64,000 nucleotides of DNA from Thermococcus barossii (lineage in GTDB: Archaea > Methanobacteriota_B > Thermococci > Thermococcales > Thermococcaceae). The position numbers and the translations under genes were made by a program. Shown here piece after piece: positions 1 to 64,000 of the stretch (the stretch's first letter is position 1; each line of letters starts with the position of its first letter). The notes under the pieces were generated by a model that was not told the DNA's origin, searched no databases, and worked only from the letters and a program-made list of their open reading frames with translations. The stretch covers positions 1,743,013 to 1,807,012 of the forward strand of contig NZ_CP015101.1 in the NCBI RefSeq assembly GCF_002214465.1. The letters run 5' to 3'.

Positions 1-2
1 GA

Positions 3-155
3 GCCGATTACTTTATCGAGGTTCCGGGGCTGAGTCCACCGGCTAACGTGGTTCTCTACCTCCCCGTAATCCAGTTTCTCGCCTACTACAAGGCCGTTGA
101 GCGTGGACTCAATCCGGACCGGCCGAGGTTTCTGAGCAAGGTGGTGACGTGGTGA
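3..155 (+). CDS. glmD: C-terminal end of GlmD-type glucosamine-6-phosphate deaminase (partial)
   Basis: An open frame enters from the left edge and ends at TGA 153-155. It encodes about 50 residues ([13 protein letters not shown]...[15 protein letters not shown]...), a pattern typical of the last part of SIS-domain sugar isomerases/deaminases, where the PRFLSKVV end closes the sugar-phosphate site. In Thermococcales the gene directly before the exo-beta-D-glucosaminidase is glmD, the SIS-family glucosamine-6-phosphate deaminase of chitin breakdown. That order, together with the overlap with the next gene, supports the call. The 5' part lies outside the window, so catalytic residues cannot be checked. 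Confidence 0.75.
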
Positions 156-2509
156 TGATAATGAGGGTCGAGCACGACGGCAGGGTTTACATCATCAACG
201 GCGAGAGGGTTGTGATCTACGGTGGAACGCTCCAGTTCTTCCGCGTTTCGAAAAGGCACTGGCGGGACAGACTGGAGAGGATGAAGAGGCACGGCCTCAA
301 CACTGTGGATACCTACGTCGCCTGGAACTGGCACGAGCCCGGGCCCGGAAACTTCGACTTCACGGGCGAAACGGTCCCGGAGAGGGACTTGGTCGGCTTC
401 CTTGAGCTGGTTCAGGAGCTGGAGATGCACGCAATCGTCAGGCCCGGCCCCTACATCTGCGGCGAGTGGAGGAACGGCGGAATTCCCGACTGGCTCATCA
501 AGGAGCACCCCGAGATACTCGCCAGGGGGCCGGACGGGCCCCTGCCCGGGGACATCTACTACCCGCCGATAACATACCTTCACCCGACTTACCTTGGGGC
601 CGTCTCAAGGTGGTACGATGCCGTTCTGCCCGTGATCAGGGACTACCTGTACACCAGAGGGGGGCCGATAATAAGCGTCTCCATAGACGACGAGCCCTCC
701 TACTGGGAGACCATCTTTCAGCCCTTCCTGACCGACTACAACGAGGTCATCACCCGCCCGGGCGGCCTCTGGGAGGAGTGGCTCAGGTCCAACTACTCCC
801 TCGATGAGCTGAGCGAGCGCTACGGAAGGCCAATCGGGGACTACTCCGAGGTCTACGCGCCGGCGAGCGAGAGCGAACCGTTGCCGAAGATACTCGACTG
901 GCACCGCTTCAAGATATGGATGATAAACCGCTACGTCGAGGTTCTCTACGCCCACCTCAAGCGCTATATCGACGTTCCGATTAGCATACTCGACCCCTAC
1001 CTTCTCCTGGCGGCGTGGAAACACTTCTACCGCTACGTGAGGGAGAGGAACCTCGACATACACCTCTGGACCGAGTTCTGGTACTCCTTCTACCGCTCCT
1101 TCGACTTCAAGGAGGACAGGCTCGGGCACCTCTACTACAAGACCGGAATCTACCGCTTCTACCAGAAGAGACTCGAAACGCCGCCCCTCAGCATAGAGAC
1201 CCAGGCCTCGCTGGCCCACACGATAGAGCCCGACGAGGCGGAGTTACTCTACGCCCTCCTGCCCGCCCTGGGCATTCACAACGTCAACTACTACCTCTAC
1301 GTCGGCGGTGAAAATCCGAGGGGCTACGAGTCCCACAACGGAATCACCTGGGACGTCTACTCGCCGATAGGCCTCGATGGAAGCGAAAGGCCCCACGTCG
1401 AGCCGATTAAATGGCTCGGCGAGTTCCTGCTCAACAACCCAGAATTCATCACCTCCGAGCTAAAGCCGGGGGTTGCCTTCGGGGCCTACGAGCCCTACGA
1501 GGCGGTTTCGCTGTTCGGCCTCAGGAAAAACCTTGAGGAGAGCGTCAACCTCAACGAGTACCTGCTTGGAGAGCGCGGGCTTTTGACGCTTTTGGCCATG
1601 AGCAACGTCCCCTTTGACGTCCTCGACCTTGAAGAGGCGAGCGTTGAGGAGATGCTCTCCTACGACCAGCTCTGGATCTACAGCCTCGACTTCATGGCCC
1701 GGGACGTTCAGGACAAGCTCGTGGAGTTCGTTGCCAGAGGCGGGAACCTCGTAATCCTCCCGATGCTCCCCCACCTCGACGAGAGCCTGAGTCCTTACTC
1801 GGCTCTGGCGGATTTCCTGGGGGTGGAGGTTGAGAGGGTCGAGGCGAGGGACAACTTTAGGCTCATACCTTTCGTCAGCGTTTCCTCGGACGGGATAGAC
1901 CGGATGATAACCCGAAACGTCGTCAGGGAAGTTAGGGGAGGAACTCCCATAGCCTTCGCCAACGGTAAGCCCGTCGGGGCGCTCGTTCGGAAGGGGAAGG
2001 GGAGTGCCGTAATCCTTGGTTTCAGGCTCCAGTACTTCAGCAGCCACCACGACCTCCACAGGAAGTTCGTTGGGAGACTTTTGGAGATGCAGGGCGTTGA
2101 GCGGGACGTTGAGGTGACGGATAGGGACATGATAGTGATTCCCCGCGGGAACTACCTGGTTCTCGCCAACCCGCGCGGGCACAGGCTCTCTGGGAAGGTC
2201 AAATATAGGGGCGTTGAGGTTCCGAGGCTCATGGGCGGGATAGAGATGAGGAAGCGCGGTGTCCTCTTTCTGCCCTTCCGGGTCGCGTACGGCGATGTCG
2301 AGGTCGTTTACTCCACGGCAACGGTGCTGGGCAGGGAGGGGGATGTACTTCACCTCCGCAACCACCTATCGGGTACGAGCGAGGTGGCCCTGAGAAACGT
2401 TGAAGACGTCAGGGTCATCGGCGGTGAAATCGTGGACGAATCCCTCTCCGGCAATACCTTGACGGTCGTTGTTGAGCATGAACCTGGGAACTTCGAGCTG
2501 GAGTTCTGA
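149..2509 (+). CDS. glmA: exo-beta-D-glucosaminidase, GH35 family
   Basis: This 786-residue protein has the GH35 N-terminal barrel: [20 protein letters not shown] near residue 27, [15 protein letters not shown] near 58, the family signature [19 protein letters not shown] near 97, and [11 protein letters not shown] near 175 with acidic residues at the expected place. The rest holds a glutamine-amidotransferase-like and a beta-rich C-terminal region. There is no signal peptide, as in the cytosolic Thermococcales enzyme that removes GlcN from chitosan oligomers made by diacetylchitobiose deacetylase. It overlaps the upstream deaminase gene, so the two are probably translationally coupled. The start given is the most upstream GTG; ATG 155 is better placed after the ribosome site near 140-147, and ATG 161 is also possible. 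Confidence 0.9.
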
Positions 2510-2573
2510 CTCCGCTGCCTCCTTCACTTTATTTTTGGGCAACCGTTTTAAGTCCCGGCGAGAACTGGGAAAC

Positions 2574-2630
2574 GCGATGATGATTGATGGGCGAACCGAT
2601 GGATGAGGACGGAAAGGTGATCGCTGAGCA
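2574..2630 (+). ncRNA. C/D box guide sRNA (first of a tandem pair)
   Basis: The parts are C box ATGATGA 2577-2583, a 12-nt guide, D' CCGA 2596-2599, a 3-nt spacer, C' ATGAGGA 2603-2609, a 14-nt guide, and D box CTGA 2624-2627. GC/GC bases flank the C and D boxes as a short terminal stem. A TATA-like TTTTAAG at 2546-2553 lies about 25 nt upstream. The D' box and second guide length are slightly off the archaeal ideal, so this member is less certain than its neighbour. It would guide 2'-O-methylation of rRNA or tRNA; I could not identify its targets. Confidence 0.55.
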
Positions 2631-2660
2631 AGCCTTTTAAGGCCCATCCTCAACCTTTTT

Positions 2661-2719
2661 CGGGATGATGATTTCAGCCTTGTCTGAGGCTCGTGATGAT
2701 GGAGTGACGGACTGACCGC
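2661..2719 (+). ncRNA. C/D box guide sRNA (second of a tandem pair)
   Basis: A canonical archaeal C/D RNA: C box ATGATGA 2665-2671, 12-nt guide 2672-2683, D' CTGA 2684-2687, C' GTGATGA 2693-2699, 12-nt guide 2700-2711, D CTGA 2712-2715. GCG/CGC bases flank the ends. A TATA-like CCTTTTAAGG at 2633-2642 lies about 20 nt before the RNA, so it may have its own promoter. The D' guide is complementary to the archaeal 16S rRNA segment CAAGGCUGAAA just before the universal 907 region. By the N+5 rule the methylated base would be the first G of that segment (about E. coli G902). The target is inferred from memory of the rRNA sequence. Confidence 0.8.
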
Positions 2720-2749
2720 TCCCTTTTAATCATTGCAACGGGTGGTACC

Positions 2750-3610
2750 GTGGAGGAGATTTACAAGCCGATATGGGTCAGCATAATTGGCAACGTTCTT
2801 CTCGCAGTCCTCAAGCTAATCGTGGGTTTCCTTTATTCCAGCATAGCCCTCATCTCGGACGGCGTTCATTCGCTGAGCGACGTCGTAACGAGCGTCATAG
2901 GTTATGCGGGGATAAAAATCTCCTCGAAACCGCCCGACAAAAGCCACCCCTTCGGCCACTCGCGCTTTGAACCTCTGGTGGCTTTCCTGATCGGTGAAGC
3001 CCTCATCGTGGTCTCCTACGAAATTGGAAGGGATTCCCTGATGAGGCTCCTCCAAGGGGAGACCATAGAGGTAAACGGTCTCATGCTCGCGGTCACGGTG
3101 GTTTCCATACTCGCCAAGGATCTCATGTTCCGCTACTCCGTTCACGTTGGAAAAAGGCTCAACAGTCAGATCCTAATAGCCGACGCCTACCACCACAGGA
3201 GCGACGTCCTGAGCAGCGTTGCGGTTCTAATCGGTTTAGGTGCCCAGAAACTCGGCTTTCAGCATGGCGATTCCCTCGCGGGTCTCGTGGTTTCCGTCTT
3301 CCTCGTCAAGGTTGCCCTTGAGATAATTCTGGAAAACGTCGGCTACCTTACCGGAAAGGCCCCATCTTTCGAGGTGTGCGAGGAGATAAAGAAGCGCGCC
3401 CTAGGCGTCTCCAACGTCCTCGGCGTTCATGATTTAAGGGCACACTACGTTGGTAGCAAGCTCCACGTCGAGCTCCACATCGAGGTCCCGCCGGAGCTTT
3501 CCCTGAAGGAGGCCCACGACATCAGCGAGGAGGTGAAGAGGCGCATAGAGGAAATTCCAGAGGTCGAGAGGGCCTTCGTGCACGTGGACATAAAGGGGGT
3601 CACCGAGTAG
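2750..3610 (+). CDS. cation diffusion facilitator (CDF) family metal exporter
   Basis: A 286-residue membrane protein with the CDF pattern: an N-terminal TM block, the metal-site motif SDGVHSLSDV (S/H/D ligands) in TM2 near residues 36-47, the matching DAYHHRSDVLSS motif in TM5 near 145-156, and a C-terminal cytoplasmic ferredoxin-like domain ending in VHVDIKG. CDF proteins exchange Zn2+, Fe2+, Mn2+ or Co2+ for protons; the HD-HD type ligand set seen here suits Zn/Fe/Mn, but the metal cannot be assigned. It starts at GTG after a GGTGGT ribosome site. The 3' end overlaps the convergent AAA ATPase gene by 11 bp. Confidence 0.88.
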   Translation: MEEIYKPIWVSIIGNVLLAVLKLIVGFLYSSIALISDGVHSLSDVVTSVIGYAGIKISSKPPDKSHPFGHSRFEPLVAFLIGEALIVVSYEIGRDSLMRLLQGETIEVNGLMLAVTVVSILAKDLMFRYSVHVGKRLNSQILIADAYHHRSDVLSSVAVLIGLGAQKLGFQHGDSLAGLVVSVFLVKVALEIILENVGYLTGKAPSFEVCEEIKKRALGVSNVLGVHDLRAHYVGSKLHVELHIEVPPELSLKEAHDISEEVKRRIEEIPEVERAFVHVDIKGVTE

Positions 3611-4964
3611 CCCCCCCAAAGTCCTTCAAATCAAAGACTAGGTAACCCATTTCCTGGAGTTCTTCCTTTCCCTCAACGAGTTTCGCTATCAGCCCGTAGT
3701 ACCTTCTTTTTCCAAGTTCTGCCTTCTCACCCTTCTTCTCAAGCGTCCTCAACACTTTGAGGACTCCCCTCCTGGAGAGTTCCTTCCATTTGACCTCAAA
3801 GAGACCCGCTTCACCGTTCAGACTGTTTAAAGCGACGAGGTCTATCTCCTCTCTCCTGTCCCACCATCTTCCGATTTTTGTGAAGCGGAAGGGTAGTTCA
3901 TTCTTTGAGTTGAGCCTTATGAGGAACTCCCTGGCGACGCTCTCAAAGACCTCCCCGAGGTATTTGTTGAAGTCGTCCCTGAAGTCCTCGAACCTTATGG
4001 CGCCTATCTCGATATCGTCCCTGTAGGGATAGACAAAGCGGAGCCAGAAGCGGTAGTAGAAGTCCCTGACCCGATACACGCCAAAGCGCTTCCTCTCCCT
4101 GACCGTTACCGGGAACTCCCTGTAAACCAGGTCGAGCGTTTCGAGGGTCTTCAGGTACTTTGGGAGGTTCGTAACGGCCACCTTCGTTTCGTTGGCTATC
4201 TCCGTCAGCTTGGTCTTACCGTCGTTTATTGCCTTCAGTATGTTGAGGTACGTGATGGGCTCCCTGAGCTCGTCCTTCAGTAGCCTCTCGGCGTCCTCGT
4301 AGAGAACGCTGACCCTTCTGTAAAAGTTGCGCTCTATGTTTTCCTCAACACTTAACGAATCATCGAAGTACCCCAGGTAAGCAGGGATACCGTCTATCGT
4401 TCCGTAAACCTTGACGAGTTCTTCCCAAGAATAACTGGGGAAGGCATCCCGCAGGTGGAAGAATCCGAGGGCTGACAGTTTGAGCTGTGCCGTCCTCCTT
4501 CCGTAGAGGGGGTTTTTGTAACTCATAAGGCCCTCCATGGTCGATATCGACGAGCCGAGAAGGATCAGCATGACCTGTGACTCCCTGAGGATTTCGTCCC
4601 ATATGTACTGGAAGGTCGAGGGGATTGACCTGTCCTCCTCCACCCAGTAGGGGAACTCGTCTATCACGAAGACCAGCCTTCCAAAGTTTGCAACCTCTTC
4701 AAAGAACTCCTCAAGGTTTTTGGCCTCGATGAAGACGTTGAACCTTCGATTGAAGCTCCTTACGATACGCTCGAGTTCGAGCTCCATGGGCTCCTTCCTG
4801 GCAAGGAAGTAGAAGCTCTTTTTTCCCTCTATGAACCTCTTAACGAGTTCTGTTTTTCCGATGCGCCTACGCCCGTATATCAGCACGAACTGGGCCTTTC
4901 CCTGGGAATAAAGCTCCTCCAGCGCTTTCAGCTCATCCTCACGGTCGATGAACTTTAATATCAT
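3600..4964 (-). CDS. archaeal AAA ATPase with C-terminal DUF234/PD-(D/E)XK-like domain
   Basis: A 454-residue protein of the large archaeal ATPase family that is abundant in Thermococcales. Walker A is GRRRIGKTEL near residues 31-40 and Walker B is LVFVIDEFPY near 96-105, followed by sensor-like LLLGSSIS. A winged-helix region follows near 240-290. The C-terminal DUF234 part has REEIDLVALN followed by FEVKWKE, a D...ExK arrangement like PD-(D/E)XK nucleases. The cellular role of the family is not established; mobile or conflict-related roles have been suggested. A paralogue lies at 46.4-47.8 kb. Overlapping palindromes cover the start codon, which hints at autoregulation. The 3' end overlaps the CDF gene. 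Confidence 0.85.
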   Translation of the reverse strand: MILKFIDREDELKALEELYSQGKAQFVLIYGRRRIGKTELVKRFIEGKKSFYFLARKEPMELELERIVRSFNRRFNVFIEAKNLEEFFEEVANFGRLVFVIDEFPYWVEEDRSIPSTFQYIWDEILRESQVMLILLGSSISTMEGLMSYKNPLYGRRTAQLKLSALGFFHLRDAFPSYSWEELVKVYGTIDGIPAYLGYFDDSLSVEENIERNFYRRVSVLYEDAERLLKDELREPITYLNILKAINDGKTKLTEIANETKVAVTNLPKYLKTLETLDLVYREFPVTVRERKRFGVYRVRDFYYRFWLRFVYPYRDDIEIGAIRFEDFRDDFNKYLGEVFESVAREFLIRLNSKNELPFRFTKIGRWWDRREEIDLVALNSLNGEAGLFEVKWKELSRRGVLKVLRTLEKKGEKAELGKRRYYGLIAKLVEGKEELQEMGYLVFDLKDFGGATR

Positions 4965-4977
4965 GATATTTAATATC
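4957..4977. promoter_or_regulatory. two overlapping palindromes across the start of the AAA ATPase gene
   Basis: AATATCATGATATT (4957-4970) is a perfect 14-bp palindrome that contains the start codon at 4962-4964. It overlaps GATATTTAATATC (4965-4977), a 13-bp palindrome with one central base. AT-rich, possibly TATA-bearing sequence lies just upstream. A dimeric regulator bound here would block initiation. No regulator is identified. Confidence 0.45.
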
Positions 4978-4988
4978 GCGTTATTAAT

Positions 4989-6143
4989 TTAAACGTTTCG
5001 GATTGCCTCCCTCAGATCCCCCAGAAACGCCTCCAAATGCTCCCTCCTCACGTGGGGCATCATGACTATCCTTATGTAACCGCGGTGGGCGCTTATACCC
5101 CAGCCCCTTCTCTTGAGCTCCTCCTCGACTTCCTCGAGATTTGGTGTTCCAAAGGAGACTATGTTGAGGACGGGCTCTCGTATCAGATAAACCCCGGGTA
5201 TCTTCTTCAGCTCCCGGGCGAACCACCTGCTCAGCTCCATAGCTTTCTTCACGACCTCTTTGTAACCCTCAAAGCCGAGGTGCTTTATCATCGCCCAGAC
5301 CGCCAAAGCGCTCGCCCCGGGTCTCGTACCAGTTATGGTTGCCTGCCACACCTTCCCACCGGCCAGATAAGGCGCGGGGACGCTTATCGCCTCCAAGTAC
5401 CTCTTCTCGCGAAAGATTATCCCTCCCGCTGGAATCGGAACCATTCCCATCTTGTGGGGGTCTATGGTTATGCTCTTAACTCCCTTCAGCCTGAAGTCGA
5501 AGTCCGGAACCTCGTAGCCGAGCTCCTTGGCGAAGGGTATCACGAAGCCCCCGAAGGCGGCATCAACGTGTAGCGGAAGGCCGTAGTCCAGGGCCATGTC
5601 GCTCAGGGCGGGGATATCGTCCACAACGCCGAGACCGGTCGTGCCGGCTATGCCCACTATTCCAATCGTGTTTTCGGTAATTTTATCCTCGACGTCCTTT
5701 ACGTTGACGGTGTAGTCCTTGTTCAGCTCAGCCCACACAAGCTTAACGCCCAGCATCTCGCTCGCCTTGAGGAAGGAGAAATGGGCGCTCTCAGGCAGAA
5801 TCAGCTCCGGATTTTCAGTCCCGGCGATGTTCCTGAAGGCCCTCACGGCCAGGATGTTGGCCTCTGTCCCCCCGGAGACTATGTGTCCGTAGCCCTTTTC
5901 GAGGCTGAGGAGGTTTGAGAGCATCTCTATCGCTTCCTCCTCGACCTTTCTGCTCCCGACGTGTAGTCCGGGGTCGCCGAGGTTCCTGTCTATGTACCGC
6001 CTGACGATTTCAACCGCGAATGGATGGGGATGGGTGCACATCGAACCGAGGATCCTTCCCGAATCGAAGGTGAGATCTTCTGACGTTTTCTCCTCAAGCT
6101 CCTCCAGAACCTCCTTCTCGCTCGCACCTCTCCGTGGGAACAT
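4989..6143 (-). CDS. mfnA: PLP-dependent L-aspartate decarboxylase (MfnA/tyrosine decarboxylase family)
   Basis: This 384-residue group II decarboxylase has a PLP phosphate-binding HIVSGGTEANILAVRAFRN stretch near residues 86-104, the aspartate-bearing PLHVDAAFGGFV near 190-201, and the Schiff-base lysine in TIDPHKMGMVP near 226-236. Methanogen members (MfnA) make tyramine for methanofuran, which Thermococcales lack. In Thermococcus kodakarensis the homologue is an L-aspartate decarboxylase that makes beta-alanine for coenzyme A, so that role is preferred here. The gene stands alone between a divergently regulated ATPase gene and a convergently placed antiporter block; the length is normal for the family. 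Confidence 0.85.
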   Translation of the reverse strand: MFPRRGASEKEVLEELEEKTSEDLTFDSGRILGSMCTHPHPFAVEIVRRYIDRNLGDPGLHVGSRKVEEEAIEMLSNLLSLEKGYGHIVSGGTEANILAVRAFRNIAGTENPELILPESAHFSFLKASEMLGVKLVWAELNKDYTVNVKDVEDKITENTIGIVGIAGTTGLGVVDDIPALSDMALDYGLPLHVDAAFGGFVIPFAKELGYEVPDFDFRLKGVKSITIDPHKMGMVPIPAGGIIFREKRYLEAISVPAPYLAGGKVWQATITGTRPGASALAVWAMIKHLGFEGYKEVVKKAMELSRWFARELKKIPGVYLIREPVLNIVSFGTPNLEEVEEELKRRGWGISAHRGYIRIVMMPHVRREHLEAFLGDLREAIRNV

Positions 6144-6180
6144 CCTCTCACCAGCCTGGCACTAGTCCTCCCGGACGAAT

Positions 6181-7356
6181 TTAAGCTTTTGCCCTTTTGA
6201 TATACGTCTTAAAGAAGAGTGGCGTCGTCAATGCCGTGAGCATGGAAACCACTATGACGCTGGCGAATAGAACCTGGTCTATCAACCCGGTTGTGAGGCC
6301 AAAGGTGAGTATGGCCAGCTCCAGGCTTCCCCTTCCACCCATTCCAATGCCCACAAGTATTGAGTCCCTCCACCCGAGGCCAAAGAGCTTGCTTCCCATG
6401 CCACAGCCGAGGAGCTTACCGAGAACCGCCGCCATGTAAAGGGCCGCTATGAGGGCCAGGCTTATGCTGGCCAGCGGTGGGTTGAACATAAGCCCGACGT
6501 AGATGAAAAACAGGGGAATGAAGAACTCCGTGAGGACGACCTGGAGGTCTTCGATCAGCTCGTTGAGCTTTATCCTCGTTACCACGAGGGGGTCCTTCCT
6601 CTCTCGGAGCCTGCTTATCGTGAGTCCCGCCAGATAGGCGCCGATTATCTGGTTCAGGCCTACCTTCTCCGCTATTATCGCCAGGGCGAAGGTGAGGATT
6701 AATGTGAAGGTGAAGAAGACGTTGAGGTTCCTAACTATCGAGTAGAACCACCTCGCCCTCTTGAATACGTACTCCGAGATAAGGAGCGTCACCGCGATAA
6801 AGGTGAATATCTTGACGGTCAGGATTCCAAAGGACAGTGCGTCCAGGCTCCCGCCAGCCATCGCGGTTATGATGCCTATCAGGTACACGGCCATTATGTC
6901 GTCGGCGAAAGCCGCCCCCATGAGGATTGAGGAGACCTCTCTCCTAACGCGCTCCTTAACGAGGATTCCGCTGGTGACCTCTATTGCGGTGTTTCCAAGG
7001 GTGATTCCAACGAATATAGCCGCCGTTGTCCCTTTACCGAAGTACATTACCGTGATAAATCCGAGAATAAAGGAGAACGCGACTCCAAGACTTGCAACTA
7101 CGACGGCCTTCTTGGTGTTCTGGGCTATGGCCGAGAAGTTGCTCGTCAGGCCCATGTAGAGCATCATCATTATCAGGCCGAACTCGGCCAGAACCCCGAG
7201 TTCTTCGGTTGGCTCAATAATCCCCAGTACAAAGGGTCCCAAAAGGACACCCGTCAGTACGTGGGCTATTATGGGGTGAATCTCGACCTTCTCGAAGAGC
7301 CACTCGATGCTCTTCGCAACTACAAGAAGAATTGCCAGGGCCAGCAGGAAGTCCAC
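6181..7356 (-). CDS. CPA2/Kef-type cation:proton antiporter
   Basis: A 391-residue integral membrane protein with about 12 hydrophobic helices and no cytoplasmic TrkA domain. Family landmarks are HPIIAHVLTGVLLGPFVLG near residues 27-45, an acidic AAFADDIMAVYLIG near 148-161 matching the paired-Asp transport site, and GVGMGGRGSLELAI-like sequence near 344-356. CPA2 proteins exchange Na+ or K+ for H+. It starts at GTG 7356 directly after the stop of the DUF131-like gene (7358), sharing its ribosome site GGAGGGG, so the two form an operon. Two further CPA2 paralogues lie at 18.9-21.1 kb. Confidence 0.87.
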   Translation of the reverse strand: MDFLLALAILLVVAKSIEWLFEKVEIHPIIAHVLTGVLLGPFVLGIIEPTEELGVLAEFGLIMMMLYMGLTSNFSAIAQNTKKAVVVASLGVAFSFILGFITVMYFGKGTTAAIFVGITLGNTAIEVTSGILVKERVRREVSSILMGAAFADDIMAVYLIGIITAMAGGSLDALSFGILTVKIFTFIAVTLLISEYVFKRARWFYSIVRNLNVFFTFTLILTFALAIIAEKVGLNQIIGAYLAGLTISRLRERKDPLVVTRIKLNELIEDLQVVLTEFFIPLFFIYVGLMFNPPLASISLALIAALYMAAVLGKLLGCGMGSKLFGLGWRDSILVGIGMGGRGSLELAILTFGLTTGLIDQVLFASVIVVSMLTALTTPLFFKTYIKRAKA

Positions 7357-7357
7357 G

Positions 7358-7609
7358 TCATCCCCTCCTCGCGAGTAGAGCCCCTATTACCCACAGCGCC
7401 ATGAGGATTATCGCCAGTATCAGGGCCATCCCGGCCGCGCCTCTGCTCGTTCCGAAGATTATCGGTATCGGCCCTATCATTATAACCCCGCCGCTCTCAA
7501 CATCGCCCTCCCCGCCGAGGGCAGAGACGATGGTTCCAATAAAGACTAGCAAGAATCCGAGCATTATCATTCCCATACCCGTCATTATGAGCAGGCTTCC
7601 CTTGTCCAT
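7358..7609 (-). CDS. small two-helix membrane protein, TIGR00304/DUF131 family
   Basis: An 83-residue protein with two hydrophobic helices (residues about 6-29 and 55-79) separated by a loop containing GGVIMIGPIPIIFGTS. This loop motif is the hallmark of the archaeal TIGR00304 membrane family, whose function is unknown. It lies immediately upstream of, and is probably co-transcribed with, the CPA2 antiporter, so an accessory role in ion transport is possible but unproven. Divergent from the HAD hydrolase gene. Confidence 0.8.
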   Translation of the reverse strand: MDKGSLLIMTGMGMIMLGFLLVFIGTIVSALGGEGDVESGGVIMIGPIPIIFGTSRGAAGMALILAIILMALWVIGALLARRG

Positions 7610-7683
7610 ACGTTGGAGACTTCCCAGTCATCTTTTTAAAACTTAACCCAAAGGATTTAAATCCGTGGGAGGGATTCTCTAAT

Positions 7684-8382
7684 ATGCTCGTGCTCGTTGA
7701 CCTCGACGATACCCTGTGCAACACGTGGGAGGCCGGGAAGTACACCATACTCCGTCTGGTTCCCTTTCTGCTGAAAAGGAGAAAGTTCAGGGCTTTCTTT
7801 TACATACTCACCGCCCGCTACCGGGAGCTTGAGCAGTCGCGGGAGTTCCACATGATGGACCTTGACAAAATCGTGGAGAATCTCCTGGAGAAGGTCTACG
7901 CGAAAATCTCTCCCTGGGAGCTTGAGGAGATGCAGGAGCTCATAGACAGGGTGTTCTTTTCGAACCTCAGGCTCTTCCCGGATGCCCTCCCGTTTCTGAG
8001 GGCTCTGAAGGAGATGGGGGCCAGGGTGGTGCTCATAACTGACTCCTCCACCCGCTGGCAGAGGAAGAAGCTCGAATATCTGGGCATAAAGGACTACTTT
8101 GATGCCCTCATAATAAGCGGCGAGACCGGGCACAGCAAGCTAGACCCGCACAACTTCCGCCTGGCCAGGCGGCTCTTCCCCCACGAGGACGAGGTTTATA
8201 TGGTTGGCGACAGGGATGATACCGACATGAGGGGCGGAAAGGAGATCGGTGCAACCACCGTGCTGGTTAGAAGGGGCTACTTCAAGGGAAGACGTGCGAG
8301 ACATGCGGATTACACCGTTAACAACCTGCTGGAGGCGCTGGAGGTGATAAGGAATGAGCATGAAAAGCGAGCTGAAGCGTAA
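7684..8382 (+). CDS. HAD superfamily hydrolase
   Basis: A 232-residue HAD phosphatase. Motif I is LVDLDDTLCNT at the very N terminus with the nucleophile and acid/base Asp pair. Motif II is VVLITDSST near residue 116, motif III has Lys in GHSKLDPHNF near 150, and motif IV is VYMVGDRDDTDMRGG near 170-184. A helical C1-type cap occupies residues about 15-95. The substrate is not predictable. A TATA-like GGATTTAAATCC at 7653-7664 is about 20-25 nt from the ATG, so the mRNA has little or no leader. The 3' end overlaps the next gene by 29 bp. Confidence 0.85.
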   Translation: MLVLVDLDDTLCNTWEAGKYTILRLVPFLLKRRKFRAFFYILTARYRELEQSREFHMMDLDKIVENLLEKVYAKISPWELEEMQELIDRVFFSNLRLFPDALPFLRALKEMGARVVLITDSSTRWQRKKLEYLGIKDYFDALIISGETGHSKLDPHNFRLARRLFPHEDEVYMVGDRDDTDMRGGKEIGATTVLVRRGYFKGRRARHADYTVNNLLEALEVIRNEHEKRAEA

Positions 8383-9007
8383 GTCCCTCCATCTCACCGG
8401 ACTGCTGGTTCCGGTCTCCTACCTGCTCTTCGGGCGCGACCTCACGCTCACCTTCATTGGCTTGGCGTTCTTCATCTTCGTCGTGCTCGAACCCTTCAGG
8501 ATAATCGAGGAGCTGAGGGACAACATAAAGAGGAGGCTCAAGATATACGTCGACAACGACGTCATGGAGCGCGTGGAGGTTCTGGAGAAGCAGATCGACG
8601 AGATAACCCGGGGACACGAGCGCTATCGTGTGGCGGCTCACATATACTTTGCCGCGGCGGCCTTCATAGTGGTCTACTTTTTCCCGGAGGAGATAGCCAT
8701 CGGTGCCATAGCGGTTGCCACCGTGGGGGATGCTCTCGCGGCGATAATAGGAAAAACCCTTGGCAGGCACCGCTTCAGCAACGGAAAGAGCCTCGAAGGA
8801 AGCCTTGCCTACTTTATCTCCGGCGTGCTGATACTGTACCCCCTGGTTGGTCCCCTTCTGGCGGTTGTCGGTTCCCTAACTGGGGCCTTGGTTGAACTCT
8901 ATGGCTTCCCTCCTGGAGGAAACCCCGCCAGTCAGCTGGACGATAACTTCTCCAACCAGCTGGCGATAGCGGTGGCACTGTACCTTGCGGGGATTATCTC
9001 CCTTTGA
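8354..9007 (+). CDS. polyprenol/dolichol kinase-like membrane protein
   Basis: A 217-residue multi-TM protein. KRKSLHLTGLLVPVSY opens TM1. The C-terminal half carries TVGDALAAIIGKTLGRHRFS and GKSLEGSLAYF near residues 125-155, the conserved signature of the SEC59/diacylglycerol-kinase-like CTP-dependent lipid kinases. Archaeal members are thought to phosphorylate dolichol or a related polyprenol for protein glycosylation or lipid synthesis; the substrate is not shown here. Start chosen at ATG 8354, six bases after a perfect GGAGGTGAT at 8340-8348 that lies inside the HAD gene, implying coupled translation. Confidence 0.78.
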   Translation: MSMKSELKRKSLHLTGLLVPVSYLLFGRDLTLTFIGLAFFIFVVLEPFRIIEELRDNIKRRLKIYVDNDVMERVEVLEKQIDEITRGHERYRVAAHIYFAAAAFIVVYFFPEEIAIGAIAVATVGDALAAIIGKTLGRHRFSNGKSLEGSLAYFISGVLILYPLVGPLLAVVGSLTGALVELYGFPPGGNPASQLDDNFSNQLAIAVALYLAGIISL

Positions 9008-9039
9008 AAGCTTAAAAAGAGGAAGAACGCAGGGGATGG

Positions 9040-11718
9040 TCACTCAATTGTGACCACCGCGAACTCCGAGAAGGTGTCCGCGTCTCCCCATTCATCGCCC
9101 GGCGCGTTGTCCTTAACGGCCTCCTGGAGGGGCAGTACGTCCACAGCTGAATCACCGCTGCCCTGTCCAGTCACGTAGGCCACGATTTTCAGGTTCTTAG
9201 GCTCGCCCCCGATGACCACCCACGGAATCGCTATCTCCAGGGTCTGAAGTCCGTTTTCGGCGCCACCGGTGTAATTGTAGAATCCCACCCACTTGAGGTC
9301 CTCGTACTTCCATGCCGTCCCGTTCCACAGCACGAGCTGGGCGCTGGTTATGTTGCTGGTTCCGAGGTCTCCAAAGAACTCCCCGTTCCAGAAGAAGTAG
9401 AGCTGGGCGTCAACTCCCTCTGTAAAGCCCACCTTTCTGCCCCATGCATCGGTTCCGGTCGTGTACCCGCCGTCCTTGTAGTCAAGGGCTATGCCGTAGG
9501 CGACCCTCCATGAGGCCTTGTTCTCAGTTGTGAGGGCTATGTAGAGGAACTGGTCGTCGTAGTCAACGTAGAGTGCCTTGAGATTCGCCCCGTCCTGACC
9601 GAAGCCAGTCTCATCGATGGCCACCGGCTGGACGTCCCAGTCGTCGAGGTTTCCATCTATTGTCTTCGTGAGGTTCTTGGCGAGTTCCTCAAGATATTTC
9701 TCACGCTCGTACTCTCCTTCTTGGGCTTTTCTGAGCATCTCTTCCATCTCTCTGATAATCTTCTTGAGTCCAGTGTAGGCACGGTATATCTTTATTGCCC
9801 CCATGAATGCATAGTTAGGCTGGGTGATCATGTCCTTGCCTTCGTTGTAGAGCTTTACCAGGTCAAGAACTTCGCCCTGAAGCTCGTCGAGTCTTTCCTT
9901 CGCATCCTCCGGAAGAGGCATGTTCCTGAGTTGCTGGTCGAGCTCCTTGTACTTGGGATAGTCCTTCTCAAAGTGCCTGGTTCCGTAGAACATGTTGTGC
10001 ATGACGAATGTGTTCTGGAGCTTTGGTAGCCGTCCAACATCAAGGGTGATGGTATCAACGTTGTTGTCCTCGTTGAACTCCTCGATTGTGTTCTCAGGAT
10101 CAACTACTGCTTTGAAAACGTGGGTTCCCCACATGCCCGGGTACTCGTAGATGTACCAGAAACTGGCGTTGCCCCCTGCGGAGAGGTTCACAATCCACGA
10201 TGCCAGCAGTCTGTCGTTGTCATAGAGGGCAACGGTTACGTTCTTTGCCTCGACGGTTCCGAGGTTCCGGACGTCGATGGTTAAGTTGGCCGGCTTCCTC
10301 GGCTCAACATCCAGTACGTTGGATGTCAGTTTGACCGTAAGCTCGGGCTTTGGAATGGGTATTTCTATCACTGCAAATTTTGAAAGCTGGTCCTGATCAA
10401 CCCAGTCATTTCCGTCAACCTCTGGGTCATCAGGGACGGTATCTACCGCGGAGCTTCCATCTCCCCCGGCAACCCATGCCATTATAGCCAATTTAGAAGT
10501 GGCTCCCCCTATAGCGTTCCACGGGATCCTGATCTCCAAGGTCTGCAGGCCGTTGTCCCCTCCTGTATACGCGTAGCTAAAGCTTGCGAAGTTATATTCC
10601 CAGTTCTCCCAGTATTCTCCGCCCATGTCCCCCTTGTACCTGTTGAAGTTTGCGGAGGTTATGCTCCTGTCCCCTCCACTCCACCAGAAGTACAGCTCAT
10701 AATCAACAGCGTATCCATTACCAAAACCGATCTTTCTTCCCCAGGAATCCAAGTCTCCGGTGTAGCCGTTTCCGGTTCCTGGGTCAACGTCTATTCCTAT
10801 CCCATATGCAACATTCCAGCTTGCGGTATTGTTTGTGGTGAGTGCTATGTAGAGATACTGGTCGTCGTAGGACACGTAAAGTTTGTCCAGATCGGCGCCG
10901 TCGGGGCCATCTAAGCTGCTGACACCGACAACTTCATAGCTCTCCCAGTCGTCGAGGTTTCCGTCTATGGCCTTGGGGGCTATCGCCACTTCGGCGAGCT
11001 CTGTGAAGTAATCGGTGTCGCCCCACTCGTCTCCTCCATACCAGTTGGCATAGGGGGCGTCAAGGCTTTCCATTGCGCTGTCCCAGGGCAGGGCACTGAC
11101 CGCGGAAGAGTCACCCCCACCCGCTATCCATGCGACTATCGCTATCTTATCCCTCTTCCCGCCCAGTGCACTCCAGGGTATCTTTATTTCCATCAGCTGA
11201 AGCCCGGTGCTGGAGTCGCCAGTATAGACGAAATCTCCTCCAACGTCCTTGACACCCTTGTAGTCCCATCCTCCTCCGGTCCAAGTTATGAAGTTGTCCG
11301 ATGTTATCTTTCCATCACCGCCAGACCACCAGAAGTACAGCTCATAATCAGCGGCGTATCCACCTCCGAAGCTTATCCTCCTTCCCCAGGCATCGCTGGT
11401 GCCGGTGTAGCCGTTCCCGGTTCCTGGGTCAACGTCTATTCCTATCCCATAGGCAACATCCCAGCTCTGGGAGTTCCTTGTAGTCATGGCGACGTAGAGG
11501 TACTCGTCATCCCATGCTATGTAAAGATCGCGGAGATTGGCTCCTGCAAGGCCGTTATTCTCTGCCGTGGCGATGTGATCCAGAGTACCCCACTCGGCAA
11601 TGCTCCCGTCGAGGATTTTTTCCCCGTACATTGCACTGGCGAGCTTCCCAAAGGGCACTAAACTAAGCAGAAGAACGGTTATCAACACAAAGGCTGCCGT
11701 TTTTTTCACATCAAACAC
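9040..11718 (-). CDS. secreted protein with three CBM9/DOMON-like sugar-binding repeats and a CARDB domain
   Basis: An 892-residue exported protein. Residues 1-29 form a signal peptide (FVLITVLLLSLVPFGKLASA). Three homologous repeats of about 200 residues follow, near 35-245, 252-455 and 668-892, each containing LDxLYxxxDDxYLYIAxTT, SWxVAYGIxxD, a tract resembling AWGRKIGF, and LQTLEIRIPW. These resemble the CBM9-like C-terminal modules of Thermococcales amylopullulanases. Between repeats 2 and 3 lie a CARDB/Ig domain (about 455-560) and a charged helical segment (about 570-665). No glycosidase catalytic motif is visible, so it may capture alpha-glucan at the surface. It is divergent from 4-alpha-glucanotransferase and appears to share its sugar control through a TGM-like site. 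Confidence 0.8.
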   Translation of the reverse strand: MFDVKKTAAFVLITVLLLSLVPFGKLASAMYGEKILDGSIAEWGTLDHIATAENNGLAGANLRDLYIAWDDEYLYVAMTTRNSQSWDVAYGIGIDVDPGTGNGYTGTSDAWGRRISFGGGYAADYELYFWWSGGDGKITSDNFITWTGGGWDYKGVKDVGGDFVYTGDSSTGLQLMEIKIPWSALGGKRDKIAIVAWIAGGGDSSAVSALPWDSAMESLDAPYANWYGGDEWGDTDYFTELAEVAIAPKAIDGNLDDWESYEVVGVSSLDGPDGADLDKLYVSYDDQYLYIALTTNNTASWNVAYGIGIDVDPGTGNGYTGDLDSWGRKIGFGNGYAVDYELYFWWSGGDRSITSANFNRYKGDMGGEYWENWEYNFASFSYAYTGGDNGLQTLEIRIPWNAIGGATSKLAIMAWVAGGDGSSAVDTVPDDPEVDGNDWVDQDQLSKFAVIEIPIPKPELTVKLTSNVLDVEPRKPANLTIDVRNLGTVEAKNVTVALYDNDRLLASWIVNLSAGGNASFWYIYEYPGMWGTHVFKAVVDPENTIEEFNEDNNVDTITLDVGRLPKLQNTFVMHNMFYGTRHFEKDYPKYKELDQQLRNMPLPEDAKERLDELQGEVLDLVKLYNEGKDMITQPNYAFMGAIKIYRAYTGLKKIIREMEEMLRKAQEGEYEREKYLEELAKNLTKTIDGNLDDWDVQPVAIDETGFGQDGANLKALYVDYDDQFLYIALTTENKASWRVAYGIALDYKDGGYTTGTDAWGRKVGFTEGVDAQLYFFWNGEFFGDLGTSNITSAQLVLWNGTAWKYEDLKWVGFYNYTGGAENGLQTLEIAIPWVVIGGEPKNLKIVAYVTGQGSGDSAVDVLPLQEAVKDNAPGDEWGDADTFSEFAVVTIE

Positions 11719-11752
11719 CTCCGGTGATGTTCAATCCCCAAGGGTGTTCTGT

Positions 11753-11769
11753 AATCACCGGTAGTGAAT
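11753..11769 (-). promoter_or_regulatory. imperfect TGM operator for the secreted CBM9-like gene
   Basis: AATCACcggtaGTGAAT matches the Thermococcales Glycolytic Motif (TATCAC-N5-GTGATA) at 10 of 12 defined bases. On the minus strand it lies downstream of the TATA box, around the expected start of transcription, the position where TrmBL1/Tgr represses sugar-uptake and glycolytic genes when sugar is absent. Confidence 0.6.
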
Positions 11770-11782
11770 ACTTGGAGAAAAA

Positions 11783-11793
11783 GGTTTATATGC
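11783..11793. promoter_or_regulatory. shared bidirectional TATA element
   Basis: The AT-rich core GGTTTATATGC reads TTTATAT on the plus strand and ATATAAA on the minus strand, so it can serve both the glucanotransferase gene and the divergent secreted-protein gene. It sits between the two TGM-type sites at nearly equal distance from each. Confidence 0.6.
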
Positions 11794-11804
11794 TTTTCTT
11801 TCCA

Positions 11805-11821
11805 TATCACTGCTAGTGATA
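11805..11821 (+). promoter_or_regulatory. perfect TGM operator (TrmBL1/Tgr site)
   Basis: TATCACtgctaGTGATA is an exact TATCAC-N5-GTGATA, the Thermococcales Glycolytic Motif. It lies just downstream of the TATA box and immediately before the glucanotransferase start. In this position the regulator represses; maltodextrin releases it. Known from T. kodakarensis/P. furiosus; the site itself is read from the sequence. Confidence 0.88.
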
Positions 11822-11836
11822 ACAGGGGTGGTTGCC

Positions 11837-13795
11837 ATGGTGAACTTCATATTCGGGATCCATAACCATCAGCCTCTCGGTAACTTCGGTTGGGTTCTGG
11901 AGAGCGCTTACGAGCGCTCCTACAGGCCGTTCATGGAGATACTTGAGGAGTACCCGAACATGAAGGTCGCAGTTCATATAAGCGGTCCTCTCCTTGAATG
12001 GCTTAATGAAAACAGGCCCGAGTACATTGATCTTCTCAAATCCCTTGTGAGGAAAGGGCAGCTTGAGATCGTTGTCGCCGGCTTTTACGAACCTGTTCTG
12101 GCGGCGATTCCAAAGGAGGATAGGATAGAGCAGATTAAGCTCCTCAAGGACTTCGCGAAAAAACTCGGCTACGATGCCAAGGGGGTCTGGCTGACCGAGC
12201 GTGTGTGGCAGCCGGAGCTGGTAAAAAGCCTCCGGCAGGCGGGAATAGAGTACGTCATCGTTGACGATTACCACTTCATGAGCGCCGGGCTGAGCAAGGA
12301 GGAACTCTTCTGGCCGTACTACACGGAGGACGGCGGGGAGGTTATAGCAGTCTTTCCGATAGACGAGAAGTTGCGTTACCTAATACCGTTCCGTCCGGTG
12401 GAGAAAACGATAGAATACCTCCACTCTCTCGATGACGGCGACGAGAGCAAGGTTGCCGTTTTCCACGACGACGGTGAGAAGTTTGGCATCTGGCCGGGAA
12501 CCCACGAGTGGGTCTACGAAAGGGGTTGGCTCAGAGAGTTCTTCGAGGAAATCTCCAGCGATGATAGGATAAACCTCACCCTCTATTCGGAATACCTTTC
12601 CAGGTTCAAGCCAAGGGGCATAGTGTACCTCCCAATAGCTTCGTACTTCGAGATGAGCGAGTGGTCCCTGCCGGCACCGCAGGCGAAGCTCTTCGTTGAG
12701 TTCGTTGAAAAGCTTAAGGAGCAGGGTCAGTTTGAGCGCTACCGCGTCTTCGTCCGCGGTGGCATCTGGAAGAACTTCTTCTTCAAATACCCCGAGAGCA
12801 ACTACATGCACAAGCGCATGCTGATGGTAAGCAGGCTGGTGAGGAACAATCCCAAGGCGAGGCGCTTCCTCCTTAGGGCCCAGTGTAACGACGCCTACTG
12901 GCATGGAGTCTTTGGCGGCGTGTACCTTCCCCACCTCCGCTCGGCAGTATGGGAGAACCTCATCCGGGCGAACAGCCACGTGGAGGTCGGGACTTTCGTC
13001 AGGGACATAGACTTCGACGGACGGGACGAGGTTTTTATGGAGAACGGGAGCTTCTACGCCGTATTCAAACCGGGCTATGGCGGGGCGCTCTTTGAGCTCA
13101 GCTCGAAGAGAAGGGCGGTCAATTACAACAACGTTCTCGCGAGGCGCTGGGAGCACTACCACGAGGTTCCGGGGGCGGCTACCCCCGAGGAAGGCGGCGA
13201 CGAGGGTGTCGCCAGCATACACGAGGTTGGCAGGAGAATTCCCGACGAAATAAAGCGGGAGATGGCATACGATGACCACCTCAGGGCCATCCTCCAGGAC
13301 CATTTCCTCGACACCGGGACTTCACTCGATGACTACAGGCTTGCGAGGTACCCTGAACTTGGCGATTTCCTGACGGGGGCCTACGATTACAGCACCTTCG
13401 AGGGGGGGATTACCCTCTGGCGCGACGGAGCGGTTGCCGGAAAACCCGCGCGCGTTGAGAAGTCCTTCCGCCTAACAGGAGATGGTTTCATCGTGGACTA
13501 CACCGTGAGGAGTGAAACCAAAGCCCTCTTCGGCGTTGAGCTTAACCTGGCCGTCCACAGCGTCATGGAAAACCCGGAAGAGTTCGAGGCTGAGAAGTTC
13601 GAGCTCAACGACCCCTACGGCATCGGGAGGATTGCGATAGAGCTGGACAAAAAAGCGAAGGTCTGGAAGTACCCCATAAAAACCCTCAGCCAGAGCGAGA
13701 GCGGCTGGGACTTCATTCAGCAGGGCGTTAGCTACACGCTGCTGTTTCCAGTGGACGGTGAGCTGAGGTTCAGGCTTCGCTTCAGGGAGCTCTGA
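11837..13795 (+). CDS. 4-alpha-glucanotransferase, GH57 family
   Basis: A 652-residue GH57 enzyme. The N terminus NFIFGIHNHQPLGNF is the first GH57 conserved region. GVWLTERVWQPELV near residue 112-125 holds the nucleophile Glu, and EYVIVDDYHF and AVFHDDGEKFGIWP (residues about 140 and 205-220) hold the conserved Asp residues. The C-terminal half is the beta-sandwich seen in the Thermococcus litoralis enzyme, whose length of about 659 residues is matched. It disproportionates maltooligosaccharides in the cytosol during maltodextrin use. ATG 11837 is chosen because it follows GGGGTGGTT; a GTG at 11816 would fall inside the TGM operator. Confidence 0.93.
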   Translation: MVNFIFGIHNHQPLGNFGWVLESAYERSYRPFMEILEEYPNMKVAVHISGPLLEWLNENRPEYIDLLKSLVRKGQLEIVVAGFYEPVLAAIPKEDRIEQIKLLKDFAKKLGYDAKGVWLTERVWQPELVKSLRQAGIEYVIVDDYHFMSAGLSKEELFWPYYTEDGGEVIAVFPIDEKLRYLIPFRPVEKTIEYLHSLDDGDESKVAVFHDDGEKFGIWPGTHEWVYERGWLREFFEEISSDDRINLTLYSEYLSRFKPRGIVYLPIASYFEMSEWSLPAPQAKLFVEFVEKLKEQGQFERYRVFVRGGIWKNFFFKYPESNYMHKRMLMVSRLVRNNPKARRFLLRAQCNDAYWHGVFGGVYLPHLRSAVWENLIRANSHVEVGTFVRDIDFDGRDEVFMENGSFYAVFKPGYGGALFELSSKRRAVNYNNVLARRWEHYHEVPGAATPEEGGDEGVASIHEVGRRIPDEIKREMAYDDHLRAILQDHFLDTGTSLDDYRLARYPELGDFLTGAYDYSTFEGGITLWRDGAVAGKPARVEKSFRLTGDGFIVDYTVRSETKALFGVELNLAVHSVMENPEEFEAEKFELNDPYGIGRIAIELDKKAKVWKYPIKTLSQSESGWDFIQQGVSYTLLFPVDGELRFRLRFREL

Positions 13796-13867
13796 GTTTT
13801 CCACTTTCAAATTTTCCCCGATTCCAAAATTCTTTTAAACTATTTTTACGAACCAAAGTAGGGGATT

Positions 13868-14356
13868 GTGGTGATCGAGGACGCCTCGAGAAACGCTGTT
13901 ATTGGCCAAGTGGTCCTCATACTCTCTGGCCTGCTCGGTGGCTTCCTAGGCTTTTTGATCTCTCTATTCGGACTTGGTGCCTACGCTCTGGGAATGAGCG
14001 GCTTTGCAGATGTCTTCGGCGATTCGAGGATATTCAGGTTCGTGGTCTTTTCAATAATATTCGCCCTGGCTGGGGGCGCCGTGATTCTGGGGGGCTTTCC
14101 ACGGTTTGGCCTGCTTCTCTTGGCCATTGGTTCGGTCTTCGACGTTCTCGCCAACTACTACCTCTACGAAGCCTCGGGGGTTCCTGCAATAATCTGGGGA
14201 TACGGTCTTATGCTCCTCGGTATCCCTCTGCTGCTGATCTACATTGGTATCCTCTTCATAGTCATCGGCAGGGTGATGGTCATCTACGGCTACCACGCGA
14301 TACCTGAAGTTTACAGGATAAGGAAAAAAGCCAGAAACCACGTGGGCCTCAGCTAG
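13868..14356 (+). CDS. small multi-TM membrane protein, DUF996-like
   Basis: A 162-residue protein with four to five hydrophobic helices (about residues 12-35, 55-78, 82-98, 103-120 and 122-145) and a short basic tail RIRKKARN. The layout resembles the archaeal DUF996 family, which has no assigned function. It starts at GTG after a GGGGATT ribosome-like site; TTCTTTTAAAC at 13830-13840 is a plausible TATA box. The 3' end overlaps the minus-strand C/D sRNA gene. Confidence 0.6.
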   Translation: MVIEDASRNAVIGQVVLILSGLLGGFLGFLISLFGLGAYALGMSGFADVFGDSRIFRFVVFSIIFALAGGAVILGGFPRFGLLLLAIGSVFDVLANYYLYEASGVPAIIWGYGLMLLGIPLLLIYIGILFIVIGRVMVIYGYHAIPEVYRIRKKARNHVGLS

Positions 14357-14405
14357 GGAGGCCATCATCACCCCTCAGGGCCCGAAAGGCTCACCTCATC
14401 GGCCC
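14344..14405 (-). ncRNA. C/D box guide sRNA, minus strand, just downstream of ttuA
   Basis: Read on the minus strand: terminal stem GGGCC (14405-14401) pairing with GGCCC (14348-14344), D' CTGA (14378-14375), 3-nt spacer, perfect C' GTGATGA (14371-14365), 12-nt guide, D CTGA (14352-14349) directly against the stem. The C box region reads GATGAGGTGA and is not a clean RTGATGA, the one weak point. A 12-nt guide lies between it and D'. It begins 6 nt after the ttuA stop, so it may be processed from the ttuA transcript. Targets not identified. Confidence 0.6.
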
Positions 14406-14410
14406 TATCT

Positions 14411-15334
14411 TCAATCTTTTCTAATTCTAAAGTCTACCGGCTTCTCCAGCCTCCAGAACCTGCAGAAGGAGCAAACCTCTCCGCTCGATGGCATGCCGCA
14501 GACCTTACACTCCCTCAGCTCGGTCTTTTCCAGCTCGGCCTCAAAGAGATGCTTTTTCCTCAGGTAGCCCTTGACGAAGTTGATTTTCGTCCCCGGCCTC
14601 TTTTCCTCCATCTCGTTCAGGATTTCCTTGTACTCTATGGTCGTAGCTCCTACGGCGTGCGGGCACTCCTCAATGTGGTACTCTATGCCGTTGGCGAGGG
14701 CATAAGCCACCACTTCCCTCTCGGTCAGCTCGTAGAGGGGCTTCACCTTCTTCACGAGCTTGCCGTTGAATTCACTCGGCGTCACCGGCCCCTGTTTCGC
14801 TAAATACTGCGTGTTCCAGTTCATCAGGTTGGCGAAGATGAAGCTCGCCTCGTCGTCGAGATTGTGACCGGTAGCGACGGCGTCAAAGCCGTTGTCGTAG
14901 ACGAACTTGTTGAAGATGTAGCGTTTGGTCAGGCCACAGTAGGAGCACGTCGGTCTGCGCGTTCTCACCTCGCCGATGCCCTTCCCAAGGAGCTCTTTAA
15001 CCCGGACGATGTGGAGAGGAACCCCGAGCTTTTCGCACTGTCTCTTTGCGTACTCCTCGCTCTTCTCCGAGTAATCTCCTATGCCGAGGTTGATGTGAAG
15101 GCACTCGATATCGTAGCCGAGCTTCTTGAGGACGTAAGCGGTAACGGCAGAATCCTTCCCGCCGCTGACGACTACCAGGATTCTCTCGTCGGGGCTTATG
15201 AGCTTGTAGCGTTCTATCGTTCGCTTTACCTTCCTCTCGAAGTACTCCGTGAAGTGCTCAGGGCACAGGTACATTCTCGGGTAATGGAGCTTGATAAACG
15301 CGTTTCTCTCGCAGAACTTGCAGCGCATCGGCAT
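14411..15334 (-). CDS. ttuA: tRNA-5-methyluridine(54) 2-sulfurtransferase TtuA
   Basis: A 307-residue member of the TtcA/TtuA family. An N-terminal zinc finger (CKFC...CPEH) is followed by the PP-loop ATP motif VVSGGKDSAV near residues 55-64. RRPTCSYCGLTKRY near 130 and ECPHAVGA near 220 supply the cysteines that hold the [4Fe-4S] cluster, and a second zinc finger CKVC...CSFC closes the protein. TtuA adds sulfur to T54 in the T-loop of tRNA, giving s2T, which stabilises tRNA at high temperature. ATG 15334 is preferred over GTG 15343 because it follows GGTGA at proper spacing. A TATA-like TTAATATAAC lies at 15376-15367. Confidence 0.9.
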   Translation of the reverse strand: MPMRCKFCERNAFIKLHYPRMYLCPEHFTEYFERKVKRTIERYKLISPDERILVVVSGGKDSAVTAYVLKKLGYDIECLHINLGIGDYSEKSEEYAKRQCEKLGVPLHIVRVKELLGKGIGEVRTRRPTCSYCGLTKRYIFNKFVYDNGFDAVATGHNLDDEASFIFANLMNWNTQYLAKQGPVTPSEFNGKLVKKVKPLYELTEREVVAYALANGIEYHIEECPHAVGATTIEYKEILNEMEEKRPGTKINFVKGYLRKKHLFEAELEKTELRECKVCGMPSSGEVCSFCRFWRLEKPVDFRIRKD

Positions 15335-15392
15335 CTTGCTCACCGGGATTAAAACGGGGAAGTTGGTTATATTAATTTAATGCCAATCCAGC

Positions 15393-16003
15393 TTACACCG
15401 GTTCCAGACTCGCTCCTTCATCTTCTCCCGGTGATTTTGCTATCACCGTTCTTCCGTCGTTATCAATCCGCATGACACGTATAAATGCCTCCTCCAGGAG
15501 CGCCACGTATCTCCTATCCGCGAGGTCGGTGTTTACAAAGTAGAAGGTTCTTCTCTTGGGATTTCCGATGAAGGCCACTCCTAAGTTGGTGAGGCTTATG
15601 ATGAAGCGGGGATTGTTGTTTTGGAGCGGAATGAGCCTCTCCGGGTTCATGACCACGCTGACGGTTCCAGGGTTGTTCAAATAATACCTGGCGGCCCAGT
15701 TGGAGAAGCGGCTTAGGAAAATGCCAGGGTCCTTGTGCGGGTCAATCTCAAAGATAACCTCACCCCATTCGGAGACCCCACCTGCCTTTATTCTCTTCAC
15801 ATGGGTGGGCACCATAAGGCCCGCGAGGCGGAGCCACCTGATTACCGGCATGCTTGAGTCCAGTATGTCGATCAGGAGAAGCCTTTCCCAGCCGTACGCG
15901 TTGCCTATTTCGTAGAACAGCTTGGATACGGGGAAAGCGATGTGTGTTCTATCAGCACGTTTTCTCCATCTTTAATCCTTTTCAGGTACTCAGAGAACCG
16001 CAT
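15393..16003 (-). pseudogene. DUF257 family gene interrupted by a single-base frameshift
   Basis: Reading begins at ATG 16003, after GGGAGGGG, and gives MRFSEYLKRIKDGENVLIEH and a short tail up to a stop at 15907-15905. In the next frame the protein continues as VSKLFYEIGNAYGWERLLLID and runs to 15393. The two frames meet at a run of four G (15930-15933; C on the coding strand); one more C would restore ...HTSLSPVSKLFYE.... The joined product of about 200 residues matches the neighbouring DUF257 protein in length and start. DUF257 is a Thermococcales family of unknown function related to RecA-like folds. Either a true pseudogene or a base-calling error. Confidence 0.8.
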
Positions 16004-16598
16004 ATCCCACCCCTCCCGGAGACTTCAGGAGCTTGGCCGTCTTGCCTGCTATCTTAATCACGTAGTCCGAATCCTGCTCAAGGCCTTTTCTAAGGTACTC
16101 CGATGCTATGTCCACGTTAAGGAAGAGGAAACTTACCCTCTCCTCAACTGGGAGGTAAAGCCTTGTTATCTTCTCGAAGTACCTTTCGAGCTTTGGGGGA
16201 TCTGACATGAAAGTAAATGAGAACCTCTCCATGCCCAATACAATGGTGTGGTTCCGGCTTTCCAGGGGAACCTCCCTGGCGAACCTGGAGTAGACGGCCA
16301 GGTGGTGGTCGAAGTCTTCTATAACGTCCACGGTTCCGATTACGCTTCCAACTTTAACGGTTCCCTTCTCCTTTATCACCGGAACGTTCTCTACTGGAAG
16401 TTCGATGCCCTGGAACCGCAGGTTCTGAATGAAGACGTGGAGGGCATCCCCTATGTCCACTATCAGCGGAACTATCCCCATGTTCATCCATTCGGTGAAT
16501 ATCTCCGCCATGGCCCTCTCCGGATGATCCGTCGAGGAGTACTCAACGAGCACTATGCCCTCCTTTATCCTTGGGAGCTGTTTCAATAGGCTCGTCAT
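15990..16598 (-). CDS. DUF257 family protein
   Basis: A 202-residue protein: KEGIVLVEYSSTDHPERAMAE near the N terminus, PLIVDIGDALHVFI near 42-55, NHTIVLGMERFSF near 135 and a terminal SDYVIKIAGKTAKL strand. This is the DUF257 pattern found in multiple copies in Thermococcales; a degenerate KaiC/RecA-like fold has been suggested, and no Walker A motif is visible. It overlaps the 5' end of the frameshifted DUF257 paralogue by 14 bp, so the two form an operon. TATA-like TATATTTAG near 16644-16636 precedes it. Confidence 0.8.
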   Translation of the reverse strand: MTSLLKQLPRIKEGIVLVEYSSTDHPERAMAEIFTEWMNMGIVPLIVDIGDALHVFIQNLRFQGIELPVENVPVIKEKGTVKVGSVIGTVDVIEDFDHHLAVYSRFAREVPLESRNHTIVLGMERFSFTFMSDPPKLERYFEKITRLYLPVEERVSFLFLNVDIASEYLRKGLEQDSDYVIKIAGKTAKLLKSPGGVGYAVL

Positions 16599-16674
16599 GG
16601 TATCATCCCACGTTTAGCATATTGAACTTCGACTAAATATACTTTTGCCAAGAAAAGGGAAGAGTTTGAAGTTT

Positions 16675-18129
16675 TCATGACTCAAGGCCTTCAATCTTTG
16701 CCTTCCAGTTGTCAGGCTTTCTAAAGTCCTTCTCGGTGTAGAGGCCCTCCTTCTTGAGTATCCCTCTGGCGGCCAGAAGTCCTGTGGCCGCGGCGTTCAC
16801 GATGTCCCTGCTCAGTCCCGCTCCGTCTCCAGCGGCGAAGATATTCTCGATGCTTGTTTCCAGGTTCTCATCGACCTCGACCTTCATGGCGTAGTACTTG
16901 ATCTCCGGCGCGTAGAGCAGTGTGTGGTCGCTCGCAACGCCCGGAAGAACGCGGTCGAGCTTCTCAAGACCCTCAAGGATATTGGTAACGACGCGGTGCG
17001 GGAGAGCCATGGCTATGTCGCCGGGTGTAACGTGCTTAAGCGTTGGCTCGACGTCGCTCCTCCTTATCCTCGCCCATGTGCTCCTTCTCCCGCGCCTGAG
17101 GTCACCTAGGCGCTGGAGTAGCGGTTTCCCACCGCCTATCGTCGTCGCCAGCTGGGCTATACTCCTGCCGTAGGCGGTTGTGTCCTCCACGGGCTCGGTC
17201 AGCTCTATTCTCGTGAGAAAGGCAAAGTTAGTGTTGTTGCTCTTCTTCTCATGCATCGAGTGGCCGTTCACGCCAACGTAGCCGTCGTAGCGCTCCTCAA
17301 CGACGAAGCCATTCGGGTTGGTGCAGAAGGTTCTAACGAAGTCGTCGTAGGTATCTGTATAGATGTGGAACTTGGGGTCGTGGTTTATGCCCGTTATTGG
17401 CTCCATTATTATGGCCGGAACCTCTACCCTAACTCCCACGTCAATAGGCCCGTGTCTGGCTTTGAGCCCTATCCTCCCGGCCACTTCGTGGAACCAGTCG
17501 GCCCCACCTCTCCCTGGGGCGACGACGATGTATCGGGCCTTAATCTCGAAGACGTCTTTGCCCTTCTTCACTTTCACCCATCCCTGTCCGAATTCCAGCG
17601 CCTTCGTCCAGAGGAGGAACTCGACGCCTTTGCTCTCAAGGTACTTCTTTATGTCCCCTATCACCTCGGGTGTCCTGTCGGAGCCTATGTGGCGCTGGAT
17701 TATGGGTATGAACTTAACACCTGCTTGGGCCGCCTTCTGCTCCCAGTACTTAACCTCCTCAGGGTTGCCCTTGAAAAGGTTCCCAGGGGCTTTGTGCCTC
17801 AGGAAAATCCGGTCCACTTCCCAGACGAGCTGCCAGGCGTAGTTCTCATCCCCCGTGAGTTCGCTTAAGTCGCCTCCAATGTCCGGCCGGAGGTTTATAG
17901 TGCCATCACTGAGCCCACCAGCACCGCCCACACCGCTCATGATATGACAGGGCTGGCAACCAATGCAGTAGCCGAGTTCGTACATCGGGCAGATTCTCTG
18001 CTCGATGTCCCCGCCCTCATCGACTATTAGAACCCTAAAATCGCTCCTTTCGACCAGCTCGTATGCCGCAAAAAGGCCTGCCGGGCCGGCACCGATTATG
18101 ACAACGTCGTAGGTTTTTCCAGAAACCAT
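16675..18129 (-). CDS. FAD-dependent oxidoreductase (COG2509-type)
   Basis: A 484-residue flavoprotein. The dinucleotide motif YDVVIIGAGPAGLFAAYELV is at the N terminus. CPMYELGYCIGCQPC and GVGGAGGLSDG follow near residues 55-80, RYIVVAPGRGGADWF lies near 215, and the second FAD motif NIFAAGDGAGLSRDIVNAAATG is near 435-456. This resembles the uncharacterised FAD dehydrogenases of COG2509. The cysteine cluster CxxxxxxxCxxC is unusual and might carry redox or metal function. ATG 18129 is chosen because the TATA-like TTTTTAAGG at about 18168-18160 would place transcription start after the upstream GTG at 18159. Substrate unknown. Confidence 0.8.
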   Translation of the reverse strand: MVSGKTYDVVIIGAGPAGLFAAYELVERSDFRVLIVDEGGDIEQRICPMYELGYCIGCQPCHIMSGVGGAGGLSDGTINLRPDIGGDLSELTGDENYAWQLVWEVDRIFLRHKAPGNLFKGNPEEVKYWEQKAAQAGVKFIPIIQRHIGSDRTPEVIGDIKKYLESKGVEFLLWTKALEFGQGWVKVKKGKDVFEIKARYIVVAPGRGGADWFHEVAGRIGLKARHGPIDVGVRVEVPAIIMEPITGINHDPKFHIYTDTYDDFVRTFCTNPNGFVVEERYDGYVGVNGHSMHEKKSNNTNFAFLTRIELTEPVEDTTAYGRSIAQLATTIGGGKPLLQRLGDLRRGRRSTWARIRRSDVEPTLKHVTPGDIAMALPHRVVTNILEGLEKLDRVLPGVASDHTLLYAPEIKYYAMKVEVDENLETSIENIFAAGDGAGLSRDIVNAAATGLLAARGILKKEGLYTEKDFRKPDNWKAKIEGLES

Positions 18130-18286
18130 ATTTCCCTTGCCGGTGTTTATGGCCAACACCTTAAAAACTTTTTGGCAAGTTTTTGGTTAACTTGGTTTAT
18201 TTATGCCCACTTAGTTGACGTAAATTTGATTATAGATTTCCCGAAACCTTTAAACAGAATTGGGTAATAGAATACTCAGTGGGAGC

Positions 18287-18832
18287 ATGATGAGCGATAA
18301 ATCGAAGAGCGCAAAGGCCAAGAAGATAAAGATAATCCACAGCAAGCGAAGGCTCCTCCAGCTCCAGCGCAAGGAGGAGCTCAGCCACAACATCCGCTAC
18401 ATCTCTAAGGTTCCCGTGAGGGTGGTCATGGACAGGGAGTTCCTCATCCTTCACCCGGAGGATTCAATCTCAAAGCTGGTGCAGAACCTCAGGGATGAGG
18501 AAAGCTCCGCGGTTGTTGTTGACGAGGAAGGTCGGCTCATGGGCTTCATCACGATGAAGGACCTTCTCCACTTCTTCGAGCCGCCGAGGAGGTACTCCAT
18601 AGTTGGGATAGGCCTTCTCAAGAAGTACTCGATAAGCCATGCCTCGCGCGTTGGGGACATAATGGTCCGCAAGCCCATAACCATTCACGTTGATGACAAC
18701 CTTGGACGGGCGATAAAGATAATGATCGAAACGGGAAAGCACCATCTCCCCGTTGTTGATGAGAACGGTAGAGTTCACGGTGTCCTGGAGGTCAAGGATA
18801 TAATACGCCTCATACGCATAGTCTCGGCATGA
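18287..18832 (+). CDS. CBS-domain protein
   Basis: A 181-residue protein. A basic N-terminal stretch (KSKSAKAKKIKIIHSKRR) is followed by two CBS motifs, residues about 55-105 and 120-180, with the typical TIxxDxxLxxAxxxMxxxxxxxLPVVDExGxxxGVLxxxDI layout in the second. CBS pairs bind adenine nucleotides and act as regulatory modules. It lies 21 bp before two antiporter genes, so it could sense nucleotide state for ion transport (inference). TATA-like CCTTTAAACAG at 18247-18257 and GTGGGAG favour ATG 18287 over upstream TTG 18260. Confidence 0.82.
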   Translation: MMSDKSKSAKAKKIKIIHSKRRLLQLQRKEELSHNIRYISKVPVRVVMDREFLILHPEDSISKLVQNLRDEESSAVVVDEEGRLMGFITMKDLLHFFEPPRRYSIVGIGLLKKYSISHASRVGDIMVRKPITIHVDDNLGRAIKIMIETGKHHLPVVDENGRVHGVLEVKDIIRLIRIVSA

Positions 18833-18853
18833 GTTGCTCAAAACGGAAACGGG

Positions 18854-20005
18854 ATGATAATCATGGACGTCTTCCTGGAGCTGGCGCTGATACTAGTGGT
18901 TGCTAAGCTGTTCGGCTACCTCACCCTTCGCCTCGGCTTTCCAGCGGCCCTGGGCCAGCTCATCGGGGGGATTATCATAGGTCCCTCCATTCTGGGTATA
19001 GTGACCTACGACGAGGGAGTGAAGCTCGTTGCCGAGCTTGGTGTTGTTATGTTGCTTTTCTTGGCCGGCCTTGAGACCGACATTGAGGAGTTCAAGCACG
19101 TCGGAGTTTCGGCCTTCATAGTGGCGGTTCTCGGTGTCATGATTCCCTTCGTCCTGGGCTACATCGGGGCCCTGGCATGGGGCTATTCTGACATTCAGGC
19201 GCTGTTCCTCGGGGGAATCCTCACGGCCACGAGCGTTGGACTGACAACGAGCATACTGATGGAGATGAAGAAGCTGAGAAGCCGCGTTGGAACGACGATT
19301 TTAGCTGCCGCGGTCGTTGACGACGTGCTCGGCATAATAATTCTGACGGTTCTCGTTGCGATGAACACCAAGGGGAGCGTCTCCCCGATGGATGTCATTA
19401 TAATCCTCGGTGAGGTCGCGCTGTTCTTCCTCCTGGGGCTCCTCCTCGGCAGTCCCACCATAAAAGAAGCCCTCCGCGCGTCGGAGAGGATAAACCTGCC
19501 CGAGACGATAACGGCCTTTGCAATAGCCATAATGCTGATCTTCGCGTACATAGCCGAGAAATTCCAGCTGGCGGGCATAACCGGTGCCTACCTGGCCGGT
19601 CTCCTCGTTGCCGGAAGCGCCGAGGCCCGGGAGGTGACGGGTAAGACCATGACCATCGGATACTCCCTCTTTATCCCCGTTTTCCTCGTCAGCATAGGCG
19701 TCGAGACGGACATCCACGTTCTGGCCCACATCGGGGCCTTCGCGGGGCTCTACGCTTTCCTGGCGATAGCCGGAAAGATAGTCGGCTGCGGCATCGGGGC
19801 TCTACTGACGAGGTTCAAGGGCAGGGAAGCGGTCCAGATAGGCGTTGGAATGGTCCCGAGGATGGAGGTCGCCCTGATCATGGCCAACATAGGTTTGCGA
19901 GAGGGCGTCTTCGACAGGGGGACGTTTTCCATACCGGTGAGCATGGTGATAATAACAACGCTGGTAACGCCCTTCCTCCTTAAGTGGGCGTTTTCGAGGG
20001 AGTGA
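18854..20005 (+). CDS. CPA2/Kef-type cation:proton antiporter (first of tandem pair)
   Basis: A 383-residue polytopic protein with about 12 helices: LGFPAALGQLIGGIIIGPSILG near residue 27, LAAAVVDDVLGIIILTV with the conserved Asp pair near 150-166, and GVGMVPRMEVALIMANIG near 330. No C-terminal nucleotide-binding domain. Adjacent genes are a CBS protein upstream and a second antiporter starting one base after the stop. This suggests a co-expressed Na+/H+ or K+/H+ exchange unit. Confidence 0.87.
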   Translation: MIIMDVFLELALILVVAKLFGYLTLRLGFPAALGQLIGGIIIGPSILGIVTYDEGVKLVAELGVVMLLFLAGLETDIEEFKHVGVSAFIVAVLGVMIPFVLGYIGALAWGYSDIQALFLGGILTATSVGLTTSILMEMKKLRSRVGTTILAAAVVDDVLGIIILTVLVAMNTKGSVSPMDVIIILGEVALFFLLGLLLGSPTIKEALRASERINLPETITAFAIAIMLIFAYIAEKFQLAGITGAYLAGLLVAGSAEAREVTGKTMTIGYSLFIPVFLVSIGVETDIHVLAHIGAFAGLYAFLAIAGKIVGCGIGALLTRFKGREAVQIGVGMVPRMEVALIMANIGLREGVFDRGTFSIPVSMVIITTLVTPFLLKWAFSRE

Positions 20006-20006
20006 T

Positions 20007-21131
20007 ATGGAAATACTGCTCCTGATGGCCCTGATGCTTGCAACGGCAAAACTGATGGGATACGTGTTCGAGCGCATCGGCCAGCCCGTGGTTCTCGGCC
20101 AGATATTCGGAGGACTTCTCATAGGAATATTCTTTGACACCAACCCTGTCATCGGACAGTTCGCTAACCTGGGAGTTCTGTTGCTCCTCTTCATAGCGGG
20201 TCTTGAGAGTGAACTGGAGGAGTTCAAGCGCGTCGGCCGTCAGAGCGTCGTCGTGGCCGGCATCGGCGTTCTCATGGCTTTCATTTTTGGCTTTTCTGTA
20301 GCTCAGTTCTTTGTTCCCTTCCACGAGGCCATCCTCTACGGTGCGATGATGACCCCCACGAGCGTCAGCATAACCGTGAAGGTTCTCATGGAGCTGAGGC
20401 GCCTGAACACCAGGGAGGGGACGACGATTTTGGCTGCCGCGGTCGTCGACGACGTTCTTGGAATCCTCATCCTGACTGTGGCCATCTCAATGATAAAGGG
20501 TGGAGAGGTCAATTACGCGAGTCTGGGGGAGGTTCTCATTTCCGTTTCGTTCCTTCTCCTCTTCTTTCTGTACTTCGGCCCCGGCCTTGCGGACAGGGCG
20601 TTTAGGCTTATCTCCCGTATCGACCTCCCCGAGGCCGAGACCGCCTTTGCCCTCGTCTTTCTGATAGTCTTTGCCTACCTCGCCGAGCATCTGAACCTCG
20701 CCTCTATCTTAGGCGCCTACCTGACCGGTCTGGCCCTCGGTCAGAGCACCAAAAAGAAGGGCATAATGGACCACGTGAACGTCATCGGCTACTCCCTCTT
20801 CATCCCTCTCTTCTTCGTTGAGGTGGGGATGAGAATCGAGCTAGACTACATCCTTCACGCGGGAACCTTCGCGGTTCTCTACACCCTGGCGGCGATAATG
20901 AGCAAAATCCTCGGATGCGGTGCGGGTGCCAGGGTTGCCGGTTTCGACTGGAACTCCTCCCTCAAGATTGGCGTCGGGATGGTGCCCCGCCTGGGAGTGG
21001 AGCTCGCAATGCTCGCCGTTGCAATGGCCAGCGGAATAATCGGGCCGGATGCACTAACGGTGGCCATCCTCATGGTCTTCGTCACGACCGTGATAACGCC
21101 GCCGCTCCTCAAGTGGCTCTACTCCAGGTAA
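20007..21131 (+). CDS. CPA2/Kef-type cation:proton antiporter (second of tandem pair)
   Basis: A 374-residue paralogue of the preceding protein, with RIGQPVVLGQIFGGLLIGIFF near residue 22, LAAAVVDDVLGILILTVAIS near 142-161, and GVGMVPRLGVELAMLAVAM near 322. Shared motifs with the upstream antiporter (AAAVVDDVLGI, GAYLxGLxxG, GYSLFIPxF) show tandem duplication. The two might work as a heterodimer or have diverged in ion choice; the sequence does not tell. Confidence 0.87.
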   Translation: MEILLLMALMLATAKLMGYVFERIGQPVVLGQIFGGLLIGIFFDTNPVIGQFANLGVLLLLFIAGLESELEEFKRVGRQSVVVAGIGVLMAFIFGFSVAQFFVPFHEAILYGAMMTPTSVSITVKVLMELRRLNTREGTTILAAAVVDDVLGILILTVAISMIKGGEVNYASLGEVLISVSFLLLFFLYFGPGLADRAFRLISRIDLPEAETAFALVFLIVFAYLAEHLNLASILGAYLTGLALGQSTKKKGIMDHVNVIGYSLFIPLFFVEVGMRIELDYILHAGTFAVLYTLAAIMSKILGCGAGARVAGFDWNSSLKIGVGMVPRLGVELAMLAVAMASGIIGPDALTVAILMVFVTTVITPPLLKWLYSR

Positions 21132-21182
21132 GATGCACACTTTGGGGCATAGGTTTATAAAATCCTCACCGCAGTGGCGGAC

Positions 21183-21797
21183 ATGAGCGAGTGGCTTTCG
21201 ATACTCAGTTCGGCGCTCTTCATGCTCATCATGATAGACCCGAGCGACAAGATACTCCTGGTCAGCCTCCTCCGCGAGGACTTCCACATAGAGGATATAA
21301 GAACCCTCATCGTGAGGGCGAACCTCATCGGCTTTCTGCTCCTCTTCCTGTTCGCGGTTTCCGGCCAGATAATCCTGCAGGAGGTTTTTCACATAGACAT
21401 AAACGCCCTGCGCGTGGCCGGGGGTTTCGTGCTCTTCAAGATAGGCCTTGAGGCTCTGGAGAGCGGTGGAATGCTGACGCTCAAGAGGGAGAAGAACATA
21501 CTCGCCCTGGCGGCCGTTCCCGTTGCGACACCTCTCATAGCCGGGCCTGCAGCCATAACCACCGCGATAACCCTCACCGCAGAGAAGGGCCTCTACCATG
21601 CGACCGCGGCAATCTTCATCGCCATACTCCTGACGGCCCTCGTGATGTTCGTGACTCTTTACGTCATCAAGAACGTCAGCAAGACCACCCTCGGCGTCTT
21701 CATAAGGATAATCGGTATGTTCACGATGGCTATCGGAGCGCAGATGATGGTGCAGGGTGTCGTCGGAATATACCTGCTCATGACATCCGCTGGATAA
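21183..21797 (+). CDS. MarC family integral membrane protein
   Basis: A 204-residue protein with six hydrophobic helices. [33 protein letters not shown] and [20 protein letters not shown] (VPLAxPxxAGPxxI signature of the MarC/UPF0056 family) are visible. The family is a presumed small-molecule transporter of unknown substrate. TTTATAA at 21154-21160 is about 25 nt before ATG 21183, so the transcript is probably leaderless; a GTG at 21174 would precede the expected transcription start. Confidence 0.82.
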
Positions 21798-21863
21798 ACG
21801 TCAAAGTTTCATGGGCTAACCTTTTAACCCCTTCCGCTTTTCCCAGGGAAAGGAGGGTTGAGA

Positions 21864-23177
21864 ATGAAAGTTCGGCTGGAGAAAGTTAAGGGAACGCGAG
21901 ACCTTTTGCCCGAGGAGATGGCCAAAAGGAGATGGGTCTTCGAGAGGATAAGGGATGTTTTCGAGCGCTATAACTTTCATGAGGTTCTCACCCCCACCTT
22001 TGAGTACACCACCCTCTTCCAGCTCAGGAGCGGTGAGGAGGTGGTGGAGCAGCTCTACGCCTTCGACGACAAGGGCGGGCGGAACCTCTCGCTCAGGCCG
22101 GATATGACGTCAAGCGTCGCAAGGCTCTACGTGAACTCCTTCCAGACCGCCCCAAAGCCCATCAAGTGGTACTACATCGCCAACATGTTCAGGTATGAAG
22201 AACCCCAGAGCGGCCGCTATAGGGAGTTCTGGCAGGCGGGGGTTGAGCTGATAGGAAGCGATAAAGTTGAGGCCGACGCGGAGGTCATAGCCCTCTTCGT
22301 CGAGAGCTACCTGGCGACGGGCTTAGAAGATTTCACAGTGAACATAGGCGACCGCGTTCTCCTCGATGAGTTTGCCAAGATGCTCGGTGTTAAAGATGAC
22401 ATAGGCCTGATGAGGCTCATAGACAAGAAGGACAAGATGAGCAGGGAGGAATTCGTTAAAGCTTTGAGGGACTTCGGGCTGAGGGATGACGGAGTTGAGA
22501 AGGTTCTTCGGCTCATAGAGATTAAGGGCAAACCCGACGAGGTTCTTCCCCTTGCGGAGGGACTCCTCACGAGCGATGAAGCCAAGACGGAGATAGCAAG
22601 GCTCTATGAGCTTGTTGACCTTCTCGACGCCTACGGCGTCAAGGACAGGATTCTCATCGACCTCGGCATCGCGAGGGGCTTTGACTATTACACCAGCATA
22701 GTCTTTGAGGCCATAGCGCCCAACGACCTCGGAATCGGCTCAATCGGCGGCGGTGGGAGGTACGACAACCTCATAGAGGTCTTCGGCGGAAAGCCGACCC
22801 CGGCGACGGGCTTTGCCATAGGGATAGAGCGCCTCATCCCGATCCTCGAGTGGAAGGGCCTCATCCCGGAGGTCAAGCTCAGGCCCGATGTCTACGTGAT
22901 TCCGATTGGAAAGGGGGCCGAGCTCAAGAAGGCCGCGATTGAACTCGTCTCCGCCCTCAGGAGGGCCGGAGTTAAGGCCGACGTCGAGCTGACGGGGAGG
23001 AAGCTGAGGAAGGCCCTCGACTATGCAGGGAGACTCGGTGTCCCCTACGTGATTCTCGTCGGAAAGAAGGACCTCGCCGGGGGCAAAGTAACGATAAGGA
23101 ACATGGAGAGCGGCGAGCAGAGGGTTGTGGAAAAGAAAAACATTGTTAAAGAGCTGGTGGCGCTGTTGGGGGTCTAA
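21864..23177 (+). CDS. hisS: histidyl-tRNA synthetase
   Basis: A 437-residue class II synthetase. KGTRDLLPEEMAKRRWVF opens the catalytic core. Motif 2 is RYEEPQSGRYREFWQAGVE near residues 110-130, histidine-A motif LGIARGFDYYTSIVFE lies near 265-280, and motif 3 is GFAIGIERLIPIL near 310. The C-terminal anticodon-binding domain has VYVIPIGKGAELKKAA near 345. It charges tRNA-His in the cytosol. ATG 21864 is chosen because GGAGGGTTG (21852-21860) is correctly spaced; TTG 21858 is less likely. It is the last core gene before the AT-rich island. Confidence 0.95.
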   Translation: MKVRLEKVKGTRDLLPEEMAKRRWVFERIRDVFERYNFHEVLTPTFEYTTLFQLRSGEEVVEQLYAFDDKGGRNLSLRPDMTSSVARLYVNSFQTAPKPIKWYYIANMFRYEEPQSGRYREFWQAGVELIGSDKVEADAEVIALFVESYLATGLEDFTVNIGDRVLLDEFAKMLGVKDDIGLMRLIDKKDKMSREEFVKALRDFGLRDDGVEKVLRLIEIKGKPDEVLPLAEGLLTSDEAKTEIARLYELVDLLDAYGVKDRILIDLGIARGFDYYTSIVFEAIAPNDLGIGSIGGGGRYDNLIEVFGGKPTPATGFAIGIERLIPILEWKGLIPEVKLRPDVYVIPIGKGAELKKAAIELVSALRRAGVKADVELTGRKLRKALDYAGRLGVPYVILVGKKDLAGGKVTIRNMESGEQRVVEKKNIVKELVALLGV

Positions 23178-23233
23178 TTCTCCCGTCTTCTTTTTTATAT
23201 GGCTCACTTTGGGACTTTATTTGCGTTTCCAAT

Positions 23234-23590
23234 TTAAGTATAAAAATTGTTATCACCAGGGTCATCTGGAGGTATAAGATCGAAGAGTCCGACTTTTAGT
23301 TCATACAGCCAGAGACCAACTAGAGTTGCGGAAATGCCGGCCAATGCACCTCTCCCGCCGCTATAAAAATTCCCATTGCTGTTATCGCTTCAGTAGTTAG
23401 GCAGTATCCTGCAGCCCCAACTATAGCACCTGTAGTTTCACTAATTGCAAATTCTGTTGGTACTTGAAGTCCGGTTAGGTCTCTGGGATTCATTTTCACC
23501 ACATACATCACTGGTTCATTTAGCTGGTTCAGATAGGCTTTGATTGCTATTGTGGTTCCAAGGCTCTCGAATTCTGAAGAATTTTTACAG
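23234..23590 (-). pseudogene. cassette 7: orphan C-terminal fragment, frameshifted
   Basis: No start codon with a ribosome site is seen. The frame reads ...ESLGTTIAIKAYLNQLNE, then VMYVVKMNPRDLTGLQV and an alanine/glycine-rich hydrophobic stretch. At a run of five T on the coding strand (23365-23369) the frame shifts, and the other frame continues RGALAGISATLVGLWLYELK to the tail PPDDPGDNNFYT and a stop at 23234. The first part matches cassette 5 (IAIKAYLNxLxEPVxYVVKMNPR), after which the two diverge. The tip has two hydrophobic segments like a membrane-inserting hairpin. No membrane partner gene follows before hisS, so this end of the array may be truncated. Confidence 0.65.
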
Positions 23591-23829
23591 CTTTCTTGTG
23601 TATCTCTCCCAGTATGTTGAAAGAGTATCCAAAGTAGAGGGAGATGACGATTAAAAGAAAGGAAGAGAGGCCCTCAAGATTAACGGTCGATTCAACATCC
23701 CCAATCAAATTGCTGCCTGTCTGCTGGAGACTTTTGTCAAAACGCCGTTCTTTTAAAGCGAGATCCTTTATACATGCCCTATTGAGACCTAGTTTACAAA
23801 GTTCACGCTTCATCAGTAACACCCTCATG
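23547..23829 (-). CDS. small single-TM protein of cassette 6 (uncertain)
   Basis: A 93-residue frame (MRVLLMKRELCKLGLNRACI...) with one hydrophobic helix, GLSSFLLIVISLYFGYSFNIL, near residues 54-74. A longer reading from 23984 is possible, but its extra part overlaps the preceding 67-residue gene out of frame. The last few residues (NSRALEPQ) are read out of frame across DNA homologous to the cassette 7 fragment, so the natural 3' end has probably been lost by recombination. No recognised family. Confidence 0.4.
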
Positions 23830-23845
23830 TAATACCGGATTCTTG

Positions 23846-24049
23846 TCACAGGTCTTCGGTGGGTGCTAGGAGATTCCAAATGTACAGTAGTGTTAACATT
23901 ATTATGAACGCCGCAGTACTTAGCCCCAAAATCTCTTTGAGTGTAGTTCCTTTTGGCCATGCTAGGATAGATAGGAAAAAGCAAATTAAATATATTTTAA
24001 AAAGATTCTTTGGATCTTTCCACTCAGTAGTCAGGCTCAATTGCATCAT
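23846..24049 (-). CDS. small two-TM protein of cassette 6, paralogue of the cassette 5 protein
   Basis: A 67-residue protein with helices near residues 17-32 and 42-62. Its end LLYIWNLLAPTEDL resembles LVYIWALIYPSDDF in the cassette 5 two-TM protein (24629-24862), showing that both come from one family. It starts at ATGATG following GTGGGGATGA, the same kind of tail-derived ribosome site used in other cassettes. No known domain. In the orphan-cassette model it would be an immunity protein. Confidence 0.5.
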   Translation of the reverse strand: MMQLSLTTEWKDPKNLFKIYLICFFLSILAWPKGTTLKEILGLSTAAFIIMLTLLYIWNLLAPTEDL

Positions 24050-24061
24050 TCATCCCCACGA

Positions 24062-24589
24062 CTAATTAGAATTTATTTGCGTCCCTGAAACTCCTAGGAG
24101 CCTCATTGATGTGATAACATGAACCGCACCTACAAAGGTTACTGTCCCTGCTTGGGATACCGAAGGTAGAGTGACAAGCACTAACGAACCCCATAGTAGG
24201 ATTATGTACACTAATACCTTCTCTTTTAATTCACTTTTGAGTTGGATCAGAATATAAGCTAATAACCCTACGATGGCAACTATTGACGTAAGAGTCAAGT
24301 ACACGAGTGAGCCTAATGTCAATCCGTCTATCAATGCCCGTGGTTTTACTGCCTTACTGGCTATCAAAAATCCAAATATTAACATCCATCCTAGCAGGCC
24401 ATTTTTTGTCTCTGACATTATAGCCGTCCAGAAAAGCACAAGATATGGCACTCCAACGTATATGCTAATGAAGTATTCATTTCTGCTCTCTTCAAGCGAA
24501 TTGACCACTACAACGTAGGCTATTATGAAAATCAGCAGCATTGCAGGAAGAAAAATTAAAAAGAACCCAACAAGATTCCCAAGGTTCAT
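24062..24589 (-). CDS. multi-TM protein of cassette 5 (candidate immunity protein)
   Basis: A 175-residue membrane protein with five to six helices (about residues 5-29, 43-57, 65-81, 93-118, 127-142 and 146-165). No recognised family. The start ATG 24589 follows GAGGGATGA. It is the third gene of cassette 5, behind an orphan fragment and a two-TM protein, and its 3' end leads into cassette 6. Its sequence is unrelated to the large membrane proteins of cassettes 3 and 4, as expected if each is matched to a different effector tip. Confidence 0.6.
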   Translation of the reverse strand: MNLGNLVGFFLIFLPAMLLIFIIAYVVVVNSLEESRNEYFISIYVGVPYLVLFWTAIMSETKNGLLGWMLIFGFLIASKAVKPRALIDGLTLGSLVYLTLTSIVAIVGLLAYILIQLKSELKEKVLVYIILLWGSLVLVTLPSVSQAGTVTFVGAVHVITSMRLLGVSGTQINSN

Positions 24590-24628
24590 GACTCATCCCT
24601 CTGTGGTATGGCTGTCTCTTGCGTTCTA

Positions 24629-24862
24629 TTAATTTCTCTTCTCCTTCTCTCTTTTCAAGGCTATGAAGTCATCTGAAGGATATATCAATGCCCAGATGTA
24701 CACGAGCACTGTGGCCAGTACGAAAGAAATGCCCAAGGTCACGAGGAGAGCTTGAGCTGATAATCCTTTGAAATCTGTGAGGAGATAGACTAAAAAAATA
24801 GAAATAGCGTAGGTCTCAAGGACACAACGGAGATAGAACCCATAACACCGACGAACTTTCAT
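24629..24862 (-). CDS. small two-TM protein of cassette 5
   Basis: A 77-residue protein with helices near residues 11-28 and 35-61 and a very basic end (ALKREKEKRN). It overlaps the stop of the orphan fragment by ATGA (24859-24862), so it is translationally coupled to it. The segment LVYIWALIYPSDDF is shared with the cassette 6 protein. No known domain; possible immunity function is inference. Confidence 0.6.
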   Translation of the reverse strand: MKVRRCYGFYLRCVLETYAISIFLVYLLTDFKGLSAQALLVTLGISFVLATVLVYIWALIYPSDDFIALKREKEKRN

Positions 24863-25732
24863 GTCTCATCCCCCACTATTAGATTATTGTCCCTAGGAGT
24901 ATCAGGCGGTAACGGTTTCATGCTCTCGATTAGTGCCCATGTATATATGGTGAGAAACCATACTGATGGATTTGTTTCAACTGCAATTTTGCCGGTTACT
25001 ATGATGGTAGCAATAGTTTCAGCAGTTCCCCACGAATCCTCGCTAACTTTACCTGCAATGTAGTCCCCAACTTCTTCTGTTATCCCTTTTTCCCTTGGGT
25101 TCATTTTCACCACGTATGTTACTGGTTCTTTTAGTCGGTTTAAGTAGGCTTTAATTGCTATTGGTGTTCCGAGGTCTATGTCACTTAAGTCCACCGGCAC
25201 TCTCTTCTGAAGTTCACCGTTAATGGGAATTGTGAAAGTGAAAATCTCTGAATAGTCTGGGTTCAACATCAAGCTTTCTGGATTTGGAGCTATTAGGTTA
25301 TCGCCTTCAGTACGGTCGTATATCTTGCCCCCGGCGAAGTAAACGTCCGTTATCCAGATGTCTACTGGCATACTGTCTAAGTTCTCCACTTCAATACGAC
25401 ACGATACTGAATCCACGTCCTCACTGACGAACTCCGGACTACAAGTCATCTCCACGCCATCACGCCACTGTTGGAGGTTACTGTTATAACTTTTTTTCAT
25501 CTTCGATTTCCCCATTGACGTAAAGCGTGAAGTAATACTTTCCTGGGTTGGTAAGGGGCATGTTGAACCACGTGGCATTAACTCCAAGACCATCAATCTG
25601 ATGTGGATTGCGTTCAAATACTCTGATGGGGAAAACCAACCCTCACTTTGCTCCAGTGCTCTTCCAGACTCCGTTCGGCTTTTCGTCGGTGTTTTGAGGA
25701 ATAGATTGTGAACATATCCTTTTTATAGTCAC
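24859..25732 (-). pseudogene. cassette 5: orphan C-terminal fragment of an Ig-like secreted protein
   Basis: The fragment begins at GTG 25732, overlapping the stop of the cassette 4 membrane gene. It reads KRICSQSIPQNTDEKPNGVW, hits an in-frame TGA at 25645-25643, then continues in frame as LVFPIRVFERNPHQIDGLGV and an Ig-like strand NPGKYYFTLYVNGEIEDE. Apparent base losses near an A7 run (about 25488-25494) and shortly after shift into CSPEFVSEDVDSVSCRIEV, which stays open to 24859 through IAIKAYLNRLKEPVTYVVKM and the tail PRDNNLIVGDET. No signal peptide. The final 80 residues contain a hydrophobic segment ETIATIIVTGKIAV...WFLTIYTWALI. An intact 252-residue frame from 25617 exists, but its first 45 residues are out-of-frame junk. 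Confidence 0.65.
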
Positions 25733-26253
25733 TTTTTATTCCTCAGCTTCTGTAGGATTTTAATCTCCCTCTGCAACCACAATGTAACTACGCCATATAC
25801 AACGGCAATTGGGGTTCTATAGACTACCATGAATAAGAGAGTTGGGAGATAGAAGATTAGTAGACATAATGTGCTTAAACTCTTGCATGTGGTCTTAAGG
25901 TAATACCAGAGGAGGAACCAGAGTATAACACCAAAAGCCCCGTATCCTGGATGTTTAAAGAGTAACGTCGCTGAAAATATAAGAAATGGGATGGAGGCTA
26001 AGGCCCCACTGTTTTCAATCTCTCTTCTGGTTATCCCGATTGCGTTTCTCCTAATGCTGATCAGAGCGGTGGCAAGCCATAGCATAAAGGAAGCGACAAG
26101 CGGCCAGAGTGCGCTCATTGAGTTCGAACGTAGAGCAATGTACCCGGATGTTATAATAATTGCAAGACTAGCAATGGCCTGCCGTGAGGATACTATAGCA
26201 AGGGACGCTATAACGATCCACAAAAAGATAGAAACAGCGAGATAAATGTCCAC
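25729..26253 (-). CDS. multi-TM protein of cassette 4 (candidate immunity protein)
   Basis: A 174-residue protein with five or six helices (about residues 3-23, 27-41, 47-66, 83-101, 106-117 and 124-155) and a basic end QREIKILQKLRNKK. The GTG start at 26253 directly follows GTGGGGGATGAAAG, which also encodes the conserved tail NNAVVGDE in another frame. No recognised family. The stop at 25729 overlaps the GTG that opens the cassette 5 fragment, tying the cassettes together in one transcript. Confidence 0.6.
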   Translation of the reverse strand: MDIYLAVSIFLWIVIASLAIVSSRQAIASLAIIITSGYIALRSNSMSALWPLVASFMLWLATALISIRRNAIGITRREIENSGALASIPFLIFSATLLFKHPGYGAFGVILWFLLWYYLKTTCKSLSTLCLLIFYLPTLLFMVVYRTPIAVVYGVVTLWLQREIKILQKLRNKK

Positions 26254-26266
26254 CTTTCATCCCCCA

Positions 26267-26456
26267 CTACAGCGTTGTTGTCGTTTTCTTGGGGAGAAAT
26301 GAGAATATTAGCATTACTGTTAGCATGAGAGTTCCAAACAGAGTGTAACCCCCACCACTCAGAGTCATTAATCTTGACCTGATACGTTGAATAGACTATT
26401 ATCAAAAGGTTAACAAAAAGAGAAAACCTAAAGAGAGACACCGATGATTTGGGCAT
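26267..26456 (-). pseudogene. cassette 4: two-TM gene fused or overlapped with a fragment tail
   Basis: From ATG 26456 the frame encodes a hydrophobic helix (FSLFVNLLIIVYSTYQVKI). Near 26362 a one-base shift leads to a second helix (TLFGTLMLTVMLIFSFLPKK) ending at 26267. The original frame instead continues to SPQENDNNAVVGDE, which is the conserved tail of the orphan fragments. The same DNA therefore reads as a membrane helix in one frame and as a fragment tail in another, suggesting recombination between cassette parts. Which reading is used cannot be told. Confidence 0.45.
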
Positions 26457-26459
26457 GCT

Positions 26460-26567
26460 TCACCCTCCTATCACATTATTATCTCCATCTGAAGGGGTTG
26501 GAGCTATGAGCCAGTTTATAGTATCTCTTAACGTCAAACTAATTTTTGTAACATATCTTGATTTTTC
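26460..26567 (-). pseudogene. cassette 4: remnant tail of an orphan fragment
   Basis: An open frame without a start codon, reading RYVTKISLTLRDTINWLIAP then TPSDGDNNVIGG and a stop at 26460. It ends in the DNNxIGG tail shared by the other fragments, and its last codons GGA GGG TGA form the ribosome site for the next gene at 26456. It overlaps the end of the cassette 3 membrane gene. Only the last 30 or so residues of a former tip remain. Confidence 0.5.
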
Positions 26568-26982
26568 TCAGTATCATTTCTAAGATTATAACGAGTATGG
26601 TTGCAATTGCTAGGTTAACGACCAGTAGCCGGTAATCATTGAAGGTGCTGATGGCTGCTATGAGTGCGATTGTTTGGGAGGTTCTATAAATTATTACGAG
26701 TCCCTTTAGGCTTTTCCTGGAGAATCTGAGAGCTACTCTATAGCTAACGTATGTTATGAGGGCCCCAAGCGCGAGTATTGTGTAATCTTCTGGTGGGTAT
26801 AAGGAAAGTATATGTGATATCGAAAGAATCATGCTTAGTATTGGGGTAGTCGCCAGCAGGATGGTTGTTTTTTCTTGCTTTTTAACAAAGTACCTAGCTA
26901 TAATGACTATGGCTAAATTGTATAAAAGAGAAAACCACAAAAATTCCAGAACAATAACCTGCCAATCCTCATATACCTCCAT
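26539..26982 (-). CDS. multi-TM protein of cassette 3 (candidate immunity protein)
   Basis: A 147-residue protein with four or five helices (about residues 8-30, 37-60, 66-84, 93-110 and 114-136) and a lysine-rich end RKIKICYKN. It starts three bases after the stop of the cassette 3 fragment, whose tail ENNIIGG supplies the ribosome site GGGGGTT. No recognised family and no clear likeness to the proteins of other cassettes. Confidence 0.6.
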   Translation of the reverse strand: MEVYEDWQVIVLEFLWFSLLYNLAIVIIARYFVKKQEKTTILLATTPILSMILSISHILSLYPPEDYTILALGALITYVSYRVALRFSRKSLKGLVIIYRTSQTIALIAAISTFNDYRLLVVNLAIATILVIILEMILRKIKICYKN

Positions 26983-26985
26983 TGT

Positions 26986-28066
26986 TTAACCCCCTATAAT
27001 GTTGTTTTCGTCATACTCGGGCACGTCACGGTCCTCAAGTAACCGATGGTATTTCAAGATCCATGCCAATTCCTTGATCCCCTTTGCTGTGCTGGTTTCG
27101 AGTACCCCCACTATGCCACTTTTAATATCTTCAAATGTGTTTTTGATAGTCGTGATCGTGTTATATGCCACTCTTACTTTGGTCTCAAGATTATCAAGCC
27201 CGGCAGAACCTGTTAGGTATACAACATCTGATACCTGGGGGATCTCTGCGAAATCTACTATTACCATATAAGAATACCCGGTTAGCTTGTATGAATAATC
27301 CAGCGGTGGATAGTCAAGGTAGTAATTGGCAAATTGTCGATTTAGAGTTATGGTAATTGTTAAGTCTTCCCGCATATTTGTCAAATCGAGCGTTGCTTTG
27401 GGTTTTGGAATATTCACAGTTCCCATAGGGGATCCTCACCATTTTCATCAACTGGCCACACTTTCTTGCCTCCAAACTTGACAGCTTTTAGGTTTACAGT
27501 AATTGTTGTTGGTTCCTTTAACTCAAAGTGAACAGTACATGTGGTTGAACCGTCCAGGGGGATAACTGTAGGTTTGCATTCCATGCTCGCCTTAACTGGT
27601 CCTTCCTGCCTGACGTTGATTTTTGTACTCGCCAGCACTTTACCGCCGACTTTTAAATACAAGGTAGTGCCCTGACTAATTTTGCTAAAGTTCACCCATT
27701 CGCTCATTGTTTTCCCCGCATAGAGTTTTATTGTCCCGTCTTGGATTATGTAACCGCAGCCACTGCACCCGTACTCCGTATCTTTCTTTGGCCACCACTT
27801 TGCTCCTGAATCATCGACCAGTTTGATGTTGAAAGGCCCTTGAGCACATTTTGGATCCAAGTTAGTGACGGTAATGTGGACTGTCACATTACTCCCCCCT
27901 CAACCCACTTGGGGTCAATCTCTAAGTGACCCTCTAAGGGAACACCGCTCAAACAAGTTGAAGTTGGAGGATCTTGTATTGTTATCTCGCCGCTCCTTGA
28001 ATTCTCCAGCTTCCCGTCTTCCCAGGCCTCGATCCTCCAGCCCTTAATGCTTCCAGTTTTCCACCC
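26986..28066 (-). pseudogene. cassette 3: long orphan C-terminal fragment with conserved junction, two frameshifts
   Basis: No signal peptide and no start codon are seen. The fragment opens inside a CARDB domain with WRIEAWEDGKLENSRSGEIT, nearly identical to residues about 719-735 of the 1077-residue protein. It then diverges into two new Ig-like domains (GHLEIDPKWVEGG... and KASMECKPTVIPLDGSTTCT...) and a unique tip ending YDENNIIGG. Two single-base losses interrupt it: at a G6 run (27894-27899) and a C4 run (27428-27431, coding strand); filling each by one base gives one continuous reading. Partial readings starting at 27887 and 27426 could also be translated on their own. It is followed directly by a multi-TM gene. 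Confidence 0.7.
27991..28040 (-). repeat. 50-bp junction repeat, orphan copy
   Basis: This block matches 31308-31357 in the full-length gene at 49 of 50 bases, on the same strand about 3.3 kb away. It is GC-rich within AT-rich surroundings. It is the point where the two genes stop being alike, and could serve as a site of homologous recombination that swaps the 3' end. Confidence 0.85.
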
Positions 28067-28093
28067 TCAAAGGTTCTGCAGTTTTTTACAACA

Positions 28094-28315
28094 TTAATCA
28101 TAGTCTCTAGTCTTTATCGCCTGTTCTAATGATTGAACTCGCCTGTTAATGTTTGACTTCAGTTCATCAACGTCGTCCAAGAGCGCCCAGGCAAATGCCC
28201 ACGGTAGCATAAAACCTAAAACTAGAGCAAAAAGTCCCCCGTAAACCCCAGTTCTCAATATCTCCGGGAGGAGTAACACTCCTAAAATAACAAGAATCAC
28301 CCCGTCGGCCCTCAT
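28094..28315 (-). CDS. small membrane protein of cassette 2 (second half of a split gene)
   Basis: A 73-residue protein with two helices (residues about 5-22 and 26-47) followed by a charged coiled-coil-like tail DDVDELKSNINRRVQSLEQA. It aligns with the C-terminal half of the 176-residue protein of cassette 1: ILxxPxxLxTxxxGGxxxLxxxxxxPxxxxWxxLxxxDEL. ATG 28315 overlaps the stop of the preceding gene (ATGA), so the two halves are coupled and may form one functional unit. No known family. Confidence 0.65.
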   Translation of the reverse strand: MRADGVILVILGVLLLPEILRTGVYGGLFALVLGFMLPWAFAWALLDDVDELKSNINRRVQSLEQAIKTRDYD

Positions 28316-28584
28316 AACTTACCCTCCAGCATTTTAATCCTCTTCCTGAGGAGTTCTAAGCCCCTCTCCTCTGAATAGGCCAGACCCCCGTAGGTCAAAA
28401 GTGGCACTAAGAGAAGCAGTGAGTAACCAAAGGATATCCAGGAAGTTGCAATCGCTGAAATGCTGTAGAGGGTCATGAAGGCCGATTCAAAGATACCGGG
28501 ACGCGCTTTTAAGAGTATTTCTCCCGTGACTACCGCGTACACAAGTGCAACGATTGAATTCCAGAGTGGAAGGTAATTAATCAT
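28312..28584 (-). CDS. small membrane protein of cassette 2 (first half of a split gene)
   Basis: A 90-residue protein with two or three helices and a basic end ELLRKRIKMLEGKL. It aligns with the N-terminal half of the 176-residue protein of cassette 1: VALVYAVVTGEILLKA...SAIATSWISFGYSLLLLVPLL against VALYTLTGIVLIKKN...SAITTSRISKWYSFSLLIPLL. It overlaps the 49-residue gene upstream and the 73-residue gene downstream by ATGA on both sides. Either the cassette 1 gene is a fusion, or this pair arose by fission. Confidence 0.65.
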   Translation of the reverse strand: MINYLPLWNSIVALVYAVVTGEILLKARPGIFESAFMTLYSISAIATSWISFGYSLLLLVPLLTYGGLAYSEERGLELLRKRIKMLEGKL

Positions 28585-28730
28585 GGGTTCCCCCTCCTAA
28601 AGCGGTCTTCGAGCTGTATTAGTCGGTGATTGATTTCCTCGAGCTCTCCAAGGAGCCTGTAGCGGAAGGAGTACATTAGGAAAAAATAGAAACCCCACGG
28701 GAGCACCATTAGCAGATACTCTCCTGACAT
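28581..28730 (-). CDS. 49-residue single-TM protein of cassette 2
   Basis: MSGEYLLMVLPWGFYFFLMY followed by an amphipathic charged tail (RYRLLGELEEINHRLIQLED). Its twin is at 29556-29705: both are 49 residues long and share LPWxFYFxxMxxxR and LEEIxxxLxxL. Duplication with diverged sequence but kept length and layout shows that the gene is real and under selection. The start follows GGTTGATAAC and the stop overlaps the next start. Function unknown; possible immunity subunit. Confidence 0.65.
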   Translation of the reverse strand: MSGEYLLMVLPWGFYFFLMYSFRYRLLGELEEINHRLIQLEDRFRRGNP

Positions 28731-28734
28731 GTTA

Positions 28735-29076
28735 TCAACCCCCTGGAAGGAACAGAGGCTTTAGGAAATATTCAGCCACTTTTTTGGCTTTCTCCTTCGC
28801 TGATTTATTCGTTGCAACAATTTCAGCTAAATTATACATCCCGATGCTTCCTCCTACAAGCTTGCCATATATTCCAAAGGTCGCTTCAAATGCAACTTTA
28901 GCCTTTCCTGCAAATGCAAGTTCTACTCCTGTTGACGATTGTACTGTTGCTATTTCTGAAAAAGTGGCCAATCCTGACAATAATAACGGTGAGAATGTCA
29001 TTGCTGTTCCTTTCATAATACCATCATTTGCATCGCTGCTCCAGTATTTGCTTCCTGTGTACCTTGCCGTGGTCAT
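28735..29076 (-). CDS. cassette 2: short orphan effector-like fragment
   Basis: A 113-residue protein beginning TTARYTGSKYWSSDAND, without signal peptide. Its centre is hydrophobic and glycine/alanine-rich (SPLLLSGLATFSEIATVQSS, GIYGKLVGGSIGMYNLAEIV), and it ends in a basic amphipathic helix and FLKPLFLPGG. The terminal part resembles the 37-residue fragment of cassette 1 (KxxIKRVIKKFLEHILFPGW). The final GGGGGTTGA is the ribosome site for the 49-residue gene. Its 5' end overlaps the cassette 1 membrane gene by 53 bp, and no ribosome site is evident at ATG 29076, which suggests a recombination junction. Confidence 0.55.
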   Translation of the reverse strand: MTTARYTGSKYWSSDANDGIMKGTAMTFSPLLLSGLATFSEIATVQSSTGVELAFAGKAKVAFEATFGIYGKLVGGSIGMYNLAEIVATNKSAKEKAKKVAEYFLKPLFLPGG

Positions 29077-29554
29077 GACTCTGATTTGTACTTTTGAGTT
29101 TACTTTCTATTTCCAACGCAAGTTCGTCAATCTTTGCTAGCATACTCCAAATCAGTCCAATGGGGGTTAGTAATATTATAAATAACAATAGAACACCTCC
29201 AAAAGGAGAAGTTTCTAGTACCATTGGAATGCTTAATATACTTAAGGAACTTAGGGCAAATACAAAGATTCTGCGGCCTTTCATGTTTTTAGACTCCTCA
29301 AATCCTTTTCCTAGTTTGTTTCCAAGCCGCTTGATGATATTTTGAGTTATCTGCAGGAATATTCCATAATATAACAATGGTATGAGCAAAGAAAACGAGT
29401 ACCATTTTGAAATCCGTGATGTAGTTATTGCTGAGACTATGTAGCCAATCAATAGGAGAGACAGGACCTTGTGAGAGTTCTTTTTTATCAATACTATCCC
29501 AGTCAAAGTATAGAGAGCCACGGTTACAGCTGTTGAGATATCTATCGTGATCAT
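29024..29554 (-). CDS. 176-residue multi-TM protein of cassette 1 (fused form of the cassette 2 pair)
   Basis: Four to five helices (residues about 8-22, 30-46, 51-68, 98-112 and 117-138) then a charged region LAKIDELALEIESKLK. Its two halves correspond to the separate 90- and 73-residue proteins of cassette 2, joined by a basic linker (IKRLGNKLGKGFEESKNMKG). The last 17 or so residues (SHDHGKVHRKQ...) run over the start of the next fragment and are probably not original. ATG 29554 follows a strong GGAGGTATC. No known family. Confidence 0.62.
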   Translation of the reverse strand: MITIDISTAVTVALYTLTGIVLIKKNSHKVLSLLLIGYIVSAITTSRISKWYSFSLLIPLLYYGIFLQITQNIIKRLGNKLGKGFEESKNMKGRRIFVFALSSLSILSIPMVLETSPFGGVLLLFIILLTPIGLIWSMLAKIDELALEIESKLKSTNQSHDHGKVHRKQILEQRCK

Positions 29555-29555
29555 C

Positions 29556-29705
29556 TTACGATACCTCCTTTGGAGTGTTTCTAAGTTCTGATAGAGTCTT
29601 GTCTATCTCTTCCAACTTTTTATACACAGTTGTGCGTAAATAGAATATCATTAAAAAATAAAAAAACCACGGGAGGAGTAAGATAACATAGTCAACGCCA
29701 TTCAT
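29556..29705 (-). CDS. 49-residue single-TM protein of cassette 1
   Basis: MNGVDYVILLLPWFFYFLMI plus a charged tail (KKLEEIDKTLSELRNTPKE). It is the twin of the 49-residue protein at 28581-28730. The start overlaps the stop of the 37-residue fragment, whose last codons GGGGTGGTT form its ribosome site. Its own last codons provide the GGAGGT for the next gene. A compact chain of coupled small genes results. Confidence 0.65.
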   Translation of the reverse strand: MNGVDYVILLLPWFFYFLMIFYLRTTVYKKLEEIDKTLSELRNTPKEVS

Positions 29706-29818
29706 TATAACCACCCCGGAAAGAGTATATGTTCAAGGAACTTTTTAATGACCCTTTTAATACCCTCCTTAGTGGTTTGGGATGTTTCTATTGCATCTCC
29801 TCCAGGTATCTTATTCAT
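29705..29818 (-). CDS. cassette 1: 37-residue remnant of an orphan fragment
   Basis: Reads MNKIPGGDAIETSQTTKEG then a basic amphipathic helix IKRVIKKFLEHILFPGWL. It starts at ATG 29818 after GAGGTC, 13 bases beyond the stop of the 151-residue membrane gene. The end resembles that of the 113-residue fragment of cassette 2. It is probably the last piece of a former tip that still has a usable start; whether it is made is unknown. Confidence 0.45.
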   Translation of the reverse strand: MNKIPGGDAIETSQTTKEGIKRVIKKFLEHILFPGWL

Positions 29819-29831
29819 TTTGACCTCGGAG

Positions 29832-30269
29832 CTACATGTTCTTAATGTTAGACTTAATGTTCTCCTGTTTTTGGATATATTGTAATCCTTTGATGGTCAA
29901 CTTGCTCCAGAGATAAGCAAGCAGTATTACAATAAGTACTTTAAGGACTAACGGCCATTGACGTTTCCACACGATTAGGGACGTGATAATACTGAAAGCT
30001 CCAAATGAAGCGATCCAGTCATGTATAGACACTTCCCATTTTTCTGGGACATCTATGACTAAGTATAACAGAGCCATTAAGAATACAAACCATCCGTAGG
30101 CTATCCCCAGTTTTATTATCTCTTCAATGTACCCAAACAGCGTAAATTTTGAGGGTGGAACTAGTAGGAGCCCTGTGGCCAAGATGTTTAAAAATAAAAG
30201 TTCTGGAAAGGAGAGACTATCTATAATTTCGATTATCTTCCTTCTTATCCTCCGAGCCTGGATCATCAT
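29832..30269 (-). CDS. four-TM protein directly behind the large secreted protein (candidate immunity protein, cassette 0)
   Basis: A 145-residue protein with four helices near residues 18-38, 50-73, 84-103 and 108-126, basic N terminus (QARRIRRKIIEI) and basic C terminus. No recognised family. ATG 30269 is preferred because GAGGTTGAT, overlapping the stop of the large gene, is correctly spaced from it; ATG 30287 is an alternative that overlaps the large gene by 8 bp and lacks a ribosome site. Its place straight after the effector-like gene and its membrane nature match a pore-forming toxin immunity protein, by analogy only. Confidence 0.6.
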   Translation of the reverse strand: MMIQARRIRRKIIEIIDSLSFPELLFLNILATGLLLVPPSKFTLFGYIEEIIKLGIAYGWFVFLMALLYLVIDVPEKWEVSIHDWIASFGAFSIITSLIVWKRQWPLVLKVLIVILLAYLWSKLTIKGLQYIQKQENIKSNIKNM

Positions 30270-30279
30270 AATATCAACC

Positions 30280-33200
30280 TCAGACATTGCTTATAATTTC
30301 GAGTACAATATTTTTAGGTATGTTTGGGATATCATTTACAAATTTGTCTAGGAAAGTCAACACACCTCCTAACTTTCCTGCAGTCTTCGTTATCTTTGCA
30401 ATCTTAGTCGCTTTTGTTATCTTGACAAAACTGATAAAAATAGTTACTGTGTCGTACCCATAATCTGCCCATACTGTTTTTGTATCCACATTAATTCCTA
30501 TTGTACTTTGTGTCACTCCTTTTGCTACTATTTTGCTGACTCCGTTAATTATGCCATCTATCGTGTAGTCCAAGTACAGCGTTGCCGTTGTCCTATCAAC
30601 TCTGAGGAGCATTTGGCGGTCGGTCGTTAGTGCCTTGCCCCGTATTTGTATTGGAATGATCTCTCCTGGATTGACGTTCTCATTCACTGGAACTGCTATA
30701 TGGTCTTGAATTACTTCTTCTAAATTCGGTGGACTAACTGAAATTTCAGTGCTTAGTTCTTTGACGTATATCCGAGCACTCTCAATATTTCTGAATTTAA
30801 GGGTGCACTCTAGTGGCGAGACATAGTTTCCTTGAGTGTAGTAGTTGCTGGCTTCGAAGTTAAAGTTTAGATTACCGCATGAGATTTCGGTGAGTTCTAA
30901 GGGATATTCCAAGGGCAGGCCTCTAACGCTAACACTGTCAGTTTTGGTTTTGATGTAATCTAAGAGACCGCCGGTGTTCTTGATTTTTAATGTAATATTG
31001 TGGTTGCCCACACTTACAGGCCAATCAAACTCATCTATAACCCTCGTCTTACCAACTAACAAGTAATTTCCGTTGGCATTCGTGTCAAATGAGTGTATTT
31101 CCCTGCCGTCCAAGTACACGCTTCCCCCAAGATACAACAAGTCTATTGTGTCCCCACCCACATCCGGAAGAGCACTGCAGTATGATGCCATTACCTTTAC
31201 ATGCACTTTGCCTTCTCCCACCATCTCAGTCGGACTAACCCCCAGCCATGCAGTCCAGTATTCTCCCTCAGGACATGGATCACTCTCTGAGATAACACGA
31301 ATTGTCCCGCTCCTTGAATCCTCCAGCTTCCCGTCTTCCCAGGCCTCGATCCTCCAGTCGTGCTCTCCAGCCCGAGCCGCCCACGTCAGTGTGACCTCCT
31401 TGGAGCTTCCTCCGCCGATTGTGATTGTTTTGCTTGACTTTTCGACACCGTCAATGAAAAGCTTTACCGTCACAATCCTAGATCTGGAGATCGGATTCCT
31501 GACACTCACGTCAAAACTCACGGTATCCCCATGCGTTGGAGTTGCCGGTGAGATATCAACGCAGGTTATAGTTAAAGTTCCCGAAGTCACCGTTACGCTC
31601 TTGCTGGTGGTCTTAGAGTGCCCGTTCCAGTAGATTGACGCATGAGCAACGTAAGTGCTGGCATCCTCGTAGGTTACTGTCTGCTCAAGCAGGGTCTTTT
31701 CTCCGTTTGCAGGAACGTTCACGGTATCAGAGTAAGTCCTTGAATTAGTTGGTGAGAAGGGAATACTGATGGAGTACTCCACATCATCCAAAGGCACGCT
31801 ATTCCCATTCTCCACGACAACCCTGTAAGTCACGCTTTCACCCGCCGTAACGCTCTCCTTTGAAGCTTCTATTCTAATTCTAACTTTGTTCCAGTCCACT
31901 GGAGATTCAAGGTTTATTGTCGAGGAGTATTCTCTCGTTATAGTCCTCTCCTGGCAGTTCGGCGAGGTGGAGAGTGTTTCGTGATTCTTTGAGAGGGGTA
32001 CATCGCCACAGGAGGGAGTATAGGTGATTTCCACCTTTCCGCTAACGATGAGTTCACCCTCCATATTGTGTGTAAGGGTGAACTTTTTACTGTTCCATAT
32101 GTAGCTCTCTCCGGAGTTTAGGAAAGAGAGTGTTCCGGAGTCAGAATCCCCGGTTGTACGGTCCTCTACGTCTATCCGGATGTTGTTCACCGCATTGTTC
32201 TCCGCCTTGAACAAAACCTTAACGTGATACTCGACCTTCCCGGGCAGGTTCTTATCTACGATGACTTTAACCTCCGTAATCTTTAGCTGGCCAGTGTTGT
32301 CCTCTGTGTTTAATGCTTCGTTGAGAATTTCAGTTGGTATGTGGTTTGTCTCTACAGAACCATCTCCAGAAGTATGGAGTGAGGATACAGGTTGTGCGGG
32401 GAGTTTTGGATTTATGGGGTATATTGGTTCTATGGGTCTTATTGGGTCATCCCTGATTGGATTTTTTAAGACCTTGTTTTCAATAATTAGGACTTTCATG
32501 GTATCCTTTAATTCGGCAACCTTCTGATTCAAAATACTCACGAGCTCATCATTCTCGTTCCCAGACTCTATAGCAGTTACCAAGGCAAGAATGTTGCTTG
32601 ATAACTCATAGGCGTATAGAGCATCGGGCCAGTAATATGTGGTAACATTCCAAATTATGTACTTACCTTTTGAGGATGTGACTAGGGTCGTGAAAACCAA
32701 AGAACCGTTTGTGGTATGGTTAATGCCCTTGATAATCCCTCTCTGAGTTACAAGGTTTCCATCTCTGAGAAAAGTCAAGGTACAATTCCTCTTCTCATTG
32801 CTCAGTAATTTGTACATTGAACCCTTCAGCCTGTAAACTTTGCTTTTCATGTTATTATAATCTCCGGACAAGTAGGCCCTGTAAAATTCAACCCACTCTT
32901 TGGCGAGGATTGGATTTACCATCTCGTTGTTCGTGGCCTGGGGAGGTTCAGCAGGCTGACTCCACTTCCATTTCTCCAGCGTCCAGGATTCGTAATGGTT
33001 GTACTTAAAGGCAACGTCGATGAATGCCAGCGAGAAATCCTCAAGGAATGCTGTCATGTTAAAGTCCTCGTTGATGTTATCGGCGTTCTGTGCTATGTAA
33101 TCTTCCAATGCTTGGATTTGCTCGTCGGTCCAGCCCTGAGATTTCAAAGCTTGAACCGTTTCCTCCGGCAGGCCGTTCTGACTGATGTTTTGAGCCATCT

Positions 33201-33513
33201 CGCGAAGTTCCTGCGCGGTGTAATAGGTTTTGATTCCCGAGGTCTTTAACTCGTCTAGGGATTGCCAGATTAGGGCTGAAATGTTTGCCGCATTCTCTGC
33301 TCCGAGGAAAGAGTTTTGAATCAGTTCCACAGCGAGGGATGCGTTACCAGTTTCGTTAAACTGGACTACAAGCTCTGCTTCCCTGTTTAGAATCTCCCAA
33401 AAAGCCTGGTAGGGGTCGTTGCTTACTGCCATTACTGGCTTGCTGGAAACCGCCATGCTCAAACTCATACCCACAATCAGGGATATTAACCAGATTCCAC
33501 CTATACTCTTCAT
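30280..33513 (-). CDS. large secreted Ig/CARDB-repeat protein, candidate polymorphic effector
   Basis: A 1077-residue protein. Residues 1-29 are a signal peptide. Residues 30-190 are helical and acidic. A proline-rich linker (PIRPIEPIYPINPKLPAQP) lies near 355-375. Ig/CARDB-like beta domains follow to about residue 735, such as SVTAGESVTYRVVVENGN and THGDTVSFDVSVRNP. WRIEAWEDGKLEDSRSG (about 719-735) is the junction shared with cassette 3; the last 340 residues are unique. The C terminus has a lysine-rich, hydrophobic stretch (FVKITKATKIAKITKTAG) that could insert in membranes. No enzyme motif, no SLH domain and no C-terminal anchor were seen. Codons and base composition are more AT-rich than the flanking genes. 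The toxin role is inference from the array behind it. Confidence 0.7.
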   Translation of the reverse strand: MKSIGGIWLISLIVGMSLSMAVSSKPVMAVSNDPYQAFWEILNREAELVVQFNETGNASLAVELIQNSFLGAENAANISALIWQSLDELKTSGIKTYYTAQELREMAQNISQNGLPEETVQALKSQGWTDEQIQALEDYIAQNADNINEDFNMTAFLEDFSLAFIDVAFKYNHYESWTLEKWKWSQPAEPPQATNNEMVNPILAKEWVEFYRAYLSGDYNNMKSKVYRLKGSMYKLLSNEKRNCTLTFLRDGNLVTQRGIIKGINHTTNGSLVFTTLVTSSKGKYIIWNVTTYYWPDALYAYELSSNILALVTAIESGNENDELVSILNQKVAELKDTMKVLIIENKVLKNPIRDDPIRPIEPIYPINPKLPAQPVSSLHTSGDGSVETNHIPTEILNEALNTEDNTGQLKITEVKVIVDKNLPGKVEYHVKVLFKAENNAVNNIRIDVEDRTTGDSDSGTLSFLNSGESYIWNSKKFTLTHNMEGELIVSGKVEITYTPSCGDVPLSKNHETLSTSPNCQERTITREYSSTINLESPVDWNKVRIRIEASKESVTAGESVTYRVVVENGNSVPLDDVEYSISIPFSPTNSRTYSDTVNVPANGEKTLLEQTVTYEDASTYVAHASIYWNGHSKTTSKSVTVTSGTLTITCVDISPATPTHGDTVSFDVSVRNPISRSRIVTVKLFIDGVEKSSKTITIGGGSSKEVTLTWAARAGEHDWRIEAWEDGKLEDSRSGTIRVISESDPCPEGEYWTAWLGVSPTEMVGEGKVHVKVMASYCSALPDVGGDTIDLLYLGGSVYLDGREIHSFDTNANGNYLLVGKTRVIDEFDWPVSVGNHNITLKIKNTGGLLDYIKTKTDSVSVRGLPLEYPLELTEISCGNLNFNFEASNYYTQGNYVSPLECTLKFRNIESARIYVKELSTEISVSPPNLEEVIQDHIAVPVNENVNPGEIIPIQIRGKALTTDRQMLLRVDRTTATLYLDYTIDGIINGVSKIVAKGVTQSTIGINVDTKTVWADYGYDTVTIFISFVKITKATKIAKITKTAGKLGGVLTFLDKFVNDIPNIPKNIVLEIISNV
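31308..31357 (-). repeat. 50-bp junction repeat, copy in the full-length gene
   Basis: Matches 27991-28040 at 49 of 50 bases. Downstream of it on the coding strand the two genes share no obvious sequence, so it marks the boundary between a constant N-terminal part and an exchangeable tip. Confidence 0.85.
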
Positions 33514-33549
33514 CCTCTAATCACCAGGAGAAGTAACATCTGCAAGAGG

Positions 33550-33557
33550 TATAAATA
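33550..33557 (-). promoter_or_regulatory. TATA box of the island operon
   Basis: TATTTATA on the minus strand lies about 40 nt before ATG 33513, so transcription would start near 33530 with a short leader carrying TAGAGG before the ATG. No comparably clear promoter was seen between the downstream cassettes, which suggests one long transcript, although weaker internal promoters cannot be excluded. Confidence 0.55.
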
Positions 33558-33692
33558 CTTTTTCTATTCAAATTTTACAAACTACTAAGAATAGTAAGCA
33601 AAAAACGGAAAATTACCTGAGCGGCATAAATTTAGGGGTTGGAGCTTTTTGGAGTGTTAGAGGGAGTTCCTAAAAGTATGGAATTCAAGAGG

Positions 33693-33824
33693 TTACCTTC
33701 TGGCCTCAACTTTAAATTCCCTCGCCTTTCTCTTCATCCTCCATTCCTCGAAGCGCCTGACGAAGGGACAGCGGGAGCGCCACTTCCAGTAGGCTTTTCT
33801 TAGGGATTCGAGCATTCTTCGCAC
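33693..33824 (-). CDS. small basic protein of unknown function
   Basis: A 43-residue frame from GTG 33824: RRMLESLRKAYWKWRSRCPF then VRRFEEWRMKRKAREFKVEA. It is rich in Arg, Lys and Trp, with one cysteine. Base composition is like the core genome, not like the island. TATA-like GATTTAAACC (about 33853-33844) lies 20-25 nt upstream, which would make it nearly leaderless; ATG 33815 is another possible start. Not recognised. Confidence 0.4.
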   Translation of the reverse strand: MRRMLESLRKAYWKWRSRCPFVRRFEEWRMKRKAREFKVEARR

Positions 33825-33895
33825 CCATTGGATTTCCGAGCTGGAGGTTTAAATCACTGACGGATGAACAAATATTAAAAAGAACTCAGGGGTCA

Positions 33896-35278
33896 TCAGT
33901 GCCACGTCACAACCCTGTGGGTAACTTTCCCGGCAAGGGCGTCCTTCAAAGCCTGCTCCATTATCTCCAGTCCCCTCTCTGCAAGCTCCTCGGTTATCAC
34001 GAGGGGTGGCGTTATCCTGATAACGTTTCCGAACATGCCGTAGCTGGGCAGTATGAGCCCGAGCTCAAAGGCGCGCCAGCATATCTTCCCGGTCAGCTCC
34101 GGGTCGGGCTTTCCGTCCGCTTTGACTATCTCCGCCCCTATCATGAGACCCCTTCCGCGGACGTCTCCGATTACATCGTACTCCTCCTGCATCTCCCTCA
34201 GGCGTTTCTGGATGAACTCCCCTACGCGCAGGGCGTTTTGGAGAAGGTTCTCCTCCTCGATTATTCTCAGCGTCGCGTGGGCGGCGGCCGAGACCACGGG
34301 ATTCGCGGCGGGGGTTAGAAGTGCGGAGCCGCTCGTGAGGTTCTCCAGGAGGTCTCTCCTCCCTATAACGCCGCTCAGCCCCATGCCGCTGGCGACGCCC
34401 TTTCCAAAGGCCAGGAGGTCCGGTTTCACCCCGAACCACTCGCTCGCGAACCACTTCCCGGTTCTTCCAATCCCGGTCTGCACCTCGTCCATTGCCAGGA
34501 GTATTCCATGCTCGTCGAGCAGTCTTTTGAGTTCGATGAAGAAGTTTTCCGGCGGAACGACTATTCCACCGTCACCCTGGATGGGTTCGGCTATGAGGAC
34601 GGCCGTCTCATCGGGCGGGAGCACATGGGCAAAGATATAACCCTCAAGGTAGTCGAGGAAACGGTTTATCAGCTCGTCCGGCTCGTCGTAGCCGTTTATT
34701 CCCCACACGTTTCTGTACGGGTTAGGATACGGGACCCAAACAACGCCCGGAATCAGGGGGGACAGTCCGCGCTTCTGGGAGCTCTGGAAGGCCGCTATCG
34801 AGGTTGCCCCGTAGGTCTGCCCGTGGTAGGCCCCGATGAACGCTATCATCCACGGTCTCTTCGTGGCAAAGCGGGCAGCCTGCATCGTTAAATCCATCGC
34901 GTCGCTTCCGCTCATGCCGAAGAGTATCAGCGGCTCCTCCACGGGTGCTTTCTCCGCGAGCTTTTCCGCCACTTCTATGGCCCTCTTGCTGTAGGTGTAG
35001 CCTATCATCGAGTGCTGTATCTTCGCGACCTGTTCCTGAACCTCCTTCACGAGTCTGGGGTGGGCGTAGCCGGTCGAGGCGGCGGCCGCCCCCGCCAAGA
35101 AGTCTATGAAGATATTCCCATCAACGTCCTCTATCAGCGCACCGTAGCCCCTCTCGGGAACCACTGGAAAGAGCTTGACCCCAAGGCCGGGTGAGATGAC
35201 CCGTTTTTCCCTCTCGATTAGCTCACTCGCCTTTGGTCCCGGGGGCTTAACAACGATTTTGGGATACTCAGAAGTCAT
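33896..35278 (-). CDS. class III PLP-dependent aminotransferase / amino-acid racemase
   Basis: A 460-residue fold-type I enzyme. GMSGSDAMDLTMQAARFATK near residues 120-140 binds PLP phosphate, AFIGAYHGQTYGATS lies near 148-162, AMDEVQTGIGRTGKWFASE near 263-281 holds the Asp that contacts the pyridine nitrogen, and LAFGKGVASGMGLSG near 290-304 holds the Schiff-base Lys. Thermococcales have several of these: omega-aminotransferases, and members shown to racemise amino acids such as alanine and serine. The neighbouring sodium:alanine symporter makes an alanine-related racemase or transaminase role attractive, but the sequence alone does not settle it. Confidence 0.8.
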   Translation of the reverse strand: MTSEYPKIVVKPPGPKASELIEREKRVISPGLGVKLFPVVPERGYGALIEDVDGNIFIDFLAGAAAASTGYAHPRLVKEVQEQVAKIQHSMIGYTYSKRAIEVAEKLAEKAPVEEPLILFGMSGSDAMDLTMQAARFATKRPWMIAFIGAYHGQTYGATSIAAFQSSQKRGLSPLIPGVVWVPYPNPYRNVWGINGYDEPDELINRFLDYLEGYIFAHVLPPDETAVLIAEPIQGDGGIVVPPENFFIELKRLLDEHGILLAMDEVQTGIGRTGKWFASEWFGVKPDLLAFGKGVASGMGLSGVIGRRDLLENLTSGSALLTPAANPVVSAAAHATLRIIEEENLLQNALRVGEFIQKRLREMQEEYDVIGDVRGRGLMIGAEIVKADGKPDPELTGKICWRAFELGLILPSYGMFGNVIRITPPLVITEELAERGLEIMEQALKDALAGKVTHRVVTWH

Positions 35279-35320
35279 TTCTATCGCCTCAAAGAGCTAA
35301 AAAGTTGAAAAAAGGAAATG

Positions 35321-36871
35321 TCACGGGTTGGCGGAGATGAACTCGTCCGTCTTCTTCTTGACGTACCACGAGAGCACCAGCAGGCCTATGAGGTTCGGTA
35401 TCGCCATCAGTCCGTTCATCATGTCCGAGAAGTTCCAGACGGTTTCCAGCTTGGTCACTGAGCCCACGTAGATGAAGATGACGAAGAGCAGGTTGTAGAT
35501 GAGGTGCAGCTTTGGATAGAGCTTGGCGAACTTCTCGGGGTCCTGCTCGAGCCACTTGGCGAGGTACATGACGTTCTGCCTGCCGTAGAACGACCACGCG
35601 AGTATCGTCGAGTAGGCGAAGAGGACTATGCCTATGGCGACCATTATCTCTCCCGCGTGTCCGAACGCTGCTGCGAAGGCCGCCTGGGTGAGCGGTGCGC
35701 CGTTGAGCTCCGGGTTGAGATAAGCCTCCGTGACCACTATCGAGACACCGGTGAGGGTACAGATGATCAGGGTGTCTATGAACGGACCGAGCATGGCAAC
35801 GTGGGCCTGTCTTGACGGGTGGTCGGTCTTAGCTGCGGCGTGGGCGAGGGTCGCCGTACCGAGACCGGCCTCGTTGGAGAACAGTCCCCTCTTGACACCC
35901 CAGAGAATCACCTGACCGATAGCACCGCCGGCGACGGCCTTTCCGGTGAATGCATCCTCGAATATAGTCGCAAATGCAGCCGGCAGTTTTCCTGCGAACT
36001 TTATCCAGACGCCTATGGCAAAGAGGAAGTACACTATTGCCATGAACGGAACCAGCATCTCCGCGACTTCACCGATCCTCTTGATACCGCCTATGATGAC
36101 TATGAAGGTAAGAACTGCCAGGATCAATCCGGTGGCCCACATCGGGATGTTGAAGGCGGTTTTCATAGCATCGGCAACGGAGTTCGACTGGGTCATGTTG
36201 CCTATTCCGAAGGCCGCTATGGATGCAAAGAGCGCAAACAGTATCGCCAGCACCTTTCCGAGCGTTGGGTAGGCGTCGTCCTTGAGCAGGAAGAGGCCGA
36301 GGATACCGAAGAGCACCGCGACTATTATCGCGCCTATCTGCGTCGCCCCTGCCAGCTTGGTGGCGTCGTAGCCTACGAAGACCGCGAAGAGCAGGGTGAA
36401 GATCGCCGCTATGTATTTACCTGTCTTGGGTATGTTCTCCATGGCGAAGCCCTTTTCGAGGAAGTTGAAGGTTCCTCCTATCATGGTTCCGTCTGGAAGG
36501 GTGTCCCTGAAGGCAACTCCGAGGAGTCCCTCAGAGTACCTCGTGGCCATTCCCACGAGTGCCGTTACCCACATCCAGAACAGGGCTCCGGGGCCACCGA
36601 AATGGATTGCCGTTGCGACACCGGCTATGTTTCCAATACCGACGGTTCCTGAGATAGTTGCCATCAGCGCCTGGAACGGGGTGATGTCACCCTCACCAGT
36701 CTTCTTCCTGCCCTCGAAGAGGGTGAATCTGATGGACCAGCCCAAGCGCCTGAACTGTATAACTTTCAGAAACGCTGTCAGGAGAATGCCGGTGCCCAGC
36801 AGCAACACTATCATGGGTATGCCCCAGACTTCCCCGTCGAGCCAGTTTATAAAGTCCACAATGGCGCTCAT
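35321..36871 (-). CDS. sodium:alanine symporter, AGCS family
   Basis: A 516-residue transporter with about 11 helices. Landmarks are FQALMATISGTVGIGNIAGV near residues 65-84 (substrate/Na+ site of AGCS proteins), GGPGALFWMWVTALVGMATRY near 90-110, and GLFSNEAGLGTATLAHAAA near 310-328, the family signature. It imports alanine or glycine with Na+. It probably forms a transcription unit with the downstream PLP enzyme 43 bp away. ATG 36871 is chosen as it follows GAGAGGTG; the codons GTG TTG GAA before it are the ribosome-site region. Confidence 0.88.
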   Translation of the reverse strand: MSAIVDFINWLDGEVWGIPMIVLLLGTGILLTAFLKVIQFRRLGWSIRFTLFEGRKKTGEGDITPFQALMATISGTVGIGNIAGVATAIHFGGPGALFWMWVTALVGMATRYSEGLLGVAFRDTLPDGTMIGGTFNFLEKGFAMENIPKTGKYIAAIFTLLFAVFVGYDATKLAGATQIGAIIVAVLFGILGLFLLKDDAYPTLGKVLAILFALFASIAAFGIGNMTQSNSVADAMKTAFNIPMWATGLILAVLTFIVIIGGIKRIGEVAEMLVPFMAIVYFLFAIGVWIKFAGKLPAAFATIFEDAFTGKAVAGGAIGQVILWGVKRGLFSNEAGLGTATLAHAAAKTDHPSRQAHVAMLGPFIDTLIICTLTGVSIVVTEAYLNPELNGAPLTQAAFAAAFGHAGEIMVAIGIVLFAYSTILAWSFYGRQNVMYLAKWLEQDPEKFAKLYPKLHLIYNLLFVIFIYVGSVTKLETVWNFSDMMNGLMAIPNLIGLLVLSWYVKKKTDEFISANP

Positions 36872-37066
36872 TTCCAACACCTCTCAAGCCAGATATGGGG
36901 GTTGATGGCCTACTACCGCGTATACTGCACACAACGTTACTGGCCAGTACATCTATGTGCTTTTATCCTTTTAAAGTTTGACTTTGGAGTTTATAAAAGA
37001 AAAGCATTTCATTTTTGAAAAAACTTCACGGGCAAAGGCTTATGAGCTTGGGTGCGTTAATTATAG

Positions 37067-37121
37067 GGGATGATGAGTCTGGAGCCCCCTGATCGGTGAG
37101 GAGGTTTCGCGGGGCTGACCG
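37067..37121 (+). ncRNA. C/D box guide sRNA upstream of a coiled-coil gene
   Basis: A textbook layout: C box ATGATGA 37070-37076, 12-nt guide, D' CTGA 37089-37092, 3-nt spacer, C' GTGAGGA 37096-37102, 12-nt guide 37103-37114, D CTGA 37115-37118. GGG and CC flanks can pair as a terminal stem. TATA-like GGCTTATGAG lies at about 37037-37046. It ends two or three bases before the start codon at 37124, so RNA processing and translation of the next gene may compete. Targets not identified. Confidence 0.8.
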
Positions 37122-37123
37122 AG

Positions 37124-37390
37124 ATGATAAGGAAGCGCCTCTGCAGGGAATACCTGGAGGAAATTGAGCGACTCGAACGCTCCATACGGGAGCTGGAGGA
37201 CGAGATAATTGAACTCCGCATGCAGCTCAACATGAAGGTGGACGAGGCCAACCGTCTCGCGATAGAGAACGCGAGTTTGAGGCACAGACTGGAGGTTCAA
37301 CGGCGTACCTACAACCGAATGGTAGAACTGTTAAAGAAGATCAAGTTCCCGATAATAATACTGAACGACGAAGAGACGGACGATGTGTGA
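37124..37390 (+). CDS. small coiled-coil protein
   Basis: An 88-residue protein dominated by a heptad-repeat helix, residues about 8-70 (EEIERLERSIRELEDEIIEL, then MQLNMKVDEANRLAIENASL), followed by LLKKIKFPIIILNDEETDD. No signal peptide or known domain. No good ribosome site is visible because the C/D sRNA fills the 5' region. It might be translated from a separate or leaderless transcript. Function unknown. Confidence 0.55.
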   Translation: MIRKRLCREYLEEIERLERSIRELEDEIIELRMQLNMKVDEANRLAIENASLRHRLEVQRRTYNRMVELLKKIKFPIIILNDEETDDV

Positions 37391-37672
37391 CACCTATTAC
37401 AGGGTATGTTCTTCTCCCACACCTCGGTAAATTGTTGGAATAACTACAAAGTTTTGTTATGTTTGAAGTAATATTGTTCAGTAACAGGGTTACGGTGTTG
37501 TTGTTTCCGTAAGGTTACACAAATGTGTATCATTTTTCGGCAAACTTTGTTATATTCTTTTCAACATTAGGCTTTTCTTCGGTACGTGAGAACTTGAAAA
37601 GGGTTCAAATAGTTACGAGATACGCAAAGCTTAAATAACATGACAAACTAGTCTAGATAGCGTAACAATAAC
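37391..37672. other. AT-rich intergenic region before the pilus regulator
   Basis: No gene is seen. The stretch is clearly more AT-rich than its neighbours and contains repeated GTAA/TTAC words (GTAACAGGGTTAC at 37481-37493 is an imperfect inverted repeat; GTAAGGTTAC follows at 37510-37519). TATA-like GCTTAAATAAC lies at 37628-37638, suited to driving the wHTH gene. The GTAAC/GTTAC words recur at 37662-37667 and 38056-38070, so they may be operator half-sites for that regulator. Confidence 0.4.
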
Positions 37673-37741
37673 ATGCCACAATCTGTTTTGTATAATCCAT
37701 TGAATTCAAATGTCTTCGATTGCACCTGTGAGGTGTCCGGT

Positions 37742-38017
37742 ATGCGGCGGTCAAAGGTTGAGATAATAGCCGATATCCTCCGTTCGACGAACGGAACCGG
37801 TGCAACCAAGACCCAGATCGTCTATAGGGCCAACCTGAACTTCAAGCTTGCCACGGGATACATCCGGTATCTTTTAAAGAAGGGATACCTCGTTGAGGTT
37901 GTTGAGAACAACAGGCGGGTTTACAAAGCCACGGACAAGGGACAGGCCTTTCTCAGAGAGTTCTTCACCATAACCCGTGAGCTGGAGGACATTTTCAGTA
38001 TGGAAAAGGCATTTTAG
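37742..38017 (+). CDS. winged-helix DNA-binding protein (COG3432/Sso10a-like)
   Basis: A 91-residue protein: RRSKVEIIADILRSTNGTGA begins helix 1, TKTQIVYRANLNFKLATGYI gives the helix-turn-helix, YLVEVVENNRRVYKATDKG gives the wing, and a C-terminal helix REFFTITRELEDIFSM may dimerise. The layout is that of archaeal Sso10a-like/COG3432 regulators. ATG 37742 follows GAGGTG at good spacing; an upstream ATG at 37673 would add 23 residues, including FDCTCEVSG, that do not look like the family. It precedes the TasA-like operon and is its likely local regulator (inference). Confidence 0.72.
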   Translation: MRRSKVEIIADILRSTNGTGATKTQIVYRANLNFKLATGYIRYLLKKGYLVEVVENNRRVYKATDKGQAFLREFFTITRELEDIFSMEKAF

Positions 38018-38127
38018 ACTCCAATCAGTTCTCAAATCACCTGACCTCTGTTCCGTAACATAGTTCCGTAACTTCACTAAGGAAGAACGTTTCTTCTTGC
38101 TTAAATATCGGGAGGGCAATATTTACT

Positions 38128-38154
38128 AAGGGCCCTGGTATGGAGGGGCCCCTT
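38128..38154 (+). promoter_or_regulatory. GC-rich hairpin in the 5' leader of the pilin operon
   Basis: AAGGGCCC and GGGCCCCTT flank a loop of about 10 nt and can pair with one bulged base. It lies just downstream of the TATA-like CTTAAATATCG (38099-38109) and before the ribosome site GGAGGTG (38157-38163). It may protect the 5' end of an abundant pilin mRNA or tune translation. Confidence 0.4.
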
Positions 38155-38170
38155 CCGGAGGTGTTAAGAA

Positions 38171-38731
38171 ATGAAGATGTTGGCAAGTTTGGTTTTGGTA
38201 GGGATTGTTCTGTTCGGTATTGGAGCAGGGACCTGGGCGTACTTCGACGACACCGAGACCAGCAACGGGAACTACATTGCCGCTGGAACCCTCGATTTGG
38301 TGGTCGCCGGTGAAAACCCACTATCATCTAACGTCGAATACAGTGACTACGTATATCCCGGCTGGTCAGACAGCACGTACTTCCCTGTAGAGAATGCGGG
38401 GACTATAGACGGAAAGCTATACCTTGACGTCAGTTACACTGATTCGCCTGGAGAGACTCCAGAGCCCGAACCCACCCCAGATAACGGAGAACTTTCACAG
38501 TACCTTTACGTCAAGATATACTACAGCGATGACACTACCTTTGATGCAGGAGAAATAGTATGGGAAGGTTATGTCAGTGAGTGGTCAGGAGAAATAGAGC
38601 TTGGAGACCTTCCTGCCGGAGCGACAAAGTACATCAAGGTTGAGGCTTCGATAGACGGCAGCGTTGGGAACGAAATCCAGGGAGACAGCCTTACCGTTGA
38701 CGTTACATTCACTCTGGAGCAGAACACCTGA
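38171..38731 (+). CDS. TasA/camelysin-like pilus subunit (SipW-dependent), first copy
   Basis: A 186-residue secreted protein. A hydrophobic signal (LASLVLVGIVLFGIGAGTWA) is followed by the family signature YFDDTETSNGNYIAAGTLDL. The mature part is a beta-rich domain with YPGWSDSTYFPVENAGTIDG near residues 62-80 and a proline-rich insertion (ETPEPEPTPDNGE). Such proteins are related to bacterial TasA biofilm fibres and to archaeal bundling-pilus subunits, in which donor-strand exchange links subunits. It is the first structural gene in an operon with a second copy, two small secreted proteins, a signal peptidase and a DUF5305 protein. Strong ribosome site GGAGGTG. Confidence 0.82.
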   Translation: MKMLASLVLVGIVLFGIGAGTWAYFDDTETSNGNYIAAGTLDLVVAGENPLSSNVEYSDYVYPGWSDSTYFPVENAGTIDGKLYLDVSYTDSPGETPEPEPTPDNGELSQYLYVKIYYSDDTTFDAGEIVWEGYVSEWSGEIELGDLPAGATKYIKVEASIDGSVGNEIQGDSLTVDVTFTLEQNT

Positions 38732-38763
38732 CCCCGTTTACTTCTTTACAGGGGTGACCAGTG

Positions 38764-39519
38764 ATGCGGAGTACTGCAGTGGCCTTCCTCCTCATCGGCC
38801 TGCTGGTTTCAGGGATAGGCTACGGTACGTGGGCCGTCTATCACGACGAGGAGACCAGCAGCGGGAACTACGTTCAGGCTGGGACTTTTGACCTGTACCT
38901 CACCGATACAGGCGAGAGTGCGGACGCTCAGTGGGTACTGATGAACGCGTACCCTGGAAGCAATGTCCAGGAAGAGGGTGACATCAGGATATACAACAAC
39001 GGAAGTATTGAGGCAGATCACGTTGAGATTGCGTTTAAACTGCGTTGCTACGAGGACAACGATGGCAACATCTCCAACGGCCAAGTGGCCGGGCCTGAGT
39101 CGGACACAAATCTGACGGGAATCGGTGACTGGCTCAAGGAGATACTCGTGCTTTCAATGACCTACAGTGAAAGCCCCTCAAACTCCAATCCAACCCTCGA
39201 TCTGGTATACATAGACCTTAACGGGTATCATTATGACAGCAGTTACCTCACGGATGTTGACGGAGATGGCTACATAACCCTGTACGACCTCTCAAAGCAG
39301 GTCATCGACGATCTTTACGCACCACCTGCCCTCAACGGAGCGGCGCCGGATAATGCTCACTACACGACGTTCCAGATGAAGCTGCAGGTTAGAGAAATGG
39401 GTCATCCCCAGAACTACTGGCAGGGAGACGTCTGTGAGCTCATAGTGTACGTTGGCCTGGCGCAGGACGAAAGCCAGGATGTACTGGAGCCAAAGGGCTT
39501 CGAGATGGTACTGCCCTGA
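38764..39519 (+). CDS. TasA/camelysin-like pilus subunit, second copy
   Basis: A 251-residue paralogue of the preceding protein: signal VAFLLIGLLVSGIGYGTWAV, then YHDEETSSGNYVQAGTFDLY. It has longer loops, including an acidic LTDVDGDGYITLYDLSKQVI near residues 160-180 that looks like a Ca2+-binding dockerin/EF-type loop (DVDGDGYIT). It could be a minor or tip subunit, or a calcium-dependent bundling subunit (inference). ATG 38764 is placed after GGGGTGACC; GTG 38761 is adjacent. Confidence 0.8.
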   Translation: MRSTAVAFLLIGLLVSGIGYGTWAVYHDEETSSGNYVQAGTFDLYLTDTGESADAQWVLMNAYPGSNVQEEGDIRIYNNGSIEADHVEIAFKLRCYEDNDGNISNGQVAGPESDTNLTGIGDWLKEILVLSMTYSESPSNSNPTLDLVYIDLNGYHYDSSYLTDVDGDGYITLYDLSKQVIDDLYAPPALNGAAPDNAHYTTFQMKLQVREMGHPQNYWQGDVCELIVYVGLAQDESQDVLEPKGFEMVLP

Positions 39520-39543
39520 TGACAGCGAGAGGGTCGAAGGCCG

Positions 39544-39882
39544 ATGAGGTCGCTCTCCATTGTCTTTCTTTTTGTTCTCATGGGCTTCCTGCTCTACAGT
39601 TCCCTGATGATGGGGGCCAGCCAAAACGCTCCCTTGGAATCTCCCCTGGTGGGTGGGGATCAGAACATGCTTAAATCCCAGAGGGTGAGTTCAAGGCTCA
39701 GTATTCCGAATTTCACCGTCTCAAACTCCTCCAGGATAGTGGCGCTGGCCGAGCGCCTCACGGTTAGGGAGATAAGCTATGAAGAGATGCTTAAGGCAAT
39801 CGAGCTCGCAGCAAAGCTGAGCCTTTTGGCCGTTGCACTCGTGATGTTCCTGTCGCTGGTCTCGACGCTGGTGGTGAGGTGA
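39544..39882 (+). CDS. two-TM accessory protein of the pilus operon
   Basis: A 112-residue protein with an N-terminal hydrophobic helix (LSIVFLFVLMGFLLYSSLMM), an external polar stretch with NFTVSNSS (possible N-glycosylation sites) and a C-terminal helix (LSLLAVALVMFLSLVSTLVV). No known family. Its place between the pilin genes and the signal peptidase, with 2-25 bp gaps, indicates a membrane platform or anchor role (inference). Confidence 0.65.
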   Translation: MRSLSIVFLFVLMGFLLYSSLMMGASQNAPLESPLVGGDQNMLKSQRVSSRLSIPNFTVSNSSRIVALAERLTVREISYEEMLKAIELAAKLSLLAVALVMFLSLVSTLVVR

Positions 39883-39883
39883 A

Positions 39884-40486
39884 ATGAGGAAGCTCCTGCT
39901 CATATCCCTCCTCGTTGCCCTCTTTTCTCTCTACGTTTCCCAGGCGTCTTTTTCCTATTTCTCCGATACCGAGACTATAACCGCTGAACTGGCCGCCGCA
40001 ATCCCGCCCTCCAGCGTCACCGTCCTGTACGAAAACGCCACCCTTACGTTCTTCTGCCACGTCCCCTGCTGCCATCACTGCGGAGGTTCAGGGACGTCCG
40101 GCTTGAATGATATCATGTCCAGGGCGAAGGAAAACCCGAAAAGCCTTGAGCACGCTCCCCAATGTTTTAGGGAAGTGTGCAACAAGGCTGTCCTCGACGG
40201 GATTTACATAAAAAACGATGGAAGGGACGTGGTTCTTGAGGGAATCATCGTGAGATGGTGGTGCGGCGGAAAGCTTAACTATCTGAAGATAGATAACAGA
40301 ACGTTTGAGTCCAACTCCACATCCCCCGCGGAGGTTGAAGTTGGGGTGACGCTGGGGGGCGGGTACCACAGTGTTGAGCTTGGCTTTGAATCGATAATCT
40401 CTCCGGTCTTTGAAATAACCTTCATCTTCGATGACCACGTTGAGGACATATACTTTATACCCTGTGTCAAGTTCAAGTGGGTGTAG
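39884..40486 (+). CDS. SipW-type secreted protein with Cys/His cluster
   Basis: A 200-residue exported protein. The signal LLLISLLVALFSLYVSQASF is followed by SYFSDTETITAELAAAIPPS, the N-terminal signature of TasA/camelysin proteins. Unusual for the family, it has CHVPCCHHCGG near residues 59-69 and further Cys at about 94, 98, 127 and 195, which could form disulfides or hold a metal. The rest is beta-rich. Probably a minor pilus component or cap. Starts one base after the previous stop. Confidence 0.7.
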   Translation: MRKLLLISLLVALFSLYVSQASFSYFSDTETITAELAAAIPPSSVTVLYENATLTFFCHVPCCHHCGGSGTSGLNDIMSRAKENPKSLEHAPQCFREVCNKAVLDGIYIKNDGRDVVLEGIIVRWWCGGKLNYLKIDNRTFESNSTSPAEVEVGVTLGGGYHSVELGFESIISPVFEITFIFDDHVEDIYFIPCVKFKWV

Positions 40487-40489
40487 CGG

Positions 40490-41419
40490 ATGAGGGTAAA
40501 ATACCTCGTGCTCTTAATCCTCGTTGTCCCAGCTATCGTTCTCCTGCCCAGTCTGGGTAGGCTTGACCTCCTTGTGGTTCTCAGCGGGAGTATGAGCCCC
40601 CTCTTCAACCCCGGAGATATGGTTGTCATCGAGAAGATTGAACCGAGCGCAGTCACAGTCGGGGACGTTATTGCCTTCCATCCCCCCAATGCTAAGGACG
40701 AAAAAACGCTGGTAACCCACAGGGTCGTTGAGGTTATCCATAACGGGAGCAGGACGTACTTCCAGACGAAGGGCGACAACAACGAGGACAGAGACCCTTA
40801 TCTGGTTCCTCTGGAGAACGTCGTTGGAAAGGCAGTGTTTTCTCTCCCGTACCTTGGTTATCTTACGAGGCACAATCCCAACAGGACGGTCAAGTTTCTG
40901 ACGTACGTTTTTCTGATAGTCCTACCGGGCCTTATCGTGCTCTACAGTGAGCTGGTCTATCTGAGGAACTACTCCCCAAGGATAGAGAGGATGGAAGAGA
41001 AACTGAAACGCTGGAGATCGAGGGCCGTGGAAGAAATTCTGCCGGGGAGGATGGCTGCGATATTCGTCATCTCCTTGGTAGCCCTGACCCTGCTCTTTCA
41101 CCCATCCATTGAGAGAACTCCCTCAGGGATTATCAACTCGGGTGGGCTTCCCGTTCTTCTCCTCAGAGACGACGTACCGGACTACGTTTACCTCCCGCCT
41201 GGTGAGACCTACGACGGAAACTATGAAATCGCCGTTAGCTCGGTTCTTCCCGTTATGTGGCTGGTTCGCGCCTACGAGGTCAACCCTTTTATACTCAAAT
41301 CGCTAAATGTTATAATATCACTCCTGCTAACGCTCGTAACGTTCCCCCTGTGGGTAAGGGAGTTTCCGGACATAAAGAGCCGGGTAAGGAGGCGGCACCA
41401 TGGAACTCTGGGAGTATAA
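40490..41419 (+). CDS. signal peptidase I, SipW/archaeal S26B type
   Basis: A 309-residue membrane protease. The nucleophile serine is in VVLSGSMSPLFNPGDMVVI near residues 25-43. The archaeal/SipW-type histidine is in TLVTHRVVEV near 70, and FQTKGDNNEDRDPY near 88-101 carries the conserved Asp. TM helices lie at the N terminus, near 130-150 and near 180-200, with an additional C-terminal domain and final helix. It probably cleaves the signal peptides of the TasA-like proteins encoded upstream, as SipW does in Bacillus. The last 20 bp overlap the next gene. Confidence 0.88.
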   Translation: MRVKYLVLLILVVPAIVLLPSLGRLDLLVVLSGSMSPLFNPGDMVVIEKIEPSAVTVGDVIAFHPPNAKDEKTLVTHRVVEVIHNGSRTYFQTKGDNNEDRDPYLVPLENVVGKAVFSLPYLGYLTRHNPNRTVKFLTYVFLIVLPGLIVLYSELVYLRNYSPRIERMEEKLKRWRSRAVEEILPGRMAAIFVISLVALTLLFHPSIERTPSGIINSGGLPVLLLRDDVPDYVYLPPGETYDGNYEIAVSSVLPVMWLVRAYEVNPFILKSLNVIISLLLTLVTFPLWVREFPDIKSRVRRRHHGTLGV

Positions 41420-42434
41420 TCTGCTCTCCATGGTAAAAAGGCGCTGGATTCCTTTAACCGTGATCTTCCTGCTTCTGGCGGCCGGTTTTGGCTACGTCTA
41501 TGGCACGACCCCGGCAACGGTTACGACGAAGGCCACCGTTTCAAAGACACTGTACCACTGGTCCGGTGAAATCGCCGGAAAGGGTGTTGTGAGCCGTCCG
41601 AACCCGATATGGGATCTCGGAAAAAGGGTGGAGCTCCCGATATATCCCGTTTCCATAATGCCCGTGGCGGAGATTGCGTTGAGCTTCAACGTGAGTGGAA
41701 AGGACGTTAATCTCAAGTTTGAACGGGAGATGCGGGTGGTTTACTACATCTCCTACGACAAGGAGAGGGTGATTGAGGAAACCTACCTCTCGGTCTCCAA
41801 CTCCTCAACAGGGTGGTTCTTTACGGATCACCTGCTTTTGAACGTCAGCGACGTTTTCAACCGCATAGAGATGGCAAGGAACATCCTGAAGCTTCCGAGG
41901 GAGAGCACTGGAGTAGAAGTCATTGGAAAAATAAGGTACTCCGGTACGGTTGACGGAAAGCCTGTGAAAGGGGTTCAGGAGTTCAGGGGGAGTATAAGCT
42001 TCCCCTACGAGGGGTTCTACAAAATTGAAGGTGAGTCAAAGAACGGTACCCAGACGTTCACCAAAACTGTTACCGAGACCCGGGACGTAAATCAGAGGAA
42101 GCGTGCCCTGTTCCTGTCACTGTCGGTGCTCTTTGGAGTTCTCGCAGCTGCCACCGTTCTCATAGGCTGGAAGTTTGACCCCGATGCGTACAGCGTGGAG
42201 AAGCTGATGGCCGAGAGGGAGAGGAAGAAGCTCGCCAAGTGGATAAGCTCCGGAAAGCTCCCCAAGAGCCTTCCCGCGAAGAGAATAGAACTGGCCTCTC
42301 TCACGGACCTCGTTGAAGCAGCAATAGACATGAACAAGAGGGTCATCCACGACGCCGAAAAGGGTGTATACTTTTTCCTGAACGAGGGGGTGCTCTATCA
42401 CTTCCAGGAAAAGAGCGCCGAAGGGGAGGAATGA
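41400..42434 (+). CDS. DUF5305 membrane protein of the pilus operon
   Basis: A 344-residue protein with an N-terminal helix (WIPLTVIFLLLAAGFGYVYG), a large extracellular beta-rich domain (residues about 40-225, with NVSG, NSST, NVSD and NGT sequons) and a second helix near 235-255 (LFLSLSVLFGVLAAATVLIG), then a cytoplasmic charged tail. The pattern is that of DUF5305, which occurs beside SipW-type peptidases in archaea. It may be a membrane anchor or assembly factor for the pilus. Function is not established. Confidence 0.72.
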   Translation: MELWEYNLLSMVKRRWIPLTVIFLLLAAGFGYVYGTTPATVTTKATVSKTLYHWSGEIAGKGVVSRPNPIWDLGKRVELPIYPVSIMPVAEIALSFNVSGKDVNLKFEREMRVVYYISYDKERVIEETYLSVSNSSTGWFFTDHLLLNVSDVFNRIEMARNILKLPRESTGVEVIGKIRYSGTVDGKPVKGVQEFRGSISFPYEGFYKIEGESKNGTQTFTKTVTETRDVNQRKRALFLSLSVLFGVLAAATVLIGWKFDPDAYSVEKLMAERERKKLAKWISSGKLPKSLPAKRIELASLTDLVEAAIDMNKRVIHDAEKGVYFFLNEGVLYHFQEKSAEGEE

Positions 42435-42499
42435 ACTTCAAACGAAAGTCTTTTTTAGCATCACCGTAGGATAGGCTTAGGAGTAAGAAGGTGAGGATT

Positions 42500-45241
42500 A
42501 TGAGCATGGATATGACGACCAGGATGTTTAAGGAGGAAGGATGGATTAGAAAGCAGTGCCCGAAGTGCGGGAAATTCTTCTGGACGCTCGACCCGGACAG
42601 AGAGACCTGCGGCGACCCGCCCTGTGACGAATATCAGTTCATAGGAAAGCCGGGCATACCGAGGAAGTACACCCTCGAAGAGATGCGCGAGAAGTTCCTG
42701 AGCTTCTTTGAAAAGCACGGCCACGGCAGGGTGAAGCGCTATCCCGTTCTGCCGCGCTGGAGAGATGATGTACTCCTCGTTGGAGCGAGCATAATGGACT
42801 TCCAGCCCTGGGTAATCAGCGGTGAAGCAGACCCGCCCGCGAACCCGCTCACGATAAGCCAGCCCTCGATAAGGTTCACAGACATAGACAACGTCGGAAT
42901 CACCGGCAGGCACTTCACGATCTTCGAAATGATGGCCCACCACGCCTTCAACTACCCCGGCAAGCCGATTTACTGGATGGACGAGACGGTAGAGCTCGCC
43001 TTCGAGTTCTTCACCAAGGAGCTGGGCATGAAGGGTGAGGACATAACCTTCAAGGAGAACCCCTGGGCCGGTGGGGGAAACGCCGGGCCGGCCTTCGAGG
43101 TGCTCTACCGCGGTTTAGAGGTTGCCACGCTCGTTTTTATGCAGTACAAGAAGGCCCCGGAGAACGCCGACCCGAGCCAGGTGGTGGAGATAAAGGGCGA
43201 CTACTACGTCCCGATGGAGACCCGCGTTGTTGACACCGGCTACGGCCTTGAGAGGCTCGTATGGATGAGCCAGGGCACTCCAACGGCCTACGACGCCGTC
43301 CTCGGCTACGTGGTCGAGCCGCTCAAGAAGATGGCCGGAGTTGAAAAGATAGACGAGAGAATCCTTATGGAGAACTCCCGCTTGGCTGGAATGTTCGACA
43401 TCGAGGACATGGGCGACCTTCGCTATCTTCGCGAGCAGGTTGCAAAGCGCGTCGGCATAAGCGTTGAGGAGCTTGAGAAGGCGATCAGGCCCTACGAGCT
43501 GATCTACGCCATAGCAGACCACACGAAGGCTTTAACATTCATGCTCGCCGATGGGGTGATTCCCTCTAACGTCAAGGCCGGCTACCTGGCGAGACTTCTC
43601 ATAAGGAAGAGCATAAGGCACCTCCGCGAGCTGGGCCTTGAAATACCGCTCGCTGAAATCGTCGCCATGCACATCAAGGAGCTCTCGCCGACGTTTCCGG
43701 AGTTCAAGGAGATGGAGGAGGTAATCCTCGACATCATAAGCGTCGAGGAGAAGCGCTATCATGAGACGCTCAAGCGCGGAAGCGACCTGGTGAAGCGCGA
43801 GATAGCCAAGCTCAAGAAGTCCGGCAAGGAGGAGATACCCCTCGAAAAGCTCATCCTCTTCTACGAGAGCCACGGCCTTACCCCGGAGATAGTGGCGGAA
43901 GTGGCCCGGGAAGAGGGGGTTAAGGTTAACATCCCCGACAACTTCTACACCCTCGTCGCCAGGGATGCCGAGAAGACCGCGAAGGAAGAGGCCGCCAAGT
44001 ACGTCGTTGACTTCGAACTCGTCAAGGACCTTCCAGAGACTAGGACGCTCTACTACGAGGACCCGTTCATGAGGGAGTTCGATGCCGAGGTGCTCAGGGT
44101 TATAGAGGACTGGGTGGTTTTGAACCAGACGGCCTTCTACCCTGAGGGCGGCGGCCAGCCCTACGACACCGGCGTTCTTGTGGTTGATGGGGAGGAAGTC
44201 AAGGTTACTGAAGTTCAGAAGGTCGGGAAGGTCATACTCCACAGGGTTGAGAGGCCGGGGCCCTTCAAGCCCGGAGCTAAGGTTCACGGGAGGCTCGACT
44301 GGGAGAGGAGGATACAGCACATGCGTCACCACACCGGAACCCACGTCCTCATGGGCGCTCTAGTCAGGGTTCTCGGAAAGCACGTCTGGCAGGCCGGCAG
44401 TCAGCTCCACACCGACTGGGCGAGGCTCGACATAAGCCACTACAAGCGCATCACCGAGGAGGAGCTCAGGGAGATTGAGAGGCTCGCTAACCGCGTCGTC
44501 ATGGAGAACAGGAAGGTAACGTGGGAGTGGCTGCCGAGGACGGAGGCGGAGATGAAGTACGGCTTCAGGCTCTACCAGGGTGGTGTCGTTCCGGGAAGGG
44601 TCATCAGGGTTCTCAAGATAGAGGGCTGGGACGTACAGGCCTGCGGTGGAACGCACCTGCCGAGCACAGGTTTAATCGGCCCGATTAAAATCCTCAGAAC
44701 GGAGCGCATACAGGACGGCGTTGAGAGGATTATCTTCGCCGCTGGAGAAGCTGCAATTAACTGGATGCAGGAGACGGAAAGACTTCTCAAAAAGACGGCA
44801 GAAATCTTCCGCGTGCCGCCGGAGAAGGTTCCTGAAACGGCGGAGAGGTTCTTCAACGAGTGGAAGGAAGCTAAGAAGGAGGTAGAGAAGCTCAGGAAGG
44901 AGCTGGCGAAGCTCCTCGTCTACGAGCTTGAGGGCAAAGCTGAGAAGGTCAGCGAGGTGGAGTTCATCGGCGCGGTCGTTGAAGGGACCATGGACGACCT
45001 CCGCGAGGCAGCAAACAGGCTCAGGAAGGAAAAGCGCGTAGTAGTTCTCATAAGCAGGGAGGGGCACTTCGTCGTTGCAGTGGGCGATGGCCTCGACCTC
45101 AAGGCTGGAGAGCTCGCGAAGGTGATAACAAGCGTTGCCGGCGGTGGTGGCGGCGGAAGGAAGGAACTGGCGCAGGGCAGGATAAAGAACCCGCTGAAGG
45201 CGGAAGAGGCTATAGCCGAGGTGAAGAAGAGCCTCGGCTGA
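42500..45241 (+). CDS. alaS: alanyl-tRNA synthetase
   Basis: A 913-residue archaeal AlaS. The N terminus carries the archaeal zinc-binding stretch [20 protein letters not shown]. The class II core has [20 protein letters not shown] and [20 protein letters not shown] (residues about 85-145). The editing domain has [20 protein letters not shown] near residue 610 and the zinc ligands C and H in [12 protein letters not shown] near 715. The C-terminal domain ends in the glycine-rich [20 protein letters not shown] typical of AlaS C-Ala. It charges tRNA-Ala and removes mis-charged Ser or Gly. ATG 42500 fits the GGTGA site; GTG 42491 is upstream. Confidence 0.95.
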
Positions 45242-45257
45242 TTCAAAAACTTTTTGG

Positions 45258-45623
45258 GTGGTTGAAATCAGGGTGAAGGCCCTAACCAGGGAAGCAGCTG
45301 AAATAGCCGGTAGAATGGGATTCACCGCCATTCAAGAGTACAGAACCGCAGACGGAACGAGGATAGACCTTGCGATACTGAACGGAGGGCAGAAGCTCCT
45401 CGCCATAGAGTTCGAGAACTCCTACAAGTGGATTCGCCAGAGACTCCTTTACAACATCGTCAAGGCTTCCCGTGCAGGATTTTCGGAGCTATGGGTGGTG
45501 TATCCGTTTCAGACACCTCCCCTCGGCTGGATAAAGGAGTATGCACTTGAGCTCGGCGTTGAGCTGAGAGTCCTTGAGCCTGAGGAATTCAGAGAGAAAA
45601 TAAAAGGCATCAAAGCCCGGTAG
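45258..45623 (+). CDS. small PD-(D/E)XK-like protein
   Basis: A 121-residue protein. RTADGTRIDLAILNGGQKLLAIEFE can be read as the D...E-x-E core of a restriction-endonuclease-like fold, preceded by a helix with conserved Glu and followed by a helix and the strand ELWVVYPFQTPPL. It resembles stand-alone archaeal nuclease-fold proteins, but the usual ExK is ExE here, so activity is doubtful. GTG start 17 bp after alaS. The 3' end overlaps the convergent Nif3 gene by 14 bp. Confidence 0.5.
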   Translation: MVEIRVKALTREAAEIAGRMGFTAIQEYRTADGTRIDLAILNGGQKLLAIEFENSYKWIRQRLLYNIVKASRAGFSELWVVYPFQTPPLGWIKEYALELGVELRVLEPEEFREKIKGIKAR

Positions 45624-46362
45624 GTTCGTCTATGAAGAAAACCTCCAGCCCGAACCTCTCCCGCAGGAGTTCCATCAGAGCTTTAACACCGAGCGTTTCT
45701 GTCTTGTAGTGGCCCGCAACGAGGACGCTCTGGGGTAAATCAACGGCCGTCAGGTAATCCGCGTGGGTGAACTCGCCCGTGATGATGAGGTCAATCCCCT
45801 TCCGGTAGGCCTCCTCCAAAGCGAAGGCACCGGCCCCGCTCACTGCTCCAACGGTTTTGATGTTTCTCTCCCCGAACTCGTAGGTTTTTACGGTCGTGTC
45901 GAGCTTCTCGGCTATCATCTGCGCCACCTTCTCGATCGGCTGTGCCTCTTCGAACTCGCCGTAGAAGCCCACGCTCAGCCCTTTGTACTCCCCGAAGGGC
46001 CCCCTCGGCTCGAGTCCGAGGAGCTGCAACAGTCCAACGTTGTTTCCTACCTCCGGGTGGGCGTCGAGGGGCAGGTGGGCGACGTAGAGGTTCAGGCCGT
46101 TCTCTATGAGGGCCTTTAAACGCTTGTAGTGAACCCCGGTTATGTAGTTCAGACCGCCCCATATCATGCCGTGGTGGACTATCAGCATCTCCGCTCCGCT
46201 CTTGATGGCCCTTTCGATGGTTCTCAGCGTCGTATCGACGGCGAAGGCCACCCTCTCTATCTCCTCCTTACCCTCGACCTGAAGGCCGTTACTCGACTTA
46301 TCCGGGAAAGCGGAGATGTTCAGGTACCCGTCGAGGAAGGTCACAAGCTCGTCGCGGTTCAT
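45610..46362 (-). CDS. Nif3-like dinuclear metal centre protein
   Basis: A 250-residue Nif3/DUF34 protein. Metal-binding landmarks are LIVHHGMIWGG near residues 58-68, VAHLPLDAHPEVGNNVGLLQ near 93-112, and LIITGEFTHADYLTA with KTETLGVKAL near 195-230. The family binds two metal ions in a toroidal hexamer; a metal insertion, GTP cyclohydrolase-type or NAD-related role has been proposed but is not settled. It follows the AAA ATPase gene with a 4-bp overlap. Confidence 0.85.
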   Translation of the reverse strand: MNRDELVTFLDGYLNISAFPDKSSNGLQVEGKEEIERVAFAVDTTLRTIERAIKSGAEMLIVHHGMIWGGLNYITGVHYKRLKALIENGLNLYVAHLPLDAHPEVGNNVGLLQLLGLEPRGPFGEYKGLSVGFYGEFEEAQPIEKVAQMIAEKLDTTVKTYEFGERNIKTVGAVSGAGAFALEEAYRKGIDLIITGEFTHADYLTAVDLPQSVLVAGHYKTETLGVKALMELLRERFGLEVFFIDEPTGL

Positions 46363-47759
46363 TCTCCTCCCTCCAGCAGGTTTTTTATTGCCTTCTCATC
46401 CAGGGCTATAACGTTTTCCGGGACGTTTTTCAGCCTTCTAGCAATTACCATAAAGTGGCTCTCCCCCCTCCAGCCCGTCAGCTCCACCTTTTTCCTGAGT
46501 TCCTCAAAGAGTTTCTCGGCGTTTACGGCCTTTTTCCGCCACTTGCACTCCCCAAACACGGCCCTTTTCCCGCTTGCATCGAGGGCAACAACGTCGATCT
46601 CGTAGACCCGTCTCCTTCCCCCTTCCCTGTAATGCCCCCAGTGCCGTCCTATAGTTGACGGGAAAAAGGGAAGCAAACCGCTACCAACCCTCAGGAGCTC
46701 CCGGCAGATGAAGTCGAACCTTCTCCCCACGTAGTCGGGCAGTTTGTCCCGGACCTCCAACCAGAGGCTTTCCCTGTTCGCTTCGTACTCGCTCAGCCTT
46801 GGCTGGACAAAGCGGAACCAGAAGTTCAGGAAGGGGTGCTTGATGTAGAGCACACTGCCCTTTCCGAGGACGGCCCGGTCGTAATCAACGAGCCTGAAGT
46901 AGTTAACGAGCTCGTGAAGCTGTCTCGTTATTGAGGTCTCCTTCCTGTTGAGGTAGCCCGCTATCTCACCCGGCGACGTTGAGCCGTTGGCTATCGCCTC
47001 TAGGATGTCGTAGTAAACGCCGGAACGCCTTCCAAACTCCAGGGACAGGACTCTGGGCACCTCTTCCTCCAAAGGAGCTGAGTAAGTGAAAACGAGCTCC
47101 TCAATGATTTTCTCGGCGTTCTTCTCTTCGAGCCCTTCGTCCTCAATCGCCACCCAGTAGCGCGGAAAGCCTCCGAAGACAGAGTAGAGGATTAGGAAGT
47201 CGTCTAGGCCTTTTACGCCAAGCTCTCCCGCCATCTCGTAGCTTCCCCTTATGTCCAGCGGTTCGAGGCGGAGCTCCCGTTTAATCCTCCCGTAGAGAGG
47301 CTCCTTCGAGTCTTTGAAGAGCCTTTCAACCATGCCAATGGTCGAGCCGGTGAATACGAGGAGTAAGGGCCTCTCCTCGTTCTCGTCTATGAAGCGCTGG
47401 AGCGTCGGGTAAACCGCAGGCTCCACGAGGCGGAAGTCCTGAAACTCGTCGAAAGCCACTGCCCCCTCAAAGCGCTCGAAGAGAACCTCAAAGAAGTCGT
47501 CCCAGGTTTTGAGCTCCTCCCTCTTTGAGAGAATCCCCCTTTTGCGGAGAATCCCCGAGTACTCCCTCAGGAGCGACGTGGAGCTTTTCCCTCGGTTGAC
47601 GAAGAAGTAGAGGTCGTTTCCGCTTAAGAACTCCCTTATAAGCCTTGTCTTTCCTACTCGTCTTAGTCCATAAACAGCAAGGGTGTAGAGCTTTCTTTTT
47701 GAGTGTTCTCGGGCCTTCGTGAGTACCTCCAGCTCCCGCTCCCTGTCTATGAAGCGCAT
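46359..47759 (-). CDS. archaeal AAA ATPase with C-terminal DUF234-like nuclease-fold domain (second copy)
   Basis: A 466-residue paralogue of the ATPase at 3600-4964. MRFIDRERELEVL opens the protein, Walker A is YGLRRVGKTRLI near residue 30-41, Walker B is GAVAFDEFQDF near 95, and the winged helix NGSTSPGEIAGYLNRKETS lies near 260. The C-terminal part has RRVYEIDVVALD followed by FGECKWRKK, the D...ExK pattern of DUF234/PD-(D/E)XK. ATG 47759 is preferred over TTG 47771 because the former matches the family start (FIDRE near the N terminus) and the latter falls in a palindrome. Role unknown. Confidence 0.85.
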   Translation of the reverse strand: MRFIDRERELEVLTKAREHSKRKLYTLAVYGLRRVGKTRLIREFLSGNDLYFFVNRGKSSTSLLREYSGILRKRGILSKREELKTWDDFFEVLFERFEGAVAFDEFQDFRLVEPAVYPTLQRFIDENEERPLLLVFTGSTIGMVERLFKDSKEPLYGRIKRELRLEPLDIRGSYEMAGELGVKGLDDFLILYSVFGGFPRYWVAIEDEGLEEKNAEKIIEELVFTYSAPLEEEVPRVLSLEFGRRSGVYYDILEAIANGSTSPGEIAGYLNRKETSITRQLHELVNYFRLVDYDRAVLGKGSVLYIKHPFLNFWFRFVQPRLSEYEANRESLWLEVRDKLPDYVGRRFDFICRELLRVGSGLLPFFPSTIGRHWGHYREGGRRRVYEIDVVALDASGKRAVFGECKWRKKAVNAEKLFEELRKKVELTGWRGESHFMVIARRLKNVPENVIALDEKAIKNLLEGGE

Positions 47760-47770
47760 CCTATTCACCA

Positions 47771-47785
47771 ACTGAATTATTCAGT
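47771..47785. promoter_or_regulatory. 15-bp palindrome at the promoter of the second AAA ATPase gene
   Basis: ACTGAATTATTCAGT is a perfect palindrome with one central base. It lies between the minus-strand TATA (TTTATATT read from 47797 to 47790) and the expected transcription start, where a bound dimer would repress. Its sequence differs from the palindromes at the other ATPase gene. Confidence 0.5.
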
Positions 47786-47851
47786 AAGTGAATATAAACC
47801 TTCCGCAAACCCTTTTAAAACCCCGCCTTAGATTGGCTGAGAGGTGTGAAG

Positions 47852-49624
47852 ATGGAGGAGAGGTTCAGAAAAGCTGTGGAGGAGCTCGCGAGACTGGTTA
47901 TGTCAGGCGAGATTAGGAGCCGGGAGGAGCTCAACCGCTGGAAGATCAAGGTCTCGCGTAAGTATCATCTCTCAAAGATTCCAGGGAACTCCGACATCTT
48001 GAAGGCCATTCCGGAGGAGAGGCGCGAGGAGTTCAGGGAACTGCTCAGAAGGAAGCCTACGAGGACGATAAGCGGCGTGGCGGTAGTTGCCATGATGACG
48101 AAGCCCTTCCCCTGTCCCCACGGGCGCTGTATCTACTGTCCGGGCGGTCCGAGCGTTGGCTCGCCTCAGAGCTACACCGGGAGGGAGCCTTCAGCCTTGA
48201 GGGCCGTTCAGAGCGCCTACCACCCCTACATAATCATGATGCGCCGCCTAAAGCAGCTCACTGACATCGGGCACGACGTGGACAAGGTCGAGGTCATAAT
48301 CCAGGGAGGAACCTTCCTGGCCGTTGACTTGGACTATCAGGAGTGGTTCGTTAAAGAGGCCTTCAAGGCGATGAACGACTTCCCTCACTTTAGGGATATA
48401 GAGAACCTTGAGGAGAAGCTCGTCAGGTTGATAGTGAAAAGAGACGAGTCCGTTCTTGAGGAGGATCCCAAGTTCAGGGGGGCGTGGCTTAAGACGCACG
48501 CAAAGCCCTACTACTACCTTGAGGACGAGCAGAGGAGGAACGAGAGGGCTAAGGTCAGGATGGTCGGGCTTACGATAGAAACGCGCCCGGACTGGGCCTT
48601 TGAGAAGCACATAGACAGGATGCTGAAGCTCGGAACAACGAGGGTTGAGCTCGGCGTTCAAACAATTTTCAACTTCATCCACGAGAGGACCAGGCGCGGT
48701 CACGGCGTCGAGGAGATAGTTAAGGCCACTCAACTTCTCCGCGACGCTGGATTGAAAATCAATTACCACATAATGCCCGGCCTTCCGGGGAGCAACTTCG
48801 AGAGGGATTTGTACACCTTTAGAGCTATCTTCGAAGACTCCCGGTTCCGCCCTGACATGCTGAAGATCTATCCAACGCTCGTAACCAAAGACGCTCCCCT
48901 CTACCGCTGGTGGAAGGAGGGTAAATACCGCCCCTACCGCACAGAGGAGGCTGTAGAGCTTCTCGTCGAGGCCTACAAGCTCTTCCCCAAGTGGGTTCGC
49001 GTCATGAGGATCCAGCGCGATATTCCCGTCCAGCTCATTGTTGACGGCGTCAAGCACTCCAACCTCGGACAGCTGGTCTTCAACGAGCTGATAAAGCGCG
49101 GTATAAGGCCGAGGGAAATCCGCTTTAGAGAAGTCGGCCACATGATGGAGAAGTTTGGAATCCAGCCCGAGGTGGAGCACATAAAGCTCCTCCGCGAGGA
49201 CTACGAGGCATCTGGCGGAAGGGAAATCTTCCTGAGCTTCGAGGACGTCAAGAACGACATCCTGATAGGCTTTCTGAGGCTTAGAATTCCGAGCGAGAAA
49301 GCCCACAGGAAGGAGATAAACTGCTGTCCTTCCGCTATAGTCAGGGAGCTCCACGTTTACGGTCCCCTCGTGCCCATCGGCGGTAAACCGAGGTACGAGT
49401 GGCAGCACCGCGGTTACGGAAGGGAGCTTTTGAGCGAGGCCGAGAGGATAGCAAGGGAAGAGTTTGACGTCAAGAAGATGCTAGTTATAAGCGGCGTCGG
49501 CGTGAGGGAGTACTACAGAAAGTTCGGCTACCGGAAGAACGGGCCCTACGTCGCCAAGAGGCTCGACAAAAGCTATGGGGATTACAAAAAGAGCAGGGAG
49601 TTCGACGCACATCTGAACACCTAG
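47852..49624 (+). CDS. elp3: Elp3 tRNA uridine(34) acetyltransferase
   Basis: A 590-residue archaeal Elp3. The radical SAM cluster motif CPHGRCIYCPGG is near residue 90. EVIIQGGTFLAVDLDYQEWF near 150, IETRPDW near 240 and NYHIMPGLPGSNFERDLY near 305-322 complete the barrel. The C-terminal GNAT domain includes HRGYGRELLSEAERIAREEF near 535-555 and ISGVGVREYYRKFGY near 560. Archaeal Elp3 works alone, adding a carboxymethyl-type group to the wobble uridine of tRNA using acetyl-CoA and SAM. ATG 47852 follows GAGAGGTG; TATA-like TTTTAAAA lies at 47813-47820. Confidence 0.94.
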   Translation: MEERFRKAVEELARLVMSGEIRSREELNRWKIKVSRKYHLSKIPGNSDILKAIPEERREEFRELLRRKPTRTISGVAVVAMMTKPFPCPHGRCIYCPGGPSVGSPQSYTGREPSALRAVQSAYHPYIIMMRRLKQLTDIGHDVDKVEVIIQGGTFLAVDLDYQEWFVKEAFKAMNDFPHFRDIENLEEKLVRLIVKRDESVLEEDPKFRGAWLKTHAKPYYYLEDEQRRNERAKVRMVGLTIETRPDWAFEKHIDRMLKLGTTRVELGVQTIFNFIHERTRRGHGVEEIVKATQLLRDAGLKINYHIMPGLPGSNFERDLYTFRAIFEDSRFRPDMLKIYPTLVTKDAPLYRWWKEGKYRPYRTEEAVELLVEAYKLFPKWVRVMRIQRDIPVQLIVDGVKHSNLGQLVFNELIKRGIRPREIRFREVGHMMEKFGIQPEVEHIKLLREDYEASGGREIFLSFEDVKNDILIGFLRLRIPSEKAHRKEINCCPSAIVRELHVYGPLVPIGGKPRYEWQHRGYGRELLSEAERIAREEFDVKKMLVISGVGVREYYRKFGYRKNGPYVAKRLDKSYGDYKKSREFDAHLNT

Positions 49625-50397
49625 GCCTCAAGTTCCTCATGTATCCTTCTTATTTCCGCTTCCTTCACGGCCATCTCATGTTCCCTATCGCCCTTTTTGC
49701 CCGTCGTTCTCCTGGAAAGTTCAAGGAGCACCTTTTCTGGCCCGTAGCAGACGAGAACATCGCCCGGTTTTACAAGGGTGTCCCCTCTGGGTGCGCCTAT
49801 GTAAACCTCCCTATCGCCTTTTTTCCTGTATATTCCCAGGACGAGTATTCCCTCTCTGTCCAATTCAAGCTCTCTCAGCGTCCTGTTGGCGAGCCAGCTG
49901 TTTTCCTTCACGCGGATCTGGGATATCGAGTATCCATGGGTTATTCCCAGCAACTGGGTGTAGTCGTAGACCCTCAGCTCCGGGAAGGCCCTGTTGAGAA
50001 AGCGCCTGATCCACCTTTTCATCCAGCGCTCAACCCTTTTTGATGTGAAGGTGACGTAAAGTCCCCCGAGGCTGAACGCGAGGATCACCAGGTAGCCCGT
50101 TGCCTCTCCCCGGCTCCTTCCCAGGAACGTCAGTACCAGGGTGGCCATTGCCGAGGTAATGCCCGCACTCCCCAGGAATATCAGCGTCCTTATTATCTTC
50201 CTTCTTGCTGGATGGGAGACCACGTACTCGCTCTCGCTGGTTGTGAAACCTGTGCCAGAGAAGGCCGACTGTGCCTGAAACGATGCGACTTCCTTAGAAA
50301 GGCCGGTCATCTCAAGGGCCGTCGCCCCGATTCGGACTATTATCAGGGACAGAGTTATGACCAGAATAAGGGAAAGGAGGGCTATCAGCCCCTTCAC
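49621..50397 (-). CDS. membrane protein with C-terminal TrkA-C (RCK) domain
   Basis: A 258-residue protein. Two or three helices (residues about 2-24 and 70-115), with an intervening FQAQSAFSGTGFTTSESEYV resembling a K+ filter-like loop of Trk/Ktr proteins (SGTGFTT), are followed by a TrkA-C domain with ISQIRVKENSWLANRTLREL and LVKPGDVLVCYGPEKVL (residues about 155-225). It may be a K+ channel/transport component or ligand-gated membrane regulator. GTG 50397 overlaps the stop of the DUF308 gene by GTGA; longer readings upstream would overlap that gene out of frame. Confidence 0.75.
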   Translation of the reverse strand: MKGLIALLSLILVITLSLIIVRIGATALEMTGLSKEVASFQAQSAFSGTGFTTSESEYVVSHPARRKIIRTLIFLGSAGITSAMATLVLTFLGRSRGEATGYLVILAFSLGGLYVTFTSKRVERWMKRWIRRFLNRAFPELRVYDYTQLLGITHGYSISQIRVKENSWLANRTLRELELDREGILVLGIYRKKGDREVYIGAPRGDTLVKPGDVLVCYGPEKVLLELSRRTTGKKGDREHEMAVKEAEIRRIHEELEA

Positions 50398-50951
50398 CCC
50401 CTCGCTGGGACAGCGCTTCCGGACATCTTGGCGGTCAGTGCTATGGCTATGAAGTTGGCGCCGCTCATTATCAGGTCGAGGGACACGAAGAGGCCAATCG
50501 CCCAGAGGCTCGACCACGGCCACTGGAGGACTATCATAGAGCCGAGGAAGATGCTCAGAACTCCAGAGAGCGTCATGAGAGCCCACTGGTTAACCTCCTT
50601 GTTCTGCAGGGCCACCGCGATCCTTATCGCGCCTATTGTTATTAGCGAGAACCCAAGGACGAGTGTGAGTACCGTCGTGGCCAGAACCGGGTTTTCAAGC
50701 GTCGCTATACCTCCGATGACGTAGATAAGCCCCATCAGGATGTGAAGCGTTCTGCTCTTCCATTCCCTGGCCTTGAAGATTCCCTGCCCCATCTGAAGTG
50801 CTCCCCCGACGAGCATGAAGGCACCAAAGACTGCCACGCTCGTAATACTGAGCAACGGCAGGAGGAGCAGTCCGGCAAAGCCGAGGGTAGTGAATATTAC
50901 TCCAAGGCCGAGCAGCCAAACCCAGTTCTTTCCAAGCTCACCGTATTCCAT
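50394..50951 (-). CDS. DUF308/HdeD-like membrane protein
   Basis: A 185-residue protein with six helices arranged as repeated pairs: GVIFTTLGFAGLLLLPLLSI, FMLVGGALQMGQGIFKARE, TLHILMGLIYVIGGIATLEN, LVLGFSLITIGAIRIAVALQ, ALMTLSGVLSIFLGSMIVLQ. The G-x-x-x-I-x-x-G-x repeat pattern is typical of HdeD/DUF308, known in bacteria as acid-resistance membrane proteins; function in archaea is unknown. It is coupled to the TrkA-C gene downstream. A larger paralogue lies at 52205-52849. Confidence 0.78.
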   Translation of the reverse strand: MEYGELGKNWVWLLGLGVIFTTLGFAGLLLLPLLSITSVAVFGAFMLVGGALQMGQGIFKAREWKSRTLHILMGLIYVIGGIATLENPVLATTVLTLVLGFSLITIGAIRIAVALQNKEVNQWALMTLSGVLSIFLGSMIVLQWPWSSLWAIGLFVSLDLIMSGANFIAIALTAKMSGSAVPARG

Positions 50952-50975
50952 CTAACCACCTCCCGATTTTTTCAC

Positions 50976-51025
50976 AAAAAGTAACTTTAAGTGCTTAAAA
51001 ACTTTTCTATGAAAAGGTAACTAAA
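50976..51025. repeat. paired AAAAxGTAACTxxA elements in a divergent promoter region
   Basis: AAAAAGTAACTTTA (50976-50989) and AAAAGGTAACTAAA (51012-51025) lie either side of a minus-strand TATA (GTTTTTAAG, about 51003-50994) serving the DUF308 gene. The second element occurs again, identical over 14 bp, at 54723-54736 in the leader of the KaiC-like gene. They look like binding sites for one regulator; which one is not known. Confidence 0.45.
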
Positions 51026-51095
51026 ACCCAAAACTTTTTCAATGCAGTAAAACTTTTAAACACTGATGGACAATCGTGGAGTGAGGTGACTTTTA

Positions 51096-51665
51096 GTGGG
51101 TAGTGGTAGGCGGTCGCTGTCCTACGAGACGAGCTTCAGGATCAAGGTTCTCATAATTGCCCTCATCTTTGGAATTGCGATTTTTATGATTGTGTATTAT
51201 CCCCTGCTGAGCCACCAGACCAACCCCTGGGGCGTCGCTGCACCCAAGGGCCAGATAATCCTCGCCCAGAACTTTTCCCTGGACGGGGTTAGCTACACCA
51301 ACGCGATTCCCTTCACCTCCAGCAACAACGCCCTCGTCCTCAAGGGCAACGATGACATGGGTGAAACATTGACGATGAGGGTCACCACCCCAGACTGGTG
51401 CATCGACCTCTGGGTCTGGGGTGGCTCGTCCAGCGGATGGCAGAGAAAGTACGAGTGCGCGCGGGAGATCGAGATGAGTCAGTACGCCTTCAAGAGGCTC
51501 CCAACCCACGAGGCAAACGAGATACTCTACTGGTATCTCGAATCGGGCTATGTCATAGTCCTGCACAAGGACGGTGAGGTTCAGAAGGACGAGCTGGTGA
51601 ACTTCACGGTCACATATGGCGGGAAGACGGACTGGGGAGCCTTTAAGGTGGGCTTCAAGGGGTGA
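51096..51665 (+). CDS. membrane-anchored extracytoplasmic protein, first of tandem paralogues
   Basis: A 189-residue protein with one N-terminal helix (IKVLIIALIFGIAIFMIVYY) and an exported beta-rich domain. Shared with its downstream twin: SYETxxRxKxL, PxGVAAPKGQIIL, LILKGxxDxG, TPxWCxDxxxWxG, YWYxESGYxxxxHK and ELVNFTVTYGxKTDWGAFKV. Two cysteines (C-x~22-C) are conserved in both, possibly a disulfide. No known family. GTG 51096 follows GAGGTGAC; TATA-like ACTTTTAAAC at 51051-51060. Confidence 0.7.
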   Translation: MGSGRRSLSYETSFRIKVLIIALIFGIAIFMIVYYPLLSHQTNPWGVAAPKGQIILAQNFSLDGVSYTNAIPFTSSNNALVLKGNDDMGETLTMRVTTPDWCIDLWVWGGSSSGWQRKYECAREIEMSQYAFKRLPTHEANEILYWYLESGYVIVLHKDGEVQKDELVNFTVTYGGKTDWGAFKVGFKG

Positions 51666-51669
51666 TTGT

Positions 51670-52197
51670 ATGAAGCTTTCCTACGAGACCGAGAGCAGGC
51701 TCAAGATTCTCGTCATCATCCTTGTTGTGTCGAGTGTGGTTCTCTATTACCTTCTCAGCCCCATAATCTTTCACAAATCCGTCCCCTACGGGGTCGCAGC
51801 CCCGAAGGGCCAGATAATCCTCCTTGAAAACATAACCCTCGGCAATTACAGCTGGCAGAACGCCGTGGACATGGGGGAGCACCTCATCCTCAAGGGCAGT
51901 GAGGACTACGGGAACTCCGTCCTGCTCAGGATTCAGACGCCGGGCTGGTGTGCGGACGTGGCTTTCTGGGACGGCCAGAGGTACGTCGTGAGTGAGAGGT
52001 GCGTCAGGGAACTCGCGATTCCCAAGTACCTCTTCATGATAACGAGCGCCTTCTACTGGTACGTCGAGAGCGGCTACCACCTGATATTCCACAAGCCTGA
52101 GGGGAAGCCGGAAAAGTACGAGCTGGTCAACTTCACAGTGACGTATGGCGAAAAGACCGACTGGGGTGCCTTTAAGGTTGCCTACGGAAAAAGTTAA
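51670..52197 (+). CDS. membrane-anchored extracytoplasmic protein, second of tandem paralogues
   Basis: A 175-residue twin of the preceding protein, with N-terminal helix ILVIILVVSSVVLYYLLSPI and the same conserved blocks, including VAAPKGQIILLENITLGNYS and FTVTYGEKTDWGAFKVAYG. It starts 4 bp after the previous stop with GGGGTGATT as ribosome site. The pair is flanked by DUF308 genes. Function unknown; two copies kept side by side suggest a hetero-complex. Confidence 0.7.
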   Translation: MKLSYETESRLKILVIILVVSSVVLYYLLSPIIFHKSVPYGVAAPKGQIILLENITLGNYSWQNAVDMGEHLILKGSEDYGNSVLLRIQTPGWCADVAFWDGQRYVVSERCVRELAIPKYLFMITSAFYWYVESGYHLIFHKPEGKPEKYELVNFTVTYGEKTDWGAFKVAYGKS

Positions 52198-52204
52198 AGG
52201 GGGA

Positions 52205-52849
52205 TCAAACCTGAAGCTCGGGGTTGTTTTTCATCGACCTCGCCCCGAGGGACATCGCTATGAAGCTTGCACCCGCCACTATCAGCTCCACCGCCACGAA
52301 GATTCCTATGACCCAGGGGCTCCACTCGGGCCAGTTGGCGAGGATCATGGCGCCGATGAAGAAGTCTATAACGCCCGAGAATATGACGATTCCGCCGTTC
52401 TGAACCTTGAAGCCCATCAGCACCTTGATGATACCGAAGACGAAGTACGCCCCGCCGAGTATGAAGGTCAGTATCTGGGCTGACAGAAGGGGCTCCTCAA
52501 TCATGGTGACTCCCACGGCTAGATAAAGAACCGCGAGCAGTAGCTGGAATATCCTCGTGCCACCGGTTTCGCCGCGACCGAAGAGACCGGCGAATATCAG
52601 CATTATACCGCCGACTATCAGGAACACTCCGAAGACGGATATGCTGGCGAGCGTTACGAACGGGAGCATTCCCAGGCCAACGATACCAAGGACGGTCAGC
52701 ACGATACCGAGTATCAGATACCAGGGCCAGTGGGCCATCACGCTGGCCATCTGCTTTTTTGCCATCTCCTCTTTGTACTCCTCATACTCTTCTGGGGTCA
52801 TTGGTTTCTTTCCTTCCTCAACCCCAGAAGGTTCCTTAACATCATCCAT
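52205..52849 (-). CDS. DUF308/HdeD-like membrane protein with charged N-terminal tail
   Basis: A 214-residue protein. A charged cytoplasmic N terminus (MDDVKEPSGVEEGKKPMTPE, then EEYEEYKEEMAKKQ) precedes six helices in the DUF308 repeat pattern (LILGIVLTVLGIVGLGMLPF, FGVFLIVGGIMLIFAGLFGR, and FGIIKVLMGFKVQNGGIVIF). ATG 52849 follows GGAGGTAG; a TATA-like GCTTTTTATC lies at about 52908-52899, which excludes the longer upstream readings that would also overlap the YkgJ gene. Paralogous to 50394-50951. Confidence 0.77.
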   Translation of the reverse strand: MDDVKEPSGVEEGKKPMTPEEYEEYKEEMAKKQMASVMAHWPWYLILGIVLTVLGIVGLGMLPFVTLASISVFGVFLIVGGIMLIFAGLFGRGETGGTRIFQLLLAVLYLAVGVTMIEEPLLSAQILTFILGGAYFVFGIIKVLMGFKVQNGGIVIFSGVIDFFIGAMILANWPEWSPWVIGIFVAVELIVAGASFIAMSLGARSMKNNPELQV

Positions 52850-52973
52850 AGGTACTACCTCCAAAACGCCTTTTGCAAATAAGGTATCCACTTCGAACTG
52901 ATAAAAAGCTTTCGTCGAATAGTTTTCGAGGATATTCCGATGCATTTTTAACCTTTCTTCTGAATGGAATTTC

Positions 52974-53489
52974 ATGAGGTTCGAACCGAGACCCTTCACA
53001 GGGCCAGTGCCCTTCAGGTGCCTCTACTGCCTCGACTGCTGCAGGGGGAGGCACATTTACCTCACCCTTGATGACATAGAGAGGATAGCGAGGGCCGGGT
53101 ACGACCCCGAGGAGTTCGTGACATTCTCCATCGAAGGCAACAAAATCCGCTTCGTCCTCGCGGTGAGGGAGTGGGACCTGGGATGCGTCTTCCACGACCC
53201 TGAGACAGGGAAGTGCAGGATACACGACGTCAACCCTATAATCTGCCGCATCTACCCCTTCATGGTATCTAGGAAGCCCCTCGGCGTCGAGGGTGAGAGG
53301 CCCTTCCACTACAAGGGGCAAGAACTGTGGCTCTACTACGACGAGAGCTGTCCAGGGATAAACGCCGAAGAGCCGGAGGTTGAGATAACGCCTGAGGAGA
53401 TAGCGGAGCTCGGTCTTGAGTTTGAGAGGAAGTTCGAAAGGACCGACATGGAGGGCCTCGCGAGGCTCATGGATGAGCTCGAAAGGTAG
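52974..53489 (+). CDS. YkgJ family cysteine-cluster protein
   Basis: A 171-residue protein with the YkgJ metal-binding pattern: CLYCLDCC near residues 16-23, GCVFHDPETGKCRIHDVNPI near 70-89, and CRIYPF near 91-96. The family holds Zn2+ or an Fe-S centre; its function is unknown. GCATTTTTAACC (52942-52953) is a suitable TATA about 25 nt from the ATG, so the mRNA is probably leaderless. The 5' end lies divergent to the DUF308 gene. Confidence 0.82.
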   Translation: MRFEPRPFTGPVPFRCLYCLDCCRGRHIYLTLDDIERIARAGYDPEEFVTFSIEGNKIRFVLAVREWDLGCVFHDPETGKCRIHDVNPIICRIYPFMVSRKPLGVEGERPFHYKGQELWLYYDESCPGINAEEPEVEITPEEIAELGLEFERKFERTDMEGLARLMDELER

Positions 53490-53516
53490 ATATATTCCCG
53501 GCGACTATCATTAAAC

Positions 53517-54089
53517 ATGAGGTACTGGAAGGTCATCCTCCTGCTCGGCTGTTTCGCCCTCCAGCTGGTAATCAACTTGGTCTTCTACGGTTTTCCTGCC
53601 ATACTCTTCTCGGCCATAGTCCCGAAGTCCCTCCACCCAAAAATCGCATGGAGTTTGCCCTTCCTGATCTTTGCCTACTTTCTCCTGGCAATTGCCTCCC
53701 TCTATTACCTCGGAATCTCTCCAAGGCTCGAAAGGGGCAGGCTCTTTGGTTCGGCGTACTTCGTCATCGGCTCCCTCGGCTCGGCCTGGGTGATTTCCAC
53801 CATCTCCAGTGTAGAAACTCCCTTGCTTCCCATAGTCTTCGGAGTCTGGCTGATCTCTTCCCTCGTCGGAATCGCCGCCCTCTGGCTGATGGAGGAAAAG
53901 CTTCCGGCCCTTCCTGCGGCTGTGATGGTGGCCCTTTTCGGCATCTCAGCGCTCATCAGCGCCGCAACGGCCCAGTGGGTAGTGGCTGACTACTACGTCC
54001 ACGCCGGCAGTGGCATACCTGAGAACGCCACGGCTGTCGTAGGACACCCGGTAGAGGTGCCTCCTCCGAACTTCACGAACTCGAGCTGA
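53517..54089 (+). CDS. uncharacterised five-TM membrane protein
   Basis: A 190-residue protein with helices near residues 7-32, 44-68, 80-98, 103-124 and 130-150, and an external end with NAT and NSS sequons (GIPENATAVVG...FTNSS). No known family. A TATA-like AGATATATTC at 53488-53497 is about 20 nt before the ATG, again suggesting a leaderless message. Confidence 0.62.
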   Translation: MRYWKVILLLGCFALQLVINLVFYGFPAILFSAIVPKSLHPKIAWSLPFLIFAYFLLAIASLYYLGISPRLERGRLFGSAYFVIGSLGSAWVISTISSVETPLLPIVFGVWLISSLVGIAALWLMEEKLPALPAAVMVALFGISALISAATAQWVVADYYVHAGSGIPENATAVVGHPVEVPPPNFTNSS

Positions 54090-54134
54090 GCTAAGGCTTT
54101 TAAGGAAGGCGGGAGACTCTCAAACGGTGGGTTC

Positions 54135-54638
54135 ATGGAGGGTGAGCTTAGGTATAGGAGAGCCTCCTCGTGGGAGTACGATTTGATCCTCCGCGAGGCC
54201 GAGAAGTACGGGGAGCTGGAGCATCATTTCTTCGCGGTAGTGGAGGGCAAGTTTCGGGACGTTTACGCGGTGAATGAGAGGGTCTGGGCCGAGATTGAGG
54301 GGTTAAGGCTTAAGCCCTACGCCTACGGGACCTTCGTCGGCACGATAAAGGTGGACAACCTGGTGGAGAAGTTCTATCCCAACGTTGAGTTCTTCTACTT
54401 TGTGAGTGTTGAGAGGAACTACGCAGTGCTTACCCCGAAGGCCGGTTTCCTCTTCACCACGGGCAAGGACGTGCCGAGGAGCGGGGTGAGGAGGTACAGC
54501 TGGCAGGGGACGAAGAAGCTTGTCATCTACGATGAAAACGGGGTTCTCCTCGGCATCGGAAGGATTAACCCGGAAAGCCGGAGAAAGTTCATCCTGAACG
54601 TCACCGACATAGGGGAGTTTCTGAGACGAAAGATGTGA
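54135..54638 (+). CDS. NIP7-like PUA-domain RNA-binding protein
   Basis: A 167-residue protein. The N-terminal part ([20 protein letters not shown] ... [20 protein letters not shown]) is the pre-PUA domain of archaeal NIP7/UPF0113. The C-terminal part ([38 protein letters not shown]) is a PUA domain. In eukaryotes Nip7 aids 60S ribosome assembly; archaeal members bind RNA and probably act in rRNA processing. TATA-like GCTTTTAAGG at 54096-54105. Confidence 0.8.
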
Positions 54639-54722
54639 ATCCTCGGCATGGCTGAAATTCACAACCTTTTCCTTACCGTCCGTAACTTTTTTAAGGCCTT
54701 TTGCGTAGCACATATTGATAAC

Positions 54723-54736
54723 AAAAGGTAACTAAA
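54723..54736 (+). promoter_or_regulatory. AAAAGGTAACTAAA element in the leader of the KaiC-like gene
   Basis: The element is identical over 14 bp to 51012-51025. TATA-like TTTTTTAAGG (54688-54697) would start transcription near 54720, so the element sits at the transcription start, just before the strong GGAGGTGATG. A bound protein would block initiation. Confidence 0.45.
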
Positions 54737-54750
54737 GGAGGTGATGCCCG

Positions 54751-55497
54751 ATGATCAGGAGGGTAAAGACGGGCATCCCCGGAATGGATGATGTTCTTCA
54801 CGGGGGAATTCCTGAGAGAAACGTGGTTCTTCTGAGCGGTGGACCTGGAACCGGCAAGTCCATCTTCAGCCAGCAGTTCCTCTGGAACGGTCTCCAGATG
54901 GGCGAGCCCGGAATCTACGTCGCCCTTGAGGAGCACCCCGTTCAGGTGAGGCAGAACATGGCTCAGTTCGGCTGGGACGTCAGGAGGTACGAGGAGGAAG
55001 GCCTCTTCGCGATGGTTGATGCCTTCACGGCTGGAATAGGCAAGAGCAAGGAGTACGAGAAGTACATAGTCCACGATTTAACAGACATCAGGGAGTTCAT
55101 AGACGTCCTGAGAACGGCGGTTAAGGACATCGGGGCCAGGAGGGTCGTCATAGACTCGGTAACGACGCTCTACATCAACAAGCCTGCGATGGCGAGGAGC
55201 ATCGTGATGCAGCTGAAGAGGGTTTTGGCGGGTCTCGGAGTCACGAGCATTCTCGTGAGCCAGATAAGCGTTGGCGAAAGGGGCTTCGGCGGGCCCGGTG
55301 TCGAACACGGCGTTGATGGCATAATCCGCCTCGATCTGGACGAGATAGACGGCGAGCTGAAGCGCTCACTGATAGTCTGGAAGATGCGCGGGACGAGTCA
55401 CAGCATGAGGAGGCACCCCTTTGAGATAACCGACGAGGGAATCGTCGTTTACCCCGACAAGGTTCTCAGGAGAAAGGCAATAGTTGAGGCCGAATAA
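54751..55497 (+). CDS. KaiC-like RecA-superfamily ATPase
   Basis: A 248-residue single-domain KaiC homologue: [20 protein letters not shown], Walker [17 protein letters not shown] near residues 28-43, catalytic [15 protein letters not shown] near 57-71, and Walker [14 protein letters not shown] near 130-142, then [20 protein letters not shown] near 170-190. These archaeal proteins are thought to act in signalling; they are not circadian oscillators by themselves. A 20-bp gap separates it from the HTH coiled-coil gene, suggesting they work together. Shares an upstream element with the 51-kb promoter region. Confidence 0.85.
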
Positions 55498-55516
55498 AAA
55501 CGAAGGGGGTGATGGC

Positions 55517-56062
55517 ATGGAGGTTCCACTGAATCCCCTCGGGAGGGAGGAGATACACAGGCTTGAGAGCGTTCTCCTCTTCGCGACCCTCTTCAGGCCC
55601 GAGGTCATAGAGCTGATAAAGGACCCTGCAGAGAGGCTGACTTGGGTTGACAGTCTTGCAGTTGCAGCTGGAGCCATAGCGAGGGAAAAGGCAGGGATGA
55701 CCGTTAGCGAGATTGCCGAGGAACTGGGCAGGACCGAGGCAACGATACGGAAGCACCTCAAGGGAGAAACCAAGGCGGGCCAGCTCGTCAGAGAAACCTA
55801 CGAGCTGATAAAGCAGGGCAAGCTCGACGAGCTCGTCAGGAACGTTGAAGTCCTTACCAGTGGCGGCCAGCTCGTTGCCGCAGAGGAGTACGAGAGGCTG
55901 AAGCGCGAGAAAGAAGAACTTGAAGCAAAACTCAAAGAGCTTGAGGAGAAGACCAGCGGCCTCGAAGAGGAGAACAGGGAGCTCAGGGCAAAGCTTGAGA
56001 ACGTTAGAAGAATTCTGGCCGACACGATGGAGAGGATAAGGGAAATAGAAAAGCTCCTCTAA
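55517..56062 (+). CDS. HTH protein with C-terminal coiled coil
   Basis: A 181-residue protein. Residues 60-95 form a helix-turn-helix: VSEIAEELGRTEATIRKHLK with KGETKAGQLVRETYELIKQG. Residues about 120-178 form a long coiled coil (EEYERLKREKEELEAKLKEL and on). The first part (ESVLLFATLFRPEVIELIKD) is an archaeal regulatory-type domain. It may be a transcription factor controlled by the KaiC-like ATPase encoded just upstream. ATG 55517 follows GGGGGTGAT. The last 4 bp overlap the convergent SAM decarboxylase gene. Confidence 0.75.
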   Translation: MEVPLNPLGREEIHRLESVLLFATLFRPEVIELIKDPAERLTWVDSLAVAAGAIAREKAGMTVSEIAEELGRTEATIRKHLKGETKAGQLVRETYELIKQGKLDELVRNVEVLTSGGQLVAAEEYERLKREKEELEAKLKELEEKTSGLEEENRELRAKLENVRRILADTMERIREIEKLL

Positions 56063-56481
56063 CCTCCGTTTTTCCTCAGAGCCTCTTCCCACGTCAGTAT
56101 CATGTGGGTGAAGGTGTCGTCATCCTCCTCTATGCCTCTCTTTATCTCGGAGACATGGGCGTATTTGGCCCTGAGCTGCTCGAGGATGTAATCAACGGCC
56201 TTCTCCGGGTCGGCGGTGGTTCCACAGGTGTACACGTCGAGAGCGGCGTAGCCCTTCTCCGGCCAGGTGTGTATCGAGATGTGGCTCTCAGCGACGATGA
56301 CCATGCCGCTGACCCCTGTGGGGGAGAACTTGAAGAAGTAGCTCGCCTTTATCTCCATGTTGCCGATCTTCGCCGCCTCTAGGAATATCTCCCTTATTTT
56401 GTCAGCGTTACCGAGGATTTCGGGATCGCAACCGGCAGCCTCAACAACGTAGTGGAACCCGATCGTCTCTATCTCAGTCAT
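56059..56481 (-). CDS. speD: S-adenosylmethionine decarboxylase proenzyme
   Basis: A 140-residue SpeH-type enzyme. Self-cleavage occurs before Ser in VAESHISIHTWPEKGYAALD near residues 60-80, generating the pyruvoyl group; the downstream VYTCGTT holds the conserved Cys. The decarboxylated SAM is the aminopropyl donor for polyamines, which in Thermococcales include branched and long-chain forms needed at high temperature. ATG 56481 is used because GGTGA lies six bases upstream; TATA-like CTTTAAAAAGG at about 56525-56515. Confidence 0.93.
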   Translation of the reverse strand: MTEIETIGFHYVVEAAGCDPEILGNADKIREIFLEAAKIGNMEIKASYFFKFSPTGVSGMVIVAESHISIHTWPEKGYAALDVYTCGTTADPEKAVDYILEQLRAKYAHVSEIKRGIEEDDDTFTHMILTWEEALRKNGG

Positions 56482-56490
56482 GGCTCTCAC

Positions 56491-56812
56491 CTCTTGTTGC
56501 TCCTATTACGAACCCTTTTTAAAGTTAAGCCCCAAAGTAGAGAGCTGTGAACGGGCTGTTCTGGCGTTGAACGGCTCTTAATTGGCCTGGAATGCATTGA
56601 ACGTTTGTGTTCTGGTCGTTATCGAAATTTTCCGAAAGCTTATGGTGGATTCCTCCCAGTACCGATTTGAAGGCTCTTTCATGGATTAAAGCCCCTCTCC
56701 ACTCCGTTTAATCCTGCTCACCGATGGCCGTTTTTAAGCGTGAACCACTAATTTTAAAACTCATACCTCCAACTAACGACAAGTTTACGAAAACTCACGA
56801 AGGGGTGAAGGT
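56491..56812. other. intergenic region with divergent promoters
   Basis: No coding gene or structured RNA is seen. The minus-strand TATA of the SAM decarboxylase gene lies at its left end, and AATTTTAAAAC (about 56750-56760), the likely promoter of secF, at its right end. TGAACG words recur at 56546, 56566 and 56597, and GTTCTGG at 56556 and 56609, as short unexplained direct repeats. Confidence 0.4.
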
Positions 56813-57718
56813 ATGTCGAAGTCCAAACCGAAGGCCAGGCCCGCGGCAGGGGATGCCGTAAGGGCAAAGAAACAGGAAAAACTGAGCTTTCTAGCGCGGA
56901 TGGAGTACAAGAAGATGATAATGTACCCCCTTGCGGTCTTCGTGATAGCACTGATACTTCTCGCGGTCAACTTTCCGACGCTTGGAATAGACCTCCGGGG
57001 TGGAGTGGTCGTCACCGCCTACGGGGTGAACGCAAACCCGGATGAACTTGGAAGGTACATAAGCGATAAAATCGGGATGGAGGTAAGGGTCGAGAAATTC
57101 ACCGGCGTGGAAGCCAGTGGCGTCAGGGTTTACGCACCGATAGGCACCGATCCGCTCAAGATAATCGAGGTGATGAAGGAGAAGTATCCAAACGCCGAAT
57201 ACACCCACAGCGAGGTGCAACCGACCTTTGGAGAGATAGCCCAGCAGCAGGGAATACGGGCGCTGGTATTTGCGTTCCTCGCGATGGCGGTTGTGGTCTT
57301 CCTGTTCTTCAGGAACCTCGTGCCATCGCTCACGATAATATTCTCCGCGCTCTCGGACATGACGATAGCCGTTGCCCTGATGGGCATCTTCGGCATCGAA
57401 CTCACCACAGCCACGATAGCGGCCCTGCTCATGCTCATAGGTTACACCGTTGACAGTAACATCCTCCTGACAACCAAGCTCCTGAGGAGAAAGGAGGACT
57501 CCGTGGAGAAGGCCTATCTCTCGGCCGTTTCAACGGGCTTTACGATGAGCACCACAACGCTGGGTGCCCTGCTAATCCTCTGGATAATCTCGACCTCACA
57601 GACGATAGACAACATCGCCATAGTCCTCATCTTCGGTCTGCTCGCGGACTTCATGAACACCTGGATTCTCAACGCGGGCGTGCTCGAGTGGTACCTAGCC
57701 AGGGGTGGTAAAGCATGA
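56813..57718 (+). CDS. secF: protein-export membrane protein SecF
   Basis: A 301-residue protein with six helices. The N terminus is charged; LGIDLRGGVVVTAYG near 63-77 is the SecD/SecF D-RGG motif. ALVFAFLAMAVVVFLFFRNL, LSDMTIAVALMGIFGIELTT and LLMLIGYTVDSNILLTTKLL (residues about 205-224) are the transmembrane signatures, with the GYTVDSNI loop. SecDF uses the ion gradient to help pull proteins across the membrane after SecYE. In archaea secF precedes secD, as here, with a 4-bp overlap. Confidence 0.93.
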   Translation: MSKSKPKARPAAGDAVRAKKQEKLSFLARMEYKKMIMYPLAVFVIALILLAVNFPTLGIDLRGGVVVTAYGVNANPDELGRYISDKIGMEVRVEKFTGVEASGVRVYAPIGTDPLKIIEVMKEKYPNAEYTHSEVQPTFGEIAQQQGIRALVFAFLAMAVVVFLFFRNLVPSLTIIFSALSDMTIAVALMGIFGIELTTATIAALLMLIGYTVDSNILLTTKLLRRKEDSVEKAYLSAVSTGFTMSTTTLGALLILWIISTSQTIDNIAIVLIFGLLADFMNTWILNAGVLEWYLARGGKA

Positions 57719-59238
57719 AGAGAAGAACCAAAAAGCTTCTCCTCAACTGGAGGATAATCCTGCTCACTCTCTTCCTCGTAGGTTCGATAGCGACCCTCGC
57801 TCTCAAACCCCTCACCTTCGGTATAGACATAAGCGGCGGTGTTGCTCTCGTTGCCCAGACGGAGCATCCCGTTGATACCAAGACCATGCAGCTCGTCGTC
57901 GATTCCCTTCAGAAGAGGCTGAACACCCTTGGCCTGAGGGACATAACCGTTGAAGCCCAGGGAGACCAGATAGTCCTCATCAAGGTTGCCAACGTCACGT
58001 CGCCGGAGGAAGCGGAGAGGATAAAGAACGTCATTGAGAGCCAGGGTGTCTTCTATATGGAGTTCAGCGGGGTGATCTTTGGAACAGGAAACGACGTTGA
58101 ATACGTTGGCATCTATCAGATAAAGCCCGACAACAGCTGGAGCGTCCCGTTCAGAATTTCAAAGAGCGCCGCCGAGAAGTTCGCCGAGCTGGCCTACGGC
58201 AAGAAGGGCTGGCCCGTTGATATGTTCCTTGACCCGCCGGTTAACTCCCTCATGGTCGTCCCGGAGAGCGTTTACAAGGCCATGAACAGCTCGGAGTTCA
58301 ACGCAGAAGCACCGGAGGCACCGACGCTCATGGAGAGAATAGCTAAGGCCTTCAACATAAGCGTCGTCGCCTACGCCAACCAGAGCGCCGACGAGATAGC
58401 CAAGCTCGCCCAGGGCAAGGAAAAGATAGTCCTCGTTGACGTCCCGCAGGAGCTCCAGACCCAGCTCGAAGAGATGAACCTCACAGTTAGATACGTCCCG
58501 AGAGCCCAGGGCGAGAGCGACCACGCCCTCATAGTCCGCGTTCTCGGTCTCTACGGCCCGTACTCCCTCGGTGAGGGGCTCACGGTTGGAGAGCCCCAGC
58601 AGGACGTCCAGATAACCGGAAGCGCCCCGGACAGACTTACGGCCGAGCAGGAGGCAAGCACGATATACACCGTCCTCAAGAGCGGTTCGCTCCCGGTCAA
58701 GCTCACGGTCGTTGGCATGGAGTTCATCTCTCCGAGACTCGGAGAGGGCTTCAGGACGCAGGCAGTCTATGCTGGAATAGGCGCGCTCATAACTGTGCTT
58801 CTCATCGTCTACTTCCACTACAGGAACTGGAAGATAGCCATCCCCGTTGCCTCAACCAGCCTCTTTGAGGCGATAATCATCCTAGGCTTCGCGGCACTTA
58901 TCAGGTGGAACCTGGACCTCCCGAGTATAGCCGGTATCATCGCGGCAATAGGTACTGGCGTTGACCAGCAGATAGTCATAACCGACGAGCTCCTCGGCGG
59001 GGAGAAAACCACGAAGATAAGCAGGCGCTCAAGCGTGCTCAAGAGGATGGGAAGGGCGTTCTTCGTTATCTTCGCCTCGGCGGCAACGACGATAGCTGCC
59101 ATGAGCTTCCTGCTGGTGTACTTCGTCGGGACGCTCAAGGGCTTCGCCTTCACGACGATACTGGGCGTGCTGATAGGAATCCTGATAACCAGACCGGCCT
59201 ACGCTGAAATAGCCAAATACCTCCTCGGTGAGGACTGA
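57715..59238 (+). CDS. secD: protein-export membrane protein SecD
   Basis: A 507-residue partner of SecF. FGIDISGGVALVAQT follows the first helix; the large periplasmic P1-type domain spans about 45-330 with TVEAQGDQIVLIKVANVTSP; FISPRLGEGFRTQAVYAGIG opens the helical half. The SecD-type FGFALIRWNLDLPSIAGIIA-like segment and AAIGTGVDQQIVITDELLGG near residues 407-426 correspond to the D-x-x-I/V transport loop. It shares an operon with secF and trkA. Confidence 0.93.
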   Translation: MKRRTKKLLLNWRIILLTLFLVGSIATLALKPLTFGIDISGGVALVAQTEHPVDTKTMQLVVDSLQKRLNTLGLRDITVEAQGDQIVLIKVANVTSPEEAERIKNVIESQGVFYMEFSGVIFGTGNDVEYVGIYQIKPDNSWSVPFRISKSAAEKFAELAYGKKGWPVDMFLDPPVNSLMVVPESVYKAMNSSEFNAEAPEAPTLMERIAKAFNISVVAYANQSADEIAKLAQGKEKIVLVDVPQELQTQLEEMNLTVRYVPRAQGESDHALIVRVLGLYGPYSLGEGLTVGEPQQDVQITGSAPDRLTAEQEASTIYTVLKSGSLPVKLTVVGMEFISPRLGEGFRTQAVYAGIGALITVLLIVYFHYRNWKIAIPVASTSLFEAIIILGFAALIRWNLDLPSIAGIIAAIGTGVDQQIVITDELLGGEKTTKISRRSSVLKRMGRAFFVIFASAATTIAAMSFLLVYFVGTLKGFAFTTILGVLIGILITRPAYAEIAKYLLGED

Positions 59239-59930
59239 TGTTCGTCGTGATAATGGGTGCCGGAAGGGTCGGCTACCTCGTGGCCAAGATGCTGGAGGAG
59301 GAGGGGCACGACGTCACCATAATAGAGATGAACAAGGAGCGCGCAAAGGAGCTCTCCCTCCTCATCAACGGTCTCGTCATTGAGGGCGACGCAACAGACC
59401 CGAAGACTCTTGAGGAGGCCAACATAAAGCAGGCAGATGCGTTCGCGGCTTTGACCGGCAAGGACGACGCGAACCTGCTCGCCTGCATACTGGCGAAGCA
59501 CCTCAACCCGAAGATAAAGACTTCACTCAGGATAAGCAATCCCCAGAACAGGCGTATCTTTGAGGAGGTAACCGACCTCAAGCGCTACTTTGACTTCGTG
59601 ATTTCGCCTGAGGAGATAGCAGCGGAGTACATCAGCAGGAACATAGTCACTCCGGGCTTTGACAGGGTGCTCTTCCCGAAGGAGGGAGCCGAGATAGTCC
59701 GCTTCAGCATCAACGGCGACAGCGAGATAGCCGGCAAGTTGGTCAAAGAGCTCAAACTGCCGAGGGACGCGCTCATGGTGGCGGTTTACGATGAGAAGGG
59801 CAACCTCATAATCCCATCCGGCGATACCAAGCTTCCAGAGAGCGGACAGATTATAATATTTGCCAAGAACAGCGTTCTGGACGACGTGAAGAGGCTCCTG
59901 GAAAAGAAAAAACCCAACAACGAAAATTAA
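59238..59930 (+). CDS. trkA: TrkA-type K+ transport regulatory protein
   Basis: A 230-residue cytosolic protein. MFVVIMGAGRVGYLVAKMLE is the NAD-binding Rossmann motif, with the Asp/Glu at IIEMNKERAKELS near residue 32. The RCK_N domain continues to about 135, and the RCK_C domain (IVRFSINGDSEIAGKLVKEL to IIIFAKNSVLDDVKRLLEKK) ends the protein. It gates a Trk/Ktr K+ channel subunit in response to NAD(H) or ATP. Its ATG overlaps the secD stop (TGATG). Confidence 0.9.
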   Translation: MFVVIMGAGRVGYLVAKMLEEEGHDVTIIEMNKERAKELSLLINGLVIEGDATDPKTLEEANIKQADAFAALTGKDDANLLACILAKHLNPKIKTSLRISNPQNRRIFEEVTDLKRYFDFVISPEEIAAEYISRNIVTPGFDRVLFPKEGAEIVRFSINGDSEIAGKLVKELKLPRDALMVAVYDEKGNLIIPSGDTKLPESGQIIIFAKNSVLDDVKRLLEKKKPNNEN

Positions 59931-60075
59931 TATGACATTTTTTTCAACTTTTATGTTCATTTTTGTTCCTTCCTCGTCAAATCCTCGGTTTGTAGGCCAA
60001 AAACTATTTAAACCGATTAGGGAAGCCAAAGGTGGCGTGAGGTTCAACTGTTTTCGGGTCATTGGGGGGCTAATC

Positions 60076-60387
60076 ATGGAGGACGTCATCAAGCAGATTG
60101 TTGATGCAGAGAAGCAGGCCGAGGAGAGGATCGAGAGGGCCAAGGAGGAGGCCAAGGAGATAGTCCTCAAGGCCCGCGAGGAGGCCAAGCTTCTCGAAAA
60201 GAGCATAGTTGAAGAGGCCGAGAAGAACGCCCAATCCCTCATTGAGAAGGCCCGCCTCGAGGGTGAGGAGGAGGCCAGGAGGATCCTTGAGGAGGGCGAT
60301 TCCGAGATCGAGGAGCTAAAGGTCAGGGCCACGAACAACTTTGAGAAGGCCATCTCCGCGGGGATAGCGCTCGTGAGAGGGAGCTGA
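60076..60387 (+). CDS. ahaH: A-type ATP synthase subunit H
   Basis: A 103-residue, almost wholly coiled-coil protein (EKQAEERIERAKEEAKEIVL and repeats of Lys/Glu-rich heptads) ending in FEKAISAGIALVRGS. This is the peripheral-stalk subunit H (also called G) that pairs with subunit E. It is the first gene of the A-ATPase operon. The ATG follows GGGGGGCTAATC; TATA-like ACTATTTAAAC at about 60003-60012 gives a leader of about 45 nt. Confidence 0.88.
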   Translation: MEDVIKQIVDAEKQAEERIERAKEEAKEIVLKAREEAKLLEKSIVEEAEKNAQSLIEKARLEGEEEARRILEEGDSEIEELKVRATNNFEKAISAGIALVRGS

Positions 60388-60388
60388 G

Positions 60389-62365
60389 ATGTTCAAGCCT
60401 GAAGAGATGGTCAGGATAGAGGTCATCACCCTCAACCGCTACAAGGACAGCCTTCTAACGTACCTCCACGAGAACGGTATGGTTGAAATAAGGGAGCTGA
60501 ACGTCAAAATAGCCCAGAAGGATTCTCCCAACGAGTATCACAGGAAGGCAGCCTCCTACAGCATAACAATCTCAAGGCTCGCCGACTTTCTGAAGGCCTA
60601 CCGGAAGTCCAGCGGAGGAGGCATAAAGGAGTTCATCTTCCCCAGGGAGAAGGCGAGGAAGAAGTACCGGTACGAGGGAATCGAGAGGCTGATAAAGGAC
60701 GTTGAAGACTTCCTAAGCACGGTTGAGCCCGAGATAAAAGCCGTTGAGGGCAAGATAACCGCCACCCAGACTGAAATTGAGAGGATAAAGGGCGACATAG
60801 CGATACTGGAACTCCTCTCAGCGCTCAACCTCGACGTTTCGTACCTCAAATCCACCGATATGCTTGAAATCGTTGTTGGGACCGTGGACAGGAACAAGTT
60901 CAAGCCCCTCGTTGAGGAGGTCACTAAGGCCACGGAGAACAGGGCGGTGATAGTCTCGAAGGAGCTGAAGGACAAGGTTCTGGCGGTTTTCGTCTTCCTG
61001 AAGAAGGACTACGAGAGGGCCAATCCAATCTTGGCGAAGTACTCCCTCGAAAGGCTGGAGGTTCCAGAGGGCGAGGGAACCCCCAGAGAACTCATAGCGG
61101 TCTACGAGGAAAAGCTCCGCGCCAGGAAAGAGGAGCTTGAGAGCGCCAAGAAAGACGCCGAAATGCTGGCTGAGAAGTACTACGAGGACATTGTCTTCTA
61201 CCAGGAGCTGATGGAGAACGAGCGCGATAAGTCAACCGTGCTCCCCATGCTGGCAAGGACCAACATGACGTTCGCCCTAACGGGATGGCTTCCGAGGAGC
61301 GACGTTCCAAAGATACTCGAGGGCATCAAGAGGGTAACCAACGGCACGGCGTACATCAACATCAGGGAGCCAACCGAGGAGGAGCTCGACGAGATACCGA
61401 TAAAGCTCAAGAACCCCGGCTGGGCTAGGCCGTTCGAGATGCTCACGGAGATGTACGGCGTTCCCAAGTACAACGAGATAGACCCGACGCCGATAATAAC
61501 ATTCACCTACTCCTTCTTCTTCGGCTTCATGCTCACCGACTTCATGTACGGTCTCATAATAGCCATAATAGCGGCCCTCCTTGTCAAGGGGCACAAAAAG
61601 TTCAACGACGGCACCTACAAGTTCGCCTACACCCTGCTTATAAGCTCGTTCTTCACGATGGTGATGGGAGTTATCTTCGGCAGCTACTTTGGCAACGCCC
61701 TCGACCTGGCCGGCTTCACCGTTCCGCGCGTCTGGGACACCTTCCAGGATGCCCTCGTTGTGCTCCAGCTGGCCCTGGCGATAGGCATAGCCCACCTCTT
61801 CACAGGCTACACGGTTGGCTTCATAGTTAAGCTCAGGAACGGTGAGACCAAGGATGCAGTACTCGACCAGCTATCGTGGATGCTCATAATACTTGGAATA
61901 ACCTTCCTGTTCCTCGCGGGCAGGAACCCGTCCCTCGGCATGCCCGGCAAGGCTCTCTTTGGAGTCGGCCTGGTGCTCTTCATACTCAGCGAGCTCAAGA
62001 ACGGAGCACTGGCGGTCCTGCTGGTCATTTCGGACTTCTTCGGCTTTGTGGGCAGCTGGCTCAGCTACGCAAGGCTCATGGCGCTTGCTCTGGCAACGGC
62101 AGGAATAGCAATGGTCATCAACATCCTCGTCCAGATGGTCTGGGGAATAAGCATCGGCCCCGTTCCAATAGGCATACTCATAGGCCTCATCCTCTTTGTC
62201 GGCGGCCAGCTGTTTTCGGTCGCCATCAACGCCCTCGGAGCGTTCGTCCACTCGCTCCGTCTGCAGTACGTTGAATTTTTCGGGACGTTCTACTCAGGTG
62301 AGGGTAAACCCTTCCAGCCCTTCAGGGCAAAAAGAGAAGTTTCCGAGTTGGAATTTGAAGCTTAA
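60389..62365 (+). CDS. atpI: A-type ATP synthase subunit I (a)
   Basis: A 658-residue subunit. The N-terminal cytosolic arm (residues 1-370) includes long helices, such as EKLRARKEELESAKKDAEML, that hold the peripheral stalks. The C-terminal half has eight helices with TPIITFTYSFFFGFMLTDFM near 375-394, LSYARLMALALATAGIAMVI near 555-574 carrying the essential Arg, and LGAFVHSLRLQYVEFFGTFY near 615-634. It forms the ion path against the K ring. Starts one base after the subunit H stop. Confidence 0.92.
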   Translation: MFKPEEMVRIEVITLNRYKDSLLTYLHENGMVEIRELNVKIAQKDSPNEYHRKAASYSITISRLADFLKAYRKSSGGGIKEFIFPREKARKKYRYEGIERLIKDVEDFLSTVEPEIKAVEGKITATQTEIERIKGDIAILELLSALNLDVSYLKSTDMLEIVVGTVDRNKFKPLVEEVTKATENRAVIVSKELKDKVLAVFVFLKKDYERANPILAKYSLERLEVPEGEGTPRELIAVYEEKLRARKEELESAKKDAEMLAEKYYEDIVFYQELMENERDKSTVLPMLARTNMTFALTGWLPRSDVPKILEGIKRVTNGTAYINIREPTEEELDEIPIKLKNPGWARPFEMLTEMYGVPKYNEIDPTPIITFTYSFFFGFMLTDFMYGLIIAIIAALLVKGHKKFNDGTYKFAYTLLISSFFTMVMGVIFGSYFGNALDLAGFTVPRVWDTFQDALVVLQLALAIGIAHLFTGYTVGFIVKLRNGETKDAVLDQLSWMLIILGITFLFLAGRNPSLGMPGKALFGVGLVLFILSELKNGALAVLLVISDFFGFVGSWLSYARLMALALATAGIAMVINILVQMVWGISIGPVPIGILIGLILFVGGQLFSVAINALGAFVHSLRLQYVEFFGTFYSGEGKPFQPFRAKREVSELEFEA

Positions 62366-62377
62366 GGAGGTGCATGA

Positions 62378-62869
<492 letters not shown>

Positions 62870-62909
62870 CTCCCAACAAACTTTCTTTATAGGCCAAGGA
62901 GGAAGGAGG

Positions 62910-63521
62910 ATGGATGGAGCAGAGCTGATCATTCAGGAGATAAACAGGGAAGCGGAGCAGAAGATACAGTACATACTCAGCGAGGCCCAGAAGGAGGCAG
63001 AGAGGATTAAGGAAGAGGCGAGAAAGAGGGCCGAAGCGAGGGCCGAGTGGATACTGAGGAAGGCCCAGACCCAGGCGGAGACCGAAAAGCAGCGCATAAT
63101 AGCCAACGCCCGCCTTGAGGTCAGGAAGAAGCGCCTTGAGGTTCAGGAAGGACTAATCCAAGAGGTGATAACCGCCCTGAGGGAGAGACTCGCTGAGCTC
63201 CCCGAGGAGGAGTACTTCCCGATGCTCATCGATCTCACGGTCAAGGCCCTCGAAGAGCTCGGCGCGGAGAGCGTGGTCGTGCGCTCCAACTTGAAGACGT
63301 TAAAGCTCCTTGAGAGCAAGCTCGGGGAATTCAGAAAGACCGTCGCCGCGAGGATCGGAAGGGACGTGGAGATAAGCCTCGGTGAGCCGATAAGCACCAT
63401 AGGCGGTGTCCTGGTTGAGACTCCCGACGGGGCGGTGAGGGTGGACAACACCTTTGAGGCCAGAATAGATAGGTTTGAGAGCGAGCTCAGGGCAGAGATA
63501 GCCAAGGCTCTCTTCGGGTGA
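62910..63521 (+). CDS. atpE: A-type ATP synthase subunit E
   Basis: A 203-residue peripheral-stalk subunit. The N-terminal half is coiled coil (EAQKEAERIKEEARKRAEAR and on), and the C-terminal half is a globular domain with LPEEEYFPMLIDLTVKALEE and GGVLVETPDGAVRVDNTFEA near residues 165-185, typical of archaeal E. Pairs with subunit H. Start ATG 62910 overlaps its GGAGGA ribosome region; follows subunit K by 40 bp. Confidence 0.92.
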   Translation: MDGAELIIQEINREAEQKIQYILSEAQKEAERIKEEARKRAEARAEWILRKAQTQAETEKQRIIANARLEVRKKRLEVQEGLIQEVITALRERLAELPEEEYFPMLIDLTVKALEELGAESVVVRSNLKTLKLLESKLGEFRKTVAARIGRDVEISLGEPISTIGGVLVETPDGAVRVDNTFEARIDRFESELRAEIAKALFG

Positions 63522-63526
63522 GGTTA

Positions 63527-64000
63527 ATGGAAGCAGGAGCCGTAAGCGGAATCCTCAACACGACGCTGGCGGTCGTATTCGTGTGGGTGGGATACAAGAC
63601 GGCCAAGATAGTCTGGAAATACACACCCTACTCCTATCCCAACGCCAGAATAAAGGCGATGGAAGCGAAGCTCCTCACGGAACAGAGGTTCAACGAGCTG
63701 GCCGAGAGCAGAACCCTGCAGAACTTCGTGGTAAACCTCGAAGACACCGACTACAAGGACTACCTCACCGACGTTTCAGCGTACACCATCGAGGAGATAG
63801 AGAGGGCGCTTGAGAAGGCCCTCGCCGGAACCTACGAGCTGATGATTAAGATTCTCCCGAAGAGGGTCAGCCCGTTCTTCGGGCTCATGCTCGAGGAGTG
63901 GGACGTCAGGAACATAGCGAGCGTCGTCAAGGCCAAGTTCGCTGGTGATGTTGCCGGCGACTACGTCATGGAGATAGGTCCGATGCTCCCGAAGGTCAGG
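63527..64000 (+). CDS. atpC: A-type ATP synthase subunit C (partial, runs off the window)
   Basis: 158 codons are present, open to the right edge. The N terminus EAGAVSGILNTTLAVVFVWV is followed by YSYPNARIKAMEAKLLTEQR, LAGTYELMIKILPKRVSPFF and LMLEEWDVRNIASVVKAKFA, the subunit C/d pattern with Y-x-N-A-R-I and W-D-x-x-N-I. Subunit C links the central stalk to the K ring. Starts 5 bp after the subunit E stop, continuing the operon order H-I-K-E-C. Confidence 0.92.
   Translation, partial: MEAGAVSGILNTTLAVVFVWVGYKTAKIVWKYTPYSYPNARIKAMEAKLLTEQRFNELAESRTLQNFVVNLEDTDYKDYLTDVSAYTIEEIERALEKALAGTYELMIKILPKRVSPFFGLMLEEWDVRNIASVVKAKFAGDVAGDYVMEIGPMLPKVR

Follow-up and report, generated by a model that had tools for sequence, protein, structure and literature searches.

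The putative shared promoter and its two genes

The window analyzed here is a stretch of 64,000 nucleotides from the 1.92-Mb genome of Thermococcus barossii. The region of interest is intergenic and lies between two divergent genes, one for an intracellular 4-alpha-glucanotransferase and one for a secreted protein. Its features are listed below, where strict TGM means TATCAC-N5-GTGATA.

11837..13795, plus strand: gene for a GH57 4-alpha-glucanotransferase (Pfam PF03065, PF09094, PF09095)
9040..11709, minus strand: gene for a secreted PF1109-type protein of 889 aa (CARDB, PF07705)
10975..11631, minus strand: repeat 1 of the secreted protein, modelled domain (AlphaFold pLDDT 89; CBM74 Z 18)
11805..11821: op1, perfect TGM, TATCACTGCTAGTGATA, 0 mismatches, over the predicted glucanotransferase start
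11753..11769: op2, TGM-like, AATCACCGGTAGTGAAT, 3 of 12 half-site letters mismatched to the strict TGM, over the predicted secreted-protein start
11713..11729: candidate third TGM-like site, 3 mismatches to the strict TGM, overlapping the ribosome-binding site of the secreted gene
11784..11792: shared TATA box, GTTTATAT read on the plus strand and CATATAAA read on the minus strand
11778..11782, plus strand: BRE in the glucanotransferase direction, AAAAA, fitting RRAAA at -36 to -32
11794..11798, minus strand: BRE in the secreted-protein direction, GAAAA

As start codons, ATG 11837 on the plus strand and GTG 11709 on the minus strand give the best reading. The latter is preferred over the in-frame GTG 11718 given in the ORF list because it stands 6 nt after GGAGGTG, as it does in relatives. 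An earlier note on this DNA had described a perfect TGM and an imperfect copy on either side of one shared TATA box. The description is exact, with no mismatch in op1, three of twelve half-site letters differing in op2, and TTTATAT at 11785-11791 between the two, with a BRE on each side. That reading overlooked the second BRE and the TGM-like site at 11713-11729.

Promoters of Pyrococcus furiosus are reported to have a BRE at -36(RRAAA)-32, a TATA box at -30 to -23 and a start at YR (PMC6640164). The TATA box of the window has a BRE on both strands at the proper distance, and its position predicts starts near 11815 (plus) and 11762 (minus), 53 bp apart. The operator centres, 11813 and 11761, each fall within two bases of a predicted start. 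Some P. furiosus promoters are described as having a BRE on either side of a single TATA box and working in both directions, with starts 49 bp apart in the case followed in vitro (PMC6640164). The promoter here resembles them in its BRE on each side of one TATA box and its expected starts about 50 bp apart. That report treats the P. furiosus examples chiefly as sources of antisense RNA. The promoter here differs in that genes of one pathway are reached in both directions and a candidate repressor site lies at each start.

The enzyme and the secreted protein

The only PDB match to the glucanotransferase is 1k1w, a 4-alpha-glucanotransferase; the gene itself is closest to Thermococcus. The secreted protein has a signal peptide followed by three CBM74/CBM9-like repeats, the last of which is separated from the first two by a CARDB domain. 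Best PDB matches to the CARDB domain are 3idu (E 1.8e-8) and 2kl6 (E 6.4e-8), the latter being PF1109 of P. furiosus (PMC8416519), and by this related domain the protein is of PF1109 type. PF1109 and the window protein were compared by their CARDB domains, which are homologous; they also share a signal peptide and a promoter with a TGM or TGM-like site. PF1109/1110 is reported as an extracellular starch-binding protein, found in the supernatant and increased on starch (PMC3824201). The secreted protein had been called uncharacterised, a label that does not wholly fit, since it groups with PF1109, for which starch binding (PMC3824201) and a place among TrmBL1 ChIP targets (PMC4706686) are reported. 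A starch link is thus already in print for a relative.

No Pfam family matches the repeats of the secreted protein. A profile of 19 repeats matches CBM9 structure 1i82 (E 0.017); with a cutoff of E 10 it retrieves no CBM74 chain. Repeat 1 was modelled with AlphaFold from the 19 aligned repeat copies (pLDDT 89). The best fold matches to the model are CBM74 structures of R. bromii Sas6 (Z 18, 204-207 residues, 21-22% identity), which include structures with maltodecaose and alpha-cyclodextrin; for 7uwv the match covers 204 residues at Z 18 and 22% identity. The match to CBM9 1i82 reaches Z 12, so the earlier label of CBM9-like was right as to fold, with CBM74 the nearer match. At 219 residues, the repeat of the window protein is shorter than the CBM74 stretch to which it aligns (252-572). 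The CBM74/CBM9-like fold of the model suggests that the secreted protein is of starch-binding type. About half of its relatives are longer, at about 1150 aa.

In five Pyrococcus-like genomes the homologue of the secreted protein is encoded away from the enzyme gene. They match the window protein over most domains, with 44-62% identity in the main aligned pieces; two of them were compared with the PF1109 CARDB domain and gave matches at 5.7e-28 and 4.8e-35. A query with the N-terminus of PF1109 found nothing convincing in nine Pyrococcus-like genomes. In four of the five, the homologue has its own promoter with a TGM, one or two mismatches from the strict form, downstream of a TATA-like box. 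The secreted gene therefore carries the motif in two arrangements. The fifth genome (G004) has only a four-mismatch TGM match at the homologue; the motif is reported missing in P. abyssi (PMC4158304).

The predicted regulator and its motif

The TrmB regulator domain is matched four times in the genome. It encodes a TrmBL1/Tgr orthologue of 340 aa with PF01978 and PF11495 and with Y49 and D50, the residues tabled for TrmBL1 in PMC4158304; its gene is situated in the same region as a malE-like gene that has a TGM. According to PMC4158304 and PMC4706686, a TGM downstream of the TATA box represses and one upstream activates. PF0272 and PF1109/1110 are both given as TrmBL1 ChIP targets with a downstream TGM (PMC4706686). 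The glucanotransferase gene has TATCAC-N5-GTGATA downstream of its BRE and TATA box, over the predicted start. For the secreted gene, the position of op2 fits the same pattern, with three mismatches to the strict motif and one half-site mismatch to the ChIP-derived motif. The likeness to the PF0272 and PF1109/1110 part of the TrmBL1 (Tgr) regulon (PMC4706686) extends to the motif, the downstream position, an orthologous enzyme and a related secreted protein. The difference is that for P. furiosus two separate promoters are listed (PMC4706686), while here one promoter serves both genes, with a putative operator at each start.

Only two perfect TGMs occur in the genome, and op1 is one of them. 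Eighteen sites match with at most one mismatch, and 15 of these were taken as loci. Several precede genes that read as known TGM targets: by eye, genes for proteins like secreted alpha-amylase, sugar kinase, phosphorylase and triosephosphate isomerase; by Pfam, fructose-bisphosphatase and glucose-6-phosphate isomerase. Looser matches are frequent. With up to three mismatches there are 29 in the 64-kb window against 15.6 expected, and with up to two there are 48 in the whole genome against 57 for a reversed control pattern, which is no excess. Taken alone, the letters of op2 are weak evidence, since matches this loose run at only about twice expectation in the window and those with up to two mismatches show no excess genome-wide. 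The ChIP-derived motif of P. furiosus TrmBL1 (PMC4706686), which is looser at its ends than the strict TGM, was also scanned. It occurs with at most one half-site mismatch at six positions in the window, and three of the six, at 11713, 11753 and 11805, share one intergenic stretch. Both op2 and the site at 11713-11729 are one half-site mismatch from this motif.

Conservation of the candidate operators among relatives

A search of 94 genomes of the family found the enzyme in 83 and a relative of the secreted protein in 55. The region upstream of the enzyme was read in 81 genomes, leaving out two (G052 and G081) without a gene start. The divergent arrangement was called by tblastn in 41 genomes and by inspection in four more (G026, G046, G063 and G069), for a total of 45, with G084 set aside; the assignment of G046 is based on 185 nt of upstream sequence and, in part, on the very operator pattern, and is circular to that extent. 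In the 41 genomes called by tblastn, the matched start of the divergent relative lies 109-189 nt from the enzyme.

The perfect TGM on the enzyme side is present in all 45 genomes with the divergent gene. A second TGM-like site, with at most four mismatches and a spacing of 49-53 bp, accompanies it in 44 of these 45 and in two of the 35 genomes without the gene. For the strict tblastn set the figures are 40 of 41 and seven of 40, where five of the seven are reclassified or undecided genomes. The earlier note had an operator on either side, each positioned to repress, and this stands: both are downstream of the TATA box in their own direction and near the predicted starts, with the conservation just given (44/45 against 2/35). 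In single-letter shuffles, run on the 40 genomes with a spacing of 50 or 52 bp (G084 included, six with 51 bp left out), a match as good as op2 arose in 4.4% of shuffled sequences, compared with 39 of the 40 real genomes. Searches at other spacings returned 0, 0, 1 and 2 of 21. An origin of op2 by chance alone is ruled out by this conservation, and the case for op2 rests there, not on its own letters. The exceptions are G030 and G074, with a good second site and no secreted gene, and G056, with the gene and a five-mismatch site. In three genomes without the secreted gene (G030, G074 and G077; loci L099, L172 and L171), a TGM bearing two or three mismatches stands upstream of op1, at a distance of 49-55 bp.

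Relatedness was taken into account with an enzyme tree made by a quick method, which gave eight independent contrasts on well-supported branches. On average the second site goes with the gene in 7.2 of the eight, and in none does it go the opposite way (median p 0.016). Loss of op2 alongside the gene is partly expected, as op2 lies on the side that a gene deletion would remove. The position of the minus-strand BRE is informative on this point: it is on the enzyme side of the TATA box, out of reach of a deletion of the secreted gene that could take op2. All 45 genomes with the divergent gene have this BRE with a score of 4 or more out of 5, compared with seven of the 35 that lack the gene (the score of G093 was set by hand). 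One genome without the gene, G023, keeps this second BRE, and an antisense start some 50 bp upstream of the start for its enzyme would be expected there. In the tree contrasts this BRE goes with the gene in 4.9 of eight on average and never against it, with a median p of 0.06 that is not significant. All eight TATA columns are invariant in the 21 relatives with the window's type of promoter.

These results bear on two other readings of op2. One holds that TrmBL1 controls the glucanotransferase only, that op2 is a decayed or chance match, and that the secreted gene has its own TATA box or another regulator such as TrmB. It can draw on the three mismatches of op2 to the strict TGM and the commonness of loose matches; moreover, the genome encodes a 338-aa TrmB-type protein with Y50/D51, and TACTTGGAGAA at 11769-11779 is, by eye, one letter from the TrmB site TACTN3AGTA (PMC4158304). 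The conservation of op2 and the minus-strand BRE along with the secreted gene speaks against it, as does the separate TGM of the four Pyrococcus-like homologues, and the TACT site is lost in several relatives; we regard this reading as very unlikely. The other makes the secreted gene a bystander, with op2 serving the glucanotransferase by helping TrmBL1, as a tetramer or octamer, to hold op1. TrmBL1 is reported to form both (PMC4158304), and the spacing of 49-52 bp found in nearly all cases is close to five helical turns; the spacing does not separate the models, however, because it is also set by the two distances from TATA box to operator. Since op2 is absent from 33 of the 35 genomes that have the enzyme and lack the secreted gene, a role confined to the enzyme is highly improbable.

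Two promoter types

The relatives show two types of promoter, which differ in the sites on the secreted side. In the window's type, the second site keeps a TCAC-N5-GTGA core at 51-52 bp. The other type has one site at 50-51 bp and another at 70-71 bp, the latter covering the ribosome-binding site of the secreted gene. At this third position, 20 bp from the second site, the sequence is TGM-like in 19 of 19 relatives of the other type and in three of 22 of the window's type, and within the window's own promoter group the site at 11713-11729 is put forward tentatively. The third site could have been a by-product of the ribosome-binding site, whose GGTGAT is half a TGM; this was rejected, as none of 41 control ribosome-binding sites in the window matches equally well.

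Among the 45 genomes op1 always fits the ChIP-derived motif, and op2 is one to three half-site letters off it in every one. The site on the minus side is poorer than op1 by the strict TGM; by the ChIP-derived motif, the two are one half-site letter apart. From this conserved difference in sequence, control on the secreted side may be looser.

Relatives of the window's promoter type share an unexplained conserved stretch, CCCCARGGGTGTAC, at about 11733-11747 in the leader of the secreted gene. RNAalifold found eight pairs in this leader, none with changes on both sides, and a conserved RNA structure is not claimed because compensating changes are lacking. In G063 (L266, 404-2183), resolvase-like and TnpB-like frames, by eye of IS607 type, split the promoter from the rest of the secreted gene. 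In G015 and G028 (L268 and L269) the glucanotransferase gene was matched in two separate frames. The plasmid collection gave no match.

Proposed control from a shared TATA box

The reading we favor, and consider probable with good confidence, is a bidirectional archaeal promoter under TrmBL1/Tgr control. Its starts, regulator binding, joint induction and the starch binding of one product are all predicted from sequence. TBP would bind the near-symmetric TATA box either way round and TFB would read the BRE on either side, so that RNA polymerase could start near 11815 towards the glucanotransferase or near 11762 towards the secreted protein. When maltodextrin is absent, TrmBL1 would occupy both operators and block polymerase both ways. 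An operator at each start makes sense here because a one-sided block could leave the opposite direction open. Maltotriose or maltose would free the regulator from both sites and turn both genes on, yielding an intracellular enzyme that reworks maltodextrin and an exported protein, probably starch-binding, of the PF1109 kind.

The geometry also allows each operator to repress its own gene and activate the opposite one, with partial occupancy favoring one direction. Relative to the opposite gene, each operator sits 12-14 bp upstream of the TATA box, on the activating side for TrmBL1/Tgr, where a TGM is reported to activate while a downstream one represses (PMC4706686). Upstream TGMs elsewhere in this genome stand at comparable places, about 6-7 bp from the TATA box for fructose-bisphosphatase and 13 bp for glucose-6-phosphate isomerase, and the three genomes named above (G030, G074 and G077) keep the site upstream of op1 without the secreted gene. 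On the other side, op1 stands alone in most genomes without the secreted gene, the four Pyrococcus-like homologues have a downstream TGM only, and PF1109 is reported to rise on starch (PMC3824201), as plain repression predicts. We judge cross-activation of this kind unlikely, and give an equally small chance to its fuller form, a sugar-gated directional switch combined with an operator over the ribosome-binding site (many relatives have it as a tandem site at 20 bp). If it were true, a graded inducer would set the direction of a single preinitiation site, which goes beyond on/off control. Plain repression from both operators is favored, since the Pyrococcus-like genes have just one TGM, a downstream one, and PF1109 is induced on starch.

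The observation in the earlier note is therefore real, and its interpretation, partly supported, appears largely right. In particular, its link between the secreted gene and maltodextrin control gains from the conservation, from the separate TGM in four Pyrococcus-like genomes and from the presence of the regulator gene. The parts of the promoter are of known kinds; the new point is the conserved pairing of two operators on a two-way promoter. No such two-operator, two-way promoter was found in the literature searched, where Kanai 2007 (on Tgr) and Comfort 2008 are represented through other papers. It would be a regulated bidirectional archaeal promoter kept across much of a family, with both directions in one pathway, and a single repressor would have to close both. 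How archaea pick a direction at a shared TATA box becomes testable at such a locus. Promoter evidence from two gene arrangements also ties a widespread family of secreted CBM74-like proteins to the maltodextrin regulon.

Other TGM promoters in the genome

Two further loci (L010 and L011, G000:C1:1329560 and 1337966) have near-identical promoters in which TTAAATA is preceded, within a few bases, by a one-mismatch TGM, the placement for activation. The gene that follows L010 begins with a signal-like stretch and matches no Pfam family. At L213, upstream of the malE-like gene (near G000:C1:1861020), there is a one-mismatch TGM, and between it and the gene a second palindrome can be seen by eye, with the same half-sites and a longer spacer.
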